This document shows positions 1-64,000 of a stretch of DNA of 64,000 nucleotides, one piece after another; position 1 is the first letter of the stretch; every line of letters begins with the position of its first letter. The translations under genes were made by a program, and so were the position numbers. Under the pieces are notes generated by a model, which was not told the DNA's origin, did no database searches, and saw only the letters and a list, made by a program, of their open reading frames with translations. This DNA is from Leifsonia sp. 1010 (GTDB lineage: Bacteria > Actinomycetota > Actinomycetes > Actinomycetales > Microbacteriaceae), in assembly GCF_031455295.1 (NCBI RefSeq), contig NZ_JAVDSL010000001.1, positions 1,984,001-2,048,000 on the forward strand, read 5' to 3'.

Positions 1-51
1 GAACGCGGTCAGGGCGTCGGCGACGGCGGGCGGGAGCTGCTGCTCGGACAT
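1..51 (-). CDS. N-terminus of unidentified protein (cut by window edge)
   Basis: Only the first 17 codons are inside the window, starting at an ATG at 51 and reading MSEQQLPPAVADALTAF. The start lies 2 nt beyond the stop of the MFS transporter, so the two are very probably co-transcribed and perhaps translationally coupled. The visible peptide shows no motif that allows a function to be assigned. Confidence 0.55.
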   Translation of the reverse strand, partial: MSEQQLPPAVADALTAF

Positions 52-53
52 GG

Positions 54-1514
54 TCACTCCAGGGCGGGTTCGGGATCCGCGAACGCGAGCCGCGGCACGA
101 AGAAGAGGAGCACTGCGGCGACGAGCGCGCCCAGACCGCAGATGGTCCAGACGAGCATGTAGCCGACGAGGCTGGCGGCGGTGGCCGTCACGGTGGCTGC
201 GCCGGCGAGCAGCACGACGCCGAACACGGCGGACGCGAACGACCCGCCGATGGTCTTGGTCGTGTTCGTCAGAGCGGTGGCGACGCCGGTCTGCCCGCGC
301 GGTGCGGCGGCCGCCGCCGCTGCGGGCAGCGCCCCTACGAGGGCACCGGAGCCGACCCCGGCGATCGCCATGTTGGTGAACACCTCCCACGTCTGGAGGT
401 GGAACGGCAGGAACATCAGGTATCCGATCGCGACGAGGAAGGCCGCGCCGATCAGCGTCACGCGCGGCGTCAGCCACGACGACACGAGCGGGAACAGCAC
501 CGCGCCGACGATCATCGAGATGAGGTACGCGCCGATCAGGATGCTGCGCTGGCCGGCCGAGAGCCCGAGCCCGTACCCGTTCGCGGGGTCCGTGCCCGCG
601 TACGTGCTGAGCGGCGCCTGCGCGCCGAGCAGGCTGATCCCGATCAGGCCGGCGGTGAGCTGCACCGGCCACATGGTCGGGCGGCGGAGCACGCGCAGGT
701 CGATGGCGGGATCGGCCTGCCGCAGCTCCCAGCGACCGAACGGCAGGAACGCGAGCACGCCGATCGCGATCAGCGCCCACACCCACCAGGTGCCGACGCC
801 GTTGAGTCGCAGGAAGGTGAGCCCGGACGTGATGAGCAGGAGCCCCAGCGCCAGCAGGGTGAACCCGACGGCGTCGAGGCTGCGCCCGGGCACGGGCTCC
901 GACTCCGGAACGCCGAAGAGGATCGCGAAGAACACGAGCGTGACCGCCACCGCCGGCACCAGCAGGGTGAGCGTCACATCCCCGCCGAGCGCCTCGAAGA
1001 GCAGGCCGGCGCCCACCGCGCCGACGATCGCCCCGGCCTCCAGCGCGACGACGAGCAGACCGGCCGCACGTCGCGTGCCCGATGCGGCCGTCCCCGTCCG
1101 GCGTCCGCGGTCGAAGATCAGCGCGACCTCCAGCGGGAGCCAGACGACGTAGAAGCCCTGCAGCGCGAACGCCAGCAGGTAGGTCGTGAAGTCGCCGGCG
1201 AAGGCGAGCCACCAGGACGAGAGGGCGGTCACGGCGGTGGCGATCAGCAGGATGCGCTTGTGCCCGAACATGTCGCCGAGCTTCGCCAGCACGGGCACGA
1301 CCAGGGCGGAGACGAGCAGCTGGGCGGCCTCGAACCAGTTGTAGTCGGCGTCGTGGATGCCGAGGTGCTTCACGATGTCGGAGATGAGCGGGACGTAGTA
1401 CCCCTGCAGGATGCCGCTGGTCAGCTCCACCAGGGCCAGCCAGCCGATGAGGCCCGCCGTGGTGCCGATCACGACCGCCGCCCGGCGCTGGGCTGACGTC
1501 TTCTCCGAGGTCAT
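54..1514 (-). CDS. MFS transporter
   Basis: A 486-aa integral membrane protein of the major facilitator superfamily, a secondary carrier that uses the proton gradient to move small molecules, most likely outward. About a dozen hydrophobic segments run through it. A motif-A-like loop (GDMFGHKRILL, residues 80-90) follows the second to third segment, as in drug exporters. On the minus strand, TAGCAT (1521-1526) ends six bases before the ATG, which fits a leaderless transcript. The next gene on the strand starts 2 nt after its stop. Substrate cannot be read from sequence; the length suits either a 12- or 14-helix exporter. Confidence 0.85.
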   Translation of the reverse strand: MTSEKTSAQRRAAVVIGTTAGLIGWLALVELTSGILQGYYVPLISDIVKHLGIHDADYNWFEAAQLLVSALVVPVLAKLGDMFGHKRILLIATAVTALSSWWLAFAGDFTTYLLAFALQGFYVVWLPLEVALIFDRGRRTGTAASGTRRAAGLLVVALEAGAIVGAVGAGLLFEALGGDVTLTLLVPAVAVTLVFFAILFGVPESEPVPGRSLDAVGFTLLALGLLLITSGLTFLRLNGVGTWWVWALIAIGVLAFLPFGRWELRQADPAIDLRVLRRPTMWPVQLTAGLIGISLLGAQAPLSTYAGTDPANGYGLGLSAGQRSILIGAYLISMIVGAVLFPLVSSWLTPRVTLIGAAFLVAIGYLMFLPFHLQTWEVFTNMAIAGVGSGALVGALPAAAAAAAPRGQTGVATALTNTTKTIGGSFASAVFGVVLLAGAATVTATAASLVGYMLVWTICGLGALVAAVLLFFVPRLAFADPEPALE

Positions 1515-1556
1515 GCGCGGATGCTAACACCCGGGCGGCCCCGGTACGGTAGAGCA

Positions 1557-2078
1557 ATGGCCAGCGAACTCGACGATTCCGGTGCAGACGTCCTCCAGGA
1601 GGCGGAACGGGAGGTCCTCGGCTGGTTGGAGTTCGGCGAGGCGTCGCGTCACCTGGCCGGTGAGGTCGTGGAGTCCGGGTTCGAGCCGGACATGGTGGTC
1701 GCGATCGCCCGCGGCGGCCTGCTGCTCGCCGGCGCCATCTCGTATGCGCTCGGCATCAAGGCGTGCGGCGCGCTGAACGTCGAGTTCTACACGGGCGTCG
1801 ACACCCGCCTCCCCGAGCCCGTCGTGCTCCCGCCGATGCTCGACTCCGCCGCCCTGCAGTCGAAGCGGGTCCTCCTCGTCGACGACGTGTCCGACTCCGG
1901 CCGGACGCTCGCGATGGTGGTGGATCTGATCGCGGCCTCCGGCGCTGACGTCCGCACGGTGTGCCTCTACTCCAAGCCGCGCACGGTGCTCGAACCCGAC
2001 TTCGTCTGGCGCCGCACCGACCGCTGGATCACCTTCCCGTGGTCCGCCCTCCCGCCGGTGACGGCCGCGACCCACTGA
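1557..2078 (+). CDS. phosphoribosyltransferase
   Basis: A 173-aa type I phosphoribosyltransferase. The PRPP-binding loop is clear: [14 protein letters not shown] at residues 105-118, two acidic residues followed by the S/T-G turn. Members transfer phosphoribose from PRPP to a purine or pyrimidine base, or are recruited to other roles; the short size resembles xanthine/guanine-type salvage enzymes, but the base is not certain. The ATG at 1557 is preferred over an upstream in-frame codon because TACGGT (1545-1550) lies exactly six bases before it, a leaderless arrangement. The promoter is divergent from the MFS gene. The ung gene begins 8 nt after its stop. Confidence 0.85.
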
Positions 2079-2086
2079 GCGGGACC

Positions 2087-2779
2087 GTGCCGAAGACGCT
2101 CGCGGAGCTGGCCGCCGACGGTTCGATGGACCCGGGATGGGCGGCCGCCCTCGAACCCGTCGCGGACCGCATCGCGGCGATGGGCGAGTTCCTCCGCGCC
2201 GAGGTGGCCGCCGGGCGGCACTACCTGCCCGCCGGTGACGCCGTCCTCCGAGCCTTCCGGGCGCCGCTCGCCGACGTTCGCGTGCTGATCGTCGGCCAGG
2301 ACCCGTACCCGACGCCGGGGCACCCCATCGGGCTCTCGTTCGCCGTGGAGCGCCACGTGCGCCCGCTGCCGCGCAGCCTCCAGAACATCTACCGCGAGCT
2401 TGGCGACGATCTGGGCGTGACGCCGCCGCCCCACGGCGACCTCGGCGCCTGGTCCGACCACGGGATCATGCTGCTCAACCGCGTGCTGACGGTCCGGCCG
2501 GGGGAGCCGGCTTCGCACCGCGGGAAGGGATGGGAGGCCGTGACCGAGCACGCCATCCGCTCGCTCGTGGCCCGCGGCCGGCCGTTCGTGTCCATCCTGT
2601 GGGGGAGGGATGCTGCAACGCTCAGGCCGCTGCTCGACGGCAACCCGGTGATCGAGTCGGCGCACCCCAGCCCGCTGTCGGCGTCACGCGGCTTCTTCGG
2701 GTCGAAGCCCTTCTCGCGCGCCAATGCCCTGCTGACGAAACTGGGCGAGAAGCCGGTCGACTGGTCGCTGGAACCGTAA
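2087..2779 (+). CDS. ung: uracil-DNA glycosylase
   Basis: A 230-aa family 1 uracil-DNA glycosylase, which removes uracil from DNA to start base excision repair in the cytoplasm. The catalytic motif GQDPYP is at residues 70-75 (Asp activates water). The DNA-intercalating HPSPLS loop is at 193-198, followed by GFFGSKPFS. Length matches the family. The GTG at 2087 follows the phosphoribosyltransferase stop by 8 nt; more upstream in-frame starts would overlap that gene heavily. It is probably co-transcribed with the preceding salvage gene. Confidence 0.93.
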
Positions 2780-2813
2780 CCCGCCTGCAATACGGGCGAC
2801 GTAGGCTTGACGG

Positions 2814-3392
2814 GTGCTGGAAGAGGAATACCAGGAACGTCGGGTGCTGCCGCGGCACCTGCGCAAGCCTGCGCCCGCGGAGGCGCCGTTCGAGTACGCG
2901 ATCCGTGAGGCGCGCCCGGAGGACCTCCCGCACGTCCGCGAGATCTACAACCACTACGTGGCCAACAGCACCGTCACCTTCGACGAGGATGCGATGACGC
3001 TGCGCGAGTGGAAGAGCAAGTACGCCTACCTCAAGAAGCTCGGGATGCCGTTCATCGTGGCCGAGTCCCCGAGCGGCCAGATCCTCGGCTACGCCCTGGT
3101 GCAGCCGTGGAAGCAGAAGCGCGCATATCGGTTCACGGTCGAGAACTCGATCTACCTGGGTGCCGCATCCACCGGGAAGGGGCTCGGTCCGGTCCTGATG
3201 CAGGAGCTGATCGACCGATCCAAGGCGGCGGGCCTCAAGGAGATCATCGCGGTGATCGCCGACAAGGGCGCAGAGGCGTCCATCCGGATGCACGAGAACT
3301 TCGGTTTCACCGAGATCGGCCGGATGGGCCGCGTCGGCTACAAGTTCGACCGCTGGCTCGGCACGGTGCTGATGCAGAAGTCGCTGAAGTAA
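2814..3392 (+). CDS. GNAT family N-acetyltransferase
   Basis: A 192-aa GNAT acyltransferase. The core begins near residue 30 (IREARPEDLPHVREIYNHYV), a pattern typical of phosphinothricin/methionine-sulfone acetyltransferases of the PAT/MnaT type. Those enzymes use acetyl-CoA to acetylate the amino group of small amino-acid-like compounds. The CoA-loop region (around 120-135, with GKGLG) and C-terminal MHENFGF are present. The N-terminal ~25 residues are an extra tail. The GTG at 2814 is six bases after TAGGCT (2802-2807), so the message is probably leaderless. Substrate is inferred from family resemblance only. Confidence 0.82.
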   Translation: MLEEEYQERRVLPRHLRKPAPAEAPFEYAIREARPEDLPHVREIYNHYVANSTVTFDEDAMTLREWKSKYAYLKKLGMPFIVAESPSGQILGYALVQPWKQKRAYRFTVENSIYLGAASTGKGLGPVLMQELIDRSKAAGLKEIIAVIADKGAEASIRMHENFGFTEIGRMGRVGYKFDRWLGTVLMQKSLK

Positions 3393-3480
3393 CGCTTCGG
3401 CAACGGCGGCACGGCGCGGGTCCGCGTTGCGCTAGCGTCCTCCTGAGCGCCCGATCCGCGGCGCATACCGAGGGGGGAAT

Positions 3481-4533
3481 ATGAACGGCCGCATTGCTCG
3501 AAGTCTCGTGGTCTCCGCTGCACTTGCGCTGATCCTGACCGGATGCGCGCACAGCGTTCCCGGGTCTCAGCCGACGCCGCGGACGGCGACGCCCACGCCC
3601 ACTCCGACGCCGGTCATCACGGCGCAGCCGGTCCGCGTCCCGACCACGTGCGACCAGCTCGTGCCGGCGGGAGTGCTCGCCCGGATCGGTGCGGGTCTCG
3701 TTTCGGAGGAGGCGCCGCACACGCCGTACCTGTCGTCGTGGATGAACGAACGCGTCGGCGCGCTCACCTGTTCGTGGTCGAACGGTGCGGGCGACTCCAG
3801 CGCCGACCTTCTGCGACTCACCCTCGTAGTCGGCCCCGAGGTGACGCGCGAGTCGTTCGAGGGATACCTGAACGGCGAGCAGGGGGGAGGAATCCACTAC
3901 CCGGCTGCCGGACCGGATGCCTACACTCTTCGCGCAGGCGACAAACCCTTTGGCTTCGTCTTCCTGACCGCGCACTACGGGGGTTCGGGGAATGTGATGG
4001 CCGGATCGAACGTGCCCCTTCCCCCGGACGCCGACGCCATCGCGCTCCAACAGATCTCCGGCGTGGTCTCGGCTCTCGCAGCCCCTGGTCCGCTGTGGAC
4101 ACCGTCCCCGACCCTGACCGGCGCGACGGGATGCGACGGGCTGGCCACGGCGGACCAGCTCGGTTCTCTCGGCGGCCTGCCTTCCGCGCGGGTGGTCAAG
4201 AGCGATGCCGGGGAATACTCGGTGTCGCTCTTCGACATCGACCGCCAGGTCGGCGGGTACTGGTGCACGTGGCTGTCTGAGGATGCATCGGACACTGCCT
4301 CGATCTCCGTCGGCGTACTGCCCGGAGGGGCGGAGTACGCGAGGAAGGTGCGCCCAGCGGGATCCGTCGACGTTCCGGGAGTCGGGGCATCCGCGTACCG
4401 GAGCCCGGACGGCGAGCTGAATGTGATCGCGGACGGCGGCTGGGTACAGGTGCACGGCTACGACGGCGTCACGCCCGAGCAGCAGACGGCGTTGGCGAAA
4501 CAGGTGCTCCTCAACGTCGGCTACAGCGGCTGA
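3481..4533 (+). CDS. putative secreted lipoprotein
   Basis: A 350-aa protein with a type II signal peptide: charged MNGRIAR, hydrophobic core, and lipobox LTGC at residues 19-22, so it should be lipidated on Cys22 and anchored outside the membrane. A Pro/Thr-rich linker follows (about 27-45). The remainder is soluble and looks like two related halves, each with a CDxLxxxxxL-type segment and a C-S/T-W motif (TCSW, CTW). No enzymatic motif is visible and I do not recognise a family. A strong Shine-Dalgarno run (GAGGGGGG, about 3470-3477) supports the ATG. Confidence 0.78.
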   Translation: MNGRIARSLVVSAALALILTGCAHSVPGSQPTPRTATPTPTPTPVITAQPVRVPTTCDQLVPAGVLARIGAGLVSEEAPHTPYLSSWMNERVGALTCSWSNGAGDSSADLLRLTLVVGPEVTRESFEGYLNGEQGGGIHYPAAGPDAYTLRAGDKPFGFVFLTAHYGGSGNVMAGSNVPLPPDADAIALQQISGVVSALAAPGPLWTPSPTLTGATGCDGLATADQLGSLGGLPSARVVKSDAGEYSVSLFDIDRQVGGYWCTWLSEDASDTASISVGVLPGGAEYARKVRPAGSVDVPGVGASAYRSPDGELNVIADGGWVQVHGYDGVTPEQQTALAKQVLLNVGYSG

Positions 4534-4552
4534 CGGGCGCTAGGCTCGCCGC

Positions 4553-5104
4553 GTGAGCACCGTGACCCCTGGAACCGCGACGAACGGTGTCGCCACCGCA
4601 CCGGTGGCGCCCGCCAATCTGCCTCTGCGCAAGCGTCCGGTCGACATCTTCTTCATCGTGATGTTCTCGCTGTTCATCGTGACCTGCATCATCAGTGACG
4701 CGATCCCCACGCTCGGGATCCCGCAGACCGCCACGACGACGAACATCCTGGCGCAGTGGAACTACACGTACTCGTCGCAGTACGACCCTCTCTACATGCA
4801 GGAGCCGCTGTGGCTGCGGTTCATCACCGGGACGAGCGCCTTCATCTACCTGCCGTTCTACGTGCTGCTGGTCGTCTGCCTCGTGAAGGGCTTCAACTGG
4901 ATCCAGCTGTTCGCCGTGATCTACGCGACGATGATCATCAGCCTCACGGCCATCCCGATCTTCGGCGTCGAGTTCTTCGGACCGGTGGGGCAGCGCACGC
5001 CCAACCCGGTCGTCTTCCTGCTCTACAACGGGCCCTACGTTCTGGTGCCGTTGCTGCTGCTCATCCGGATGCGCAAACCGCTGCCGTTCACGAGGAGGTT
5101 CTGA
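4553..5104 (+). CDS. EXPERA-domain (emopamil-binding/TMEM97-like) membrane protein
   Basis: A 183-aa protein with four predicted membrane helices, resembling the EXPERA fold of emopamil-binding protein and TMEM97. Eukaryotic members are sterol isomerases or sterol-binding proteins; the bacterial role is unknown. TAGGCT (4541-4546) precedes the GTG start by six bases. The last 130 bases of the gene are a near-perfect copy of 8365-8495, which looks like the original 3' end. The frame is therefore intact only because the inserted element brought its own copy of the tail. Two synonymous differences (5035, 5041) separate the copies. Confidence 0.75.
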   Translation: MSTVTPGTATNGVATAPVAPANLPLRKRPVDIFFIVMFSLFIVTCIISDAIPTLGIPQTATTTNILAQWNYTYSSQYDPLYMQEPLWLRFITGTSAFIYLPFYVLLVVCLVKGFNWIQLFAVIYATMIISLTAIPIFGVEFFGPVGQRTPNPVVFLLYNGPYVLVPLLLLIRMRKPLPFTRRF

Positions 5105-5105
5105 T
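4975..5105 (+). repeat. left direct repeat (attL-like) of integrative element
   Basis: This 131-bp stretch recurs at 8365-8495 with only two mismatches (5035 C versus 8425 G, and 5041 T versus 8431 G), both silent in the EXPERA frame. The similarity ends abruptly on both sides. It covers the last 43 codons of the EXPERA gene, including the stop. Since the copy at 8365 abuts the gene that overlaps the stop, this left copy is probably the one carried in by the element. Confidence 0.85.
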
Positions 5106-5177
5106 TCTGGCCGGGAATGTCGCAGGCGCGCGCTATCTTCAAACTGACATTGACTCAAAGTCAGATTGGAGCGACAA

Positions 5178-5744
5178 GTGGCGCACCCAGCTCACCAAGA
5201 CCAACAGGCCACCCAGACCGAAGAATCAATCAGGCGGGGCACGGACGCCCTCATCAGATTTTGCCTGACGACTTGGAAGCCGTCTCTCGACAGCCTCATT
5301 CGGGAGGTCGTAGTCGATCAAGCTTCCACGTTCGACCGTCTCGATGCAGAGGGCAAGAGGGCTCTTCGGCAGTCGCTTGATCAGGCCATCCTGCAGTCTG
5401 GCTCCGAGTTGGAGGGAAGGCTGCGGGATCTGGTGGCCACGGAGCTGAAACGAAGTGGTGCGCTCGGGTCGAACCTGAACGGTCGTCTTGACGCTGAGCT
5501 GAGAGAAATCGCCCAGCCCGTGGCAAAGGTCTTGTACGAGGCTGGTTTCAGGAACGAAATAACTGCAATGGGCTTCAACTATGAGATTGAGATTGACGTA
5601 GGTCAGGCTGCTGAGCAAGCTGCGGGCGCACTCGATTTGGACATCAACCAGTTGCGGGACGTGCGGAGGCAAATTGCCGCGCACGAACACTCGGATCGAA
5701 AGGATCGCGTTGCAGACGAATGGGATGCTCTCAGCGGTCAGTGA
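5178..5744 (+). CDS. hypothetical protein of the integrative element
   Basis: A 188-aa soluble protein that I cannot assign. It begins with a polar, Gln/Thr-rich tail, followed by helical segments with regular Leu/Ala spacing. The C-terminal region (LDLDINQLRDVRRQIAAHEHSDRK) resembles end domains of HEPN-like or RiboL-PSP-like helical proteins, but this is weak. The GTG at 5178 is chosen because GGAG (5168-5171) stands six bases before it. The first gene after the left repeat; could be a regulator or stability function of the element. No membrane segment or signal peptide. Confidence 0.6.
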   Translation: MAHPAHQDQQATQTEESIRRGTDALIRFCLTTWKPSLDSLIREVVVDQASTFDRLDAEGKRALRQSLDQAILQSGSELEGRLRDLVATELKRSGALGSNLNGRLDAELREIAQPVAKVLYEAGFRNEITAMGFNYEIEIDVGQAAEQAAGALDLDINQLRDVRRQIAAHEHSDRKDRVADEWDALSGQ

Positions 5745-5777
5745 CTAATCGCGCCGCTCGACACAAAGATAATCAGC

Positions 5778-6302
5778 GTGGTATCTGAGAGCACGATTGA
5801 GTCAACGCCCGCAATGCCCCCAACGACGGCGTACCACGGAGCACGCGGAACGTCCCTTGCCTCGATGTGTTCAACGCTCTTCTCGACCTCGCGCGGGCGG
5901 CACAAACCGAATCGCGGGCACAGTCGATACGCCGATCATCCTGAGCCGTGACCGACACAGCGAGGATGGACTACTGCATGTCATGGTTCGCGACTTTGAG
6001 GGCGGCGAGTTGCGCTGCCCTTCCGAAATGGGAAGTACACGCTAACCGCAGACCGCCTGTATGAGACTCAGAAGGGCCGTTGGCGAGGTCAATCAGAAGG
6101 CACGCCAAACCAACCTTGGACCGCGAACCAGGGCGTACTGATGAACTTGGAGGCTAACCCGGGTGAGGCCATGACAATTGCCGACATGAAGGCTCGGTAC
6201 GCCGGGGAGTCGGTCGAGAGGGTTAGTCGCTACCTCTCGGAGCTTGCCTCGGCGGGATTTATCGAGAAGGTCGAATACGGCGTCTACCGCTACAACCCCT
6301 AG
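5778..6302 (+). pseudogene. frameshifted remnant, unknown function
   Basis: No single frame is open, but coding-like sequence moves between frames. One frame is open from 5778 to 5951. The frame ending at 6045 carries a segment with HVMVRDFEGGELRCPSE. The original frame is open again from 6000 to 6302 and reads GKYTLTADRLYETQKG, then a helix-turn-helix-like end (SVERVSRYLSELASAGFIEK). I read this as one gene broken by at least two frameshifts, with a winged-helix C-terminus. I do not recognise the family. Confidence 0.4.
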
Positions 6303-6577
6303 TCACTGCCGATGGCGTACTCGATTTTTCCGGATTGAATTCCGTTCACGACCTCATCAAGTTGCCCAGCGAGTAGCTCGACAGCTTCACTTAGCCGGGA
6401 CACCGTGAGCTGTAGACCGCGAGGCCACACGTCTGCCTCACGACTCTCGGCAATGCGCTTGGCGTCTCTAGCGAGGACCACGGCGTCTAGCACCAGTCCA
6501 CGTGTAACCGTACCGATCTCTTTGCCGCGATCCGGCTGAATCTCGGGACCGACAATCTCAAGGTGACGTTCGCTCAT
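6299..6577 (-). CDS. hypothetical protein
   Basis: A 92-aa ORF that starts at ATG 6577 (MSERHLEIVGPEIQPDRG) and overlaps the last bases of the converging remnant 5778-6302. Predicted all-helical, acidic at the C-terminus, no cysteine clusters, membrane segment or catalytic motif. It lies inside the integrative element, and its codon usage matches that region rather than the chromosome. Function unknown; the intact frame within an otherwise decaying element is the main argument that it is real. Confidence 0.45.
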   Translation of the reverse strand: MSERHLEIVGPEIQPDRGKEIGTVTRGLVLDAVVLARDAKRIAESREADVWPRGLQLTVSRLSEAVELLAGQLDEVVNGIQSGKIEYAIGSD

Positions 6578-6633
6578 GGTCGGGACTATAGGGCGCTTCA
6601 TGATTCGTTGGCCATGCTGTAGCGTCCGCAGGC

Positions 6634-6888
6634 ATGGGACTTCGCTACTACGTCAGTTACACCATCCTGAGTGGGCGGCCGGAGAATCTAACGCTCAATG
6701 GCCAGCGCACCTACATGTCGAGCGACGACAAGGACATCGCCGAACAGCGCGCCGCGTATCTGCAGACTAAACAAGGCTCGGCTGAGCTTCTGCAACAGCT
6801 TCTCAACAAACCGGAGTACCGCGGCTCGGAGATGCTGCGCATACAGCATGTGGAAGTTCGGGAGGTAGATGACGACGGCACTGACTAG
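6634..6888 (+). CDS. hypothetical small protein
   Basis: An 84-aa ORF beginning MGLRYYVSYTILSGRPENL with an acidic tail ending EVDDDGTD. It is convergent with and touches the end of the recombinase remnant: its stop at 6886-6888 overlaps the recombinase stop at 6885-6887. A weak TAGCGT hexamer lies about ten bases before the ATG; no good Shine-Dalgarno is seen. No known family is recognised. It is one of three apparently intact cargo ORFs of the element. Confidence 0.45.
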   Translation: MGLRYYVSYTILSGRPENLTLNGQRTYMSSDDKDIAEQRAAYLQTKQGSAELLQQLLNKPEYRGSEMLRIQHVEVREVDDDGTD

Positions 6889-8349
6889 AACGCCTTGACG
6901 TCCATTGGCTCGGCCTCTTTCTCGTGGCTTGTGCGTAGTCGGTGGCTTCCGTCCCCCGCATGAGGGTGACTGACTCGAACAGTGACCGCACGATATCCTG
7001 ACGCTTCGAACCGGGAACGCGGCCCAACGCTCTTCCCAGCGCGGGAACACCTTGGTCGCCTCGGCGGTGGCCCAATCGCCGTAATCCGTGGACGCCTCAC
7101 GTGCGTGCAGACTGGCGCGGGTGTCACTAGCGACAGCGGCAGTGATTGCGGTATCGGCGTCCGCAAGCTTGAGGCCAAGTTCAGCGATGCGCTTGCGGGC
7201 GGCGGAAACGTCTGCGCCCGGAGCTTCAGCAATCTCCTGCTGCACCTGCCTCTTGCGGGCCAGCTCAGCATGCTTCACGCGCAACGCGGTCAGGTCCGCG
7301 GATTCGGATTGCTCGGGGGAGTGAGCGAGCGCCTCGAGCTTCATAAACACCAACTCCGCCAGCTCGTGCTCTGCCTTTTCGGTGCGAATGCTCGGATGCG
7401 TGACGCCGTCGTTCCTGTCGCCCGCATGCTTCGGGCACCTGAGCTTTTCGTATCGGTAGGTCTTGCGCTTGACGGTCGTGCTCGACGGCGGTGACGCCGG
7501 CTTGCTTCCGCGTACGGAACACTGCACGAGGCCAACGGCCGTCCAGGTCTTCGGTTTCGGGCCGCGCGCTACCGTTCGGGCAGGGTTCTCAAGTATGGCC
7601 TTCGCGGTCTCCAATATCTCACGATCGACAATCGCCGGGCGGTTGGCACCGGAACCTCGACGCCCTTGTGCTCTAGAACGCCTGCGTAGCGACCACGGCG
7701 GAGCATCTTGCCGACGTTGGCGGCACGCCACTGACTACCGCGCGAAGTTGGAATGCCAGACGCTGCGAACATCTGCGCGAGGAGTAGAGCGATTCGCCAT
7801 CCAGGACCATTCGGTAGGCCGTGCGGACTAAGTCGGCTTCTGCCTCCACGATGCCCTTGCGGTCCTCTGTGAAGCCGAACGGACGCGCCCCGCCCAAGTC
7901 TTGGCCCAAAGCAAGCCGACGCTCCAGGGAGGCTTTTACGCGCTCGCGCTTCACGTGGCTTTCGAACTCCGCAATAGCCCCGCTGATGGTGGACATACAC
8001 CCTCTGCGGTGGCGGGATCGACCTTGCCCGACGCTAACGTGTGCCAAACCACACCGTGCCTGGCGCATTCCGCCTGGAAGCCGATTGCGTCCTGAGCGCT
8101 ACGAGTGAACCGATCCTCAGCCACGGCGAGCACAACGTCATACCGGTTCGCTTGTACGCCGCTGATAAGGTCAAGCTAACCGGGTCGGGTGTTGTCGGTG
8201 AAGCCGGAAATGCCGTCATCGGCGCGAACGGCCACGATCTCATAGCCCCCACGCTCCGCTAGTACCCGGCAGCGCTTCTCCTGATCTAGTCTGGCCTCAA
8301 CATTCGGATGAGTCTGCGAAATGCGAGCATAGATGGCAGCACGGGTCAT
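6885..8349 (-). pseudogene. large serine recombinase (integrase), multiply frameshifted
   Basis: The N-terminus at 8349 (MTRAAIYARIS) has the catalytic-serine motif of serine recombinases. Downstream pieces in changing frames give the resolvase-domain segment VVLAVAEDRFTRSAQD, the recombinase-domain segment FESHVKRERVKASLERRLAL, and ARPFGF. A zinc-ribbon-like pair follows (QCSVRG ... RCPKHAG), then a long coiled coil and a tail ending EPMDVKAF. At least five frameshifts break the gene, so no active integrase can be made. Its 5' end is 16 bp from the right repeat, so this was very likely the enzyme that inserted the element. Confidence 0.85.
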
Positions 8350-8364
8350 GTGTGCGAATTGACA

Positions 8365-8495
8365 CTTCGGACCGGTGGGGCAGCGCACGCCCAACCCGGT
8401 CGTCTTCCTGCTCTACAACGGGCCGTACGTGCTGGTGCCGTTGCTGCTGCTCATCCGGATGCGCAAACCGCTGCCGTTCACGAGGAGGTTCTGAT
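8365..8495 (+). repeat. right direct repeat (attR-like), original 3' end of the EXPERA gene
   Basis: This is the second copy of the 131-bp repeat. It is the likely native copy: it ends in a TGA that overlaps the ATG of the next gene (TGATG at 8492-8496), an arrangement expected for the undisturbed pair EXPERA gene plus small downstream gene. The copy at 4975 has lost that overlap. Confidence 0.82.
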
Positions 8496-8724
8496 GCCGC
8501 TGCTGGAAGACCTGACCGTCTACGAGGACGGCGATCGCTACGACGTCTACGACCACTCGTTCCCGGACGAGGATGCGGAGCTCGGCCGCGGCCGTCTGCT
8601 CGGCGCGGTGACCGTCACGCCCGAGGGGGAGTACGTCCCGGCCGGCGAGGGTGCTCGCTACGAGTACATCGCTCCCGCCCGGACCCTGGACGAGGCGCTC
8701 GGCGCGTTCGTCGGCTCGGCCTGA
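8494..8724 (+). CDS. small hypothetical protein, former partner of the EXPERA gene
   Basis: A 76-aa acidic cytoplasmic protein beginning MPLLEDLTVYEDG. Its ATG at 8494 overlaps the stop of the orphaned EXPERA 3' end and lies just after AGGAGG (8483-8488), so before the insertion it would have been translationally coupled to that gene. The element has now moved its promoter 3.4 kb away, so expression must depend on read-through or a new promoter. Composition and codon use match the chromosome. No known domain recognised. Confidence 0.7.
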   Translation: MPLLEDLTVYEDGDRYDVYDHSFPDEDAELGRGRLLGAVTVTPEGEYVPAGEGARYEYIAPARTLDEALGAFVGSA

Positions 8725-8731
8725 CCGGCCG

Positions 8732-9079
8732 CTAGGCGGCGGGGTGCTTCGCGCCCAGTTCGAGCAGGCCGACGCCGCCGATCACGAGAACGAGCCCGGC
8801 GATCTGCACCCAGCTGAGCGACTCCTTGAAGAACACCCAGGAGATGATCGCGATCGCCGCGACACCGACGGCCGACCAGATCGCGTAGGCGATGCCGAGG
8901 GGCACGCCGCGGCCGAGCGCCAGGGACAGCGCGAAGAACGACGCGACGTAGCCGACGACGACGATGACGAATGCCCACCACTTGGGGTTGTCGCCGGAGG
9001 TGAACTTCAGGAAGGTCGTCGCGACGACCTCTGTCGCGATGGCGACGGCGAGAAACAGGTAGCCCAGCACGGAAGACAC
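8732..9079 (-). CDS. SMR-family multidrug exporter
   Basis: A 115-aa protein with four membrane helices, the size of EmrE/QacE/SugE transporters, which work as dimers exchanging protons for cationic drugs or guanidinium. The essential glutamate in helix 1 (IATEVVATTFLK) and the YAIWSAVG motif of helix 3 are present. The gene converges with the small protein at 8494 with only 7 nt between stops. GTG at 9079 is the apparent start. The exact substrate class (quaternary amines versus guanidinium) is not decided here. Confidence 0.9.
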   Translation of the reverse strand: MSSVLGYLFLAVAIATEVVATTFLKFTSGDNPKWWAFVIVVVGYVASFFALSLALGRGVPLGIAYAIWSAVGVAAIAIISWVFFKESLSWVQIAGLVLVIGGVGLLELGAKHPAA

Positions 9080-9228
9080 GCTAGCGAACCGTGGGTCGCT
9101 CCTCGCATCCCGCTATGAGTTCACCGAACGTTCTGTCGCGCGTCGCCGCAGCGGTTTAGCCTGACGACGCCGACATCGTCGGACGGCGTGGAGAACGCGC
9201 CGGCCGAGTGAGGCCGATGGCATGAAAC

Positions 9229-9259
9229 CGTGGCCGGGAGCGCGAGACTCCCGGCCACG
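9229..9259 (-). terminator. hairpin terminator of the ABC operon
   Basis: Perfect 12-bp stem (9229-9240 with 9248-9259) and a 7-nt loop, lying 26 bp past the permease stop on the minus strand. It is followed in that direction by GTTTCAT. The rest of 9080-9285 shows no gene. Confidence 0.7.
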
Positions 9260-9285
9260 TCCATGCCCGGCATCCGCCGGTCCGC

Positions 9286-10059
9286 TCAGCTGCGCGGGGT
9301 CGCCCGGCCGAGCACCGCGTACCCGGCGACCGCCGCCAGCGCGGTCGGCAGCAGCAGCCACGCCGTGATACCGACCGGGCCGTTCGCGACGAACCAGTCG
9401 CCGACAGCCGGCCAGCTCTGCGTGAAGGTGATCAGGGCGATGACGCCGACCACCAGCAAGGCGAAGACCGCACCGGCCACGAGGATGCCGTTCATCCGCC
9501 AGCGCATGAAGAGCGCGGCGGAGAACGCGCCGACGGCGAAGAAGAACAGCATGGCGGCGAACACGGTGAAGAGGCGCCCGCCGAGACTCTCCCCGTCGAA
9601 GTAGACCGACGTGAACAGGTGGCCGCCGAGGCCCCAGCCGTTCGTCCACTCCTCGATGGCCGAGAGCAGGGTGAAGCCGACGGCGTACCCGGCGGCGAGC
9701 ATGAGGAAGGTCAGCCCGGAGCCGAGGGCGAAGTCGCGCCGGGTGGTGCTGTAGCCGAGCGCGAAGGGGAATGTCGCCGTGATGACCTGGATGCCCACGA
9801 TCAGCATGTAGACGAAGATGTAGAACCCGCCGCCGCTCCACTGCGTCCCGTCCATTGCGTCGGCGCGGTCGGCCGGAGCGGTCGCCGCCCAGATGATCCA
9901 CCAGATCAGCCAGTTCACCAGCCAGATGAAGAACATGATCATGACCGGGATCCAGATCGCGGTCCACTTGTTGACGAGGTTGAGGCGCACCACGCGCCAG
10001 ACGCGGTGCCCCAGCGGGGGCGCGGCGATCAGCGCGGGGGCCGGGTTCACGGTGGTCAT
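9286..10059 (-). CDS. ABC transporter permease-like membrane protein
   Basis: A 257-aa membrane protein with about six hydrophobic helices. The N-terminal cytoplasmic stretch (residues 1-35) is followed by a Trp-rich helix (about 36-60). It overlaps the ATPase gene by 4 nt and is third in the operon GntR regulator, ATPase, permease, the layout of YtrABC-like transporters that respond to cell-wall-active agents. The large hydrophilic loops typical of solute importers are missing, so it fits an exporter or a membrane-stress module. The substrate is unknown. Confidence 0.8.
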   Translation of the reverse strand: MTTVNPAPALIAAPPLGHRVWRVVRLNLVNKWTAIWIPVMIMFFIWLVNWLIWWIIWAATAPADRADAMDGTQWSGGGFYIFVYMLIVGIQVITATFPFALGYSTTRRDFALGSGLTFLMLAAGYAVGFTLLSAIEEWTNGWGLGGHLFTSVYFDGESLGGRLFTVFAAMLFFFAVGAFSAALFMRWRMNGILVAGAVFALLVVGVIALITFTQSWPAVGDWFVANGPVGITAWLLLPTALAAVAGYAVLGRATPRS

Positions 10060-10973
10060 GCGGTCTGCTCGATTCCTGTGTCACGGACGTCGGTCCTGCG
10101 GACGATCAACTGCTGGAGCGACACCGGCGCGAGCTCCAGGCCCGCCGCCGCTGCCTGCGAACGGTCGGAGGCGCTGAGGCCGGCGACGGTCACGGAGGCG
10201 AGGCCGCCGACGCCGTCGCGGTGCAGCACCTCGCGAGCCCGGACGAACTCGTCGACGGCTCCGCGCGGGCCGACCACGGTGGTGGCGGAGGTGCGCAGGG
10301 TCTCGGCGTCCTCATCCATCAGGATGCGGCCCTGGTCGATGACGATGACGTGCTCGAGGAGGTTCGCCACCTCGTCGATCAAGTGCGTCGAGAGCACCAC
10401 GGTCCGCGGATGCTCGGAGAAGTCCTCGAGCAGGCGATCGTAGAAGAGCTGGCGTGCGACGGCGTCCAGTCCCAGGTACGGCTCGTCGAAGAACGTCAGC
10501 GGCGCACGCGACGCCAGTCCGACGATCACGCCGATCGCCGAGAGCTGTCCGCGGGAGAGCTTCTTGATGCGCCGATTGAGGGGGAGCCGGAACTCCTCGA
10601 CGAGCTGGTCCGCGTAGTCGGCGTCCCAGTTCTCGAAGAACCAGGGCGCACTGCGCAGGACGTGCTTCGGCTGGAAGTCCTCGGGGTACCGCTGGCTCTC
10701 CTTGATGAAGCAGATGTTCTGCAGCACCCGCGGGTTCTCGGTCGGCTTCTCGCCGAAGACGTGGATGTCGCCCTGCGTGGCGAAGTCCTGCCCGGTGATG
10801 AGCTGCATCAGCGTCGTCTTGCCTGCGCCGTTGCGGCCGAGGAGGCCGTGGATGCGGCCCGGCTTGATGGTGACGGACACGTCGTCGATCGCGGTGAACG
10901 ATCCGAACCGTTTGGTCAGGCCCGACACCTGCACCGCCGGGGCGATGGAGGTCGGGGCGGGGGCGGCGCTCAT
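10056..10973 (-). CDS. ABC transporter ATP-binding protein
   Basis: A 305-aa nucleotide-binding subunit that powers the adjacent permease. Walker A is GRNGAGKTT (about 48-56), the signature is LSRGQL (about 139-144), Walker B is LTFFDEPYLGLD, and the H-loop lies in VVLSTHLIDE. The C-terminal ~90 residues form an extra domain common to this subgroup. The start overlaps the GntR gene by 4 nt, which shows tight coupling. The gene order matches YtrA/YtrB systems, and expression should follow the GntR repressor. Confidence 0.9.
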   Translation of the reverse strand: MSAAPAPTSIAPAVQVSGLTKRFGSFTAIDDVSVTIKPGRIHGLLGRNGAGKTTLMQLITGQDFATQGDIHVFGEKPTENPRVLQNICFIKESQRYPEDFQPKHVLRSAPWFFENWDADYADQLVEEFRLPLNRRIKKLSRGQLSAIGVIVGLASRAPLTFFDEPYLGLDAVARQLFYDRLLEDFSEHPRTVVLSTHLIDEVANLLEHVIVIDQGRILMDEDAETLRTSATTVVGPRGAVDEFVRAREVLHRDGVGGLASVTVAGLSASDRSQAAAAGLELAPVSLQQLIVRRTDVRDTGIEQTA

Positions 10974-11395
10974 GCGCTCACTCCTTTCGAGGGGGACGTC
11001 GCCGAGGACGTCGTCTGCGGTTCCTGGGTGGCCGGCCGCTGGTCTGCGGCCGTCTGGATCATGCGGGTCAGCTGCTCTGCGCCGATGCCGAGCTTCGCGG
11101 CCTCGGCGAGCAGCGGGCGGAGGTACTCGTCGCTGAACGCGTCGCGGCGCTTGGCGACGAGCCGCTCGCGGGCGCCGTCGGAGACGAACATTCCGATGCC
11201 TCGTTTCTTGTAGAGGATTCCGTCGTCGACCAGGAGATTCACGCCCTTGCCCGCCGTCGCCGGGTTGATCCGGTAGAAGGCGGCGAACTCGTTCGTGGAC
11301 GGCACCTGGGTCTCGGCGGGGTAGACCCCGTCGATGATGTCGTCTTCGATCTGTTCGGCGATCTGGACGAAGATCGGCTTGCCTTCGTCGATCAC
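10970..11395 (-). CDS. GntR-family regulator (YtrA type)
   Basis: A 141-aa protein with an N-terminal winged helix of the GntR family (IFVQIAEQIEDDIIDG, then VPSTNEFAAFYRINPATAGKG). The short effector-less C-terminus of about 60 residues is typical of the YtrA subfamily, which regulates ABC transporters. GTG at 11395 is the start. It is the first gene of the operon with the ATPase and permease. A likely operator (11414-11425) overlaps its transcription start, so it probably represses its own operon. Confidence 0.88.
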   Translation of the reverse strand: MIDEGKPIFVQIAEQIEDDIIDGVYPAETQVPSTNEFAAFYRINPATAGKGVNLLVDDGILYKKRGIGMFVSDGARERLVAKRRDAFSDEYLRPLLAEAAKLGIGAEQLTRMIQTAADQRPATQEPQTTSSATSPSKGVSA

Positions 11396-11413
11396 GCGAG
11401 CTTCACCGGTTCA

Positions 11414-11456
11414 TTACTCATGTAACTAACCAACCAGGCTTCGCCGCCGCTGTCAA
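11414..11456 (-). promoter_or_regulatory. promoter and putative GntR operator
   Basis: Read on the minus strand, a perfect TTGACA (11451-11456) lies 17 bp before TTGGTT (11428-11433). An inverted repeat TTAC-N4-GTAA (11414-11425) covers the expected start point. The position fits self-repression by the GntR protein. The -10 is weak. Confidence 0.5.
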
Positions 11457-11504
11457 GAGGCGGTTTCCGCGTCACGAAGCGACACCTCGGCTCGTCCTCC
11501 GGGT

Positions 11505-12659
11505 ATGGGGTGGATTCTCGTGGCCATCGGAGCGGCCGGCCTGTTGTGGGCCGGCGCGCTGTGGTGCGTCCGTCGCGCCGCGATCGCGCTCGCCCGCGCG
11601 ATCGTCGCGCCCAGCCCGCGGCCGCAGACCCGCATCCACGCGAGCACCGACACGACCGTCACGCTCGAGGCCGACCGCCGGACGCTGCACCGCGGGCAGT
11701 TCGGCCTCTGGTTCGGCGACGGCGGTCATGCTGTCGTCGGTCACGCCATCGCGTACGACCGCGAGACCGGCACCGTCTCCCGCGAACTGCTGGAGGTCAC
11801 CGGCGATCTGTCGGCGGCGGCCGAGGGCGTGTGGACGGGGCACCTCCATCCCGATCCGGCCGCGCTCCGGCGGCGATACGGGGAGGTGCGGCTCCCGGTA
11901 CCGGGCGGTGCGGCACCGGCCTGGGTGGTCGTGCCGGAGGAGGCCGGGCATCCGGTGACGTGGGCCATCCACATCCACGGGCACAACAGCACCCGCGTGA
12001 CGGCCCTCCGCTCCGTGCCGGCGACGGACGCCCTGGGCATGACGTCGCTGGTGGTCTCGTTCCGCGGCGACGGGGAGGGGCCGTCCGTGCCGGGCGGTGC
12101 CTCCCAGCTCGGTCAGCGCGAATGGGAGGACGTGGATGCGGCGATCGCGTTCGCGCTCGCACACGGTGCCGAGCGGGTGGTGCTCGTGGGCTGGTCGCTC
12201 GGGGGAGCGCTCGCGCTGCAGCTCTCCGAGCGGAGCGCCCACCGGGCGGCCATCGACCGGCTCGTGCTCGTCGCGCCGGTCACCGACTGGCGCGCGGCGA
12301 TCCGCAACGTGGCCGCCGAGCGCGGGCTTCCGGGGTGGGTGGGGGCGCTGGCGATCCGGGCGCTCGCCGATCCGGTCACAGCCGGGAACGCGGGCCTGCC
12401 CGAACCGATCGACTTCGACCTGCTCGACTGGTCGCGACCGGGGAGGCTCACCGTCCCGACGCTCGTACTGCACTCCGACGGCGACCGGGAGGTACCGCTG
12501 TCGTCGTCCCTGCTGTTCGCCATGGCCAACCCCCGCCTGGTCCGGCTCGTGGAGCTCCCTCCGGCCGAGCACACGTGGGAGTACAACGTCGACCCCGCCG
12601 CGTTCAACGCCGCCGTGATCGAGTTCCAGCCGGCCCGGGAGGACGGCGCGGTCGGCTAG
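11505..12659 (+). CDS. membrane-anchored alpha/beta hydrolase
   Basis: A 384-aa protein. Residues 3-25 form an N-terminal membrane helix, and the rest is an alpha/beta-hydrolase domain, probably cytoplasmic. The nucleophile elbow GWSLGG carries Ser231. A plausible acid is Asp in HSDGDREVP, and the histidine is in PPAEHTWEYN near the C-terminus. HIHGHN supplies the oxyanion region. It is likely an esterase or peptidase; the natural substrate is unknown. The stop overlaps the -10 element of the downstream amidase gene. Confidence 0.82.
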   Translation: MGWILVAIGAAGLLWAGALWCVRRAAIALARAIVAPSPRPQTRIHASTDTTVTLEADRRTLHRGQFGLWFGDGGHAVVGHAIAYDRETGTVSRELLEVTGDLSAAAEGVWTGHLHPDPAALRRRYGEVRLPVPGGAAPAWVVVPEEAGHPVTWAIHIHGHNSTRVTALRSVPATDALGMTSLVVSFRGDGEGPSVPGGASQLGQREWEDVDAAIAFALAHGAERVVLVGWSLGGALALQLSERSAHRAAIDRLVLVAPVTDWRAAIRNVAAERGLPGWVGALAIRALADPVTAGNAGLPEPIDFDLLDWSRPGRLTVPTLVLHSDGDREVPLSSSLLFAMANPRLVRLVELPPAEHTWEYNVDPAAFNAAVIEFQPAREDGAVG

Positions 12660-12668
12660 CCTGGCCCC

Positions 12669-14096
12669 ATGGCCGACCTCCACGAGCTGACGGCGCTCGC
12701 ACTCTGGCAGGAACTCCAGTCCGGGCGGGTGTCGCCCCGGGAGCTCGCCGCCCACTACCTGGACCGCATCGAACGCCTGAACCCCGAGCTGGGAGCATTC
12801 GTCACCGTCACGCGCGAGCAGGCTCTCGAGCGGGCCGACGAGGTGGCCGAGCGGGTGCCCAAGACCGCCCCGCTGTGGGGGCTGCCCTCCGGCGACAAAG
12901 ACCTGTGGATGCGCGCCGGCGTGCCGACAGGGTTCGGCTCCCGCGCGATGGCCGGCTTCGTTCCCGACACCAGCGACGAGATCGTCGAGACGCTCGATGC
13001 CGCGGGCGCCGTGAGCCTCGGGAAGACGAACGCACCGGAGTTCGGCCTCCCCGCCTACACGGAGTCGCTCGCCGCGCCGCCCGCGCGCAACCCCTGGAAC
13101 CCGGAGCTCGGCGCCGGCGGATCGAGCGGAGGGGCCGCAGTCGCCGTGGCGGCGGGGATGCTGCCCTTCGCCCCGGGGTCCGATGGAGGCGGCAGCATCC
13201 GCATCCCCGCCGCCGCATGCGGGCTCATCGGACTGAAGCCCTCCCGAGGACTGGTGCCCGCGGGCAGCGGGATCGACTCGCTCGCGGGGCTCGTCGTCGA
13301 CGGGCCGATCGCGCGCACCACGGCGGACGCGGCGCTGCTGCTCGACGGGATCATCGCGAAGCGCAACGGCCGGATCGACCACCACTACACGCTGCGCGCT
13401 CCCTACGATGACGACGGTCCCTTCCTGGGGACCGCCGTGCGCGGGGAGGGCAGATTCCAGCTCGGCGTGATGACGACCTCCGCCTGGGACGGCGCCTACG
13501 ACATCCACATCTCGCCGGAGGCGCGCGAGGCGCTCGCCGCGGCCGTCGACGCCGTGTCGTCGCTCGGTCACGGGGTCGAGGAGACGGCGCTCGAGCCGGA
13601 CGACACGTACGCCCCGGCCTTCCGCACGATCTGGCAGGCCGGGGCGGCGCGCATCCCGGCCGAAGGGGAAGCGCTCGCGTTGCTCGAGCCGCTGACGGCG
13701 TGGCTGGTGGAGCGTGGGCGTTCGCTCAGCGCCCGAGAGCTCGGCGAGGCGCTCTCGGCGCTCACCGCGTACGAACGCTCCTTCATCCGGCAGCTGTCCT
13801 CGTTCGACGCCGTGCTGACGCCCGCGATGGCGCTCACCCCGCGCCCGGTCGGCTGGTACGACCAAGAGGACGGTGAGCGCAACTTCGAACAGCAGGTGCA
13901 ATACACGCCCTTCACGTCGATGCTCAACGTCACCGGTCTCCCGGCGATCGTCCTCCCGGTGTCGCAGACCGCCGACGGGCTGCCGATGGGCGTCCAGCTG
14001 ATCGGCCGTCCCGGCGGCGAGCGGACGCTGCTCTCGATCGCCGCGCAACTGGAGCGCCGCCTCCGCTGGGCGGACCGCCGGCCGCCCGTCTGGTGA
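12669..14096 (+). CDS. amidase (amidase-signature family)
   Basis: A 475-aa cytoplasmic amidase that hydrolyses carboxamides. The Ser-cisSer-Lys triad is visible: Lys77 (in GDKDL), a Ser in GGSSGG (Ser152/Ser153), and the nucleophile Ser in SDGGGSIRIPA. The length is close to GatA, but gatB and gatC are not next to it, so a catabolic or stand-alone amidase is more likely. TAGCCT (12657-12662) ends six bases before the ATG, so the message is probably leaderless, with its promoter inside the end of the hydrolase gene. Confidence 0.88.
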   Translation: MADLHELTALALWQELQSGRVSPRELAAHYLDRIERLNPELGAFVTVTREQALERADEVAERVPKTAPLWGLPSGDKDLWMRAGVPTGFGSRAMAGFVPDTSDEIVETLDAAGAVSLGKTNAPEFGLPAYTESLAAPPARNPWNPELGAGGSSGGAAVAVAAGMLPFAPGSDGGGSIRIPAAACGLIGLKPSRGLVPAGSGIDSLAGLVVDGPIARTTADAALLLDGIIAKRNGRIDHHYTLRAPYDDDGPFLGTAVRGEGRFQLGVMTTSAWDGAYDIHISPEAREALAAAVDAVSSLGHGVEETALEPDDTYAPAFRTIWQAGAARIPAEGEALALLEPLTAWLVERGRSLSARELGEALSALTAYERSFIRQLSSFDAVLTPAMALTPRPVGWYDQEDGERNFEQQVQYTPFTSMLNVTGLPAIVLPVSQTADGLPMGVQLIGRPGGERTLLSIAAQLERRLRWADRRPPVW

Positions 14097-14173
14097 CGAG
14101 AAGCTCGGGGGTGCTGCCTTGCGCCTCCGAAACGAGCAGCAACGAGCGCCTCGGCGCGCACTAGCATGCGCGT

Positions 14174-15550
14174 GTGACTGATCCGGAGGGATTCCGCGAG
14201 CCGCTGGACCAGGCGGTGGCGTCGGCGGAGCGCTGGCTCGACGGCATCCGCGACGGGCGCATCCCGCCCGAGACCGACGTGGAGCAGGTGAAGGATGCGC
14301 TGGGCCGGACGCTGCCCGACCGCGGCCCGGCGCCCGCCGAGGTGATCCGTCGCATGTCGGCGGCGATCGAGCCCGGGCTGATGCGCATCCACTCGCCCCG
14401 GTTCCATGGCTGGGTCATGGGAGGGGCGCAACCGGTCGCGCTCGCCGCCGACTGGCTGACGTCGGCGTGGGACCAGAACAACGGCCTCCGCTCCGTCACG
14501 CCCGGGGTCGCCGGAGCGGAGGAGCTCGCGGCCGAGTGGCTCCTCGACCTGCTCGCCCTGCCCGAGACCGCGGAAGTGGGATTCGTCACGGGAGCCACTG
14601 TCGCGAACGTCGTCGGGCTGACGTGCGGACGGGACGAGCTGCTGCGACGGACCGGCTGGGATCCCGGCGACGGGCTGGCCGGGTCGCCGCGCATCCGCGT
14701 GCTGGTCGGCGCCGAGCGGCACGGTTCGGTCGACAGTGCCGCTCACCTCGCCGGGCTCGGGCGCGGAACGGTCGTGGCGGCGGACGCTCAGGGGCGGATG
14801 CTGCCGGACGCCCTGCGCGAGGCGCTGGCGGACGGCGACGGCCCGGCGCTGGTCGTGCTGCAGGCGGGCAACATCCACTCGGGCGCCTTCGACCCGTTCC
14901 GTGAGCTGATCGAGATCGCGCACGCCGCCGGCGCCTGGGTGCACGTGGACGGCGCCTTCGGGCTCTGGGCGGCCGCCGCCCCTGGACTGCGTCCACTGAC
15001 GGACGGTATCGGAGGCGCCGACTCGTGGGCGACGGACGCGCACAAGACGCTCAGCGTCCCGTACGACTGCGGCATCGCCGTCGTCGCCGACGCTGCCGCC
15101 CTGCACGGCGCCATGGCGCAGCACGCGGCCTACCTCGCCTCCTCCGCCGACGTGGCCGACCCGAGCGATCGCGTCCCGGAGCTCTCCCGTCGCGCCCGCG
15201 GGCTGACCACGTACGCGACGCTCGCGCAGCTCGGCCGCGCCGGCGTGGCCGACCTGGTACAGCAGCTGGCGGATGCGGCTACGGTGATCGCCGACGGCAT
15301 CCGCGGCATACCCGGTGCGGAGGTGCTGAACGAGGTCGTCTACACCCAGGTCTGCGCGTCCTTCGGCACCGACGACCGCACCCGTGCGGTCGGGGCGGCG
15401 CTCCTCGCCGATGGTGCCGCGCTCGCGTCCCCGTCCACCTGGCAGGGCCGGCCCGTGCTGCGCTTCTCCGTCAGCAACTGGCTGACCGACGCGGAGGAGG
15501 CGGCCCGGACGGTCGCCGCCGTCCGTCGCGCGGTCGAGTCCGTGGCCTGA
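14174..15550 (+). CDS. PLP-dependent decarboxylase (group II, aromatic/acidic amino acids)
   Basis: A 458-aa pyridoxal-phosphate enzyme of the group II decarboxylases (aromatic-amino-acid, glutamate, tyrosine). The PLP-binding lysine is Lys291 in DAHKTL. The substrate-side segments WVHVDGAFGLW and NIHSGAFDP are conserved. The substrate is not clear; the family ranges from glutamate to tyrosine or tryptophan. TAGCAT (14162-14167) stands six bases before the GTG start, suggesting a leaderless transcript. It converges with the gamma-glutamyltransferase gene, with only 7 nt between stops. Confidence 0.87.
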   Translation: MTDPEGFREPLDQAVASAERWLDGIRDGRIPPETDVEQVKDALGRTLPDRGPAPAEVIRRMSAAIEPGLMRIHSPRFHGWVMGGAQPVALAADWLTSAWDQNNGLRSVTPGVAGAEELAAEWLLDLLALPETAEVGFVTGATVANVVGLTCGRDELLRRTGWDPGDGLAGSPRIRVLVGAERHGSVDSAAHLAGLGRGTVVAADAQGRMLPDALREALADGDGPALVVLQAGNIHSGAFDPFRELIEIAHAAGAWVHVDGAFGLWAAAAPGLRPLTDGIGGADSWATDAHKTLSVPYDCGIAVVADAAALHGAMAQHAAYLASSADVADPSDRVPELSRRARGLTTYATLAQLGRAGVADLVQQLADAATVIADGIRGIPGAEVLNEVVYTQVCASFGTDDRTRAVGAALLADGAALASPSTWQGRPVLRFSVSNWLTDAEEAARTVAAVRRAVESVA

Positions 15551-15557
15551 CGCGCCG

Positions 15558-17355
15558 TCAGCGACCGGCGGCGTAGCCCTGCTGGCCGCGCGGGTTGGCG
15601 GCGGCGCTCAGCACGCCCGTCTGCGGATCGCGACCGACGGACGACAGGCGGCCCAACGTCCAGTCGCCGGCGCGGGTGACCCGGTGGCCGCGTGCCTCCA
15701 GACCCGCGATGACGGCGTCGCCGAGGCGGTCCTCGACGACCGCGCCGGCGGGAACCCAGGTGCGCGGCCAGAACGACTCCGCGATGGAGGTGGTGTGCAG
15801 CGCCGGCGCATCGATGGCCTGCTGCGGGGAGTAGCCGCCCACGATCGTGCGCAGCAGGTACAGCAGTTGCCACTGATCCTGCTGGTCACCGCCGGGGGAG
15901 CCGAGTGCGGTCACCGGCACGCCGTCGCGCAGCACCAGGGTCGGCGTCAGCGTCGTGCGGGGGCGGCGGCCGGGCGTGAGAGTCGACGCGGAGCCCTCCT
16001 CCAGCCAGGTCATCTGCAGGCGGGTGCCGAGGCAGAAGCCCAGCTCGGGGATGGTCGGGGACGACTGCAGCCAGCCGCCGGACGGCGTCGCCGAGACGAT
16101 GTTGCCCCAGCGGTCCACGACGTCGATGTGGCAAGGTGTCTCCGCGCGTCTCGCCGGTGCGCAAAACGGTCGGCTCGCCGACGCCTTCTGCCGCGACCCC
16201 CGACGGTGGGGTGTAAGCGGTGCGCAGTGGGGGCGTGAAGGACTCGCGGCCGGGGAGCACCCCCGGACGGAACTCGGCGGCCGCCCGCTCGCCGATCAGC
16301 GCGCGACGCTCGGCCGCATAGGCGGGCGAGAGCAGCGTCCCGAGGGGCACGTCGTCGTCGCCGAAGTAGGCGTCGCGGTCGGCGTACGCGAGCTTCTGCG
16401 CCTCCAGCACCGTGTGGGCGCCGAGCTCGGTGGAGGGATCGAGCCGGTCGTCGTCGAGGCCGTCCAGGATGGCGAGGGTCGCGAGCAGCGCCGGTCCCTG
16501 GCTCCACGCGGCGGTCTTCGCGATGGTGTGCCCGCGGAACTCCAGGGTCACCGCCGGCTCGTACGACGCCCGGTACCCGGCGAAGTCGGACGCGGCGATG
16601 ACGCCGGCATGATCCCCTCCGTCGGAATGGCGGTGCGGCGTGCGTACGAACGCCTCGGCGGCTTGCGCGACGAATCCCGTCGCCCACTCCGTGCGTGCCG
16701 CCTCGATGCGCTCCTCCCGGCTCGCCGCGCCGTCGCCCGCGGCGACGAGGCCGCGCAGCACCCGCGCGTAGGCGGGGTCGAAAATCAGCTCACCGGGTTC
16801 CGGGATGCGGCCGCCGGGCATCCACCGCTCGGCCGACGTCGGCCAGTGCTCGGTGAACAGCGGTGCGACGCGCGCGATCGTCGCGCACACCCGCTCGAGC
16901 ACGGGATGCCCACCCTCGGCGTAACCGACGGCGAACGCGAGCACGTCGGCGAGCTCCCAGGTGCCGTGGTCCTTCAGCAGCAGGAGCCAGGCATCCACGG
17001 CTCCCGGGACGGCCGCGGCCAGCGCGCCGGAGCCGGGCACCAGCTCCAGACCCTCGGCGAGGTAGTGCTCACGGGTCGCCCCGGCGGGCGCGGGGCCCTG
17101 ACCGGAGAGCACGACCGGCGTCGGGTCGTCTGCCGTGGCGAAGAGCGCGACGAGGTCGCCGCCCGGACCGTTCAGGTGCGGTTCGACGACGTGCAGCACG
17201 AAGGCGCCCGCCGCGGCCGCATCGAACGCGTTGCCGCCTCGCTCCAGCACCGCCTGCGCCGACGCCGTGGCGAGCCAGTGCGTCGAGGCGCTCATGCCGA
17301 ACGTCCCCTGCAGAGTGGGGCGCGTCGTGAACGCGGGAGGCGGCGTGAACGCCAT
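15558..17355 (-). pseudogene. ggt: gamma-glutamyltransferase, frameshifted at the catalytic threonine
   Basis: Two overlapping frames together give a full gamma-glutamyltransferase of about 598 aa. The enzyme cleaves glutathione-type gamma-glutamyl bonds and self-processes at a threonine. The large-subunit part runs from ATG 17355, and the small-subunit part is in the other frame down to 15558. The switch falls at 16133-16134: one extra A (T on the coding strand) turns the expected GDTCHIDVVDRWGN into GDTLPHRRR. The break is directly after the nucleophile Thr. Either a real inactivation or a sequencing error. It is the second gene after the DUF1844 gene. Confidence 0.75.
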
Positions 17356-17357
17356 GG

Positions 17358-17732
17358 TCAGCTGACCGGGCCGGTGTACTTCTCGCCGGGACCCTTGCCG
17401 ATCTCGTCGGGGATCGCGGACGCCTCGCGGAAGGCCAGCTGCAGTGACCGGAGTCCGTCGCGGAGGCTCCTGGCGTGCTGGTCGCCGACATGCGGCGCGC
17501 TCGCCGTGACGAGGCCGGCGAGGGCGTCGATCAGCTTGCGCGCCTCATCCAGATCCGTCTGGTGCTCCGGGTCGTCCGCCAGCCCGCACTTGACGGCGGC
17601 AGCGCTCATCAGGTGCACTGCCGTGGTGGTGATCACCTCGACGGCGGGCACCTCGGCGATGTCGCGGGTGGCCTCGGCCACGCCGTCCTCGTCGTGGCCG
17701 GAGTCGTCGAAGGTGAAGGATGTGTCGCTCAC
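17358..17732 (-). CDS. DUF1844 domain protein
   Basis: A 124-aa cytoplasmic protein with the helical DUF1844 core (VITTTAVHLMSAAAVKCGL, then DLDEARKLIDALAGL) and acidic N-terminal tail. DUF1844 proteins are small, often encoded beside infC in actinobacteria; the function is unknown. The GTG at 17732 has AGAGGAA a few bases upstream. It diverges from the infC operon across about 270 bp and is followed 2 nt later by the ggt gene. Confidence 0.85.
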   Translation of the reverse strand: MSDTSFTFDDSGHDEDGVAEATRDIAEVPAVEVITTTAVHLMSAAAVKCGLADDPEHQTDLDEARKLIDALAGLVTASAPHVGDQHARSLRDGLRSLQLAFREASAIPDEIGKGPGEKYTGPVS

Positions 17733-17745
17733 TGCATTCCTCTGT

Positions 17746-18000
17746 TAGAATCATTCGGGCTCCGGGACTTCTGTCCCGGTACGAAAGTGGAGATTCCTCC
17801 CACCCGCGCTTGACCGTTTTATAGGTTACCGGGTCGTTGCACTCCGCCACCGCGTGCGAACGCGAGGGTAGTCAGGGTGCTGTACCAGGCCTGTGATCGT
17901 CAGATCGCAGGCCGTGCTGGTGCGTGGAACCTCCTCTTTCGCCGGACCGTCACCGACGGCCCGTGGCTCGCGAAGAATCGCTTGATCAGAGGAGACAGAC
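17746..18000 (+). promoter_or_regulatory. infC promoter and long structured leader
   Basis: TAGAAT at 17746-17751 is a good -10 and would give a leader of about 240 nt. Two strong hairpins lie in it: 17762-17779 (perfect 7-bp stem, UUCU loop) and 17888-17913 (GGCCTG then GATC paired, 10 bp with one mismatch). AGAGGAGA at 17988-17995 is the ribosome site for infC. No coding ORF of note is present. A regulatory leader is likely; the mechanism is inferred. Confidence 0.5.
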
Positions 18001-18656
<656 letters not shown>

Positions 18657-18657
<1 letters not shown>

Positions 18658-18851
18658 TGCCCAAGCAGAAGACCCACTCCGGCGCCAAGAAGCGCTTCAA
18701 GATCACCGGCAGCGGCAAGGTCATGAAGCAGCAGTCCGGCATGCGCCACAACCTGGAGCTCAAGTCCAGCCGTCGCACCCGCCGGCTGAACCAGGAGCAG
18801 GTCGTCCCCGAGGTGGACGCCAAGGTCATCCGCCGGATGCTCGGCAAGTAA
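18657..18851 (+). CDS. rpmI: 50S ribosomal protein L35
   Basis: A 64-aa basic protein that matches L35 from its first residues ([20 protein letters not shown]) through the R-x-x-R-R-L motif. It sits in the large ribosomal subunit. The ATG shares one base with the infC stop (TAATG), so the two genes are translationally coupled. The order infC-rpmI-rplT is the conserved operon. rplT follows after 46 nt. Confidence 0.98.
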
Positions 18852-18897
18852 CGACTCGCCCGCTCAGATCTTTTATCAGCACTAAGGAAATCGACTA

Positions 18898-19290
18898 ATG
18901 GCAAGAGTGAAGAGGGCGGTCAACGCCCACAAGAAGCGTCGGGTCATCCTCGAGCGCGCCGAGGGCTACCGCGGTCAGCGGTCGCGCCTGTACCGCAAGG
19001 CCAAGGAGCAGGTCACCCACTCCCTGGTCTACTCCTACAACGACCGCCGCAAGCGCAAGGGCGACTTCCGTCGTCTGTGGATCCAGCGGATCAACGCGGC
19101 GAGCCGCGCCAACGGCCTCACCTACAACCGCTTCATCCAGGGCCTGGGCCTGGCGGGTGTCGAGGTGGACCGTCGTATCCTCGCCGACCTGGCCGTCACC
19201 GAGCCCGCGACCTTCGCGGCCCTCGTCGAGACCGCCAAGAAGGCTCTGCCGGCCGACACGTCGGCCCCGAAGGCGGACGCCGCGGCGTAA
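18898..19290 (+). CDS. rplT: 50S ribosomal protein L20
   Basis: A 130-aa protein matching L20 ([20 protein letters not shown]), which binds 23S rRNA early in large-subunit assembly. It is slightly longer than the usual ~118 aa because of an Ala/Pro-rich C-terminal tail. It is last in the infC operon and is followed by a strong hairpin (19305-19338). In some bacteria L20 represses this operon by binding the leader; whether this happens here is not shown. Confidence 0.98.
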
Positions 19291-19304
19291 CACGCGCATC
19301 CACG

Positions 19305-19338
19305 AACGGCCCGGTCGACGCATGTCGGCCGGGCCGTT
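19305..19338 (+). terminator. terminator of the infC-rpmI-rplT operon
   Basis: A 10-bp perfect stem (AACGGCCCGG, 19305-19314, with 19329-19338) and 14-nt loop follow the rplT stop by 14 bp. Only a short T-tract (TTCTGCG) comes after it. Confidence 0.7.
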
Positions 19339-19358
19339 CTGCGTGTCCGGCACGCCTA

Positions 19359-19409
19359 TGGGTCGCAACACGCCGTTATGGCCCGGCCAGAACGGCGTGT
19401 TGCGACCCA
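19359..19409. repeat. long perfect palindrome between rplT and the SPOUT methyltransferase gene
   Basis: Arms of 19 bp pair without a mismatch (19359-19377 with 19391-19409); the 13-nt centre also folds (TGGCC-C-GGCCA). It lies after the operon terminator and ends 22 bp before a -10 element. It could be a second, stronger terminator or an insertion-type repeat. Confidence 0.65.
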
Positions 19410-19443
19410 CGGGCGCGGGGCCGTCCGCCCCTAAGCTGGTGCC

Positions 19444-20244
19444 ATGCTGGACAACCCGCGCTCACCGCGCGTCAGGGCCGTCGCCAAGCTCGCCAAGCGC
19501 CCCGCCCGTGCCGAGACCGGGCTGTTCCTCCTCGAAGGACCGCAGGCCGTCGAGGAGGCCCTCGCCTTCCGTCCGGAGCTCGTCGTCGACCTGTTCGCGA
19601 CCCCGACCGCGCTCGAGCGGTATCCGGAGATCGCCCGCGCGGCGTCCGACGCCGGGATCGAGGTCGAGTTCGTCTCCGAGCACGTGCTGGATGCGATGGC
19701 CGACACGGTGACGCCGCAGGGTTTCGTCGCCGTGGCCCGGCAGTTCCCGACCTCGATCCGTGACATCTTCGCCGGGTCCCCGCGGCTCGTCGCGGTACTG
19801 GAAGAGGTGCGGGACCCCGGAAACGCGGGAACGATCATCCGCGCCGCCGACTCGGCCGGGGCGGATGCGGTGGTCCTGAGCGGCCGCACGGTCGACCTCT
19901 ACAACCCCAAAGTGGTCCGCTCGACGACCGGTTCGCTGTTCCACCTTCCGGTCGCTGTGGGCGCCGACCTGGGCGATGTCGTCGGACGGGCGCACACCGC
20001 GGGCCTGCAGGTGCTCGCCGCCGACATCAAGGGGGAGGACCTCCTCTCCGCCCGCCGCGACGGCGAGCTCGCGCGGCCGACCGCGTGGGTGTTCGGCAAC
20101 GAGGCGCACGGGCTCGCCGACGAGTTGCTCGAGCTCGTGGATCGAGTGGTGACCGTCCCGATCTACGGCAAGGCCGAGTCGATGAACCTGGCGACGGCCG
20201 CCTCCGTCTGCCTCTACGAGTCGGCGTTCGCACAGCGCTCCTGA
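19444..20244 (+). CDS. SPOUT-family RNA 2'-O-methyltransferase (TrmH/SpoU)
   Basis: A 266-aa enzyme that uses S-adenosylmethionine to methylate ribose 2'-OH of tRNA or rRNA. An N-terminal RNA-binding domain (residues 1-95) precedes the SPOUT knot. The conserved segments are NAGTIIRAADSAGADAVVL, FGNEAHGL, and the knot end PIYGKAESMNLATAASV. TAAGCT (19432-19437) ends six bases before the ATG, indicating a leaderless start. It is followed by pheS after 85 bp, which holds two DnaA-box-like 9-mers. The precise modified nucleotide is not determined. Confidence 0.88.
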   Translation: MLDNPRSPRVRAVAKLAKRPARAETGLFLLEGPQAVEEALAFRPELVVDLFATPTALERYPEIARAASDAGIEVEFVSEHVLDAMADTVTPQGFVAVARQFPTSIRDIFAGSPRLVAVLEEVRDPGNAGTIIRAADSAGADAVVLSGRTVDLYNPKVVRSTTGSLFHLPVAVGADLGDVVGRAHTAGLQVLAADIKGEDLLSARRDGELARPTAWVFGNEAHGLADELLELVDRVVTVPIYGKAESMNLATAASVCLYESAFAQRS

Positions 20245-20329
20245 CCAGGCTTTCTCCACAGGCGGACGTCATCCACAGGCTGGTCGCCGCGCCGAGAGGC
20301 CGGGCTCGCGCCGACTAGACTGGGTGACC

Positions 20330-21370
20330 GTGTCAGATTCCACGGAGATCACCGAATCCGCGGTCGAGTCGGCGGTCAGCGCGGCGCTCGCCGCGATCTA
20401 CGCCGCGAGCGACTCGGCGGCCCTGAAGACGGTGCGCCACGACCACACGGCCGAGGGTTCGCCCCTCGCCCGGCTGAACGCGAGCATCCGCTCGCTCCCG
20501 GGCGACCAGAAGGCCGCGGCGGGCAAGCTCGTCGGCGGCGCACGCGCGCGCGTCAACCAGGCCTTCACCGCCAAGGAGGCCGAGATCGCCGCGGCGGAGG
20601 AGGCGGCTCAGCTCACCGCCGAGGCCGTCGACGTCACCGCGCTCCCGTCGCGGTGGACGCCCGGCGCCCGGCACCCGCTGAGCCTGCTCCAGGAGCGCAT
20701 CGCCGACGTCTTCGTCGGTATGGGCTGGGAGGTCGCGGAGGGCCCGGAGCTCGAGAGCGAGTGGTACAACTTCGACGCCCTCAACTTCGACGCCGACCAC
20801 CCGGCGCGCGCGATGCAGGACACCTTCTTCGTCGAGCCGACGGACGCCCACCTCGTGATGCGCACGCACACCTCGCCGGTGCAGCTGCGCGCCCTGCTCG
20901 GCGACGACCTGCCGGTGTACCGGATCGCCCCCGGGCGGGTCTTCCGCACCGACGAGTTCGACGCGACGCACCTCCCGGTGTTCCACCAGACGGAGGGCAT
21001 CGCGGTCGACAAGGGCCTCACCATGGCCCATCTGCGCGGAACGCTCGACCACTTCGTCAAGACGCTGTTCGGCGACGAGGCGCGCGTGCGCCTGCGCCCC
21101 AACTACTTCCCGTTCACCGAGCCGAGCGCCGAGCTCGACCTGTGGCATCCCACCTTCAAGGGCGGTGCCCGCTGGATCGAGTGGGGCGGCTGCGGCATGG
21201 TCAACCCCAACGTCCTGCGCTCTGCCGGCATCGACCCGGACGTCTACTCCGGCTTCGCGTTCGGGATGGGCGTGGAGCGGGCCCTGATGTTCCGCAACGA
21301 CGTCAAGGACATGCGCGACATGGCCGAGGGCGATGTCCGGTTCTCCCAGCAGTTCGGAATGGTGGTCTGA
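20330..21370 (+). CDS. pheS: phenylalanyl-tRNA synthetase alpha subunit
   Basis: A 346-aa class II synthetase subunit; two alpha and two beta chains charge tRNA-Phe. The coiled-coil tRNA arm (about 1-100) is followed by motif 1-3 regions (RTDEFDATHLPVFHQTEG, then GGARWIEWGGCGMV, and GFAFGMGVERALM). GTG at 20330 is preferred; a GTG two codons upstream lies too near TAGACT (20316-20321) to be read from a leaderless message. The stop overlaps the pheT ATG by one base, which secures equal subunit supply. Confidence 0.97.
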   Translation: MSDSTEITESAVESAVSAALAAIYAASDSAALKTVRHDHTAEGSPLARLNASIRSLPGDQKAAAGKLVGGARARVNQAFTAKEAEIAAAEEAAQLTAEAVDVTALPSRWTPGARHPLSLLQERIADVFVGMGWEVAEGPELESEWYNFDALNFDADHPARAMQDTFFVEPTDAHLVMRTHTSPVQLRALLGDDLPVYRIAPGRVFRTDEFDATHLPVFHQTEGIAVDKGLTMAHLRGTLDHFVKTLFGDEARVRLRPNYFPFTEPSAELDLWHPTFKGGARWIEWGGCGMVNPNVLRSAGIDPDVYSGFAFGMGVERALMFRNDVKDMRDMAEGDVRFSQQFGMVV

Positions 21371-23913
21371 TGCGCGTCCCCCTGAGTTGGCTCGGCGAGT
21401 TCGTCGACCTGGAGCCCGGCACCACGCCCGAGGAGGTGCACGCCGCCCTCGTTTCCGTCGGACTCGAGGAGGAGGACATCCACACCTTCGAGCTGAGCGG
21501 TCCGATCGTCGTCGGCCAGGTGCTCGAGTTCGTCGAGGAGCCGCAGAGCAACGGCAAGACCATCCGCTGGTGCCAGGTGCGCGTAGCCCCCGAGGGCCAG
21601 AACGCCGCCGACGGCGGTGCCGACGTGCGCGGCATCGTCTGCGGCGCCCGCAACTTCTTCGAGGGCGACAAGGTCGTCGTGACGCTGCCGGGCGCCGTGC
21701 TGCCCGGTCCCTTCCCGATCGCCGCACGCAAGACCTACGGGCACGTCTCCGACGGGATGATCGCCTCGGCCCGCGAGCTCGGCCTCGGCGAGGACCACGA
21801 CGGCATCCTCCGCCTGTCGACGCTCGGTCTCGACCCGGAGGTCGGAACCGACGCGGTCGCACTTCTCGGGCTGGACGACGCCGCCGTGGAGGTCAACGTC
21901 ACGCCCGACCGCGGGTACGCGTTCTCGATCCGCGGCATCGCGCGCGAGTACTCGCACGCGACCGGCGCGGCCTTCCGCGACCCGGCCGATGCGGTGCCCG
22001 TCGGCTCCGTGGCCGATCACCCGAGCGGCTTCAGCGTGACGGTCGACGACACCGCGCCCATCCGCGGTCGCGTCGGCGCGAGCGTCTTCGTGACCCGCGT
22101 CGTCCGCGACGTCGACGGGTCCCGCCCGACCCCGCCGTGGATGATCGCGCGCCTCAAGCTCGCCGGCATCCGGTCGATCTCGCTGATCGTCGACATCACC
22201 AACTACGTGATGCTCGAACTCGGCCAGCCGATCCACGGGTACGACCTCGACAAGCTGTCCGGCGGCATCGTGGTGCGACGTGCGACGCCGGGGGAGAAGC
22301 TCGTCACCCTCGACGACCAGACCCGCACTCTCGACCCGGAAGACCTCGTGATCTCCGACGACTCCGGCGCGATCGGACTGGCCGGAGTCATGGGCGGCGC
22401 CTCCACCGAGATCGGCGACGGCACCCGCAACGTGCTCATCGAGGCGGCGAACTTCGACCCGGTGTCGATCGCGCGGACGGCACGCCGTCACAAGCTGCCC
22501 AGCGAGGCGTCCAAGCGCTTCGAGCGCGGGGTCGACCCGCAGGTCGCCGTGGCGGCCGCTGCGCGCGTCGTCCAGCTGCTCGAGCAGCTCGCCGGCGGCC
22601 GCGCGGACGAGCTGGGCTCGCTGCTGGATGCGTCCGAGACCGCCGAGGCCATCCGCCTCCCCAAGGGGTACATCGCTTCGCTCATCGGCGTCGAGTTCAC
22701 CGACGACGAGGTGCGCGGAGCGCTCGCCGAGATCGGCGGGACGGTCACCGAGTCGTCCGACGACCTGCTGGTCGCGCCTCCCACCTGGCGTCCCGATCTG
22801 CGCGACAAGTCGGACCTGGCGGAGGAGGTCGCCCGCATCGTGGGCTACGACCGCATCCCGTCGGTGCTGCCGGTCGCGCCTCCCGGCCGGGGGCTCACCC
22901 GTGAGCAGCGCCTGCGTCGTGCTGTCGCGCAGACGCTCGCCGACAACGGCGCGACCGAGGTGCTGTCCTTCCCGTTCGTGAGCGAGGCGCAGAACGACCT
23001 CTTCGGCTCCGCCGAGGCGGGCGGCGTGCTCGCCGTACGGCTGGCGAACGCGCTCGACGCCACGGCGCCGTACCTGCGCACCTCGCTGCTGCCCGGCCTG
23101 TTCGATGCCGCAAAGCGCAACCTGGCGCGTGGCCTCGTCGACCTGAAGGTCTACGAGCTCGGGACTGTCTTCCGCCCGTCGGAGGGGTCGATCGGCAGCG
23201 AGACGCTTCCGCCGGGCGCCGCGCTTCCCGGAGCCGACATCCTCGCCGGGCTGAACGCCGGCATCCCCGCGCAGCCGCGCCACCTCGCGGGCCTCGTCAT
23301 CGGCAACGCCGTCGAGAAGCAGCCGGGCCTGGCCGCCGTGCCGGCCGGGCTGGTGGATGCGCTCGACATGGTGCGGCAGACCGCCGCGGCCGTCGGCGTG
23401 ACGGTCGACCTCGTGCAGTCGTCGCACCAGGCGCTTCACCCGGGACGCACGGCGCGCCTGGTCGCCCGAGGCGCCGATGGCGCCGAGGTCCCGGTCGGCT
23501 ACGCCGGAGAACTGCTCCCGGCCCTGGCCCACGATCTCGACCTGCCCCGCGTCGTCGCCGTCTTCGAGCTCGACCTCGACGCGCTGATCGCCGTCGCACC
23601 GGTCGACATCGTCGCCGGTGTCATCGCGGGCTTCCCGGCCGCGACGCAGGACCTGTCGCTCGTCGTGCGCGAGGACGTCCCGGCGGGAGAGCTGCTTCGT
23701 GCCGTCCGCGAGGGCGCCGGTGAGCTGCTCGAAGACATCCGGCTGGTCGACGACTACCGCGGCCCGGGGCTCCCGGAGGCGCACAAGAGCCTGACCTTCG
23801 CGCTGCGCTTCCGCGCGGACGACCGCACCCTCACCGCCGCCGAGGCGAGCGAGGCCAAACTGGCCGGAGCCGCGCGCGCCGGCGACCTTTTCGGCGCGAC
23901 GATCCGCGAGTAA
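21370..23913 (+). CDS. pheT: phenylalanyl-tRNA synthetase beta subunit
   Basis: An 847-aa beta chain, normal length. The N-terminal tRNA-binding (EMAP/OB) domain (about 40-150) is followed by the B3/B4 editing domain, B5 (SAFxx-type, EASKRFERGVDPQ) and the class II-like core. The C-terminal ferredoxin-like anticodon-binding domain (AATQDLSLVVREDVPA) closes it. ATG at 21370 overlaps the pheS stop. A 22-bp inverted-repeat hairpin at 23942-23995 lies 28 bp beyond the stop. Confidence 0.97.
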   Translation: MRVPLSWLGEFVDLEPGTTPEEVHAALVSVGLEEEDIHTFELSGPIVVGQVLEFVEEPQSNGKTIRWCQVRVAPEGQNAADGGADVRGIVCGARNFFEGDKVVVTLPGAVLPGPFPIAARKTYGHVSDGMIASARELGLGEDHDGILRLSTLGLDPEVGTDAVALLGLDDAAVEVNVTPDRGYAFSIRGIAREYSHATGAAFRDPADAVPVGSVADHPSGFSVTVDDTAPIRGRVGASVFVTRVVRDVDGSRPTPPWMIARLKLAGIRSISLIVDITNYVMLELGQPIHGYDLDKLSGGIVVRRATPGEKLVTLDDQTRTLDPEDLVISDDSGAIGLAGVMGGASTEIGDGTRNVLIEAANFDPVSIARTARRHKLPSEASKRFERGVDPQVAVAAAARVVQLLEQLAGGRADELGSLLDASETAEAIRLPKGYIASLIGVEFTDDEVRGALAEIGGTVTESSDDLLVAPPTWRPDLRDKSDLAEEVARIVGYDRIPSVLPVAPPGRGLTREQRLRRAVAQTLADNGATEVLSFPFVSEAQNDLFGSAEAGGVLAVRLANALDATAPYLRTSLLPGLFDAAKRNLARGLVDLKVYELGTVFRPSEGSIGSETLPPGAALPGADILAGLNAGIPAQPRHLAGLVIGNAVEKQPGLAAVPAGLVDALDMVRQTAAAVGVTVDLVQSSHQALHPGRTARLVARGADGAEVPVGYAGELLPALAHDLDLPRVVAVFELDLDALIAVAPVDIVAGVIAGFPAATQDLSLVVREDVPAGELLRAVREGAGELLEDIRLVDDYRGPGLPEAHKSLTFALRFRADDRTLTAAEASEAKLAGAARAGDLFGATIRE

Positions 23914-23941
23914 CCGTCACGCGACCCCGACGCGACACCCC

Positions 23942-23995
23942 CGACCGGTCCCGGACCGCTGCGAGACACATCCCGCAACGGACCGGGACCGGTCG
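23942..23995 (+). terminator. hairpin after pheT
   Basis: Two 22-bp arms (23942-23963 and 23974-23995) pair with two mismatches across a 10-nt loop. No U-tract follows, so it may terminate poorly or act as an RNA-stability element. Confidence 0.55.
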
Positions 23996-24039
23996 CGTGC
24001 ATCCCGCCCCGGATTTGGCGACCGCCCGGGCAGGAGCGC

Positions 24040-24138
24040 TAGGGTTGTCCCATGCTTTCCGTCCGGTGCACCGCTTCGACGCGTGCGGCTCTCGCCGCCC
24101 GCGCCATGCGCCGACGCCTGCGCGACCGCCGAAGCTAG
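24040..24138 (+). CDS. arginine-rich leader peptide of the arg operon (putative)
   Basis: A 28-codon ORF runs from ATG 24052 to TAG 24136-24138. Nine codons are Arg, seven of them in the last 12 (AMRRRLRDRRS). TAGGGT (24040-24045) lies six bases before the ATG, so the peptide is read from a leaderless message. No protein family is expected; the composition and the place 88 nt before argC are what one expects of an amino-acid attenuator. The following RNA can fold into exclusive stems (24163-24174 with 24200-24210; 24138-24144 with 24179-24185). Function is inferred. Confidence 0.5.
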
Positions 24139-24162
24139 GCGGCGTTCCGGGCGGTCCTGACC

Positions 24163-24210
24163 AGTGGATCGACGTGGGCGCCGCCGTCGCCGAGACAACC
24201 GTCGTCCACT
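24163..24210 (+). promoter_or_regulatory. possible attenuator stem before argC
   Basis: AGTGGA-t-CGACG (24163-24174) pairs with CGTCGTCCACT (24200-24210), ending just before the AAGGAA ribosome site of argC. An alternative pairing of 24138-24144 with 24179-24185 would use the loop of this stem. Ribosome stalling on the Arg codons could choose between them. Inferred only. Confidence 0.35.
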
Positions 24211-24226
24211 CGAACAAGGAACAAGC

Positions 24227-25285
24227 ATGACTTTCTCGGTCGCCGTCGCAGGCGCTTCCGGCTACGCGGGCGGTGAACTGCTGCGCATCCTCGCGGGGCA
24301 CCCCGATTTCGAGGTCCGCACCGTCACCGCGCACCAGAACGCGGGCCATCCGCTGATCGCGCACCAGCCGCACCTGCGCTCGCTCGCTCACCTCACCCTG
24401 CAGGAGACCAGCGCCGAGACGCTGAGCGGGCACGACGTCGTCTTCCTGGCGCTCCCGCACGGCACGTCCGGCGAGATCGCCGCACAGCTGCCGGACGACA
24501 CGATCGTCGTCGACTGCGGCGCCGACCACCGGCTGGAGGACCCGGCCGACTGGGCGGCGTTCTACGGCGGCGAGCACTTCGGCGCCTGGGCGTACGGCGT
24601 CCCGGAGCTGCCTGTCGCCGATGCCGCCGGCGGCTTCGGCAAGCAGCGCGATCACCTCGTCGGCGCACGGCGGATCGCCGCTCCCGGCTGCAACGCGAGC
24701 GCGGTCTCTCTCGCGCTCGCTCCCGGCATCCGGGCGGGGCTGATCGACGACGAGGACATCGTGGCGGTGCTCGCGGTCGGTCCGTCGGGCGCAGGGAAGT
24801 CGTTGAAGACGATGTACCTGGCCAGCGAGATCCTGGGCTCGGCGAATCCGTACGCGGTGGGCGGGACTCACCGGCACATCCCCGAGATCCAGCAGAACCT
24901 GCGGAAGGCGGGCGCCGGATCGCCGACGCTGTCGTTCACGCCCGTGCTGGTGCCGATGTCGCGCGGCATCCTCGCGACCTCGACCGCGCGGGTGAAGCCC
25001 GGCGTCACCGCCGCTCAGGTCCAGGCCGCGTGGGAGGAGGCGTACGCGGGGGAGCCGTTCGTGCAGGTGCTGCCGGCGGGCGCGGTCCCGCGCACCGCCG
25101 ACGTGCTCGGGGCGAACACCGTGCTGATCGGAGTGGCACTGGATGCCGCGGCGGGCCGGGTCGTGACGGTGCTCGCGATCGACAATCTGTACAAGGGGAC
25201 GGCCGGAGCGGCCATCCAATCCGTCAACATCGCCCTCGGACTCGACGAGACCGCGGGCCTGACCGTGAACGGAGTCGCACCGTGA
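24227..25285 (+). CDS. argC: N-acetyl-gamma-glutamyl-phosphate reductase
   Basis: A 352-aa NADPH-dependent reductase that converts N-acetylglutamyl phosphate to the semialdehyde. The nucleotide-binding GASGYAGGE motif is at residues 10-18, and the catalytic cysteine is Cys155 in APGCNAS. Length is normal. ATG at 24227 has AAGGAA just upstream. It is the first gene of argCJBDFH. A 16-codon ORF (GTG 25282) links its stop to the argJ start. Confidence 0.97.
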
Positions 25286-25328
25286 CGCCAACGACCACCC
25301 CTGCACCGATGGCGACGGGAGCACGGTC

Positions 25329-26483
25329 GTGAGCGTCACCGCAGCCTCCGGGTTCGCCGCGTCGGGCGTCGTCGCCGGCCTCAAGGCCAGCGGGCGGCGC
25401 GACCTCGCCCTCGTGAAGAACCTCGGTCCGCTGAACGCCGCGGCCGCCGTCTTCACCACCAACCGCTGCAAGGCGAACCCGGTGCTCTGGAGCGAGCAGG
25501 TCATCCAGGACGGCGTGGTCTCCGCGATCGTCCTCAACTCGGGCGGGGCCAACTGCTACACCGGCTCGCAGGGCTTCCAGGTGACGCACGCGACCGCCGA
25601 GGCCGTCGCCACGGAACTCGGCGTCTCGGCGGGTGACGTCCTCGTCTGCTCGACCGGCCTGATCGGCGATCAGTTGCCACTGGACAAGCTGGTCGCCGGT
25701 GTCTCGACGGCCGCCAACGCGCTCGCCCGCGATGCCGGCCTCGGCGCGGCGGAGGCCATCATGACCACCGACACCCGGGCCAAGGAGGCGCAGTTCCGCT
25801 CGCCGAACGGCTGGACCGTCGGCGGCATGGCGAAGGGCGCCGGGATGCTCGCGCCCGGCCTCGCCACCATGCTCGTCGTCATCACGACCGATGCCGTGCG
25901 GACCTCCGACCAGCTGGATGCGGCCCTCCGCCGGGCGACGCGCGTCACGTTCGACCGCCTCGACTCGGACGGCTGCATGTCGACCAACGACACGGTCGCG
26001 CTCCTCGCCTCCGGAGCGAGCGGTGTCGAGCCGGGCGACGACGAGTTCGCGCGGGCGCTCACGGACGTCTGCCGCGACCTCGCCGAGCAGCTGCAGGCCG
26101 ACGCGGAGGGCGCCTCGCACGACATCGCGATCGAGGTCGTGAACGCCGCCAGCGAGGACGACGCGGTCGTCGTCGGCCGGGCGGTGTCGCGCAGCAACCT
26201 GTTCAAGGCCGCGATCTTCGGCAACGACCCCAACTGGGGCCGGGTGCTGGCCGCCGTCGGCACGACCGACGCCGCTTTCGATCCGTACGGCATCGACGTC
26301 GCGATCAACGGCGTGCAGGTGTGCACGGCGGGCGAGCCCGACCAGCCCCGCGAGCTGGTGGACCTGACGCCGCGCGCGGTCCACATCCTCATCGACCTGC
26401 ACGCGGGCGAGGAGACGGCGACCATCCTGACCAACGACCTCACGCACGACTACGTGCACGAGAACAGCGCGTACGCCAGCTGA
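25329..26483 (+). CDS. argJ: glutamate N-acetyltransferase/ornithine acetyltransferase
   Basis: A 384-aa bifunctional enzyme of the cyclic arginine pathway, transferring acetyl groups between N-acetylornithine and glutamate. It self-cleaves: the Ala-Thr site lies in [16 protein letters not shown], with Thr180 becoming the nucleophile. The C-terminal EDDAVV...GNDPNWGRV segment is conserved. Starting codon GTG 25329 has a GGGAGC site seven bases upstream. Its stop overlaps the argB ATG by one base. Confidence 0.96.
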
Positions 26484-27426
26484 TGACCGCGACGGACGAC
26501 ATGGACACCGACCAGAACGAGAGAGACCTGGCTGCGGACGCCGCCGAACGCGACCACGCGGCCGCGGCGGCGAAGGCCGAGACCCTCATCGAGTCGCTGC
26601 CGTGGCTCAAGACCTTCCACGACCGCATCATCGTCGTGAAGTTCGGCGGCAACGCCATGGTGAACGAGGAGCTGCAGCGCACCTTCGCCGAGGACATGGT
26701 CTACCTGCGCTACGCCGGTCTCCGCCCGGTCGTCGTGCACGGCGGCGGCCCGCAGATCTCTGCGATGCTCGACCGGCTCGGGATCGACTCGGAGTTCCGC
26801 GGCGGCTACCGCGTGACGACCCCCGAGGCCATGGAGGTCGTGCGGATGGTGCTGACCGGGCAGATCAATCGCGACATCGTCGGCAACATCAACAAGCACG
26901 GTCCGCTCGCGGCGGGACTGTCGGGCGAGGACGCCGGGCTCTTCCAGGGGCGCCGCCGCGCTGCGGTCATCGACGGCGAGGAGGTCGACCTCGGTCTCGT
27001 CGGAGACGTCGTCGCCGTGGATCCCGAGGCCGTGCTCGCGCAACTGGCCGCCGGACGCATCCCCGTCGTGTCGTCGATCGCGCCGGACATCGACGACGCG
27101 GCCCAGGCGCTCAACGTCAACGCCGATGCGGCGGCCGCGGCGCTCGCGGTCGCGCTCGGGGCGGCCAAGCTGGTCATCCTGACGGACGTGGCCGGCCTGT
27201 ACAGCGACTGGCCGAACCGCGACTCGCTGCTGTCGAAGATCGGCGCGGACGAGCTGCGCGAACTGCTGCCGTCTCTGGAGTCGGGCATGATCCCGAAGAT
27301 GGCGGCGTGCCTCGACGCGGTCGACGGCGGAGTGGAGAAGGCGGCGATCATCGACGGGCGGGTGCCGCACTCGATCCTGCTCGAGGTGTTCACGCAGTCC
27401 GGCATCGGGACGGAGGTGGTGCCCGC

Positions 27427-27430
<4 letters not shown>
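26483..27430 (+). CDS. argB: acetylglutamate kinase
   Basis: A 315-aa amino acid kinase that phosphorylates N-acetylglutamate, usually the arginine-feedback step. Key motifs are KFGGNAM (phosphate loop), HGGGPQI (substrate) and LTDVAGLY. The N-terminus has a 45-residue polar, acidic-and-alanine helix absent from short AGKs; such N-helices occur in arginine-inhibited hexameric forms. ATG at 26483 overlaps the argJ stop. The stop overlaps the next GTG (GTGA). Confidence 0.96.
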
Positions 27431-31133
<3,703 letters not shown>

Positions 31134-31134
<1 letters not shown>

Positions 31135-31256
31135 TGGCGCGCTTCGAACCGGAACGGAAGCGACCCTGGATCATCCCCGCCGTCGTGGTGCTGGCCGTCG
31201 CGGTCATCGTGATCGGACTGGTCGTCGCCGTGGCCGCGGGCGGCCGGATCTTCTGA
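31134..31256 (+). CDS. 40-aa single-pass membrane microprotein
   Basis: A 40-aa ORF starting at the ATG that shares one base with the argH stop (TGATG). A basic stretch (MARFEPERKRPW) is followed by one hydrophobic helix of about 25 residues and a short tail GGRIF. It looks like a real gene from its tight packing: 1 nt overlap with argH and 1 nt before the mpg GTG. Function unknown; possibly a membrane tether. Too small to recognise a family. Confidence 0.6.
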
Positions 31257-31257
31257 C

Positions 31258-31887
31258 GTGACGTTGTACCGGCCCGAGCGCGACGTCTTCCTGGCGTCGT
31301 CGCTCGAGGTCGCGCCGCAACTGCTCGGCGCCGTGCTGCGGCACGAGACGCCGGAGGGGACGGTGGGACTGCGGATCACCGAGGTGGAGGCGTACATCGG
31401 CGACGGCCTCGACCCCGGGTCGCACGCGTTCCGCGGTCGCACGCGCCGGAACGCCGTCATGTACGGGCCGCCCGGGCACCTGTACGCCTACTTCACGTAC
31501 GGGATGCACGTGTGCGCCAACGTCGTGTGCTCGCCGGAGGGCGAGGCGTCGGCGGTGCTGCTGCGGGCTGCGGAGGTCATCGAGGGGGAGGATCTGGCCG
31601 AGACGCGGCGGGTCGGGGGCACCGGCCGCCGCATCCCGCACCGCGACCTCGCGCGAGGCCCCGCGCGGCTCGTCGTCGCCGCGGGGATGAGTCTCGCCGA
31701 CGACGGCGCCGACCTGTTCGTCCCGCCGTTCGAGCTGCTGCTGCCGACCGAGCAGGCCGAGTACTCGACCGGGCCGCGGACGGGAGTCTCCGGGGCGGGC
31801 GGCGGCCTCGCGTACCCGTGGCGCTACTGGCTGACCGGCGACCCGACCGTTTCGCCGTACAAGCGGCATCCCAAGTCCGACGACTGA
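31258..31887 (+). CDS. mpg: DNA-3-methyladenine glycosylase (AAG family)
   Basis: A 209-aa base-excision enzyme that removes alkylated purines. The AAG-family sequence is clear: ITEVEAYIG, HAFRGRTRRNAVMYGPPGHLYAYFTYGMH and LARGPARL. The catalytic Glu lies in TEVEAY. GTG 31258 lies one nucleotide after the microprotein stop. Converges with the membrane gene at 31910, 22 bp away. Confidence 0.94.
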   Translation: MTLYRPERDVFLASSLEVAPQLLGAVLRHETPEGTVGLRITEVEAYIGDGLDPGSHAFRGRTRRNAVMYGPPGHLYAYFTYGMHVCANVVCSPEGEASAVLLRAAEVIEGEDLAETRRVGGTGRRIPHRDLARGPARLVVAAGMSLADDGADLFVPPFELLLPTEQAEYSTGPRTGVSGAGGGLAYPWRYWLTGDPTVSPYKRHPKSDD

Positions 31888-31909
31888 CGGCATGCCGCGG
31901 CGGCGCTGT

Positions 31910-32515
31910 TCAGCCGGCCACGATGCGGAAGACCCCGGCGCAGACGCACGCCCAGATGATGCTGGTCAGGGTGCCGATGATGAAGCGCTCGCGCGCCTCG
32001 GCCTCCTCGAGTTCCGTGAACCGGCCGACGCCCTTGATGGCGACCAGCACGGCCAGCCCCTCGGGGAAGCCGGCCATGATCGTCCCGGCCGCGGCCAGCC
32101 GCTCCAGCAGGCCGATGGTGGTGCCGCCGCGGAGTACCTCGCGCGTCGTCGTCGCGCCCTCCGGCGTGACCGCTCTCACCAGGATGCCGCCGTGGGCGCT
32201 CGGCTCGGTCGTGCTCCGGGTGGCCAGCGCGAGGACCAGTTGCGAGACGGGCCAGCCGCCGAGCACCGCCAGGGCGAGGGCGGCAGCGCCGATCAGCAGC
32301 CGGAGCACGAAGGGGGCGTGCTGCGCCGGGATGAGCACGATCACGACGGAAGCGGCCAGCAAAGCGGTCGCGCAGTAGACCAGCGGTCGGCGCGGTGTCC
32401 GCAGCGTGGCCACGATGCAGCCGAGCGCGGCGAGCAGAAGGAGGAGGGCGAGCACCCAGAGCGCATGGGGCGCCACCTGGTTCAGCAGCACCGGCACCGG
32501 CGGCCACGTGGTCAT
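31910..32515 (-). CDS. membrane protein, partner of SatD-like protein
   Basis: A 201-aa protein with at least four membrane helices (about 15-35, 43-63, 68-90, and one at the C-terminus, 180-200). A cytoplasmic loop of about 60 residues follows the third helix. It overlaps the SatD-like gene by 4 nt, so the two probably form one module; in streptococci satD is likewise followed by a membrane gene. No catalytic motif found. Transcribed from the three-operator promoter at 33155-33233. Confidence 0.7.
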   Translation of the reverse strand: MTTWPPVPVLLNQVAPHALWVLALLLLLAALGCIVATLRTPRRPLVYCATALLAASVVIVLIPAQHAPFVLRLLIGAAALALAVLGGWPVSQLVLALATRSTTEPSAHGGILVRAVTPEGATTTREVLRGGTTIGLLERLAAAGTIMAGFPEGLAVLVAIKGVGRFTELEEAEARERFIIGTLTSIIWACVCAGVFRIVAG

Positions 32516-33141
32516 GCGTCCTCCTCGGGTGTCCGCCGATCGGCCTGGGCCGCGTCGGCACGTGCCAACAGCCTAGTCAGAGCCGGGATGGCCGCCAGTT
32601 CGACACGGAGCGCCCCGGCCCGTGCGCGATCGCTCGCCGACTGCGGCGTGATTCCGAGGCGGGCGCCCGCCTCGGCCTGGGTGAGGCCGGACGAGACGAG
32701 GTCGTAGAGCTCCCAGCCGGCGGCGGTGCGCCCTTCGCGGAGTGTCAGCAGCAGGGTGAGGAGCGCTTCCGCATCGGCTGCGGGCTCCTGCGCGGCGACG
32801 GCCTCGACGGCGAACCGGGCGGGGGCCCGCTTGGCACGGGTGACCGCCGCGCGCGCCGCGATGAACGCATCCCCGGTCGCCTCCCGGGTGTTCTCCGGCA
32901 GGGGGAGGCGCACGTCGCCCAGGCCGAGCCCCACGCTCCAGGCGTCGTCACGGGTGAGCTGGAGGACGAGATCGAGGGCTGTGGCGGGATCCGCCGTCAG
33001 CGCCTGCAGCTCGTCTCCGGCATTGCGGTCCGGCGGCAGGGCGAGGCGCTCGCCGAAGCGCTCGCGGATCGTCTCGAGCGTCGGGGCGACGATGTCGGGG
33101 CGCCGTCGGCTGTCGACCTGGTCGGCTGTGATCACGAACAC
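32512..33141 (-). CDS. SatD-like protein with C-terminal helix-turn-helix
   Basis: A 209-aa protein that resembles SatD, named for the Streptococcus sat (acid-tolerance) operon. It begins MFVITADQVDSRRRPD, and the C-terminal third has a helix-turn-helix (GLTQAEAGARLGITPQSASDRAR). GTG 33141 has a strong AAGGAGG site. It could regulate its own promoter, where three equal operators sit; this is inference. What SatD does is poorly known. Confidence 0.7.
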   Translation of the reverse strand: MFVITADQVDSRRRPDIVAPTLETIRERFGERLALPPDRNAGDELQALTADPATALDLVLQLTRDDAWSVGLGLGDVRLPLPENTREATGDAFIAARAAVTRAKRAPARFAVEAVAAQEPAADAEALLTLLLTLREGRTAAGWELYDLVSSGLTQAEAGARLGITPQSASDRARAGALRVELAAIPALTRLLARADAAQADRRTPEEDA

Positions 33142-33154
33142 TCGGGACCTCCTT

Positions 33155-33233
33155 CATCAGGGCCATGAGCCTGATGCTGATTGTATCAGGTCTCTGAGCC
33201 TGATGACCAGTACATCAGGTCTGCTGCCCTGAT
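33155..33233 (-). promoter_or_regulatory. three tandem ATCAGG-N8-CCTGAT operators over a minus-strand promoter
   Basis: Three inverted repeats (33156-33175, 33185-33204, 33214-33233) repeat every 29 bp exactly. On the minus strand, TGGTCA (33204-33209) and TACAAT (33180-33185) are an 18-bp-spaced promoter whose spacer is filled by the middle operator. The first operator covers the start point just before the SatD-like ribosome site. Confidence 0.75.
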
Positions 33234-33288
33234 CGAGGGATGGCGACCACGCCGCGTGCGCCCGAAGACCCGCTGATAACCTGAACGC

Positions 33289-34638
33289 GTGTCAGAAACC
33301 GCCCTCTCCCGCGACCCGAGCAGCAGCGCAGACAGCGTCCGCGCGCACGGCTTCGCCGCACAGGCCAACGACGCGTCCTTCGACGACGTCTGGGACGAGC
33401 TGAAGTGGCGCGGACTCATCCATGTGTCGACGGATGAGACCGCCCTCAAGGAGCTCCTGGCCGGCGGCCCGATCACGTACTACTGCGGCTTCGACCCGAC
33501 CGCGCCGAGCCTGCACCTCGGCAACCTGGTGCAGCTGCTCACCATGCGGCGCCTCCAGCTCGCCGGCCACCGGCCGCTCGGACTGGTCGGCGGATCCACC
33601 GGGCTGATCGGCGACCCCCGTCCGACGGCGGAGCGCACCCTCAACACGAAGGAGACCGTCGCGGAGTGGGTCGGCTACCTGCAGGCGCAGGTCACCCGCT
33701 TCCTGTCCGACGAGGGCGACAACGCCGTCCGGCTCGTGAACAACCTCGACTGGACGGCGCCGATGTCGGCGATCGACTTCCTGCGCGAGATCGGCAAGCA
33801 CTTCCGGGTGGGCACGATGCTCAAGAAGGATGCGGTGGCCGCGCGCCTCAACTCCGACGAGGGCATCTCGTACACCGAGTTCAGCTACCAGATCCTGCAG
33901 GGGATGGACTTCCTCGAGCTCTACCGGCAGTACGGCTGCGTGCTCCAGACCGGCGGCAGCGATCAGTGGGGCAACCTGACCAGCGGCACCGAGCTCATCC
34001 GCAAGATCGAGGGCGCGCATGTGCACGCCATCGGGACACCGCTGATCACCAACAGCGACGGCACCAAGTTCGGCAAGAGCGAGGGCAACGCCGTCTGGCT
34101 CGACCCGACGCTGACGACGCCGTACGCGATGTACCAGTTCTGGCTGAACACCGACGATGCCGACGTGATCGACCGGCTCAAGATCTTCACCTTCCTGACC
34201 AGGGCTGAGATCGACGAGCTGGCGCAGAAGGTGGCCGACGAGCCGTTCAAGCGCGAGGCGCAGCGCCGGCTGGCGTTCGAGGTGACGTCGCTCGTGCACG
34301 GTGTGGCGGCGACCGAGGCGGCCATCGCGGCCTCCCAGGCCCTCTTCGGCCAGGGCGACCTCGCCGACCTCGACGCGCCCACGCTCGAGGCGGCCCTCCG
34401 CGAGCTTCCCAGCACGACCACGACCGAGCCGTCCACCACGGTCGCGCAGGCGCTCGTCGACACGGGGCTGACATCCAGCCTCGGCGAGGCGCGACGCGCG
34501 GTCGCCCAGGGGGGCGTCTACGTCAACAACGCGAAGGTCGAGGACGCGGAGCAGCCCGTCGGCTCCTCGGTGCTGCCGGGCGACATGGTCGTGCTGCGAC
34601 GCGGAAAGAAGACCCTCGCGGGTGTCTTCGTCGCGTGA
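33289..34638 (+). CDS. tyrS: tyrosyl-tRNA synthetase
   Basis: A 449-aa class I synthetase that charges tRNA-Tyr. The HIGH-type motif PSLHLGNL and the KMSKS-type KFGKSEGN are in place, as is the substrate motif GGSDQWGN. An S4 RNA-binding domain closes the protein (GEARRAVAQGGVYVNNAKVE). A 30-residue leader precedes the core. TAACCT (33277-33282) stands six bases before GTG 33289, suggesting a leaderless message. It diverges from the SatD-like operon. Confidence 0.96.
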   Translation: MSETALSRDPSSSADSVRAHGFAAQANDASFDDVWDELKWRGLIHVSTDETALKELLAGGPITYYCGFDPTAPSLHLGNLVQLLTMRRLQLAGHRPLGLVGGSTGLIGDPRPTAERTLNTKETVAEWVGYLQAQVTRFLSDEGDNAVRLVNNLDWTAPMSAIDFLREIGKHFRVGTMLKKDAVAARLNSDEGISYTEFSYQILQGMDFLELYRQYGCVLQTGGSDQWGNLTSGTELIRKIEGAHVHAIGTPLITNSDGTKFGKSEGNAVWLDPTLTTPYAMYQFWLNTDDADVIDRLKIFTFLTRAEIDELAQKVADEPFKREAQRRLAFEVTSLVHGVAATEAAIAASQALFGQGDLADLDAPTLEAALRELPSTTTTEPSTTVAQALVDTGLTSSLGEARRAVAQGGVYVNNAKVEDAEQPVGSSVLPGDMVVLRRGKKTLAGVFVA

Positions 34639-34660
34639 GACGCTGACGTACGGTTGAGCC

Positions 34661-34822
34661 ATGTCCGATGAACCGCAGGGATCGGTCGACGAGGGCGGCC
34701 TCGTCGACCGGCTGGATGTGATCGAGGAGCAGCCGCTGGCGGCGCGCGCCGACGCGTACGCGCAGCTCCACGAGCAGCTCCGTCGCACCCTGGAGGGCGA
34801 CGACGACCATGGCCGGAACTGA
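34661..34822 (+). CDS. 53-aa acidic protein preceding tlyA
   Basis: A 53-aa acidic, helix-rich ORF (MSDEPQGSVDEGGLVDRLDV) with TACGGT (34649-34654) exactly six bases before its ATG, so it is probably read from a leaderless message. Its end overlaps the tlyA start by 14 bp, meaning it is read in another frame and may couple tlyA translation. Similar small ORFs occur before tlyA in other actinobacteria from memory; function unknown. Confidence 0.65.
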   Translation: MSDEPQGSVDEGGLVDRLDVIEEQPLAARADAYAQLHEQLRRTLEGDDDHGRN

Positions 34823-35609
34823 GCGGCGTCTCGACGTCGCCCTGGCCGAGCGCGGCCTCGCCCGCTCGCGGTCGCACGCGGCCGCTCTGATCGCGGAGGG
34901 GCTGGTCACGGTCGACGGGCAGGCGGTGGTCCGCGCGTCGGCGAAGGTCGGCGACGGGCAGGAGCTGCGGATCGCCGGAGCCGACCACTACGTCAGCCGG
35001 GGCGCCCACAAGTTGATCGCCGCCCTCGACGGCTTCGGAGTCGACCCGGCGGGTCGGGTCGCACTGGACGCCGGCGCATCCACCGGCGGCTTCACACAGG
35101 TGCTCCTGGAGCGCGGTGCCGCCCGCGTGATCGCCGTCGACGTCGGTCACGGCCAGCTGTCTCCCGTGCTGGCGGGGGAGGAGCGGCTGGAATCGTACGA
35201 GGGCGTCAACGTCCGCTCGCTCTCTCCCGACGTGCTCGCCGGGCTGACCGGCGACGACGTGCGCCCGGACCTCGTGGTGGCCGATCTGTCGTTCATCTCG
35301 CTGACGCAGGTGCTTCCGGCGCTCGTGGCCACGGCCGTCCGCGGCGCCGACTTCCTGCTGCTCATCAAGCCGCAGTTCGAGGTCGGGCGGCAGGGCATCC
35401 GCGAGGGTGTGGTCCGTGACGCGGGCCTCCGGGCCGACGCGATCTCGGACGTGCTGTGGGCCGCCCACGATGCGGGCCTCGGAACGGCGGGCCTCATCCC
35501 GTCGCCGATCGCCGGAGGGCACGGCAACCGCGAGTTCCTGGTCTGGTTGCGCGCGGGGGCGCCGGACCCGTCCGGGCTGCGTGACGAGGTCGTCCGACTT
35601 TCGCGCTAG
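34809..35609 (+). CDS. tlyA: TlyA family rRNA 2'-O-methyltransferase
   Basis: A 266-aa protein with an N-terminal S4 domain (residues 4-65) and a FtsJ-type SAM domain, as in TlyA of mycobacteria, which methylates 16S and 23S rRNA cytidines and makes ribosomes capreomycin-sensitive. The SAM motif is LDAGASTGGFTQVLL, with acidic VVADLSF downstream. ATG 34809 lies inside the preceding 53-aa ORF. Close to nadK (89 nt later) in the conserved actinobacterial order tlyA-nadK-recN. Confidence 0.92.
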   Translation: MAGTERRLDVALAERGLARSRSHAAALIAEGLVTVDGQAVVRASAKVGDGQELRIAGADHYVSRGAHKLIAALDGFGVDPAGRVALDAGASTGGFTQVLLERGAARVIAVDVGHGQLSPVLAGEERLESYEGVNVRSLSPDVLAGLTGDDVRPDLVVADLSFISLTQVLPALVATAVRGADFLLLIKPQFEVGRQGIREGVVRDAGLRADAISDVLWAAHDAGLGTAGLIPSPIAGGHGNREFLVWLRAGAPDPSGLRDEVVRLSR

Positions 35610-35698
35610 GTGAACGTTCTCCACAAACCTGGCCGCGTGGCCTCGCCCTCCGCGTGAAAACAGACAGAATGGGAGAACGGCTTTCGACAGGAGGGAAC

Positions 35699-36625
35699 GT
35701 GACACTGATGGGTGCAGCGACGCGGTACATCCTCGTCGTCGCGCACACCGGTCGTCAGGACTCCCTCGAGGCGGGTGTCCGGGTGTCCCGGCAGCTGCTC
35801 GACGCGGGCGTCGTCCCGGTGCTGAGCGCCGACGAGCGACGAGATCTGCTGGAGGCCGATCCGTCGCTCGACGCGGTGGCTGTGCTCGGCGACGACGTGG
35901 CGCCGAGCGAGCTGGAGCTGGTCATCGTCCTCGGGGGCGACGGCACCATCCTGCGCGCGGCCGAACTGGTGCGCGGCTGCTCGGCTCCGCTTCTCGGTGT
36001 GAACCTCGGTCACGTCGGCTTCCTCGCCGAGAGCGAGCGCGACGACCTCGAGACGGCGGTCGCCCGCGGCCTCGAGAAGGACTACGAGGTCGAGGAGCGC
36101 ATGACGCTGTCGGCCCGCGTGAAGGTCGGCCGCGAGGTCGTCTACGAGAGCTGGGCCCTCAACGAGGCAACGGTCGAGAAGGCGAGCCGCGAGCGGATGC
36201 TCGAAGTCGTGATCGAGGTCGACGGCCGCCCCATGTCGAGCTTCGGCTGCGACGGCGTCGTCATGTCGACGCCGACCGGGTCGACCGCGTACTCGTTCTC
36301 CGCCGGCGGCCCGGTGGTCTGGCCCGGCGTCGCCGCGCTGCTGCTCGTGCCGTTGAGCGCCCACGCCCTGTTCTCGCGCCCGCTGGTGGTGGATGCGGAC
36401 TCCTCGCTCGCGGTCGAGCTGCTCGACCGTGCGGGCGGCGCCGGCATCCTCTGGTGCGACGGCCGCCGTCCGTTCGACCTTCCGCCGGGGGCCCGTGTCG
36501 TCGTGCGGCGCTCGCCGATCCCGGTGCGGCTCGCGCGGCTCCATCCCGGGCCGTTCACCGACCGTCTGGTGCACAAGTTCGACCTTCCCGTGACGGGTTG
36601 GAGGGGGCCGGTCGGTCGTGACTGA
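35699..36625 (+). CDS. nadK: NAD kinase
   Basis: A 308-aa enzyme that phosphorylates NAD to NADP. The GGDGT motif (LVIVLGGDGTIL), the NE/D region and SFGCDGVVMSTPTGSTAYSF are conserved. GTG 35699 follows AGGAGGG (35689-35695); ATG 35708 is also in frame, but its spacing of 12 nt is too long. A DnaA-box-like TTCTCCACA lies upstream (about 35617). The end overlaps recN by 8 bp. Confidence 0.95.
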   Translation: MTLMGAATRYILVVAHTGRQDSLEAGVRVSRQLLDAGVVPVLSADERRDLLEADPSLDAVAVLGDDVAPSELELVIVLGGDGTILRAAELVRGCSAPLLGVNLGHVGFLAESERDDLETAVARGLEKDYEVEERMTLSARVKVGREVVYESWALNEATVEKASRERMLEVVIEVDGRPMSSFGCDGVVMSTPTGSTAYSFSAGGPVVWPGVAALLLVPLSAHALFSRPLVVDADSSLAVELLDRAGGAGILWCDGRRPFDLPPGARVVVRRSPIPVRLARLHPGPFTDRLVHKFDLPVTGWRGPVGRD

Positions 36626-38360
36626 GGCGCGCGGAGGCATCGAGGAGATCTCGATCAAAGACCTGGGCGTCATCGCCGACGCCTCCCTCCCGCTCGGCGC
36701 GGGATTCACGGCCATCACCGGCGAGACCGGCGCGGGCAAGACCATGGTGGTGTCGGCGCTCGGCCTGCTGCTCGGCGAGCGTGCCGACACCGGCGCGGTC
36801 CGCCTCGGGAGCCCGCAGGCCTGGGTGGAGGGCCGTTGGCGCGTGCCGTCGTCGGGTGAGGTCGTCGCGCGCGTTCGCGACGCCGGCGGCGATGTCGACC
36901 CGATCGACACCGCGGAGGCGGAGCTCGTCCTGAGCCGTTCCGTCTCGGCCGAGGGCCGTTCGCGAGCCGTCGTCGGCGGGCGCAGTGCGCCCGTCTCCGT
37001 GCTGACCGAACTCGGCGAGCAGCTCGTTGTCGTCCACGGACAGTCCGACCAGATCCGGTTGCGTTCGGCGATCGCCCAGCGGGCGGCGCTCGACCGGTTC
37101 GCCGGTCCGCGGTTCGCGGAGCAGCTGGCGACGTACGAGCAGGTCTTCCACCGTTGGCGCGACAACCGCGCCGAACTCGACGAGCTGATAGCCGACCAGG
37201 ATCGCCGCGCACGTGAGGCGGAGGACCTGCGGGTGGCGATGGCCGAGATCGAGTCCGTCGCGCCGCAGCCCTGCGAAGACGATGAGCTGGCCGAACGCGC
37301 CGAGCGGCTCACCAACCTCGAAGACCTCCGGCTCGCCGCGGGTGCCGCCCGTGAGCTGCTGAGTGCCGAGGAGTCCGAGGGCACGGATGCCCTGGGTCTG
37401 CTCGACAACGCACGCCGCCAGCTCGAACGCGTCGCACCCCACGACAGCGCCCTCCAGCCGCTGGCCGAGTCGGTCGCAGAAGCGAACTACCTGATCTCCG
37501 ACATCGCGGCACAGCTGTCGACCTACCTCGCGACGCTCGACGCCGACGGGGCGAACGAGCTGGAGGCCGTGCAGGATCGCCGTTCGGAGCTCGCGATCCT
37601 GATCCGCAAGTACGGCCCGACCCTCGACGACGTCATCCGCACGCTCGAGACGGGCAGCCTGCGCCTGCTGGAGCTCGACGGCGACGCCGACCGCATCGGA
37701 GAGCTCACGCAGGAGGTCGAGGCGGACGCCGCGCTGGTCGCGGAGCTCGCGGCCGGCCTGAGCGCCGAGCGCACGGCCGCCGCCGCGCGCCTGTCCGAAG
37801 CCGTCACGGAGGAGCTCTCCGCGCTGGCGATGCCCGACGCGCGCATCGTCGTCGAGGTGACGCAGCGCGACGACGCAGACCCGCAGGCCTACACCGCGAG
37901 CGGCCGCGACCAGGTCGCCATCCTGCTTCAGCCGCATCCCGGCGCCGAGCCCCGCCCGCTCGGCAAGGGTGCATCGGGCGGCGAGCTGTCGCGCGTGATG
38001 CTGGCGATCGAGGTCGTCATCGCGGGAAGCGACCCCGTGCCCACCTTCATCTTCGACGAGGTCGACGCCGGCGTCGGCGGCGCCTCCGCGATCGAGATCG
38101 GCCGTCGCCTCGCGCGGCTCGCCGAGACCGCCCAGGTCATCGTCGTCACGCACCTGGCCCAGGTCGCCGCGTTCGCCTCCAACCACCTGACCGTGGTCAA
38201 GGGCAGCGACGGCGCCGTGACGGAGTCGTCGGTGCGGCGCCTCGACGGCGATGAGCGCATCGCCGAGATGGCCCGCCTGCTCTCCGGCCTCCCCGACTCC
38301 GAGAGCGGCCTCGCCCACGCCCGCGAGCTGGTAGACATGGCGTCGGCCGCGCGGCGCTGA
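36618..38360 (+). CDS. recN: DNA repair protein RecN
   Basis: A 580-aa SMC-like ATPase that acts early at double-strand breaks. Walker A is GETGAGKT near residue 34, the long coiled coil spans about 150-370, and the C-terminal signature is [14 protein letters not shown] with Walker [15 protein letters not shown] 36618 overlaps nadK by 8 bp, which shows translational coupling. Followed at 38401 by pyrG after 40 bp containing a new promoter. Confidence 0.95.
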
Positions 38361-38400
38361 CGGTCAGCCGGGGCCACGGCGGGTGATAGGCTATAAGCCC

Positions 38401-40128
38401 GTGGTGGATTATTCAGACGCGGGCACATCGAACGGCACTACCAAGCACATCTTCGTGACAGGTGGTGTCGTTTCTTCGTTGGGGAAGGGCCTCACGGCAG
38501 CCTCCCTCGGCAACCTTCTGACGGCCCGCGGTCTCCGCGTGGTCATGCAGAAGCTCGACCCCTATCTCAACGTGGACCCGGGCACGATGAACCCGTTCCA
38601 GCACGGTGAGGTCTTCGTCACCGACGACGGTGCGGAGACGGACCTCGACATCGGGCACTACGAGCGCTTCCTCGACATCAACCTCGGGCAGTCGGCCAAC
38701 GTCACCACCGGACAGATCTACTCCAATGTCATCGCGAAGGAGCGCCGCGGCGAGTACCTCGGCGACACCGTCCAGGTCATCCCGCACATCACCGACGAGA
38801 TCAAGCGCCGGATGCGTCTGCAGGCGCAGCCGGGACCGGACGGCGAGCCCGCGCCCGACGTCATCATCACCGAGATCGGCGGAACGGTCGGCGACATCGA
38901 ATCGCAGCCGTTCATCGAGTCGGCCCGCCAGGTGCGCCACGAGCTCGGCCGCAAGAACTGCTTCTTCGTGCACGTCTCGCTCGTCCCGTTCATGAACGCG
39001 TCCGGCGAGCAGAAGACCAAGCCGACGCAGCACTCGGTCGCCGCCCTCCGCTCCATCGGCATCCAGCCGGACGCGCTCGTCCTGCGCAGCGACCGCCCGG
39101 TGTCCGACAGCAACAAGCGCAAGATCGCGCTGATGTGCGACGTGGATGAGCAGGCCGTCGTCAACGCGGTCGACGTCCCGAGCATCTACGACATCCCGAC
39201 CATGCTGCACGAGCAGGGCCTCGACGCGTACATCATCGACCAGCTGGGCCTCGACAAGGCCGCCGACGTCGACTGGGACGGCTGGGCTCGCCTGCTCGAG
39301 TCGGTCCACGACCCCAAGCACGAGGTCACCATCGGCCTGGTCGGCAAGTACATCGACCTGCCGGATGCCTACCTCTCCGTCACCGAGGCCCTCCGCGCCG
39401 GCGGGTTCGCCCACCGCACCAAGGTGAAGCTCAAGTGGATCGCCTCCGACGAGTGCCAGACGCCCGAGGGCGCCGCGGCGCAGCTGTCGGACGTCGACGC
39501 GATCTGCGTACCGGGCGGCTTCGGCGTCCGCGGCATCGAGGGCAAGGTCGGCGCTCTCCGGTTCGCGCGTGAGAACGGCATCCCCGCGCTCGGCCTGTGC
39601 CTGGGCCTCCAGTGCATGGTCATCGAGTACGCCCGGCACGAGGCCGGTCTCGGCGGCGCGTCGTCGTCGGAGTTCGACCCGGACACCGAGTTCCCCGTGA
39701 TCGCCACCATGGCAGAGCAGGTGGACATCATCGCCGGCGGCGACCTCGGCGGCACCATGCGCCTGGGCCTCTACCCGGCGAACCTCGCCGAGGGCTCGCT
39801 GGTCTCGGAGCTGTACGGCTCGAACGAGGCGTCGGAGCGTCACCGCCACCGCTACGAGGTGAACAACAACTACCGCGAGCAGATCGCCGACGCCGGCCTC
39901 TGGTTCTCGGGCACGTCGCCGGACGGCCACCTGGTCGAGTACGTCGAGCTGCCGCGCGACGTGCACCCGTTCTACGTCGGCACGCAGGCCCACCCCGAGC
40001 TCCGCTCGCGCCCCAACCGCGCGCACCCGCTCTTCGCCGGGCTCGTCGGCGCCGCCCTCGACCGCCAGAAGGCCAGCCTCCTGTTCGAGGTCGCCGAGGC
40101 GGACGCCGAGATGGTCGCCGAAGCCTGA
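38401..40128 (+). CDS. pyrG: CTP synthase
   Basis: A 575-aa enzyme that aminates UTP to CTP. The synthetase domain begins [18 protein letters not shown] (about 15-32). The C-terminal class I glutamine amidotransferase domain has the catalytic Cys in GLCLGLQCM and the HPE of AHPELRS. GTG 38401 is one of two adjacent GTGs. TAGGCT (38387-38392) lies eight bases before it. Stop overlaps the nudix ATG by one base. Confidence 0.97.
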
Positions 40129-40787
40129 TGACGGAGAACACGGACGTCGAAGCGGAGACCGCAGCAGCCGAGCTGAACGACCAGCCCTTCCGCCCGGAGA
40201 TCGTCTCGTCCGAGACGGTGTTCGAGGGGAAGATCTGGAACGTCCGCCGGGACGTGTTCCGGTACAACGGCGACGAGATCACCCGGGAGTACGTCGACCA
40301 CACCGGCGCCGTCGGCATCCTCGCCCTCGATGACGACGGCCGCGTGCTGCTGATCCGCCAGTACCGGCACCCCGTCCGCCACCGCGACTGGGAGATCCCG
40401 GCCGGGCTGCTCGACATGTCGGGCGAGAGCCCGCTGGAGGCCGCGAAGCGCGAGCTGGGCGAGGAGGCCGACCTCCAGGCCGACGAGTGGAACGTGCTCG
40501 CCGACGTGTTCACGAGCCCCGGCGGCAACGATGAGGCGATCCGGATCTACCTGGCCCGCGGCATCCACTCGACCGGCTCCCAGTTCGCCCGCGAGGCCGA
40601 GGAGGCCGACATCGAGGTGCGCTGGGTGCCCCTCGACGAGGCGGTGCATGCCGTGCTGCAGCGCCGCGTCCACAACGCTCCGCTGATCATCGCCCTGCTC
40701 GCCGCCCGCACCGCGCGCGACGGCGGCTGGACCACGCTCGGCTCGGCGGACGAGCCCTGGCCGAGCCACCCCAAGCTCGAGAGATGA
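40128..40787 (+). CDS. Nudix hydrolase (ADP-ribose pyrophosphatase type)
   Basis: A 219-aa Nudix hydrolase, most like ADP-ribose pyrophosphatases. The Nudix box is present: G-x5-E pattern GLLDMSGESPLEAAKRELGEEADL. A lead-in of about 25 residues (acidic) precedes the core EIVSSETVFEGKIWNVR. It starts one base inside the pyrG stop, and the end overlaps xerD by 4 bp. Breaks down ADP-ribose or similar nucleoside diphosphates; the true substrate is not shown. Confidence 0.9.
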   Translation: MTENTDVEAETAAAELNDQPFRPEIVSSETVFEGKIWNVRRDVFRYNGDEITREYVDHTGAVGILALDDDGRVLLIRQYRHPVRHRDWEIPAGLLDMSGESPLEAAKRELGEEADLQADEWNVLADVFTSPGGNDEAIRIYLARGIHSTGSQFAREAEEADIEVRWVPLDEAVHAVLQRRVHNAPLIIALLAARTARDGGWTTLGSADEPWPSHPKLER

Positions 40788-41689
40788 CCGTCGCGGCCGA
40801 TGTCGACGCCTTCCTGAGGCATGTCGCCATCGAGCGCGGCCTCTCGGCGAACACCGTGGCCGCCTACCGCCGTGATCTGGCCGTCTACGCCTCCTGGCTG
40901 GAGGAGCAGGGAATCGGGGATGTCTCGGTCGTCACCCCGGCGACCCTCTCGGAGTTCGCCGTGCATCTTGGGACGCGGGAGGAGTCGCCGCTGACGGCGT
41001 CATCCCTCGCCCGGATGCTGTCCACGGTCCGCGGGTTCCACCGCTTCCTGCTCGAGGAGGGGCGCGTGGAGGCCGACGCGGCCCGTGACCTGCGCCCGCC
41101 CAAGCTGCCGAGCCGCCTCCCGAAGGCGATCACGGTCGACCAGGTGGCGGCGCTGCTCGCCGCGACGGACGGCGACGACGTGGCCGCTCTCCGCGACAAG
41201 GCGCTCCTCGAGCTGATGTACGCCACGGGCGCCCGGGTCAGTGAGGCGGTCGACCTCAACGTGGACGACGTCATCGACACCGATGTCGTCCGGCTGACCG
41301 GTAAGGGCAGCAAGCAGCGCATCGTGCCGCTGGGCGGCTACGCCCAGGCCGCTCTCTCCGCCTATCTCGTGCGTGCCCGGCCGGTGCTTTCTGCGAAGGG
41401 ACGCGCCACTCCTGCGCTGTTCCTCGGGATGCGCGGGGCGCGGCTGTCGCGGCAGAACGTGTGGCTCATCATCCGGGCTACCGCGGAGCGGGCGAAGCTC
41501 GACCTGGAGATCTCGCCGCACACGCTGCGGCACTCGTTCGCCACGCACCTGCTGGCCGGGGGAGCGGACGTGCGGGTCGTGCAGGAGCTGCTCGGCCACT
41601 CGTCGGTCGCGACGACGCAGATCTACACGCTGGTGACCGCCGACACCCTCCGCGACGTCTACACCGCCTCCCACCCTCGCGCGCGCTGA
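40784..41689 (+). CDS. xerD: tyrosine recombinase XerD
   Basis: A 301-aa site-specific recombinase that resolves chromosome dimers at dif with XerC. The catalytic R of ATGARVSEAVDL, HTLRHSFATHLL, LLGHSSVATTQIYT and the final Tyr nucleophile are all found. The N-terminal SAM-like domain (residues 8-95) binds DNA. It overlaps the Nudix gene and precedes parA/scpAB, the usual actinobacterial neighbourhood for segregation genes. Confidence 0.95.
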   Translation: MTVAADVDAFLRHVAIERGLSANTVAAYRRDLAVYASWLEEQGIGDVSVVTPATLSEFAVHLGTREESPLTASSLARMLSTVRGFHRFLLEEGRVEADAARDLRPPKLPSRLPKAITVDQVAALLAATDGDDVAALRDKALLELMYATGARVSEAVDLNVDDVIDTDVVRLTGKGSKQRIVPLGGYAQAALSAYLVRARPVLSAKGRATPALFLGMRGARLSRQNVWLIIRATAERAKLDLEISPHTLRHSFATHLLAGGADVRVVQELLGHSSVATTQIYTLVTADTLRDVYTASHPRAR

Positions 41690-41729
41690 CCTGCTCGAGC
41701 CGCCCTCCCTCCCGTGACGGAAGTCGCGA

Positions 41730-41784
41730 GATTTGGCGCAAATCGCGGTTATAGCGCGGCGATAACCGCGATTTGGCGCAAATC
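41730..41784. terminator. large inverted repeat between convergent xerD and GNAT gene
   Basis: 23-bp arms (41730-41752 and 41762-41784) pair with three mismatches around a 9-nt loop. Each arm holds the same 13-bp palindrome ATTTGGCGCAAAT. It lies just after both stops, so it may terminate both genes. Confidence 0.55.
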
Positions 41785-41789
41785 TTCGC

Positions 41790-42317
41790 CTACGGAGCCG
41801 TGCGATGCCGGCGGCGCGGGGCCCGGCAGCGCAGCCACACGAATACGGAGCGCGCGTCCCCGCCGGCGCGGCGCGTCCCGGCGAAGCCGAGCTTGCGGAG
41901 CACGCCGAACGAGGGTGCGTTCCACGTCGCGACCGTCGCCCATAGGGTCGGGAATCCCGCGTCGAACGCCGCGTCCGCGACAGCAGCCGCGGCCTCGGTC
42001 GCGTAGCCGTGCCCGACCTGCCCGCGCAGCAACTCGTACGCGAGTTCCGGCTGGGATGCGCTGGCCCGCCCGACCACCAGCCCGCAGTACCCGACCGCCT
42101 CACCCGTCGAAGCGAGCTCGATCGCATACAGCCCGAACCCGCGTTCCTCGAACGTCGCGCGCTGCGCATCCAGCCGCTCCCGCTCGTCCTCCAGGGAGCC
42201 CGGAGCCCGGCCGAGGGGATGCTCGGCGAGCAGCGCGAGGTTCCACTCGGCGTCGCGCCCGTCGCGCGGGCGCAGACGCAGGCGCGGGGTCTCGAGGGCG
42301 GACGGCATCGGCTGCAC
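41790..42317 (-). CDS. GNAT acetyltransferase (RimJ/RimL type)
   Basis: A 175-aa acetyltransferase of the RimJ/RimL group, which acetylates protein N-termini or small amines with acetyl-CoA. It begins with the standard LETPRLRLRPRDG, and has the CoA region GQVGHGYATEAAAAV and the end NAPSFGVLRKLGF. GTG 42317 (MQPMPSALETPRL) is the start because TACGCT (42324-42329, minus strand) is six bases before it. The gene faces xerD and is divergent from parA. Confidence 0.88.
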   Translation of the reverse strand: MQPMPSALETPRLRLRPRDGRDAEWNLALLAEHPLGRAPGSLEDERERLDAQRATFEERGFGLYAIELASTGEAVGYCGLVVGRASASQPELAYELLRGQVGHGYATEAAAAVADAAFDAGFPTLWATVATWNAPSFGVLRKLGFAGTRRAGGDARSVFVWLRCRAPRRRHRTAP

Positions 42318-42385
42318 GCCGCCAGCGTACCGAACCGCCGGGCGCGCGCCCCGCAAGCGGGGCACGGCGCGGATAGACTGTCCCC

Positions 42386-42427
42386 TTGAAAGACCGGCCA
42401 CGAGAGGGACGAGGAACACCCAGGTGA
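42386..42427 (+). CDS. 13-aa upstream ORF overlapping parA (putative)
   Basis: A TTG at 42386 lies six bases after TAGACT (42374-42379) and starts a 13-codon ORF whose TGA (42425-42427) overlaps the parA GTG (42424). If the message is leaderless, this peptide would be read first, and parA only after termination. Translation of this ORF is inferred from the spacing. Confidence 0.4.
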   Translation: MKDRPREGRGTPR

Positions 42428-43323
42428 CGCGCAACGACGAGGTCGAGACCGAGCTGCCGGGCATGGATGCCGCATCCATCGCTCCGAAGCCCGGACCCAC
42501 TGGTCGGCCGCTTCGTGCGTTCCCGGTGCCCGCTCCGCTCAAGCAGCACGGCCCGGCGAAGATCATCGCCCTCTGCAACCAGAAGGGCGGCGTCGGCAAG
42601 ACGACGACCAGCATCAACCTCGGCGCGTCGCTCGCCGAGTACGGCCGCCGCGTCCTCGCCGTCGACTTCGACCCGCAGGGCGCGCTGTCCGCCGGCCTCG
42701 GCGCCCACACGCACGACGCGACGACCATCTACGACCTGCTGCTGAACCGCAATGCGGACGTGCAGGGAGCGATCCAGACGACGTCGACGCCCGGGCTCGA
42801 CATCATCCCGGCCAACATCGACCTGTCCGCGGCCGAGGTGCACCTCGTCAACGAGGTCGCGCGCGAGCAGATCCTCGCCGGCGTGCTGCGCAAGGTCGCC
42901 AACGACTACGACGTGATCCTCGTCGACTGCCAGCCGTCGCTCGGCATCCTGACGGTCAACGCGCTCACCGCCAGCCACGGCGTGCTCATCCCGCTCGAGT
43001 GCGAGTACTTCGCCCTCCGCGGCGTCGCCCTGCTCATCGAGACGATCGACAAGGTGCGCGAGCGGCTGAACCCCGCGATCGAGCTGGACGGCATCCTCGC
43101 CACCATGTACGACTCGCGCACGCTGCACTCGCGCGAGGTGCTCGAGCGCGTCGTCGACGCCTTCGGCGACCGCGTGCTCGAGACGGTCATCTCGCGCACC
43201 GTGAAGTTCCCGGACGCGTCGGTCGCGGCCACCCCGATCACGCAGTTCGCGCCCGAGCACCAGGCGGCGGAGGCGTACCGCCAGCTGGCGCGGGAACTGG
43301 TGTTCCGTGGCGCCGTCGCCTGA
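42424..43323 (+). CDS. parA: ParA-family chromosome partitioning ATPase
   Basis: A 299-aa ATPase with the deviant Walker A KGGVGKTTT (about 57-65). Its N-terminus has a ~45-residue extension (ELPGMDAASIAPK...). The C-terminus carries NALTASHGVLIPLECEYFALRGVA, as in Soj/ParA. Here the gene is followed by scpAB rather than parB, the actinobacterial ParA-like pattern; the segregation partner could be another protein. The GTG at 42424 overlaps a short upstream ORF (GTGA). Confidence 0.9.
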   Translation: MTRNDEVETELPGMDAASIAPKPGPTGRPLRAFPVPAPLKQHGPAKIIALCNQKGGVGKTTTSINLGASLAEYGRRVLAVDFDPQGALSAGLGAHTHDATTIYDLLLNRNADVQGAIQTTSTPGLDIIPANIDLSAAEVHLVNEVAREQILAGVLRKVANDYDVILVDCQPSLGILTVNALTASHGVLIPLECEYFALRGVALLIETIDKVRERLNPAIELDGILATMYDSRTLHSREVLERVVDAFGDRVLETVISRTVKFPDASVAATPITQFAPEHQAAEAYRQLARELVFRGAVA

Positions 43324-44173
43324 TACGAGCGAACCGGGGACGACCGATCCGGGGACGACCGAACCGGCGGCGACCCTTCCCGCCGAGGAGTCGTCCGGTT
43401 TCCGCGTCTCGCTCGGTGACTTCGAGGGCCCGTTCGACCTGCTGCTCTCGCTGATCACCAAGCACGAGCTCGACATCACCGAGATCTCGCTGAGCCGGGT
43501 GACGGACGAGTTCATCGCCTACCTCCGCCAGCTCGACACCGACGAAAGCCTCGACGAGGCCAGCGAATTCCTGCTGGTGGCGGCGACCCTCCTCGACCTG
43601 AAGGTGGCCGGTCTGCTGCCGCAGGGCGAGCTGGTGGATGCGGAGGACGTCGCCCTGCTCGAGGCCCGCGACCTCCTCTTCGCCCGGCTGCTGCAGTACC
43701 GCGCCTTCAAGGAGGCATCCGCATGGTTCGCCCAGCGGCTGGAGGCCGAGGGCGCCCGCCATGCCCGGTTGGTGCGCCTGGAGGACAAGTTCCGCCAGCG
43801 CGCACCGGAGCTCGTCTGGACGCTCAGCCTCGACGACTTCGCAGCCCTCGCCACCCTGGCGATGACGCCCCGCGAGGTCCCGGTCGTCGGGCTCGACCAC
43901 CTGCACGCGCCGCTCGTCAGCATCCGCGAGCAGGCCGCCGTGGTCGTCGGGATGCTGCGCCACGGCGAGCCGATGAGCTTCCGCCAGCTGGTGGCCGGCG
44001 CCGAGCAGAAGGGCGTCGTCGTCGCACGCTTCCTCGCCGTGCTGGAGCTGTACCGGCGGGCGGCGATCGCCTTCGAGCAGCTGGAGCCGCTCGGCGAGCT
44101 GACGCTGAGGTGGACCGCCGAGCACTGGTCAGAAGAGAACCTGTCGAATCTGGGAGCCGACTATGACGGTTGA
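43307..44173 (+). CDS. scpA: segregation and condensation protein A
   Basis: A 288-aa kleisin subunit of the SMC-ScpAB condensin, which holds the chromosome in a compact form. The conserved start is FEGPFDLLLSLITKHELDI, followed by LATLLLLVAAT-type helices and the C-terminal winged helix (FEQLEPLGELTLRW). GTG 43307 overlaps parA by 17 bp. The N-terminal ~35 residues are Thr/Pro/Glu-rich and probably disordered. Confidence 0.93.
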   Translation: MAPSPDTSEPGTTDPGTTEPAATLPAEESSGFRVSLGDFEGPFDLLLSLITKHELDITEISLSRVTDEFIAYLRQLDTDESLDEASEFLLVAATLLDLKVAGLLPQGELVDAEDVALLEARDLLFARLLQYRAFKEASAWFAQRLEAEGARHARLVRLEDKFRQRAPELVWTLSLDDFAALATLAMTPREVPVVGLDHLHAPLVSIREQAAVVVGMLRHGEPMSFRQLVAGAEQKGVVVARFLAVLELYRRAAIAFEQLEPLGELTLRWTAEHWSEENLSNLGADYDG

Positions 44174-44801
44174 GAACACGGACGTCGCGGATGCGACCGA
44201 GACGACCGAGGTGACCGACACCACGGAAGTGCCCGCGCCGGTCGAGGACGCGCAGATCGAGCGCGCCCTCGAGGCGATCCTCATGGTCGCGGACGAGCCG
44301 ATGAGCGTGGTAACGCTGGCCACGGCCGTCGGCGCGCCGGTGAAGCGCGTCCGGGCGGCGCTCGCCACGATCGTCGCCGACTTCGACGGCGAGGGCGGCG
44401 GTGTGCGCCGCGGCTTCGAGCTGCGCGAGGTGGGCGGCGGATGGCGCATCTACGTGCGCGAGGAGTTCGACCACGTCGTCGCCGACTACGTGCTGCAGCA
44501 GAACCCCACCAAGCTCTCGCAGGCGGCACTGGAGACCCTCGCGGTGATCGCGTACAAGCAGCCGATCAGCCGCGGCGCCATCGCATCCATTCGAGCCGTC
44601 AACGTGGACTCGGTCGTGCGGACGCTGCTCGGCCGCGGCCTGATCACCGAGCTGTTCACCGACAGCGAGACCGGCGCGATCAACTACGGCACCACCGACC
44701 TGCTGCTGAGTCAGCTGGGCATCAACTCGATCGACGAGCTGCCCAAGATCTCGCCGCTGCTGGCGGATGGTGCGGACGGGTTCGAGGGCGATGTCCGCTG
44801 A
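44163..44801 (+). CDS. scpB: segregation and condensation protein B
   Basis: A 212-aa protein with two winged helices that bridges ScpA to the SMC dimer. The signature TLAVIAYKQPISRGAIASIRAVNVDSVVRTLL is found. The first ~35 residues are acidic and Thr-rich. ATG 44163 overlaps scpA by 11 bp, so translation is coupled. The stop lies inside the start of rluB. Confidence 0.95.
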   Translation: MTVENTDVADATETTEVTDTTEVPAPVEDAQIERALEAILMVADEPMSVVTLATAVGAPVKRVRAALATIVADFDGEGGGVRRGFELREVGGGWRIYVREEFDHVVADYVLQQNPTKLSQAALETLAVIAYKQPISRGAIASIRAVNVDSVVRTLLGRGLITELFTDSETGAINYGTTDLLLSQLGINSIDELPKISPLLADGADGFEGDVR

Positions 44802-45543
44802 GTCGATGCAGGGCGAGCGCCTGCAGAAAGTGATGGCGGCCGCCGGTGTGGCCTCGCGCCGGGTGTCGGAGGACATGATCGTGGCGGGCCGCGTGACGGT
44901 GAACGGGAAGGTCGTCCGCGAGCTCGGAACGCGCGTCGACCCGGAGGTGGATCAGGTGGCGGTGGACGGCACGGCCGTGCAGCTCGACACCTCCCGCCGA
45001 TACGTGATGCTCAACAAGCCCGTCGGCGTTGTGAGTTCGATGCGCGACGAGCAGGGCCGGCCCGACCTGTCGCGCTTCACGGCGGACTACCCGGAGCGAC
45101 TGTTCAACGTGGGCCGGCTGGATGCGGAGACCTCCGGACTGCTCATCCTCACCAATGACGGCGAACTGGCGCACGTGCTCGCGCATCCATCGTTCGGGGT
45201 GACGAAGACGTACATCGCCCGCGTGCGCGGCGTCGTCACACCGCAGACCATCGGGCGGCTGACGAAGGGCGTCGAGCTGGAGGACGGCCCGATCGCCGCC
45301 GACAAGGCCAAGCTGCTGCAGTCGAACCCACGCGGTGACGATTCGCTCGTCGAGATCACCCTGCACTCGGGCCGCAACCGGATCGTCCGGCGGATGCTCG
45401 CCGAGGTCGGGCACCCGGTCGTCGAGCTCGTTCGCCGGCAGTTCGGGCCGCTGCACCTCGGCACGCTGAAGTCCGGCCAGCTTCGCGACCTCACGAAGGC
45501 GGAACTCGGCCAGCTGCTGACCATCTCGCGCGAGAACCGCTGA
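44791..45543 (+). CDS. rluB: 23S rRNA pseudouridine synthase (RluB type)
   Basis: A 250-aa pseudouridine synthase that isomerises a uridine in 23S rRNA. An N-terminal S4 domain (residues 6-62) precedes the synthase core; the catalytic Asp lies in GRLDAETSGLL. ATG 44791 overlaps scpB by 11 bp; ATG 44806 (MQGERLQ) is an alternative. The actinobacterial order scpA-scpB-rluB is kept. Confidence 0.93.
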   Translation: MSAESMQGERLQKVMAAAGVASRRVSEDMIVAGRVTVNGKVVRELGTRVDPEVDQVAVDGTAVQLDTSRRYVMLNKPVGVVSSMRDEQGRPDLSRFTADYPERLFNVGRLDAETSGLLILTNDGELAHVLAHPSFGVTKTYIARVRGVVTPQTIGRLTKGVELEDGPIAADKAKLLQSNPRGDDSLVEITLHSGRNRIVRRMLAEVGHPVVELVRRQFGPLHLGTLKSGQLRDLTKAELGQLLTISRENR

Positions 45544-45576
45544 GCTCTCCGGCTCATCCCCGCGGCAGCTCGGCGG

Positions 45577-45700
45577 GAACGGAGGAGGTTCGGCGCGTGC
45601 GCGCCGCCACGACCTCCGTTCATCCTCGGGCGCCGGCGTGTCGGCCCGGAACTCCTCCGTTTGCGCGTACCCGCCTCAGCTGTGGCGAACGGAGGACTTC
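45577..45700. repeat. two hairpins sharing the AACGGAGG motif between rluB and tyrA
   Basis: First hairpin: GAACGGAGG (45577-45585) with 45613-45621, plus an inner CGGCGCG stem (45591-45597 with 45600-45606). Second: 13-bp arms (45649-45661 and 45688-45700) with one mismatch. Several more AACGGAGG copies lie nearby (to 45735). No gene is seen in 45544-45820. Confidence 0.6.
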
Positions 45701-45820
45701 TCCCGCGCCGCGCCGGGCGCACGCCGAAAACGGAGGGGATCCGTGACGGATATCGACGGAGCCTCCTCCCAGACCGGTCGAGTGCGAAAACGGGCGGCAC
45801 GCGCTGGCTAAGGTGGACGG

Positions 45821-46909
45821 GTGACTGAGATCTCCGCCCGCCTCTCCGGCCCCGTCCGCGTCGTCGGCGCGGGGCTGCTCGGCGCATCCGTCGGACTCGG
45901 GCTGCGCGCCCGGGGTGTCGACGTGCTGCTCGCCGACGCGTCGCCCGCGCACCTGCGGCTGGCGGCGGACTATGGGGCGGGCCGGCTCGACGACGGGGGA
46001 GCGGAGCCCGCGCTCATCGTGGTCGCCGTGCCGCCGGACCTCACCGGGAAGGTCGTCGCGGAAGAGCTGGCCGCGCATCCCGATGCCATCGTCACCGATG
46101 TCGCCAGTGTGAAGGTCGCTCCGCTCGCCGAACTGCAGGAGGCCGGGGTCGACCTGGCCCGCTACGTCGGTGGCCACCCGCTCGCCGGGCGGGAGCGCGG
46201 TGGGCCGTCGTCCGCACGCGCCGACCTGTTCATCGGCCGGCCCTGGGTGGTCGCCGCGCGTCCCGAGAACCCGCGACCGGCCGTGAGCCTGGTGGAGGCG
46301 CTCATCCTCGACCTCGGCGCCACCCCGGTCGAGATGGATGCGGCCGAGCACGATGCGGCCGTCGCCCTCGTCTCGCACGCGCCCCAGCTCGTCTCCTCCC
46401 TCATGGCGAAGCGCCTGGCGGACTCGCCGGACACGGCCCTCGCCCTCGCCGGCCAGGGCGTCCGAGACGTGACGCGCATCGCCGCGAGCGAGCCGGAGCT
46501 GTGGGTCCAGATCCTCGGGGCGAACGCGCCTGCCATCGTCGAGATCCTGCGCGCCTACCGCGACGACCTCGACCGCGTGCTCATCGCCCTCGGCGACGTC
46601 GACGCCGCGGGCGCCCGCCGCACGATCGCGGAGGAGATCGCGGGCGGCAACATCGGGGTGTCCCGGCTCCCGGGCAAGCACGGCCAGGACCGGAAATATT
46701 CGCGCTTCGTGGTGATGGTGGAGGACCGCCCGGGCGAACTCGCGCGCCTGCTGCACGAGCTCGGCGAGCTCGGCGTGAACATGGAGGACTTGCGCCTGGA
46801 GCACTCGCCCGGCGCGGCCTTCGGCCTCGCCGACATCGCGGTGCTGCCCGAGGTGCTGCACCGCACCGTCGAAGACCTGACCGAACGTGGATGGAGGATC
46901 ACCGGATGA
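45821..46909 (+). CDS. tyrA: prephenate dehydrogenase
   Basis: A 362-aa NAD(P)-dependent enzyme making 4-hydroxyphenylpyruvate for tyrosine. The Rossmann motif [12 protein letters not shown] is at residues 14-25. The catalytic-site segments [14 protein letters not shown] and SHAPQLVSS follow. A C-terminal ACT domain ([15 protein letters not shown]) probably senses tyrosine. TAAGGT (45809-45814) ends six bases before GTG 45821, indicating a leaderless start. The stop overlaps cmk by 4 bp. Confidence 0.92.
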
Positions 46910-47577
46910 CCGAGACGATCGTGGTCGCGGTCGACGGGCCGGCCGGCAGCGGCAAGTCGAGCGTGAGCAAGGCGGCCGCCAAGCGGCTCGGCTGGGCATA
47001 CCTCGACACGGGTGCCGCCTACCGTGCGCTCAGCTGGTACGTCGTGGAGCGGCAGGTCGACCCGACGGACGCCGCGGCGGTGATCGACTCCCTTCCCGAC
47101 TTCGATTACCGGATCGGCACCGACCCGGACACGTACCACGTGTTCGTCGGCGACTCCGACGTGACCGAGGCCATCCGGACGCCGGAGGTGACCGCCGTCG
47201 TCAGCGCGATCGCGCGCGTCCCCGAGGTCCGGGAGTTCCTCACCGGGCTGTTCCGGCACATCATCCGCACGACCGACCGCGACGGGATCGTGGTCGAGGG
47301 CCGCGACATCACGACGGTGGTCTGCCCCGATGCGCCGGTGCGCATCCTGCTGACCGCCGACGAAGCCGTTAGAATGGCCAGGCGTTCCGCCGAGCTGGCC
47401 GGCCATTCCGCCGCCCACGTCGGCGAGGCACTTCGGAGACGCGACGAGGCCGACGCCCGTGTCGTCGACTTCATGAACGCCGCGGACGGTGTGACCACCG
47501 TCGACTCCACCGACCTCGACTTCGACCAGACCGTCGACGCGGTCATCCAGGTCGTACAGAAAGCAGCACATGTCTGA
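46906..47577 (+). CDS. cmk: cytidylate kinase
   Basis: A 223-aa nucleotide kinase that phosphorylates CMP and dCMP. The P-loop [16 protein letters not shown], the substrate loop [14 protein letters not shown] and RD-I ([12 protein letters not shown]) are intact. ATG 46906 overlaps the tyrA stop (ATGA). The end overlaps der by 8 bp. The order tyrA-cmk-der matches other actinobacteria. Confidence 0.95.
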
Positions 47578-49075
47578 CATCGAAAACGAGCCGACCGGCG
47601 ACGACGACCTCGTCACCCGGCTTTCCGAGCTCGACGAGGAACTCGCGGTCCAGCGCGCCAACGCGCTGCGCAGCGGTCTCGAGGAGTACGAGCTCGACGA
47701 GAGCGACCTCGACATCCTCGAGGTCGCAGGCGAGGACGTCGACGGCATCACCTACCTGCCGGCGCTGCCGGTGCTCGCGATCGTGGGGCGCCCGAACGTC
47801 GGCAAGTCCGCGCTCGTCAACCGCATCCTCGGTCGCCGTGAGGCCGTCGTCGAAGACACCCCCGGTGTGACACGCGACCGCGTCTCATACCAGGCGGAGT
47901 GGAACGGTCGCCGGTTCACCCTCGTGGACACCGGCGGCTGGGAGCCCGACGCCCGCGGGATCGACGCCTCGGTCGCGGCGCAGGCCGAGGTCGCGATCGA
48001 CCTCGCCGACGCCGTGCTCTTCGTCGTGGACGCGACGGTCGGCGCGACCGCCACCGACGAGCGCGTGGTCCGCCTGCTGCGCAAGACGGACAAGCCGGTC
48101 TTCCTCGCCGCCAACAAGGTGGACGACGCGCGCCAGGAGCCGTACGCGACCGAGCTGTGGTCGCTGGGACTCGGCGAGCCCCATCCTGTGTCGGCACTGC
48201 ACGGCCGCGGCGTGGCCGACCTCTTGGACGAAGTGCTGAAGGTCCTGCCTGAGGAGTCCGCCTTCGCCAAGCGCGAGATCGGCGGCCCGCGTCGCGTCGC
48301 CATCATCGGGCGCCCCAACGTCGGCAAGTCGTCCCTGCTCAACAAGACCGCGGGGGAGGAGCGCGTCGTCGTCAACGAGCTCGCGGGCACAACGCGCGAC
48401 CCCGTGGACGAGCAGGTCGAGCTCGGCGGCCGCATCTGGCGGTTCGTCGACACGGCCGGAATCCGGCGGCGCGTGCACCTGCAGCAGGGCGCCGACTTCT
48501 ACGCCTCGCTCCGCACATCCACCGCGCTGGAGAAGGCGGAGGTCGCCGTGGTCGTCCTCGACGTGAGCGAGCCGATCAGCGAGCAGGACGTCCGGATCAT
48601 CGACCTCGTGCTCGAGTCGGGCCGCGCACTCGTGCTGGCGTTCAACAAGTGGGACCTCCTCGACGACGACCGCCGACGCTACCTGGAGCGCGAGATCGAG
48701 CAGGATCTGGCGCACGTCTCGTGGGCGCCGCGGGTCAACATCTCCGCACGCACCGGCCGTCACCTCGAGAAGCTCGTGCCGGCCCTGGAGCTGGCGCTCG
48801 AGTCGTGGGACACCCGCATCCCGACCGGCAAGTTCAACGCGTTCCTCGCCGAGCTCACGGCCGCGCACCCGCACCCGGTTCGCGGCGGCAAGCAGCCGCG
48901 CATCCTCTTCGGCACGCAGGCGTCGAGCCGACCGCCGACATTCGTGGTGTTCACGACCGGGTTCCTCGACCCGGGCTACCGGCGGTACATCATCCGCCGG
49001 CTCCGCGAGGTCTACGGGTTCGAGGGCACCCCGATCGTCCTCAACATGCGCGTCCGCGAGAAGCGCAAGCGCTGA
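47570..49075 (+). CDS. der: ribosome-biogenesis GTPase Der (EngA)
   Basis: A 501-aa protein with two GTPase domains in tandem and a KH-like C-terminal domain, needed for 50S assembly. The first G1 is [13 protein letters not shown] with NKVDD; the second is [13 protein letters not shown] with NKWDL. An acidic N-terminal extension of ~60 residues ([13 protein letters not shown]) is present, as in other actinobacteria. ATG 47570 overlaps cmk by 8 bp. Convergent with the hydrolase gene at 49212. Confidence 0.96.
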
Positions 49076-49089
49076 CCCCGCCCCTCCCA

Positions 49090-49163
49090 CCCACCGTCGA
49101 CTACGCACAAACTGCACGCAGAACCGCTGCGAGACGTGCAAAAAGTGCGGACTCGACGGTGGG
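49090..49163. terminator. long imperfect hairpin after der
   Basis: Arms of about 29 nt (from CCCACCGTCGA at 49090 and its complement ending at 49163) pair with several mismatches. It lies between the convergent der and hydrolase genes, so it could terminate both. Confidence 0.5.
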
Positions 49164-49211
49164 GCCGTGGGGGGTCTGTGGGGTGGGGCGGGCGCGGCGG
49201 TGCGAACGGCG

Positions 49212-51137
49212 TCAGCGCTGGCGGGCCACGTCGAGGATGGGGTCGAACGCGTCGGGTTCGTGGACGACCACGACCGGGGCGGTTCCGCCCGGGAAGAGGC
49301 GGCGGACCGCATCCGGGTCGGCCCGGTCGTCGACCGTGATGTCGATCGACTCGCGCCAGCGCCCGTCCGAGAGCCGCTGCACCGTCGCCTCCCAGGTGAT
49401 GCCGGGCGTCGACCGCGCCTGCAGCCGCAGGTGGATGCCGACAGCACGCCGCCGCGCGAGCAACGACAGCAGTCCCCGGTACACCGCGGTGCGCCCGGCG
49501 GCGATCAGCCACGGATCGAGCTCGCGGACCAGGATGTCGGCGTTCCACAGGATCGTCGTCGCGAACCCGCTGCGCGACTGGTAGACGTCCACCGCGATCA
49601 CACCCGGCAGCCGCCGCACGGTCTGCCTCAGCGTCCCGCGCGTGATGCCCTCCTCGACCGTGCTGTGCAGGTACAACGGCACCGACGGCCGCGGCGGAAG
49701 CCCTCCCGCACGCACGGCTGCCCGGTCGTGAATGCGCTGGCCCGGCCCGAAGAACGGCGCCAGCCCGGCGAGCAGCAGGGCGACGGACGGATCCGGCGGG
49801 TCCGCCTCGACCATCGCCGCCGTGTCCGCGTAGGCCGTCGACTGGTGCAGCGCTCCGATGCGGAAGCCGAGCGACAGCGGCGGCCGCGCCTTCACCGTCA
49901 GGAAGGGTGCGCCGGATTCCGCGCGGAGGGGATTCTCGCGCCCTTCGATCCGGGGAACCGGATCGAGCACATGCTCCAGTGCCAGCACGCTCACCGTCGG
50001 CGGCACGGCGATCCGCCCGAGCGGCGAGCCCGCGACCACCAGGTGCGTGACGTCGAGCCCGTCGGCGACGGCTGAGGCGGCGATCTGCGCGGCGACCATC
50101 CCACCCAGGCTGAATCCGGCGAGCAGCACCGGCTCGCCGGGCCGGATGCCCGCCTCCCGCATCGCCGCCAGCCCGGCGCGCGCGACCGTCGGCTCGTCGC
50201 CGGCGCCGATCAGCAGGTCGGCCGTGAGGTCGTTGGGCGCCGCGCCCGCTCTCGGATGCCAGGATTTCGTGCTCGCGAACTGCACGATCCAGTGTCGGCC
50301 GGAATCCCCGGTCGGGGGCACCTCCACGATCCGCACCGTCCCCACGTCGGCACGGTCGTCGAGGTCCGGGTCGCACAAGTCGTCGATCTCGCGCTGGCTG
50401 AGGAGCACATCCCGCAGCGAGCGGATCGACCGCCGTCGCATCGCCCCGGCGGCGATGCCCGGCTGTCCGAGCGGATCGGGGGAGGGCCCGAGCGGCAGTC
50501 CCAGCAGCCCTGCGGGGACGTCGGGCAACCCGGGCGTCGGCGTGTAGTCGTCGCCGGCGTGCGGGTCGTTCCACCAGTCGAGGACGTCGCGGATGAGCGG
50601 GAACGCACGCCCGAGGAAGTCGTCGTAGCCGGTCAGCACCGCGTCGTGGCCGTCGCGCACCAGTCCGCGCCGACGGCCGAGGTTGACGACCTTGCGCAGC
50701 AACGAGGGCAGCGTGAAGACCGCGAGGTAGGGCTTCGCGCGCCAGCGGGGGAGGAAGATCCCGATCAACGACACGAGCAGCGCGAGCGGCGAAAGCAGCC
50801 ACGCGGCGACACGGGCGACGCCGCCGACGGTCCGCGGCACGAGCGACAGGTACAGGCCGCTGAGGGCGACGCGTCTGCTGCGCCGGGTCGTGGGCGGCGG
50901 TGCGCCGAAGGGATACGGGATGCGCCGCGAGCGCTGGACCGCGTACCAGACCCACGCCGCCGCGACGGAGAGCAGCCAGCCGATCGCCGCGAGGACGCCG
51001 CCGACCACGCCGAGCGCGAGCAGCAGCATCCCGAACAGCAGGGCCATGGGGATCCCGGCCACCAGGCCCACGATCAGGAGCACTGTTGCGGCCGGACTGC
51101 GCCCTCGCCACAGCTGCGGTGACGGCTGCGACGGCAT
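49212..51137 (-). CDS. membrane protein with alpha/beta-hydrolase domain
   Basis: A 641-aa protein. Residues 15-65 hold two membrane helices and another hydrophobic pair lies near 105-135. The rest is a hydrolase-like domain with the nucleophile elbow GFSLGG (about residue 345), followed by HVLDPVPRIEG. Whether the rest of the triad is complete cannot be told. On the minus strand TAGGCT (51144-51149) lies six bases before the ATG, as in a leaderless gene. Function unknown; a lipase or esterase role is one possibility. Confidence 0.72.
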   Translation of the reverse strand: MPSQPSPQLWRGRSPAATVLLIVGLVAGIPMALLFGMLLLALGVVGGVLAAIGWLLSVAAAWVWYAVQRSRRIPYPFGAPPPTTRRSRRVALSGLYLSLVPRTVGGVARVAAWLLSPLALLVSLIGIFLPRWRAKPYLAVFTLPSLLRKVVNLGRRRGLVRDGHDAVLTGYDDFLGRAFPLIRDVLDWWNDPHAGDDYTPTPGLPDVPAGLLGLPLGPSPDPLGQPGIAAGAMRRRSIRSLRDVLLSQREIDDLCDPDLDDRADVGTVRIVEVPPTGDSGRHWIVQFASTKSWHPRAGAAPNDLTADLLIGAGDEPTVARAGLAAMREAGIRPGEPVLLAGFSLGGMVAAQIAASAVADGLDVTHLVVAGSPLGRIAVPPTVSVLALEHVLDPVPRIEGRENPLRAESGAPFLTVKARPPLSLGFRIGALHQSTAYADTAAMVEADPPDPSVALLLAGLAPFFGPGQRIHDRAAVRAGGLPPRPSVPLYLHSTVEEGITRGTLRQTVRRLPGVIAVDVYQSRSGFATTILWNADILVRELDPWLIAAGRTAVYRGLLSLLARRRAVGIHLRLQARSTPGITWEATVQRLSDGRWRESIDITVDDRADPDAVRRLFPGGTAPVVVVHEPDAFDPILDVARQR

Positions 51138-51181
51138 GCCGCCAGCCTAGACCGCCCCCTCCGACACGCTCCCGACGTTCG

Positions 51182-51321
51182 ATGCATATGCATGGAGATC
51201 AGTCGGCGCAAGCGCGACACACCCGCCGCTTCTGAGAAAGACGACAGACAACCCACCCCAAAGAGGGGGCGACCCTAAGAGGGGTATTTGTACCCCGGAT
51301 TGTCCTCACTAGTGTGGACAA
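51182..51321 (+). promoter_or_regulatory. intergenic region before the glycosyltransferase gene: three symmetric motifs
   Basis: ATGCATATGCAT (51182-51193) is a perfect 12-bp AT-rich palindrome. GGGGTA-tttg-TACCCC (51281-51296) is a perfect 6-bp hairpin. TTGTCC-t-CACTAGTG-t-GGACAA (51300-51321) is an interrupted palindrome. They suggest regulated transcription, but no factor is known. Confidence 0.4.
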
Positions 51322-51389
51322 CTGGGAGCCACCCGACCGTGCCCACCCGAGGGCCGGGCTCCCGTCTTCTGAAGGACGCATACCCGATC

Positions 51390-53831
51390 ATGAGTTCTAC
51401 AACCGCATACACCCCTGCCCGAAAGCGCCAGCTCGGCTCCGAGAAGCGCACAGAACCGCTCCCGACGGTTCACCCCAAGCCCTCCGACCGGAAGATCACC
51501 TGGAGCCGCGTCGCCATCGTGCTGACCGTCCTCTTCTGGGCGATCTACGTGGTCACCACGATCATCCGCCAGTTCATCGACAGCGGCAGCCAGAACTTCC
51601 GTTTCACGATGGAGGCCATCGGCTACACGGTCGTCGTCACCTTCCTCACCTTCTCCGCCCTCATGTACCTGGTGGCCCGGCAGGGAGCGCTCCAGCGCTT
51701 CCAGAAGCACGTCCGCGTGCCGCGCGCCGAGCTCGACCGCCACTTCGCCGACAACCAGCCGTCGATCACCGTGCTCGTCCCGTCGTATGCCGAAGAGCCG
51801 GAGGTGGTGCGGATGACGCTGCTCTCCGCCGCCCTGCAGGAGTTCCCGTCCAAGCGGGTCGTGCTGCTCCTCGACGACAACCCCGACCCGAGCGACCCGG
51901 ATGTTCGCGAGCGCCTCGACGCGACCCGCGACCTCGCGCACGACATCAGCGCAACCCTGGCCGAGCCGCGGTTCCGGTTCTCCGACGCGCTGATGCGCTA
52001 CGAGCTCGGCGACACCGGCGTGTACGCGACCGACGAGGCCGCTGGGGAGCTCGCCGACCACTACCGCTGGGCCGCCCAGTGGCTGTACGCCCAGGCGGAC
52101 GCCCACACGGTCGAGGACCACGTCGACGTCTTCTTCGCCGACCAGGTGCTCCGCGCTCTCGGCGACGACCTGGCGCTCACCGGCGAGGCCGTCTCGGCCG
52201 CGATCGCCGAGGGCGCCTCCCTCACCAGCAAACGCGTCGCGCAGTTGTACCGCCGCCTCTCGTGGACGTTCGACGCCGACCTCGCCGTCTTCGAGCGCAA
52301 GAAGTGGGCGTCCCTCTCCCACGAGGCGAACAAGGCGATGAACCTGAACGCCTACATCGGACTGATGGGCGGCACCTACCGCGTCGAGGAGACGCCGGAG
52401 GGACAGATCCTCACCCCGGTCGCCGCCGGCCAGCGCCGCCCCGGTGACATCGAGATCCCGGACAGCGACTTCCTGCTGACCCTGGATGCCGACTCCATCC
52501 TGCTGCGCGAGTACTGCCTCCGGCTCACCTACTTCCTGCAGCAGCCCGACAACGCCCGCGTCGCCGTGACCCAGACGCCGTACTCGTCGTTCCGCGGCGC
52601 CGGCACCCGCATCGAGCGTCTCGCCGGTGCGACCACCGACATCCAGCACATCCTGCACCAGGGCAAGTCGTACTACGGCGCGACGTTCTGGGTGGGCGCG
52701 AACGCGGTGATCCGCAAGGCCGCGCTCGACGACATCGTCGAGACCGAGTTCGTCGGCGGCTTCGAGGTGCGCCGCTACATCCAGGACCGCACCGTCATCG
52801 AGGACACCGAGTCGAGCATCGACCTCGGCACCCACGGCTGGACGCTGTCCAACTACCCGGAGCGCCTCAGCTACTCCGCGACCCCGCCGGACTTCGGTTC
52901 GCTGATCGTGCAGCGTCGCCGCTGGGCGAACGGCGGCCTGCTCATCCTCCCGAAGCTGTGGCGTCAGGTGAAGGAGCGAAAGCGCCGCGGCGAGACCGTC
53001 TCGCGCATCGAGCTGCTGCTGCGGGTCAACTACATGGCGTCGATCAGTTGGGCCAGCTTCGGCCTGATCTTCCTGCTGGCGTACCCGTACGACGGCCGGC
53101 TGCTCAGCCCGATGGTGCTCCTCGCCGCCCTGCCGTACTTCATCAGCCAGGCGGCCGACCTCCGCTACAGCGGGTACAAGGCCACCGACATCTTCCGGAT
53201 CTACGGCTTCAACCTCATCCTGCTGCCGGTGAACCTGGCCGGGGTGCTGAAGTCGATCCAGCAGTCGCTGACCGGCAAGAAGATCCCGTTCGCCCGCACG
53301 CCGAAGGTCAAGAACCGCACCGCGTCGCCGCTGCTGTACGTGATCGCGCCGCTCGCGATCGTCGCCTTCTCGCTGTTCACGCTGTGGCGTGACGTCAACG
53401 CGCACAACTGGGGCAACGCCGCGTTCGCCGCGTTCAACGCCACCCTGGCGATCTGGGCGATCGTCGCCTACATCGGCATCTGGAACACCATCGTCGACAT
53501 CTGGATCGGGATGACGAAGCCGCTGTACGTGGACAAGTCGCGCCGCCGTTCGACCGAAGAGGCCGCACCGCAGACCGCATCCATCGACTGGCGTTCGGTG
53601 CTCTATCACGGTCACGCGGGCGGTGAGGTGCCGCACCTCGCCCGGGTCGGCGCGGTCGTCGACGCCCGGACCGAGGACGCCGAGGTGTCGCGGTCGGGCT
53701 CGGAGGTCGCCGTCGATGGCGCTGCCGCGCACGCGGCGGAGGCGTCCGGCGCGGAGGGCTCCGAGGCGGCGGCCACCGCGAACGGATCCGCTCCGGCCGA
53801 ATCCGTCTCGGGCGAGAGGCAGGCCGCCTGA
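51390..53831 (+). CDS. processive family 2 glycosyltransferase
   Basis: An 813-aa membrane glycosyltransferase of the cellulose/chitin-synthase type. The DxD at residues 366-368 (LDADSIL) binds the sugar nucleotide, and QRRRW at 508-512 is the processive-synthase signature. Two helices lie near residues 35-100 and at least four in 545-720. The C-terminal ~75 residues are Ala/Glu-rich and likely disordered. It overlaps the GH18-like gene by one base (TGATG), so both act in one polysaccharide process. Polymer identity unknown. Confidence 0.85.
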   Translation: MSSTTAYTPARKRQLGSEKRTEPLPTVHPKPSDRKITWSRVAIVLTVLFWAIYVVTTIIRQFIDSGSQNFRFTMEAIGYTVVVTFLTFSALMYLVARQGALQRFQKHVRVPRAELDRHFADNQPSITVLVPSYAEEPEVVRMTLLSAALQEFPSKRVVLLLDDNPDPSDPDVRERLDATRDLAHDISATLAEPRFRFSDALMRYELGDTGVYATDEAAGELADHYRWAAQWLYAQADAHTVEDHVDVFFADQVLRALGDDLALTGEAVSAAIAEGASLTSKRVAQLYRRLSWTFDADLAVFERKKWASLSHEANKAMNLNAYIGLMGGTYRVEETPEGQILTPVAAGQRRPGDIEIPDSDFLLTLDADSILLREYCLRLTYFLQQPDNARVAVTQTPYSSFRGAGTRIERLAGATTDIQHILHQGKSYYGATFWVGANAVIRKAALDDIVETEFVGGFEVRRYIQDRTVIEDTESSIDLGTHGWTLSNYPERLSYSATPPDFGSLIVQRRRWANGGLLILPKLWRQVKERKRRGETVSRIELLLRVNYMASISWASFGLIFLLAYPYDGRLLSPMVLLAALPYFISQAADLRYSGYKATDIFRIYGFNLILLPVNLAGVLKSIQQSLTGKKIPFARTPKVKNRTASPLLYVIAPLAIVAFSLFTLWRDVNAHNWGNAAFAAFNATLAIWAIVAYIGIWNTIVDIWIGMTKPLYVDKSRRRSTEEAAPQTASIDWRSVLYHGHAGGEVPHLARVGAVVDARTEDAEVSRSGSEVAVDGAAAHAAEASGAEGSEAAATANGSAPAESVSGERQAA

Positions 53832-55438
53832 TGGCTCGCGCATCCCAGAAGGCCTCGGCGGACGCCGTCGAGCGCGCCCAGGCTCCCGAGTCCGCGGGCG
53901 GCCGCCGCCTGTCGCCGTGGCGTGTGATCGGCGCCGCCCTCGTCGCGATCGTGGTCGTGTCCGTCGGCGCGGTCGGCCTGCAGTGGTGGAGCGCCCGCGC
54001 GGCGGTCGACGCGAAGCCGTGGTTCGCCTCCTACGTGGATGTGACGGCGACGCCCCGGTTCGCGTTCGAGAACCTGGGCGGCACGACGACGAAGGACGCC
54101 GTCCTCTCGTTCGTCGTGTCGTCGCCGTCGGACCCGTGCGCGCCCAGCTGGGGCGGTGCCTACTCGCTCGACCAGGCTCGCGGATCCCTGGATCTGGACC
54201 GCCGCATCGCGCGCCTCCAGCAGCAGGGCGGCACCGTCGCGGTGTCGTTCGGCGGCCAGCGGAACGATGAGCTGGCTGTGAACTGCGTCGACGCGTCGGC
54301 GCTGAAGAACGCGTACGCGTCCGTCGTCGACCGTTACAAGATCGGCACGATCGACCTCGACCTCGAGGGCGGCGGACTCACCGACAAGGACGCCGCCGCT
54401 CGCCGCGCCGAGGCGATCGCCGCACTGCAGCAGGAGCGCCGTGCCGCGGGCAAGAGCCTCGCCGTGTGGCTGACCCTGCCGGTGGCGCCCACGGGCATGA
54501 CCTCGGACGGCACGGATGCGATCGCCGCCATGCTGAAGGCGAAGGTCGACATCGCCGGCGTCAACGTGATGACCATGGATTTCGGCGACGCCAAGGACGC
54601 GAAGACCTCGATGGCGAAGGCCGCGGAGTCCGCCGTGTCCGCCGCGCAGCGCCAGCTCGGCATCCTCTACGACCGCGCGAAGCTGCACCAGAGCGACCCC
54701 AGCCTGTGGGCGAAGCTCGGCGCCACCCCGATGATCGGCCAGAACGACATCGAGGGCGAGGTGTTCTCTCTCGCGGACGCCGCCTCCTTCAACAGCTGGG
54801 CCGTGTCGAACGGCCTGGGACGGATGTCGATGTGGTCGGCGAACCGCGACAAGACCTGCGGGTCGAACTATGTGGATGTGACCGTCGTCTCGGACGCCTG
54901 CAGCGGCGTCGACCAGGGCAAGAAGTCGTTCGCGACCGTCCTGGCGAAGGGCTTCGACGGGCACATCGCGCTGGGTGAGGGCGCCGTCACGACGGCCGAG
55001 CCGACCTCCACGGCGACGGCGGACGACCCGGCCCACTCGCCCTACCCGGTGTGGGCATCGAAGAACTCGTACCTCAAGGGCACCAAGGTCGTCTGGCACC
55101 ACAACGTGTACCAAGCGAAGTGGTGGACGAAGGGCGACGTTCCCGACAACCCCGTACTGAACGCGTGGGAGACGCCGTGGGAGCTCGTCGGCCCGGTGCT
55201 CCCGGGCGAGACGCCCATCCCGCAGCCGACCCTGCCCGCCGGAACGTACCCGACCTGGGCCGGCACCAGCGCCTACGACAAGGGTCAGCGGGTCCTCTTC
55301 GACGGGGTACCCTACGAGGCGAAGTGGTGGACCCAGGGCGACAGCCCCGAGGCCGCCAGCGCAAACCCCGACTCGTCGCCCTGGACCCCGCTCAGCCAGG
55401 ACGAGGTCGACCAGATCATCGGCGGCTCCGGCCGCTGA
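53831..55438 (+). CDS. membrane-anchored GH18-like (chitinase-like) protein with carbohydrate-binding modules
   Basis: A 535-aa protein. Residues 35-57 form a signal anchor. The GH18 barrel carries the catalytic D-x-D-x-E at Asp175-Asp177-Glu179 (IGTIDLDLEGG). Two CBM5/12-type modules follow near residues 400-440 and 470-520 (YPVWASKNSYLKGTKVVW, YPTWAGTSAYDKGQRVLF). Its ATG overlaps the synthase stop. It may trim or release the polymer made by that enzyme, or degrade chitin. Confidence 0.83.
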   Translation: MARASQKASADAVERAQAPESAGGRRLSPWRVIGAALVAIVVVSVGAVGLQWWSARAAVDAKPWFASYVDVTATPRFAFENLGGTTTKDAVLSFVVSSPSDPCAPSWGGAYSLDQARGSLDLDRRIARLQQQGGTVAVSFGGQRNDELAVNCVDASALKNAYASVVDRYKIGTIDLDLEGGGLTDKDAAARRAEAIAALQQERRAAGKSLAVWLTLPVAPTGMTSDGTDAIAAMLKAKVDIAGVNVMTMDFGDAKDAKTSMAKAAESAVSAAQRQLGILYDRAKLHQSDPSLWAKLGATPMIGQNDIEGEVFSLADAASFNSWAVSNGLGRMSMWSANRDKTCGSNYVDVTVVSDACSGVDQGKKSFATVLAKGFDGHIALGEGAVTTAEPTSTATADDPAHSPYPVWASKNSYLKGTKVVWHHNVYQAKWWTKGDVPDNPVLNAWETPWELVGPVLPGETPIPQPTLPAGTYPTWAGTSAYDKGQRVLFDGVPYEAKWWTQGDSPEAASANPDSSPWTPLSQDEVDQIIGGSGR

Positions 55439-55569
55439 ACACAGCTCGGCGGCGGGACGCTGACTCCCCCCACTCGCGTCCCGTCGCCGACTCCTACCTG
55501 GACACCCGCTGCGGGGCGGGGCGGTCCGGGTGCCCGTCTGCACAGGTCTCCGGCCGGTGCGACGGCGCA

Positions 55570-55623
55570 GTGCCGGCGGGGATGCGTGTGCCTTCGGGTG
55601 GCGCACCGCATCCCTGCCGGCAC
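55570..55623. terminator. 17-bp hairpin after the glycosyltransferase operon
   Basis: GTGCCGGCGGGGATGCG (55570-55586) pairs with 55607-55623 with one G-T wobble. No T-run follows. The stretch 55439-55900 otherwise has no supported gene. Confidence 0.55.
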
Positions 55624-55903
55624 GAAAGACAGGCGATGACGCTCCCGGCGGGGGCCGACACCGACGGTGACCATGACGTCCACCGCTACAGCGACACCGA
55701 CTCCGGCCATCGCCTCGCCCGACGACCCGCTCGACGCGCAGACTGCGTGGACGTCATCTGTCACCTCGGCGGCACCCTGGGCTCGCCGAAGCTGATCGAC
55801 TGGGGCGACGAAGGACATCTGACCCGGCGTGCGCGGGGCACCTCTCCGACACGGTAGGATGGTCGAGTTGCCCCGCGCGGAGCCTCGGTTCCGGCGGCGA
55901 CAA

Positions 55904-55977
<74 letters not shown>

Positions 55978-56025
55978 CGCAGTGGGCCGTTTACGAAACT
56001 GTTTACGGAACCGAGCTCAAAACGA

Positions 56026-56064
56026 AATCGCCCCGGGCATTTGTCCGGGGCGATTGTCGTTTTT
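56026..56064 (+). terminator. terminator after tRNA-Pro
   Basis: Perfect 11-bp stem (56026-56036 with 56045-56055), 8-nt loop, then TTTTT (56060-56064). A strong intrinsic terminator. Confidence 0.85.
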
Positions 56065-56212
56065 GGTTGGTGTTGCCGATAGATCGCACTGATCCGCGGC
56101 TCAGTGGGACGTTTGCGCAGATTAGGGCGTACGCGGGTGTTTTCGGGCATGCTGGCGCTGTCTGCAAGCAGGGTGGTTGCGCTCTCGAGCGGTGTTGCCG
56201 AGGGTGCCGGAG

Positions 56213-56690
56213 CTACTCCAGCGGAGGGGGCCCTCCGGTCCCATCACCGACGTTAGGGCGTCCTTTCTTGGTGGAAGGGCGGACGACCTCGGGGGATATG
56301 ACCCGGTGTAAGGGTTGTGGTGCTCGCGGTCGCGCTTGCGAACCTTAAGCTCGCTCGGATCCTTGGGGCCTCCGGTCGCTTCTTCATGGATAGCGTCGTC
56401 GATGAAGCTGAGGATCTTGCGGATGTTGAAGGCCGTCACGATCATCGTCATCATCACCTAGGCGGCAGCGAAGCCGCGGACAGGTCGTCTGGTCGAGTCG
56501 TGCAGGTTGTGGCCGCCGCCACCCTTGATCTGGGAGTTCAGAGATTCGATCGAGTTCCGCGCGTGACGGTGGAAGTTCTCCCGTTCTTCCGTTCCGAAGG
56601 GGAATGCTCGGGCCTCGCGGCGCAGACCGGCGGGGTCGAACGAAGCGCTATGCCTTCACAGAAGCGTCGAGCGACGTCATTCTCGAGACT
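56213..56690 (-). pseudogene. transposase C-terminal remnant with in-frame amber stop
   Basis: The minus strand reads FDPAGLRREARAFPFG, then RHARNSIESLNSQIKGG, then FAAA, and then TAG at 56458-56460. After it the same frame goes on with VMMTMIVTAFNIRKILSFI, a typical transposase end. A frameshift follows near the C-terminus. Only the last third of the protein survives, with no IS ends visible. The family is not certain. Confidence 0.5.
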
Positions 56691-56806
56691 CAGGGAAGTC
56701 GAATCCCACAACTGCGCGCCGAAGCTGGACCGAGCGCGAGCGAGTCCATAGAGGGTGTCGACGAACTCGTAACGATGGCGACCGATGGGACAACTTTCGT
56801 GATGCG

Positions 56807-57118
56807 TTGGCCGGCATCGGCTCAGGTGTCCGTCCGCTGAGCATCAATATGCTGCCGTTCACCTTGCAGACTGACCTTCAGCGTGTCAACGAATGGACAA
56901 ACGTAAAGTACGTGCTCCTCCAACCAACGTTCCGCGTTGGAGAGGCTGAGCATGGTGACAAAACCCTCGTGACGGCCGACGCCGCAGGGACTGTTAGCTT
57001 GCTGGATGCGCTACTGGTCGAGGCGGTCCCAGGGCCGCCGTATGTTCGGGTGTTAGGCACCCGTGAAGTCGTCCGATCCGGCCGGCCAGGCGTTATGGAT
57101 CAGGGGCTGGATCGTTAG
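56807..57118 (+). CDS. possible hypothetical protein (weak)
   Basis: A frame open from before 56774 ends at 57118 and reads NMLPFTLQTDLQRVNEW and TLVTADAAGTVSLLDALLV, a composition typical of real protein. The only usable start inside is TTG 56807. It may be a 5'-truncated gene left after rearrangement between the transposase remnant and the Shedu gene. No family recognised. Confidence 0.3.
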   Translation: MAGIGSGVRPLSINMLPFTLQTDLQRVNEWTNVKYVLLQPTFRVGEAEHGDKTLVTADAAGTVSLLDALLVEAVPGPPYVRVLGTREVVRSGRPGVMDQGLDR

Positions 57119-58560
57119 GTTGGGCGCGAGTTCCGCTGCTTGTCGCTGACCGCATCGGCAGGGCTCGTGTCCGGCGCATCCTGGGCGTCACCATTCTCTC
57201 CGTTTCGTACGAGGTCGCGAAGCTGAATGAGCTTGGCCAGCACCTCGTCGTACGTGACGACGGTGACGACCATCGAGTTTCCCCGAAACATCTCGAAGGA
57301 CTTCTTCTCTGCTTCTCCCTCCGGAGTCGTGCCGGCGATCAGAAATGCCTTCACCGCGAACGTTTCGATTGCCAGTTCCCTATTGTCGGAGCGAATCGAG
57401 TCGATCTTCGTTTGCAGTCGATATCGCTGATCAAGTACCTGAACGATCGACGAGGTGAGTTCGGCGCTCGGGCCGTGTACCTCTCCTCGATATTGTCGCT
57501 GTTGGACCATGGCAGTTCGTGGCTTCTTGATCTCGACGAGAGCGACGTTGTTCGTGAGCGGGTTCTTCGCCAGAAAGTCGGCGACTTTCGTGCCGCCACC
57601 GTCCAGCCTGGTTCCCCCTACTGAAGCCTGGTCTTGGACAATTGTGACTGGGTAGCCGAGCGCCATGTGAAGCGCGAACGGATTCTCAACGAAGAACTTT
57701 TGCCAGAACGGCTCCGATTTCCCTTCATCCAATGCTGCAGAGAAGCTTTGGATGAGCGAGTCAAGGGTGAGCATCTCGAGGTCACTTCGGAGCTTTCCAA
57801 GGCGGTCCGGGCGCTCGGTGGCGATCCGTGCACTTTCCGACATCGCCGCTTCGACCAGCGCGTCGATCGCCGACTCGTCCAAAACAGCTCCTCCAGCTGC
57901 TTCGTCGACGAATTGCTGCACGTGCGGGTGTCGACCGCGTTTGATCGGTACCTGGTCATCTCCCGTGAACTCGGCAATCGCGTTATGCACCCACGCTTCA
58001 CGGACTCGAAGGCTCGCCGAGTTAGCTCGCGCCTTGATTCGGTCGATCTCTGACCGGATACGTTCAAAGTCGTCCGGACTGATCCGAAAGTTGAAACCGT
58101 CCAACTTGGTTTCAACGTCGAAGATCAGCGTTTTGGCATCGGAGACCTTCTCGATGGTCGAGATGATCATTTTGTAGTCCTTCGGAAGACCGAGCCCGAA
58201 CTGGTAGTGGCGACTCAATCCGCGCGGCAACTCATCGAAAACACTGGCGAGGTCTGCGTCGCTAGAGAACTCCGAAAGCGAGTACTTGTCGGCACGGAAA
58301 GGCACGACAATTGTTCGTATCTTGTCGTACTTCGGCGCGAGAAAAAGTCCTTCCGACGCGAAGGTGTTCAAGGGCGTGATGGTGAGCGTGGCGGCGTTGA
58401 AATCGAGCACCGCAATCGTGTGGCGGCTACCTGGTTCGAGTTTCGCTCTTTCCAACGCTGACTTCAGTGGTCGAAGTGAGAACGTGACCGTTCTCGCCGG
58501 CTCGTCCACTAGCACATCGAGTTGCCCGGCGTCCTCATTCACATAACCGAAATCAGCCAT
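57115..58560 (-). CDS. sduA: Shedu-type anti-phage nuclease (DUF4263)
   Basis: A 481-aa protein with the C-terminal DUF4263 PD-(D/E)xK nuclease of Shedu, a single-gene anti-phage system. The catalytic set is visible: Asp328 in VADFLAKN, then Glu343-x-Lys345 in VEIKKP, with an FFVENP segment upstream. The N-terminal half (1-270) is a variable sensor region. ATG 58560 has GAGGGGGT upstream. The C-terminal ~40 residues are disordered. A large palindrome (58601-58647) lies 40 bp upstream of the start. Confidence 0.8.
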   Translation of the reverse strand: MADFGYVNEDAGQLDVLVDEPARTVTFSLRPLKSALERAKLEPGSRHTIAVLDFNAATLTITPLNTFASEGLFLAPKYDKIRTIVVPFRADKYSLSEFSSDADLASVFDELPRGLSRHYQFGLGLPKDYKMIISTIEKVSDAKTLIFDVETKLDGFNFRISPDDFERIRSEIDRIKARANSASLRVREAWVHNAIAEFTGDDQVPIKRGRHPHVQQFVDEAAGGAVLDESAIDALVEAAMSESARIATERPDRLGKLRSDLEMLTLDSLIQSFSAALDEGKSEPFWQKFFVENPFALHMALGYPVTIVQDQASVGGTRLDGGGTKVADFLAKNPLTNNVALVEIKKPRTAMVQQRQYRGEVHGPSAELTSSIVQVLDQRYRLQTKIDSIRSDNRELAIETFAVKAFLIAGTTPEGEAEKKSFEMFRGNSMVVTVVTYDEVLAKLIQLRDLVRNGENGDAQDAPDTSPADAVSDKQRNSRPT

Positions 58561-58600
58561 AGCGTGTGACCCCCTCGCCTGAATCTATCGGTTGCTTTTT

Positions 58601-58647
58601 CGACCGGGTAAGCAGACGGGACAGGGAGCCCTGTCCCGTCCCGGTCG
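58601..58647. repeat. 19-bp interrupted palindrome before the Shedu gene
   Basis: The core, a perfect 12-bp arm pair (58615-58626 with 58629-58640) and 2-nt loop, is continued by CGACCGG (58601-58607) with CCGGTCG (58641-58647), leaving a 7-nt bulge on one side. No gene is supported in 58561-58918. An operator or structured RNA is possible. Confidence 0.6.
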
Positions 58648-58918
58648 CCGTCTCAGGCCGGTCGAGCACATTTCTGCCAGTGCCGCGAGCAGCGACGCTT
58701 TTCGGCCAGGCCTCCAAGCCGAAGAAGGACGCCGACCCGCACCGGCTCGCGGCCTGTTCCCGTGGATACGCCGCTACGACAGCGAAGGCCGATTAGTACT
58801 CGGCAAACTGCCGGATTGTGGCGCATTCCCTTGAACCTCGGAGCGGCCTCAGAGGGGGAGGGAGCGACGCTAATTTGCGGAGCCGAACCGCGGTACCAGG
58901 ACGTCCTAGACTCGCCGG

Positions 58919-59629
58919 GTGACATTCAGCGAAGAGGTTGCCGCGTTCAAGAAGGCTTGGGAGGACGCCGAGGCCGGCGCCGTGCGACAGCGCGTTGAGG
59001 CAGGCGAAGCTCACCAGGCGGCTCGGGCTGCGTTTGACGAGGAGATTGCCGACCTGTGGCGGTCGGCCCAGGAGTACTGGGGAGCAAACGCGCGTCGCAT
59101 GAACGCTGCGGAGATCCAATACATCGCCGACGGGACATACTCCGGTCCGACCGATGAGACAGCCACTCTCCCGTTCCCTCGTATCGACACCTGGCAAGCG
59201 CCACACACCGATCTCGCCATTGTCGATGCCGATGGGAATCTAGTGCAGGTGCGCCGTGGATGGGACGAAGGCGACCGAATCTTCTCCGCCTTCGAAGAGG
59301 GCATCGACGTGAGCGGCTGGTTCGCGCTGGCCGCACCTGGGGAGCTTCGGGTAATCCGTAACGACAACGAGGATGGTGGAAAGTACCGATACGAGACGGT
59401 CTCCGGTCACGGGGCCCGGCCAGTCCTTGGTGACCCCACCATTCCTGCGTACTGCGTCCTGCTCTACGGACGCAAGAACAGCATGCCGGAGGTCGCGGTC
59501 CGGCGTACTGTTGACCAGCCCGCGGAGATTTGGACACGTACCGGGATGACCTCGTTCACTCGGAAAGGCTCGCTCCGCGAGTACGTGGTTGCCGCCGTCG
59601 CGAAGCTCCCGCTCGGCAACGAGAGCTGA
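58919..59629 (+). CDS. hypothetical protein of the island
   Basis: A 236-aa protein that I do not recognise. The N-terminal ~70 residues are helical and charged (VAAFKKAWEDAEAGAVRQRV), probably a coiled coil; the middle (PHTDLAIVDADGNLVQVRRG) looks beta-rich. There is no signal peptide or membrane segment. TAGACT (58907-58912) lies six bases before GTG 58919, so its mRNA is probably leaderless. It is transcribed away from the Shedu gene. Confidence 0.65.
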   Translation: MTFSEEVAAFKKAWEDAEAGAVRQRVEAGEAHQAARAAFDEEIADLWRSAQEYWGANARRMNAAEIQYIADGTYSGPTDETATLPFPRIDTWQAPHTDLAIVDADGNLVQVRRGWDEGDRIFSAFEEGIDVSGWFALAAPGELRVIRNDNEDGGKYRYETVSGHGARPVLGDPTIPAYCVLLYGRKNSMPEVAVRRTVDQPAEIWTRTGMTSFTRKGSLREYVVAAVAKLPLGNES

Positions 59630-59717
59630 GAGACCGGCAGTTGGCCGTGAGGCGACGTGGACGTTCGGCATCCGTGCGGGATTCGCGGCAATGCATCCGG
59701 ACTGTGGATGCTGCCGT

Positions 59718-60389
59718 TCAGCGGTGCCCTTGACTTCCCGGCCCTGTCTGATGATCTGCCGGCTTTGTCGGTGAGGTCGTCAGCAATCGCTCAATGATGT
59801 CATCGACCTGTTGCTTTCGCTTGGCTGCCAACTCATCGGCTCTGCGCTGGATCTCCGTCTCTACGCTTCGAGGCTCGTCGACCCACTTCCCGACTAATTC
59901 TCTTAGGCCCTGTCGAACGGCGCTAACTCTGATAAAATCGGTGGGCGCGCGAGTTGTGTCGTTCGATTTGTACACGAGTTCATGGGTCTGGTCCGCAACG
60001 ACTTCGAGAAGCTCGCGCCCTCGGTTGTTTCTGGTGAGGCCGACCGTGTGCCTCGCTTCAGCTATCGCTTCGTCGTAGGAGCGCTTCTCGTCATCCCTCA
60101 TGGCCCGCGCGAGGACTGCTAGATCGATTGCCTTGATTAGCGCCGCCCCTTCCGACCGGCGTTCAAGCCGAAGCGCTTCGCTTAGTTGGGCCTTCAGGGC
60201 CTGCCTCTGCAAGCTCGCAGAATTGCGCAACGTCGCGAGAGTGACTTTGCGCGCACTCCGCGTCGCGGCCACAATGGTGACCGCAGTCACCGTCCCGGTC
60301 ACGAACAGATTGGCGAGCAACTCCCAAAACGGAAAGCTGTCCTGGTATGACGCGCACACCCCCGGCCAGAAGAGCATGCATTGTTCCAT
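59718..60389 (-). CDS. membrane-anchored coiled-coil protein of the island
   Basis: A 223-aa protein. One hydrophobic helix spans residues 19-43 (FWELLANLFVTGTVTAVTIV); the rest is long, charged and helical, with a C-terminal coiled coil (VETEIQRRADELAAKRKQQ). The start ATG 60389 has TATCGT (60397-60402, minus strand) seven bases upstream. Topology and place in a defence island fit a membrane-acting effector or sensor, but this is inference. No known family recognised. Confidence 0.6.
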   Translation of the reverse strand: MEQCMLFWPGVCASYQDSFPFWELLANLFVTGTVTAVTIVAATRSARKVTLATLRNSASLQRQALKAQLSEALRLERRSEGAALIKAIDLAVLARAMRDDEKRSYDEAIAEARHTVGLTRNNRGRELLEVVADQTHELVYKSNDTTRAPTDFIRVSAVRQGLRELVGKWVDEPRSVETEIQRRADELAAKRKQQVDDIIERLLTTSPTKPADHQTGPGSQGHR

Positions 60390-60647
60390 GCTCAGCACGA
60401 TAGCGAAGGGTGCCGGTGACACGTGAGTGAGTCGGGAAGGATGGGCCGGCATGTGCATCGCGATGGCACTGGAGCGCCCCAGCCGTCTGGATTGATTGCT
60501 TCGCGTCGGCGCTCGGGGGCAAGATCTGCTGGGCGCAGCAAGGCGACAGTGAGTGAGCCTTCGCAGCCGAACGTATTCATCGCCGACATAGGGTCGTGCG
60601 TGCGACACCAGCGCTTCGGAGTTCAAGTAGCCGTGGAGGCGTGGACC

Positions 60648-61766
60648 CTAGACGTAGCGATTCACTGGGTCATATCGACCGTCGACGATCTCAATCCGGT
60701 CAATTGTGAAATCCCAATCGCTCAGGTCCGGAGCGTCGGCCGAAATGTACGCAATCGCCTCAACATCTTGTTCTTCCTCTAGGTCTGAATCCACCGTTTC
60801 GCTTCGGTAATCCCACCGTACATACTCGATGGCGACGTCAAGCCGAATCTTGGCTGTAGCAGTAGCCGAACGCTCTTTGAGGGAGATCTCCACGTTATCT
60901 ACGCTGTCGACAGCACTCACGCGAACCACCGAAAACTCGGGCACATGCGTGAGATCACGACGAGGATTGAACAAGAGGTTCTCGCCCGACAACGCGTAGG
61001 CGCGCAATGCTCCGCCATCCTGGTCAACGTAGGTGAGTGCACTCTCAACGCTTTCTTTGAGAGCCTCGGCCGCCACATCCGAGCCCTTCCTCAGCTTGAT
61101 GAGCTCGTTTCGAACGCTCCATAGGTCCCGCAGGATGATTGGCGAAGGTCCGTGTCTGAAGTGGGTACGAGCGTCCTGGTCGCCGGAGGCGAGAACCACA
61201 CGATGCAGTTGGTCGCCTGCGGCATGCGCGACGAGTCGAAAAGACGCACTGTCGGCGGCTCCTGTCTTCACTCGGGCACCAGACTGCGGCTTGGTTCGCC
61301 CCGGTCCCGTACGCAACACCTGGTCACGTAAGCCTAGAACCGCGGCATCGGGATGCTCACTGAGTTCAAGGATCCGAATCGCTGGCGAGTCATCATCCAG
61401 GTAAATGTCCTGTAGTCCATCACTGAGCGTTTCCATAACGTCGTCGACGCTCTGTTCGAACGACGGCGCCACATCGAACCCAGAGATTCCAGCGTCTTCC
61501 AGCTCCCTCTGCCTCGAACGAAACTCATCTCTTGTTCGGACAGCCAAATCGTAAGCGTGATCGGCCCACTCCCATAAGACTGGTTCCGGGACCCAAACCT
61601 CGATTTGCAGTTCCTGCGCACTAATGGTCGCGGCAAGATCCTCAATCTGGCGGAAGCTGATCCGGCCACTAGCAGCGGCATTCGTGTCGATCGCAATCGC
61701 TATAACGTCGTCGGGCAGCTTGTGCGTCGCATCTGCCGCCGTGGTCGCCTCGCGTCCTCTAGACAT
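60648..61766 (-). CDS. PIN-domain protein (DUF4935-like)
   Basis: A 372-aa protein with an N-terminal PIN-like domain: Asp27 in AIDTN, a conserved Glu in EPVLWEW, then Asp in ADSASF and in SGDQD, the four acidic positions of PIN ribonucleases. This pattern is close to DUF4935. The C-terminal ~130 residues (EISLKERSATATAKIRLDV) form a separate beta-rich domain. ATG 61766 has AGGAG five bases upstream. Divergent from the RNase H-like/kinase operon across 191 bp. RNA cleavage is likely but not shown. Confidence 0.7.
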   Translation of the reverse strand: MSRGREATTAADATHKLPDDVIAIAIDTNAAASGRISFRQIEDLAATISAQELQIEVWVPEPVLWEWADHAYDLAVRTRDEFRSRQRELEDAGISGFDVAPSFEQSVDDVMETLSDGLQDIYLDDDSPAIRILELSEHPDAAVLGLRDQVLRTGPGRTKPQSGARVKTGAADSASFRLVAHAAGDQLHRVVLASGDQDARTHFRHGPSPIILRDLWSVRNELIKLRKGSDVAAEALKESVESALTYVDQDGGALRAYALSGENLLFNPRRDLTHVPEFSVVRVSAVDSVDNVEISLKERSATATAKIRLDVAIEYVRWDYRSETVDSDLEEEQDVEAIAYISADAPDLSDWDFTIDRIEIVDGRYDPVNRYV

Positions 61767-61957
61767 GCTTCTCCTCACCCGCCGGCGACGAGTCTATGGC
61801 TGGGCTAGGTGGGGAACGATAGCGGACACGGCATGAACGCTATTGGTAGCCCAGTCTGATCATCGCCTCAGATCCGGCGCCTGTTATCGACCTGCGTCGC
61901 CGGGCCCCAGTAATATTCAAGTTACGGAGGCGTCGACTGCTGGGTGAGGGGGACGAT

Positions 61958-62410
61958 TTGAGAATCGTCGGCATCAAGAATGCTAAGGACTCCATCGGTT
62001 GGGTGATCGTCGAAGGGGGTAGTCGTGCTGAAGCGATTGTGCTTGCCCAGTCCGAGGCCAGCGCACCAATCGGCGACAGGGCCGGACAACTAGCCTGGGT
62101 CCGGCGCGAGGTGTTAGAGATCCTTGCGCGGCACCCGGTCGAACGAGCCGCGATCCGCCTAGCGGAGGCGGGACAATCGGGGGTGCCGAACTTCGCACGC
62201 GCCGAGTTGGACGGTGTTGTGCAGGCCGCCCTTGGCGAAGTCGGCATACCCACTCGCGGATTCAAGAGCGCGACGGTCAGAGGCGCTTACGGTCGGTCAA
62301 AGGCCGACGCGGAAGCTGCTCAGGCTCGAGTGGCCTGCATTAGCAAGACCGCTAAGGTGCGCAGGGACCAACTGGTGGTAGCCCTAGCGCTCTTGCCAGA
62401 GACGCTGTGA
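61958..62410 (+). CDS. RNase H-like fold protein (RuvC/DUF3010-like)
   Basis: A 150-aa protein with an RNase H-like pattern: first strand MRIVGIKNAKDSIGWVIV, middle strand ERAAIRLAEAG and a C-terminal RRDQLVVALALL. In RuvC the first strand ends in a catalytic Asp; here it is Lys (VGIK), so it may be inactive or use other acids, as in DUF3010 proteins. It starts with TTG after GAGGGGGAC. Its stop overlaps the kinase GTG (GTGA), so the two are coupled. Confidence 0.55.
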   Translation: MRIVGIKNAKDSIGWVIVEGGSRAEAIVLAQSEASAPIGDRAGQLAWVRREVLEILARHPVERAAIRLAEAGQSGVPNFARAELDGVVQAALGEVGIPTRGFKSATVRGAYGRSKADAEAAQARVACISKTAKVRRDQLVVALALLPETL

Positions 62411-63468
62411 GCTACCGCCCTATTCGCGTCCTCGGTGCCGGACACTTCGGGACGGTAAGACTGGAGTACGACGAAGCTCTAGGGCGATACTGCGCTGCAA
62501 AGTACCTGAACCCGCAGTACCTACCTCCCAGCGTCGCTATCCATGCGGAGGCGCAAGCGATGATCGCGGCCAAACACGAGAATGTCGTCGAGGTCTATTC
62601 GGCGGATGAGGTTGCCCAGACGATAGCAGGAGGGCACACCGTCACATTTCCGGTGATCCGAATGGAATACCTGGAGCGTGGGAGCATTGAGGACATTAAC
62701 CACGGCGCGATGCTGGGAATAGGTAACGCACTTCGGGCTATCGAGGATGCTTGCCGAGGCGTCGAGCATCTTCATTCGCGTGGTCTACTACACCGCGACA
62801 TAAAGCCTGGAAATCTAATGATGGACTCGGCCGGCCGAGTGAAGGTGAGTGATTTCGGCCTCTCGAGCAAGCAAGGCGCGGCCACAGCGATGCCGCCGTG
62901 GAGCTACACCGTGCATGTACCTCCAGAAAGCGTCAATACGGGAAACGGTATTGAGTCCGCTCTCGGAGACGTCTACGCATTGGGTGTCACGGCGTATCGG
63001 CTGCTCAATGGAGACGAAGGGTTTCGCAACTCATTGCTTCAGGGTGAAGCGCTGAAGGCAGCGATTATCGATGGCACGTTTCCTGACCGAAACGGATGGG
63101 CGCCGCACATCCATTTGAGTCTCCGGAAAGCGGTCATTAAGGCAATGAGCCCCATCCCATCGTCACGATTTCAGTCAGCTGTGGATTTCCGTCATGCGCT
63201 CGAACGCGCCCGCCCGCGAGTTGATTGGGTGCCCGGCCCGGACGGCGCTGGAATCGTCTGTAACGGAGTGGACGTCCTTTCCAACAACGAGTGGTCAGCC
63301 AGGATCAGCGAAGTTTCGCCCGCTGAGTGGTCGTTCGCTTTAAAGAAGAGGGTCCCTGGTGGTGATTGGCGAAGAGTCAACCGAGAAGGTGTAGGACCGG
63401 TCCCCCTGGCGGCGGTGCGGGCTCATGCCGCCGGTGTCCTGGGACGCATAGCTGTAGAAGGCAGGTGA
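62407..63468 (+). CDS. Hanks-type Ser/Thr protein kinase
   Basis: A 353-aa soluble kinase, with no membrane segment. All catalytic parts are present: Gly loop GAGHFG (10-15), Lys32 in CAAKYL, HRDIKPGN with Asp131, and DFG at 149-151. After residue ~270 a 80-residue C-terminal domain of unknown type follows (VLSNNEWSARISEVSPAEW). GTG 62407 overlaps the preceding stop. The gene ends in another GTGA that begins a 39-codon ORF. Confidence 0.85.
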   Translation: MSYRPIRVLGAGHFGTVRLEYDEALGRYCAAKYLNPQYLPPSVAIHAEAQAMIAAKHENVVEVYSADEVAQTIAGGHTVTFPVIRMEYLERGSIEDINHGAMLGIGNALRAIEDACRGVEHLHSRGLLHRDIKPGNLMMDSAGRVKVSDFGLSSKQGAATAMPPWSYTVHVPPESVNTGNGIESALGDVYALGVTAYRLLNGDEGFRNSLLQGEALKAAIIDGTFPDRNGWAPHIHLSLRKAVIKAMSPIPSSRFQSAVDFRHALERARPRVDWVPGPDGAGIVCNGVDVLSNNEWSARISEVSPAEWSFALKKRVPGGDWRRVNREGVGPVPLAAVRAHAAGVLGRIAVEGR

Positions 63469-63584
63469 CGGTGTCCTTCTCCCAGACGATGGGTCCAGTG
63501 AAAATCAGAGGAAAAACGGTCATCCTTCGGAGGAAAGTGCTACCGGGCCCAAGTCGTGATGATTCATACCGCGGGGTTCTGTGA
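63465..63584 (+). CDS. 39-aa basic micro-ORF coupled to the kinase gene
   Basis: GTG 63465 overlaps the kinase stop (GTGA), the same junction type as the kinase start. The 39-aa product is basic (VKIRGKTVILRRKVLPG). It ends 17 bp before the island terminator at 63601. Its tight coupling argues that it belongs to the operon, but it is short and may be fortuitous. Confidence 0.4.
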   Translation: MTVSFSQTMGPVKIRGKTVILRRKVLPGPSRDDSYRGVL

Positions 63585-63600
63585 ACGGCCCACGCAGTGA

Positions 63601-63652
63601 AAAAGCCGGCGGGCACGAGGTCGCTTCGCGACCGACGTGCCCACCGGCTTTT
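63601..63652. terminator. bidirectional terminator at the island end
   Basis: AAAAGCCGG and GGGCACG (63601-63617) pair with CGTGCCC and CCGGCTTTT (63636-63652), with an inner GGTCGC/GCGACC stem. T-runs occur on either strand, so it can stop both the island operon and the LuxR gene. Confidence 0.85.
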
Positions 63653-63695
63653 GCACTGCTCGCTGCTGTCTATCGGGTCCCCGCGCGGAGCGCGG

Positions 63696-64000
63696 TCAGA
63701 CCAGCCCCAACTCGCCCGCTGCCCTCACAACCTCGCGGCGGCTGGAGACTCCGAGCTTGCCGAGCACGGCCGAGACGTGGTGGTCGGCCGTCTTGGGGGA
63801 GATGTAGAGGCGCTCGGCGAGTTCCCCGTTCGTGAAGCCTTGGGCGATGAGACGTGCCACGTCGAGTTGACGGTTCGTGAGCCCGGCCGGGTTGCTTCGC
63901 GTCGTCTTCCGCGCCGGCGCAGGAATGGACCGGATTCCGCGTTCGAGCAGCATGGCGCGCGCCCGGGCTGCCGTCGCGTCGACGTGCAACTGGTGGAGGC
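63696..64000 (-). CDS. C-terminus of LuxR-family regulator (5' end outside window)
   Basis: The last ~100 residues of a larger protein. A LuxR helix-turn-helix is clear (GLTNRQLDVARLIAQGFTNG, then LAERLYISPKTADHHVSAVL). The preceding residues (HVDATAARARAMLLERGIRSIP) are as in MalT/LAL-type ATPase regulators of actinobacteria, so the whole protein is probably a large STAND-type activator. The gene continues beyond 64000. Confidence 0.85.
   Translation of the reverse strand, partial: LHQLHVDATAARARAMLLERGIRSIPAPARKTTRSNPAGLTNRQLDVARLIAQGFTNGELAERLYISPKTADHHVSAVLGKLGVSSRREVVRAAGELGLV

What the first reader, a model, noticed from the sequence alone, without database searches (positions are those of the whole stretch)
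60648..63584. Candidate new defence system: PIN protein, RNase H-like protein, Ser/Thr kinase and micro-ORF
A PIN-type protein is divergent from an operon of an RNase H-like protein with an altered active site, a cytoplasmic kinase with an extra C-terminal domain, and a 39-aa basic ORF, all joined by GTGA overlaps. Kinases, PIN and RNase H-like proteins occur in anti-phage systems, and the next gene cluster holds Shedu. I know of no named system with this set.
Basis: inference. Interest (0 to 1): 0.75.

Follow-up and report, generated by a model that had tools for sequence, protein, structure and literature searches.

The report
RuvC-like protein with defence kinase
Two neighbouring genes, a nuclease-fold protein whose cutting residues appear lost and a protein kinase, form a pair found in very different bacteria and phages that is related to a prophage kinase reported to block other phages; it is a distant, little-noticed relative of a known kind of phage defence, and the other two genes in the finding do not seem to belong to it.

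Summary
The genes are there, but the four-gene system is not. The conserved unit is two genes: RuvC-like protein (61958-62410 +) and Ser/Thr kinase (62407-63468 +). I assembled 13 loci with the pair, from Actinomycetota, Alpha- and Gammaproteobacteria, a lambdoid phage and a Bacillus SPbeta-type phage; order is the same in all, gap -8 to +32 bases. The lambdoid member lies between cI and stk of phi24B, annotated as similar to 933W; papers report 933W Stk as activated by HK97 infection and excluding it (passages). Partnered kinases separate from 8 control kinases, whose loci lack the partner; partner and kinase distances correlate at 0.96. RuvC catalytic Asp7 is Lys/Arg in 11 of 13 rows and Glu66 Lys/Arg in 12 of 13: probably a pseudonuclease. 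PIN and micro-ORF have no relative in 13 other fetched loci. The pair sits on a low-GC island beside tRNA-Pro with Shedu; elsewhere beside a dCTP-deaminase defence gene or inside type I restriction operons. Best reading: an abortive-infection kinase gated by a dead RuvC-fold sensor. The pair is well supported; the tie to Stk rests mainly on the partner; the mechanism is inferred.

The parts
61958..62410 (+). RuvC-like (RNase H-fold) protein, 150 aa, predicted pseudonuclease and kinase partner; upstream gene of the conserved pair
   Evidence: PHROG 3875 4.7e-5; family profile hits PDB RuvC 2.6e-8; AF2 pLDDT 92.4; Asp7 to Lys7 and Glu66 to Arg67; same order and spacing in 13 loci
62407..63468 (+). 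Cytoplasmic Ser/Thr(Tyr) protein kinase, 353 aa, with about 80-residue C-terminal extension; distant relative of prophage Stk
   Evidence: Pkinase 5.1e-31; catalytic motifs intact, 27% identity to phi24B Stk, groups with the partnered kinases; PHROG kinase family hit is not specific
62407..62410 (+). GTGA overlap of RuvC-like stop and kinase start (translational coupling likely)
   Evidence: sequence; gaps -8 to +32 in 13 loci
63465..63584 (+). 39-aa basic ORF after the kinase; not shown to be a gene, at most a positional analogue of the 54-55 aa ORF of enterobacterial modules
60648..61778 (-). Probable PIN-like protein, divergent neighbour; not part of the module
57115..58560 (-). Shedu SduA nuclease on the same island (context)
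   Evidence: Pfam SduA_C 1.3e-20; PADLOC SduA 1e-131
55904..55978 (+). tRNA-Pro(ggg) at the left edge of the low-GC island (context)

Best explanation
The pair is a chromosomal, actinobacterial version of the RuvC-like + kinase module that lambdoid prophages carry next to cI (kinase Stk). The kinase is the effector: kept quiet in healthy cells and switched on by an infecting phage or mobile element, it phosphorylates cell proteins and stops the infection at the cost of the cell (abortive infection). The RuvC-like protein is a catalytically dead RuvC-fold partner that binds a nucleic-acid structure or a phage recombination/replication factor and holds or releases the kinase. Shown here: the pair, its order, its spread, the correlated divergence, the changed catalytic positions, intact kinase motifs, and defence or mobile-element surroundings of several loci. 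Taken from papers: activation by HK97 infection and phage exclusion for the 933W relative. Inferred: that the actinobacterial pair defends, that the partner is the sensor/gate, what it binds, and which proteins are phosphorylated.
For: Same order and spacing in the 13 loci assembled. Of the loci found by the RuvC-like protein itself, all 5 actinobacterial ones have the kinase next door; three proteobacterial kinases found by kinase similarity alone each had a RuvC-like gene directly upstream. Actinobacterial vs other RuvC-like profiles: 98.6% probability over 142 columns. P0002 hits PHROG 3875, which the E. coli, Providencia and SPbetaL7 partners also hit. Partnered kinases form one side of a 100/99 branch and distances correlate 0.963, Mantel p 0.0002. 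0 of 8 control kinase loci have the partner. Stk of 933W reported as activated by HK97 and excluding it (passages); stk expressed from pRM in lysogeny (passage). Defence or mobile-element neighbours.
Against: No phage assay is known to me for any actinobacterial member; kinase identity to phi24B Stk is only 27%. The phage kinase family PHROG 2361 is not specific: two control kinases score higher (218 and 248 bits) than the window kinase (151 bits). The tree has only 8 controls, all weaker hits, and is unrooted; the Methylocystis/Novosphingobium kinases lie nearest the controls. The distance correlation includes near copies and would also follow from plain vertical descent of both genes. The proteobacterial/phage RuvC-like group alone compares to genuine RuvC at only 88.7% over 95 columns; the G621 and Novosphingobium partners hit no PHROG and 5 of 5 non-window partners scanned hit no RuvC in Pfam. 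No contact between partner and kinase was tested. Residual acidic residues leave another nuclease activity possible. PMC3430580 calls the impact of stk on the lysogen unidentified (passage). Background frequency of defence genes near island genes was not measured.
Confidence: 0.55

Rival explanations
1. The RuvC-like protein is an active nuclease effector, and the kinase only regulates it by phosphorylation.
For: RuvC fold; an acidic residue near RuvC Asp141 in 12 of 13 rows and a new conserved Glu70 in 12 of 13.
Against: Two catalytic carboxylates are replaced in 13 of 13 rows: Asp7 (basic in 11) and Glu66 (basic in 12). Reported 933W exclusion is attributed to the kinase (passages).
Confidence: 0.15
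2. Toxin-antitoxin-like pair: the kinase is toxic and the RuvC-like protein is a plain inhibitor; the pair is kept by addiction on mobile elements, with defence secondary.
For: Upstream small gene, downstream enzyme, overlapping or abutting frames, island/plasmid/phage homes.
Against: 933W Stk is reported as an exclusion kinase with little activity in uninfected cells (passages). Differs from the gated-kinase reading mainly in purpose.
Confidence: 0.2
3. The four genes PIN, RuvC-like, kinase and micro-ORF form one new defence system, as first proposed.
For: Adjacency in this window and GTGA overlaps. One other pair (G107) lies beside a VapC-type PIN gene, which the PIN family profile of the window protein does not match.
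Against: PIN and micro-ORF not found in 13 other fetched loci with the RuvC-like gene; two PIN relatives without the pair.
Confidence: 0.04
4. A host signalling kinase with a DNA-repair partner, unrelated to phage.
For: RuvC fold suggests recombination intermediates; PHROG 3875 is labelled Holliday junction resolvase.
Against: Sporadic presence (1 of 28 genomes of the genus), mobile-element and defence neighbourhoods, intact housekeeping RuvC elsewhere in the same genome (G000:C3).
Confidence: 0.06

Closest known systems
Stk of lambdoid Stx-type prophages 933W / phi24B (exclusion of HK97 reported for 933W)
   Same: Cytoplasmic eukaryotic-like kinase of about 350 aa with intact Lys, catalytic Asp and DFG, encoded directly after a RuvC-like frame of about 150 aa
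   Different: 27% kinase and 20% RuvC-like identity; HRD in the actinobacterial rows vs HFD in the phage group; here on a chromosomal tRNA island, not after cI; trigger unknown
PHROG 3875 'RuvC-like Holliday junction resolvase'
   Same: P0002 matches over residues 1-97 at 4.7e-5
   Different: Label implies resolvase activity; two catalytic acids are replaced in all 13 rows. G621 and Novosphingobium partners do not match it
Housekeeping RuvC
   Same: Fold and collinear alignment
   Different: Asp7 and Glu66 replaced; not with ruvA/ruvB; the genome has its own RuvC on contig C3
Other defence kinases: PD-T4-6, MAD6, BREX PglW (PADLOC/NCBIfam); staphylococcal Stk2 (recalled name; its paper title seen in a reference list)
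   Same: Kinase-domain similarity (mad6 3.5e-39, PD-T4-6 3.3e-35)
   Different: Far below the curated NCBIfam cut-off for MAD6 (89 vs 460 bits); different companions

Membership tests
RuvC-like + Stk prophage module | Kinase of the Stk group | tested here: inconclusive
   For: partnered kinases, phi24B Stk included, on one side of a 100/99 branch against 8 controls. Against: PHROG 2361 is hit better by two control kinases than by the window kinase; tree unrooted
RuvC-like + Stk prophage module | RuvC-like gene directly upstream, same strand | tested here: met
RuvC-like + Stk prophage module | Location after cI, expression from pRM | tested here: not met
   Island with Shedu beside tRNA-Pro; 5 neighbouring ORFs scanned, no repressor family found. 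This is the phage setting only; the other actinobacterial, Methylocystis, Novosphingobium and Mesorhizobium loci show no cI gene that I recognised directly beside the pair
RuvC-like + Stk prophage module | Phage exclusion / abortive infection | not testable with these tools
   Reported for 933W only (passages)
RuvC resolvase (active enzyme) | Catalytic acids Asp7, Glu66, Asp138, Asp141 (recalled) | tested here: not met
   Asp7 to Lys, Glu66 to Arg in the window; position 141 acidic; Asp138 equivalent not clearly alignable
RuvC fold superfamily | RNase H-type fold, collinear with RuvC | tested here: met
   no fold search was possible
PADLOC-DB 2.0.0 named kinase systems | Companion genes and curated score | tested here: not met
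   kinase-domain similarity only; RuvC-like and PIN without PADLOC hits
PIN superfamily (60648-61778) | Recognised PIN profile with acidic residues | tested here: inconclusive
   3 of 18 rows hit PIN_12, best 0.00092; own protein no PIN hit

The most novel reading that the evidence does not exclude
A RuvC resolvase fold has been turned into a dead, positively charged sensor of DNA structures or phage recombination factors that licenses a eukaryotic-like suicide kinase, giving one ancient immune module shared by actinobacterial islands, type I restriction operons, Bacillus phages and lambdoid prophages, of which only the lambdoid kinase half had been noticed.
Probability: 0.33. Interest if true: 0.8.

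Novelty: new variant of a known kind. Interest (0 to 1): 0.62.

Why it matters
It links an orphan actinobacterial gene pair to a prophage exclusion kinase reported from one phage group, and shows that this type of kinase travels with a conserved RuvC-fold partner whose catalytic positions mostly carry basic residues instead of acids. That gives a testable answer to how such kinases may sense infection, and suggests that the present label of the partner family ('Holliday junction resolvase', PHROG 3875) is misleading. A version of the pair is present in 223 of 5426 complete E. coli genomes, so the partner is common, not exotic.

Tried and rejected
Four-gene system: rejected on co-occurrence. 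Plain RuvC: rejected on catalytic positions and on the separate housekeeping copy. Membership in PADLOC kinase systems: only generic kinase similarity. Protein-database search with the kinase C-terminal part found only the window's own protein, so that region stays unexplained. P0002 in plasmids and phages and alignment A1 in viral contigs gave nothing, nor did the G621 RuvC-like protein in plasmids; the link came from searching with the whole kinase. tRNA-end repeats at the island edges: none found with exact 13-mers. A same-genus relative (G758, 1 of 27 others) shares the right flank from window 63695 on but has no tRNA in its 20 kb, so it is not a clean empty site. Two weak matches of P0002 in G142 and G241 have no RuvC-like or kinase hit in their short loci. 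An unannotated kinase hit (H5) and most of the lower kinase hits were not examined. Contexts of four database relatives (P0006-P0009) were not seen. Paper searches for a RuvC-like/kinase/defence link gave nothing on this pair (library limits apply).
Full report
WHAT IS THERE. The four ORFs exist at the stated coordinates. RuvC-like and kinase overlap by GTGA at 62407-62410, kinase and a 39-aa ORF by GTGA at 63465-63468; the probable PIN gene is divergent, about 180 bases away. The kinase has all catalytic motifs. The 150-aa protein is weakly RuvC in Pfam (0.026, below cut-off), matches PHROG 3875 'RuvC-like Holliday junction resolvase' at 4.7e-5, folds confidently (pLDDT 92.4, pTM 0.86), and its 12-row family profile finds RuvC crystal structures at up to 2.6e-8. 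No fold search could be run, so the fold rests on the profile and on the order of strands and helices.

WHICH GENES BELONG TOGETHER. Among actinobacterial genomes the RuvC-like gene was found in G107 and G319 (8 of 396 genomes matched, of which the own genome, G107 and G319 carry it; three more are ordinary RuvC, and two are weak matches without support), in Arthrobacter sp. ISL-5, and in G621 (3 of 398 matched; own, G621, and G454, an ordinary RuvC). Further scans gave no new pair: 1 of 13 (G107 again), 2 of 396 (own, and RuvC of a RuvABC operon), 7 of 28 in the genus (own; the other six, and a second match in the own genome, are ordinary RuvC), 1 of 235 (G319 again). In some searches only the best 9 or 16 candidates per genome were scored, so these are lower bounds. 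In each of the five actinobacterial loci a kinase of the same type follows directly. The PIN protein and the 39-aa ORF had no relative in the other four, nor, with the PIN family profile, in any of 13 other fetched loci with the RuvC-like gene. Two PIN relatives in 249 family genomes have no pair in the 20 kb fetched around them.

BEYOND ACTINOBACTERIA. Searching plasmids with the whole kinase (377 records matched, 12 listed) put Methylocystis parvus (two records), Novosphingobium resinovorum and Providencia alcalifaciens on top. All three have a 152-155 aa gene directly upstream. It aligns with the actinobacterial RuvC-like proteins; profile comparison of the two groups gives 98.6% over 142 columns, while against genuine RuvC the actinobacterial group gives 96.7% and the other group 88.7% over 95 columns. 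Searching with the Providencia partner found 5 plasmid records (itself, one E. coli, two Klebsiella variicola, one Mesorhizobium) and 14 of 50,697 phage records, 12 enterobacterial and 2 Bacillus SPbeta-type, of which I opened two. In the phi24B immunity-region record the match lies, unannotated, between cI and the gene annotated stk. SPbetaL7 has the partner followed by a kinase. A 1502-base E. coli pair is in 223 of 5426 complete E. coli genomes, 221 with at least 80% cover, all on chromosomes. In the 13 loci assembled because both genes were seen, the kinase starts between -8 and +32 bases of the RuvC-like stop. The E. coli, Klebsiella and phi24B rows are near copies, so the independent number is about 11. 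A second Klebsiella plasmid (L044) has the RuvC-like gene and a kinase in several frame pieces; it is not among the 13.

SHARED HISTORY AND CONTROLS. In a tree of 21 kinases the 13 partnered ones form one side of a 100/99 branch against 8 controls. The tree is unrooted, the Methylocystis and Novosphingobium kinases lie nearest the controls, and G319 is a long branch. Pairwise distances of partner and kinase correlate at 0.963 (Mantel p 0.0002, 5000 permutations); near copies and common descent contribute to this. None of the 8 control loci, which I picked from the kinase hit lists (H6, H12, H24, H26, H29, H30, H38, H58), has a RuvC-like ORF of 60 aa or more at E up to 10. The controls are weaker hits by construction. 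A result against an easy reading: the phage kinase family PHROG 2361 is matched by the window kinase (151 bits) but better by two control kinases (218 and 248 bits), so it does not mark the Stk group. The tie to Stk therefore rests on the partner, the gene order and the tree.

ACTIVE SITE. In the alignment with genuine RuvC, including the genome's own copy on contig C3, RuvC Asp7 corresponds to Lys7 and Glu66 to Arg67 of the window protein; the PDB alignment places both the same way (residue numbers of RuvC recalled). Over 13 rows the Asp7 position is R or K in 11 (S in G621, L in G319) and the Glu66 position is R or K in 12 (V in G319). A glutamate three residues later (E70) is present in 12 of 13, and an acid near RuvC Asp141 in 12 of 13; alignment near the C-terminus is uncertain for Methylocystis and Novosphingobium. 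Loss of two metal-binding acids to mostly basic residues, kept across phyla, argues for a non-cutting role with selection on the new residues. This is inference from alignment.

SURROUNDINGS. The window pair lies in a stretch of 59-63% GC from about 56 kb, against 67-74% before, starting at tRNA-Pro 55904-55978 and holding SduA. A same-genus genome shares the sequence from 63695 on. G621: next gene is a dCTP-deaminase defence protein (PADLOC 3.4e-135), about 3 kb from tRNA-Arg. Methylocystis and Novosphingobium: inside type I restriction operons between hsdS and hsdR. Mesorhizobium: DUF4433 and macro-domain genes just upstream, which I recall as the DarT/DarG arrangement. phi24B, E. coli plasmid, Providencia: lambdoid immunity or replication region. 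G107: beside a VapC-type PIN gene and, by eye, an FtsK-like transfer-type gene. Arthrobacter, G319 and Klebsiella variicola show no defence neighbour that I recognised. No background rate was computed.

KNOWN BIOLOGY. [quoted passage not shown] A passage in PMC3430580 says stk is expressed from pRM only in stable lysogeny, and calls its impact on the lysogen unidentified. The primary paper (Friedman et al. 2011) was seen only as a reference entry. That an HK97 protein triggers Stk is recalled. I found no paper in the held library that joins the RuvC-like gene to Stk.

MECHANISM. Most likely: an abortive-infection kinase gated by a dead RuvC-fold sensor. The sensor step, its ligand and the substrates are inferred. 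A toxin-antitoxin reading remains open, since partner as inhibitor and partner as sensor can be the same thing. The micro-ORF question is not fully closed: related 54-55 aa basic ORFs follow the kinase in the enterobacterial modules, and other small ORFs (60-61 aa) in SPbetaL7 and Mesorhizobium, so the window's 39-aa ORF could be a third small component without detectable similarity.

Noticed in passing
window 57115-58560 (-): Shedu SduA on the same low-GC island, about 3.4 kb from the RuvC-like gene.
   Followed up: partly
L038:5489-7026 and L039:5489-7029: RuvC-like/kinase pair embedded between hsdS and hsdR of type I restriction operons that also carry a SprT-type metalloprotease gene, in two alphaproteobacteria.
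   Followed up: partly
L014:10771-12246 (-): Anti-phage dCTP deaminase-type protein convergent with the pair in G621.
   Followed up: partly
L042:6334-6498, L040:7026-7187, L047 after 2985: Related 54-55 aa basic ORF directly after the kinase in enterobacterial modules; possible third component.
   Followed up: partly
L044:8001-9400: Klebsiella variicola plasmid with the RuvC-like gene, no annotated kinase, kinase-like pieces in several frames, then IS genes.
   Followed up: partly
window 60648-61778 (-): Family of probable PIN proteins (18 rows with the own one; Actinomycetota where a name was shown), no Pfam model of its own, invariant acidic residues.
   Followed up: partly
window 55979-55999 and 63581-63599: By eye, a 13-base stretch after tRNA-Pro recurs inverted (12 of 13) near the right end of the island; could be an end repeat or chance.
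   Followed up: no
L045:6218-7938: DUF4433 and macro-domain genes (DarTG-like, recalled) directly upstream of the Mesorhizobium pair.
   Followed up: no
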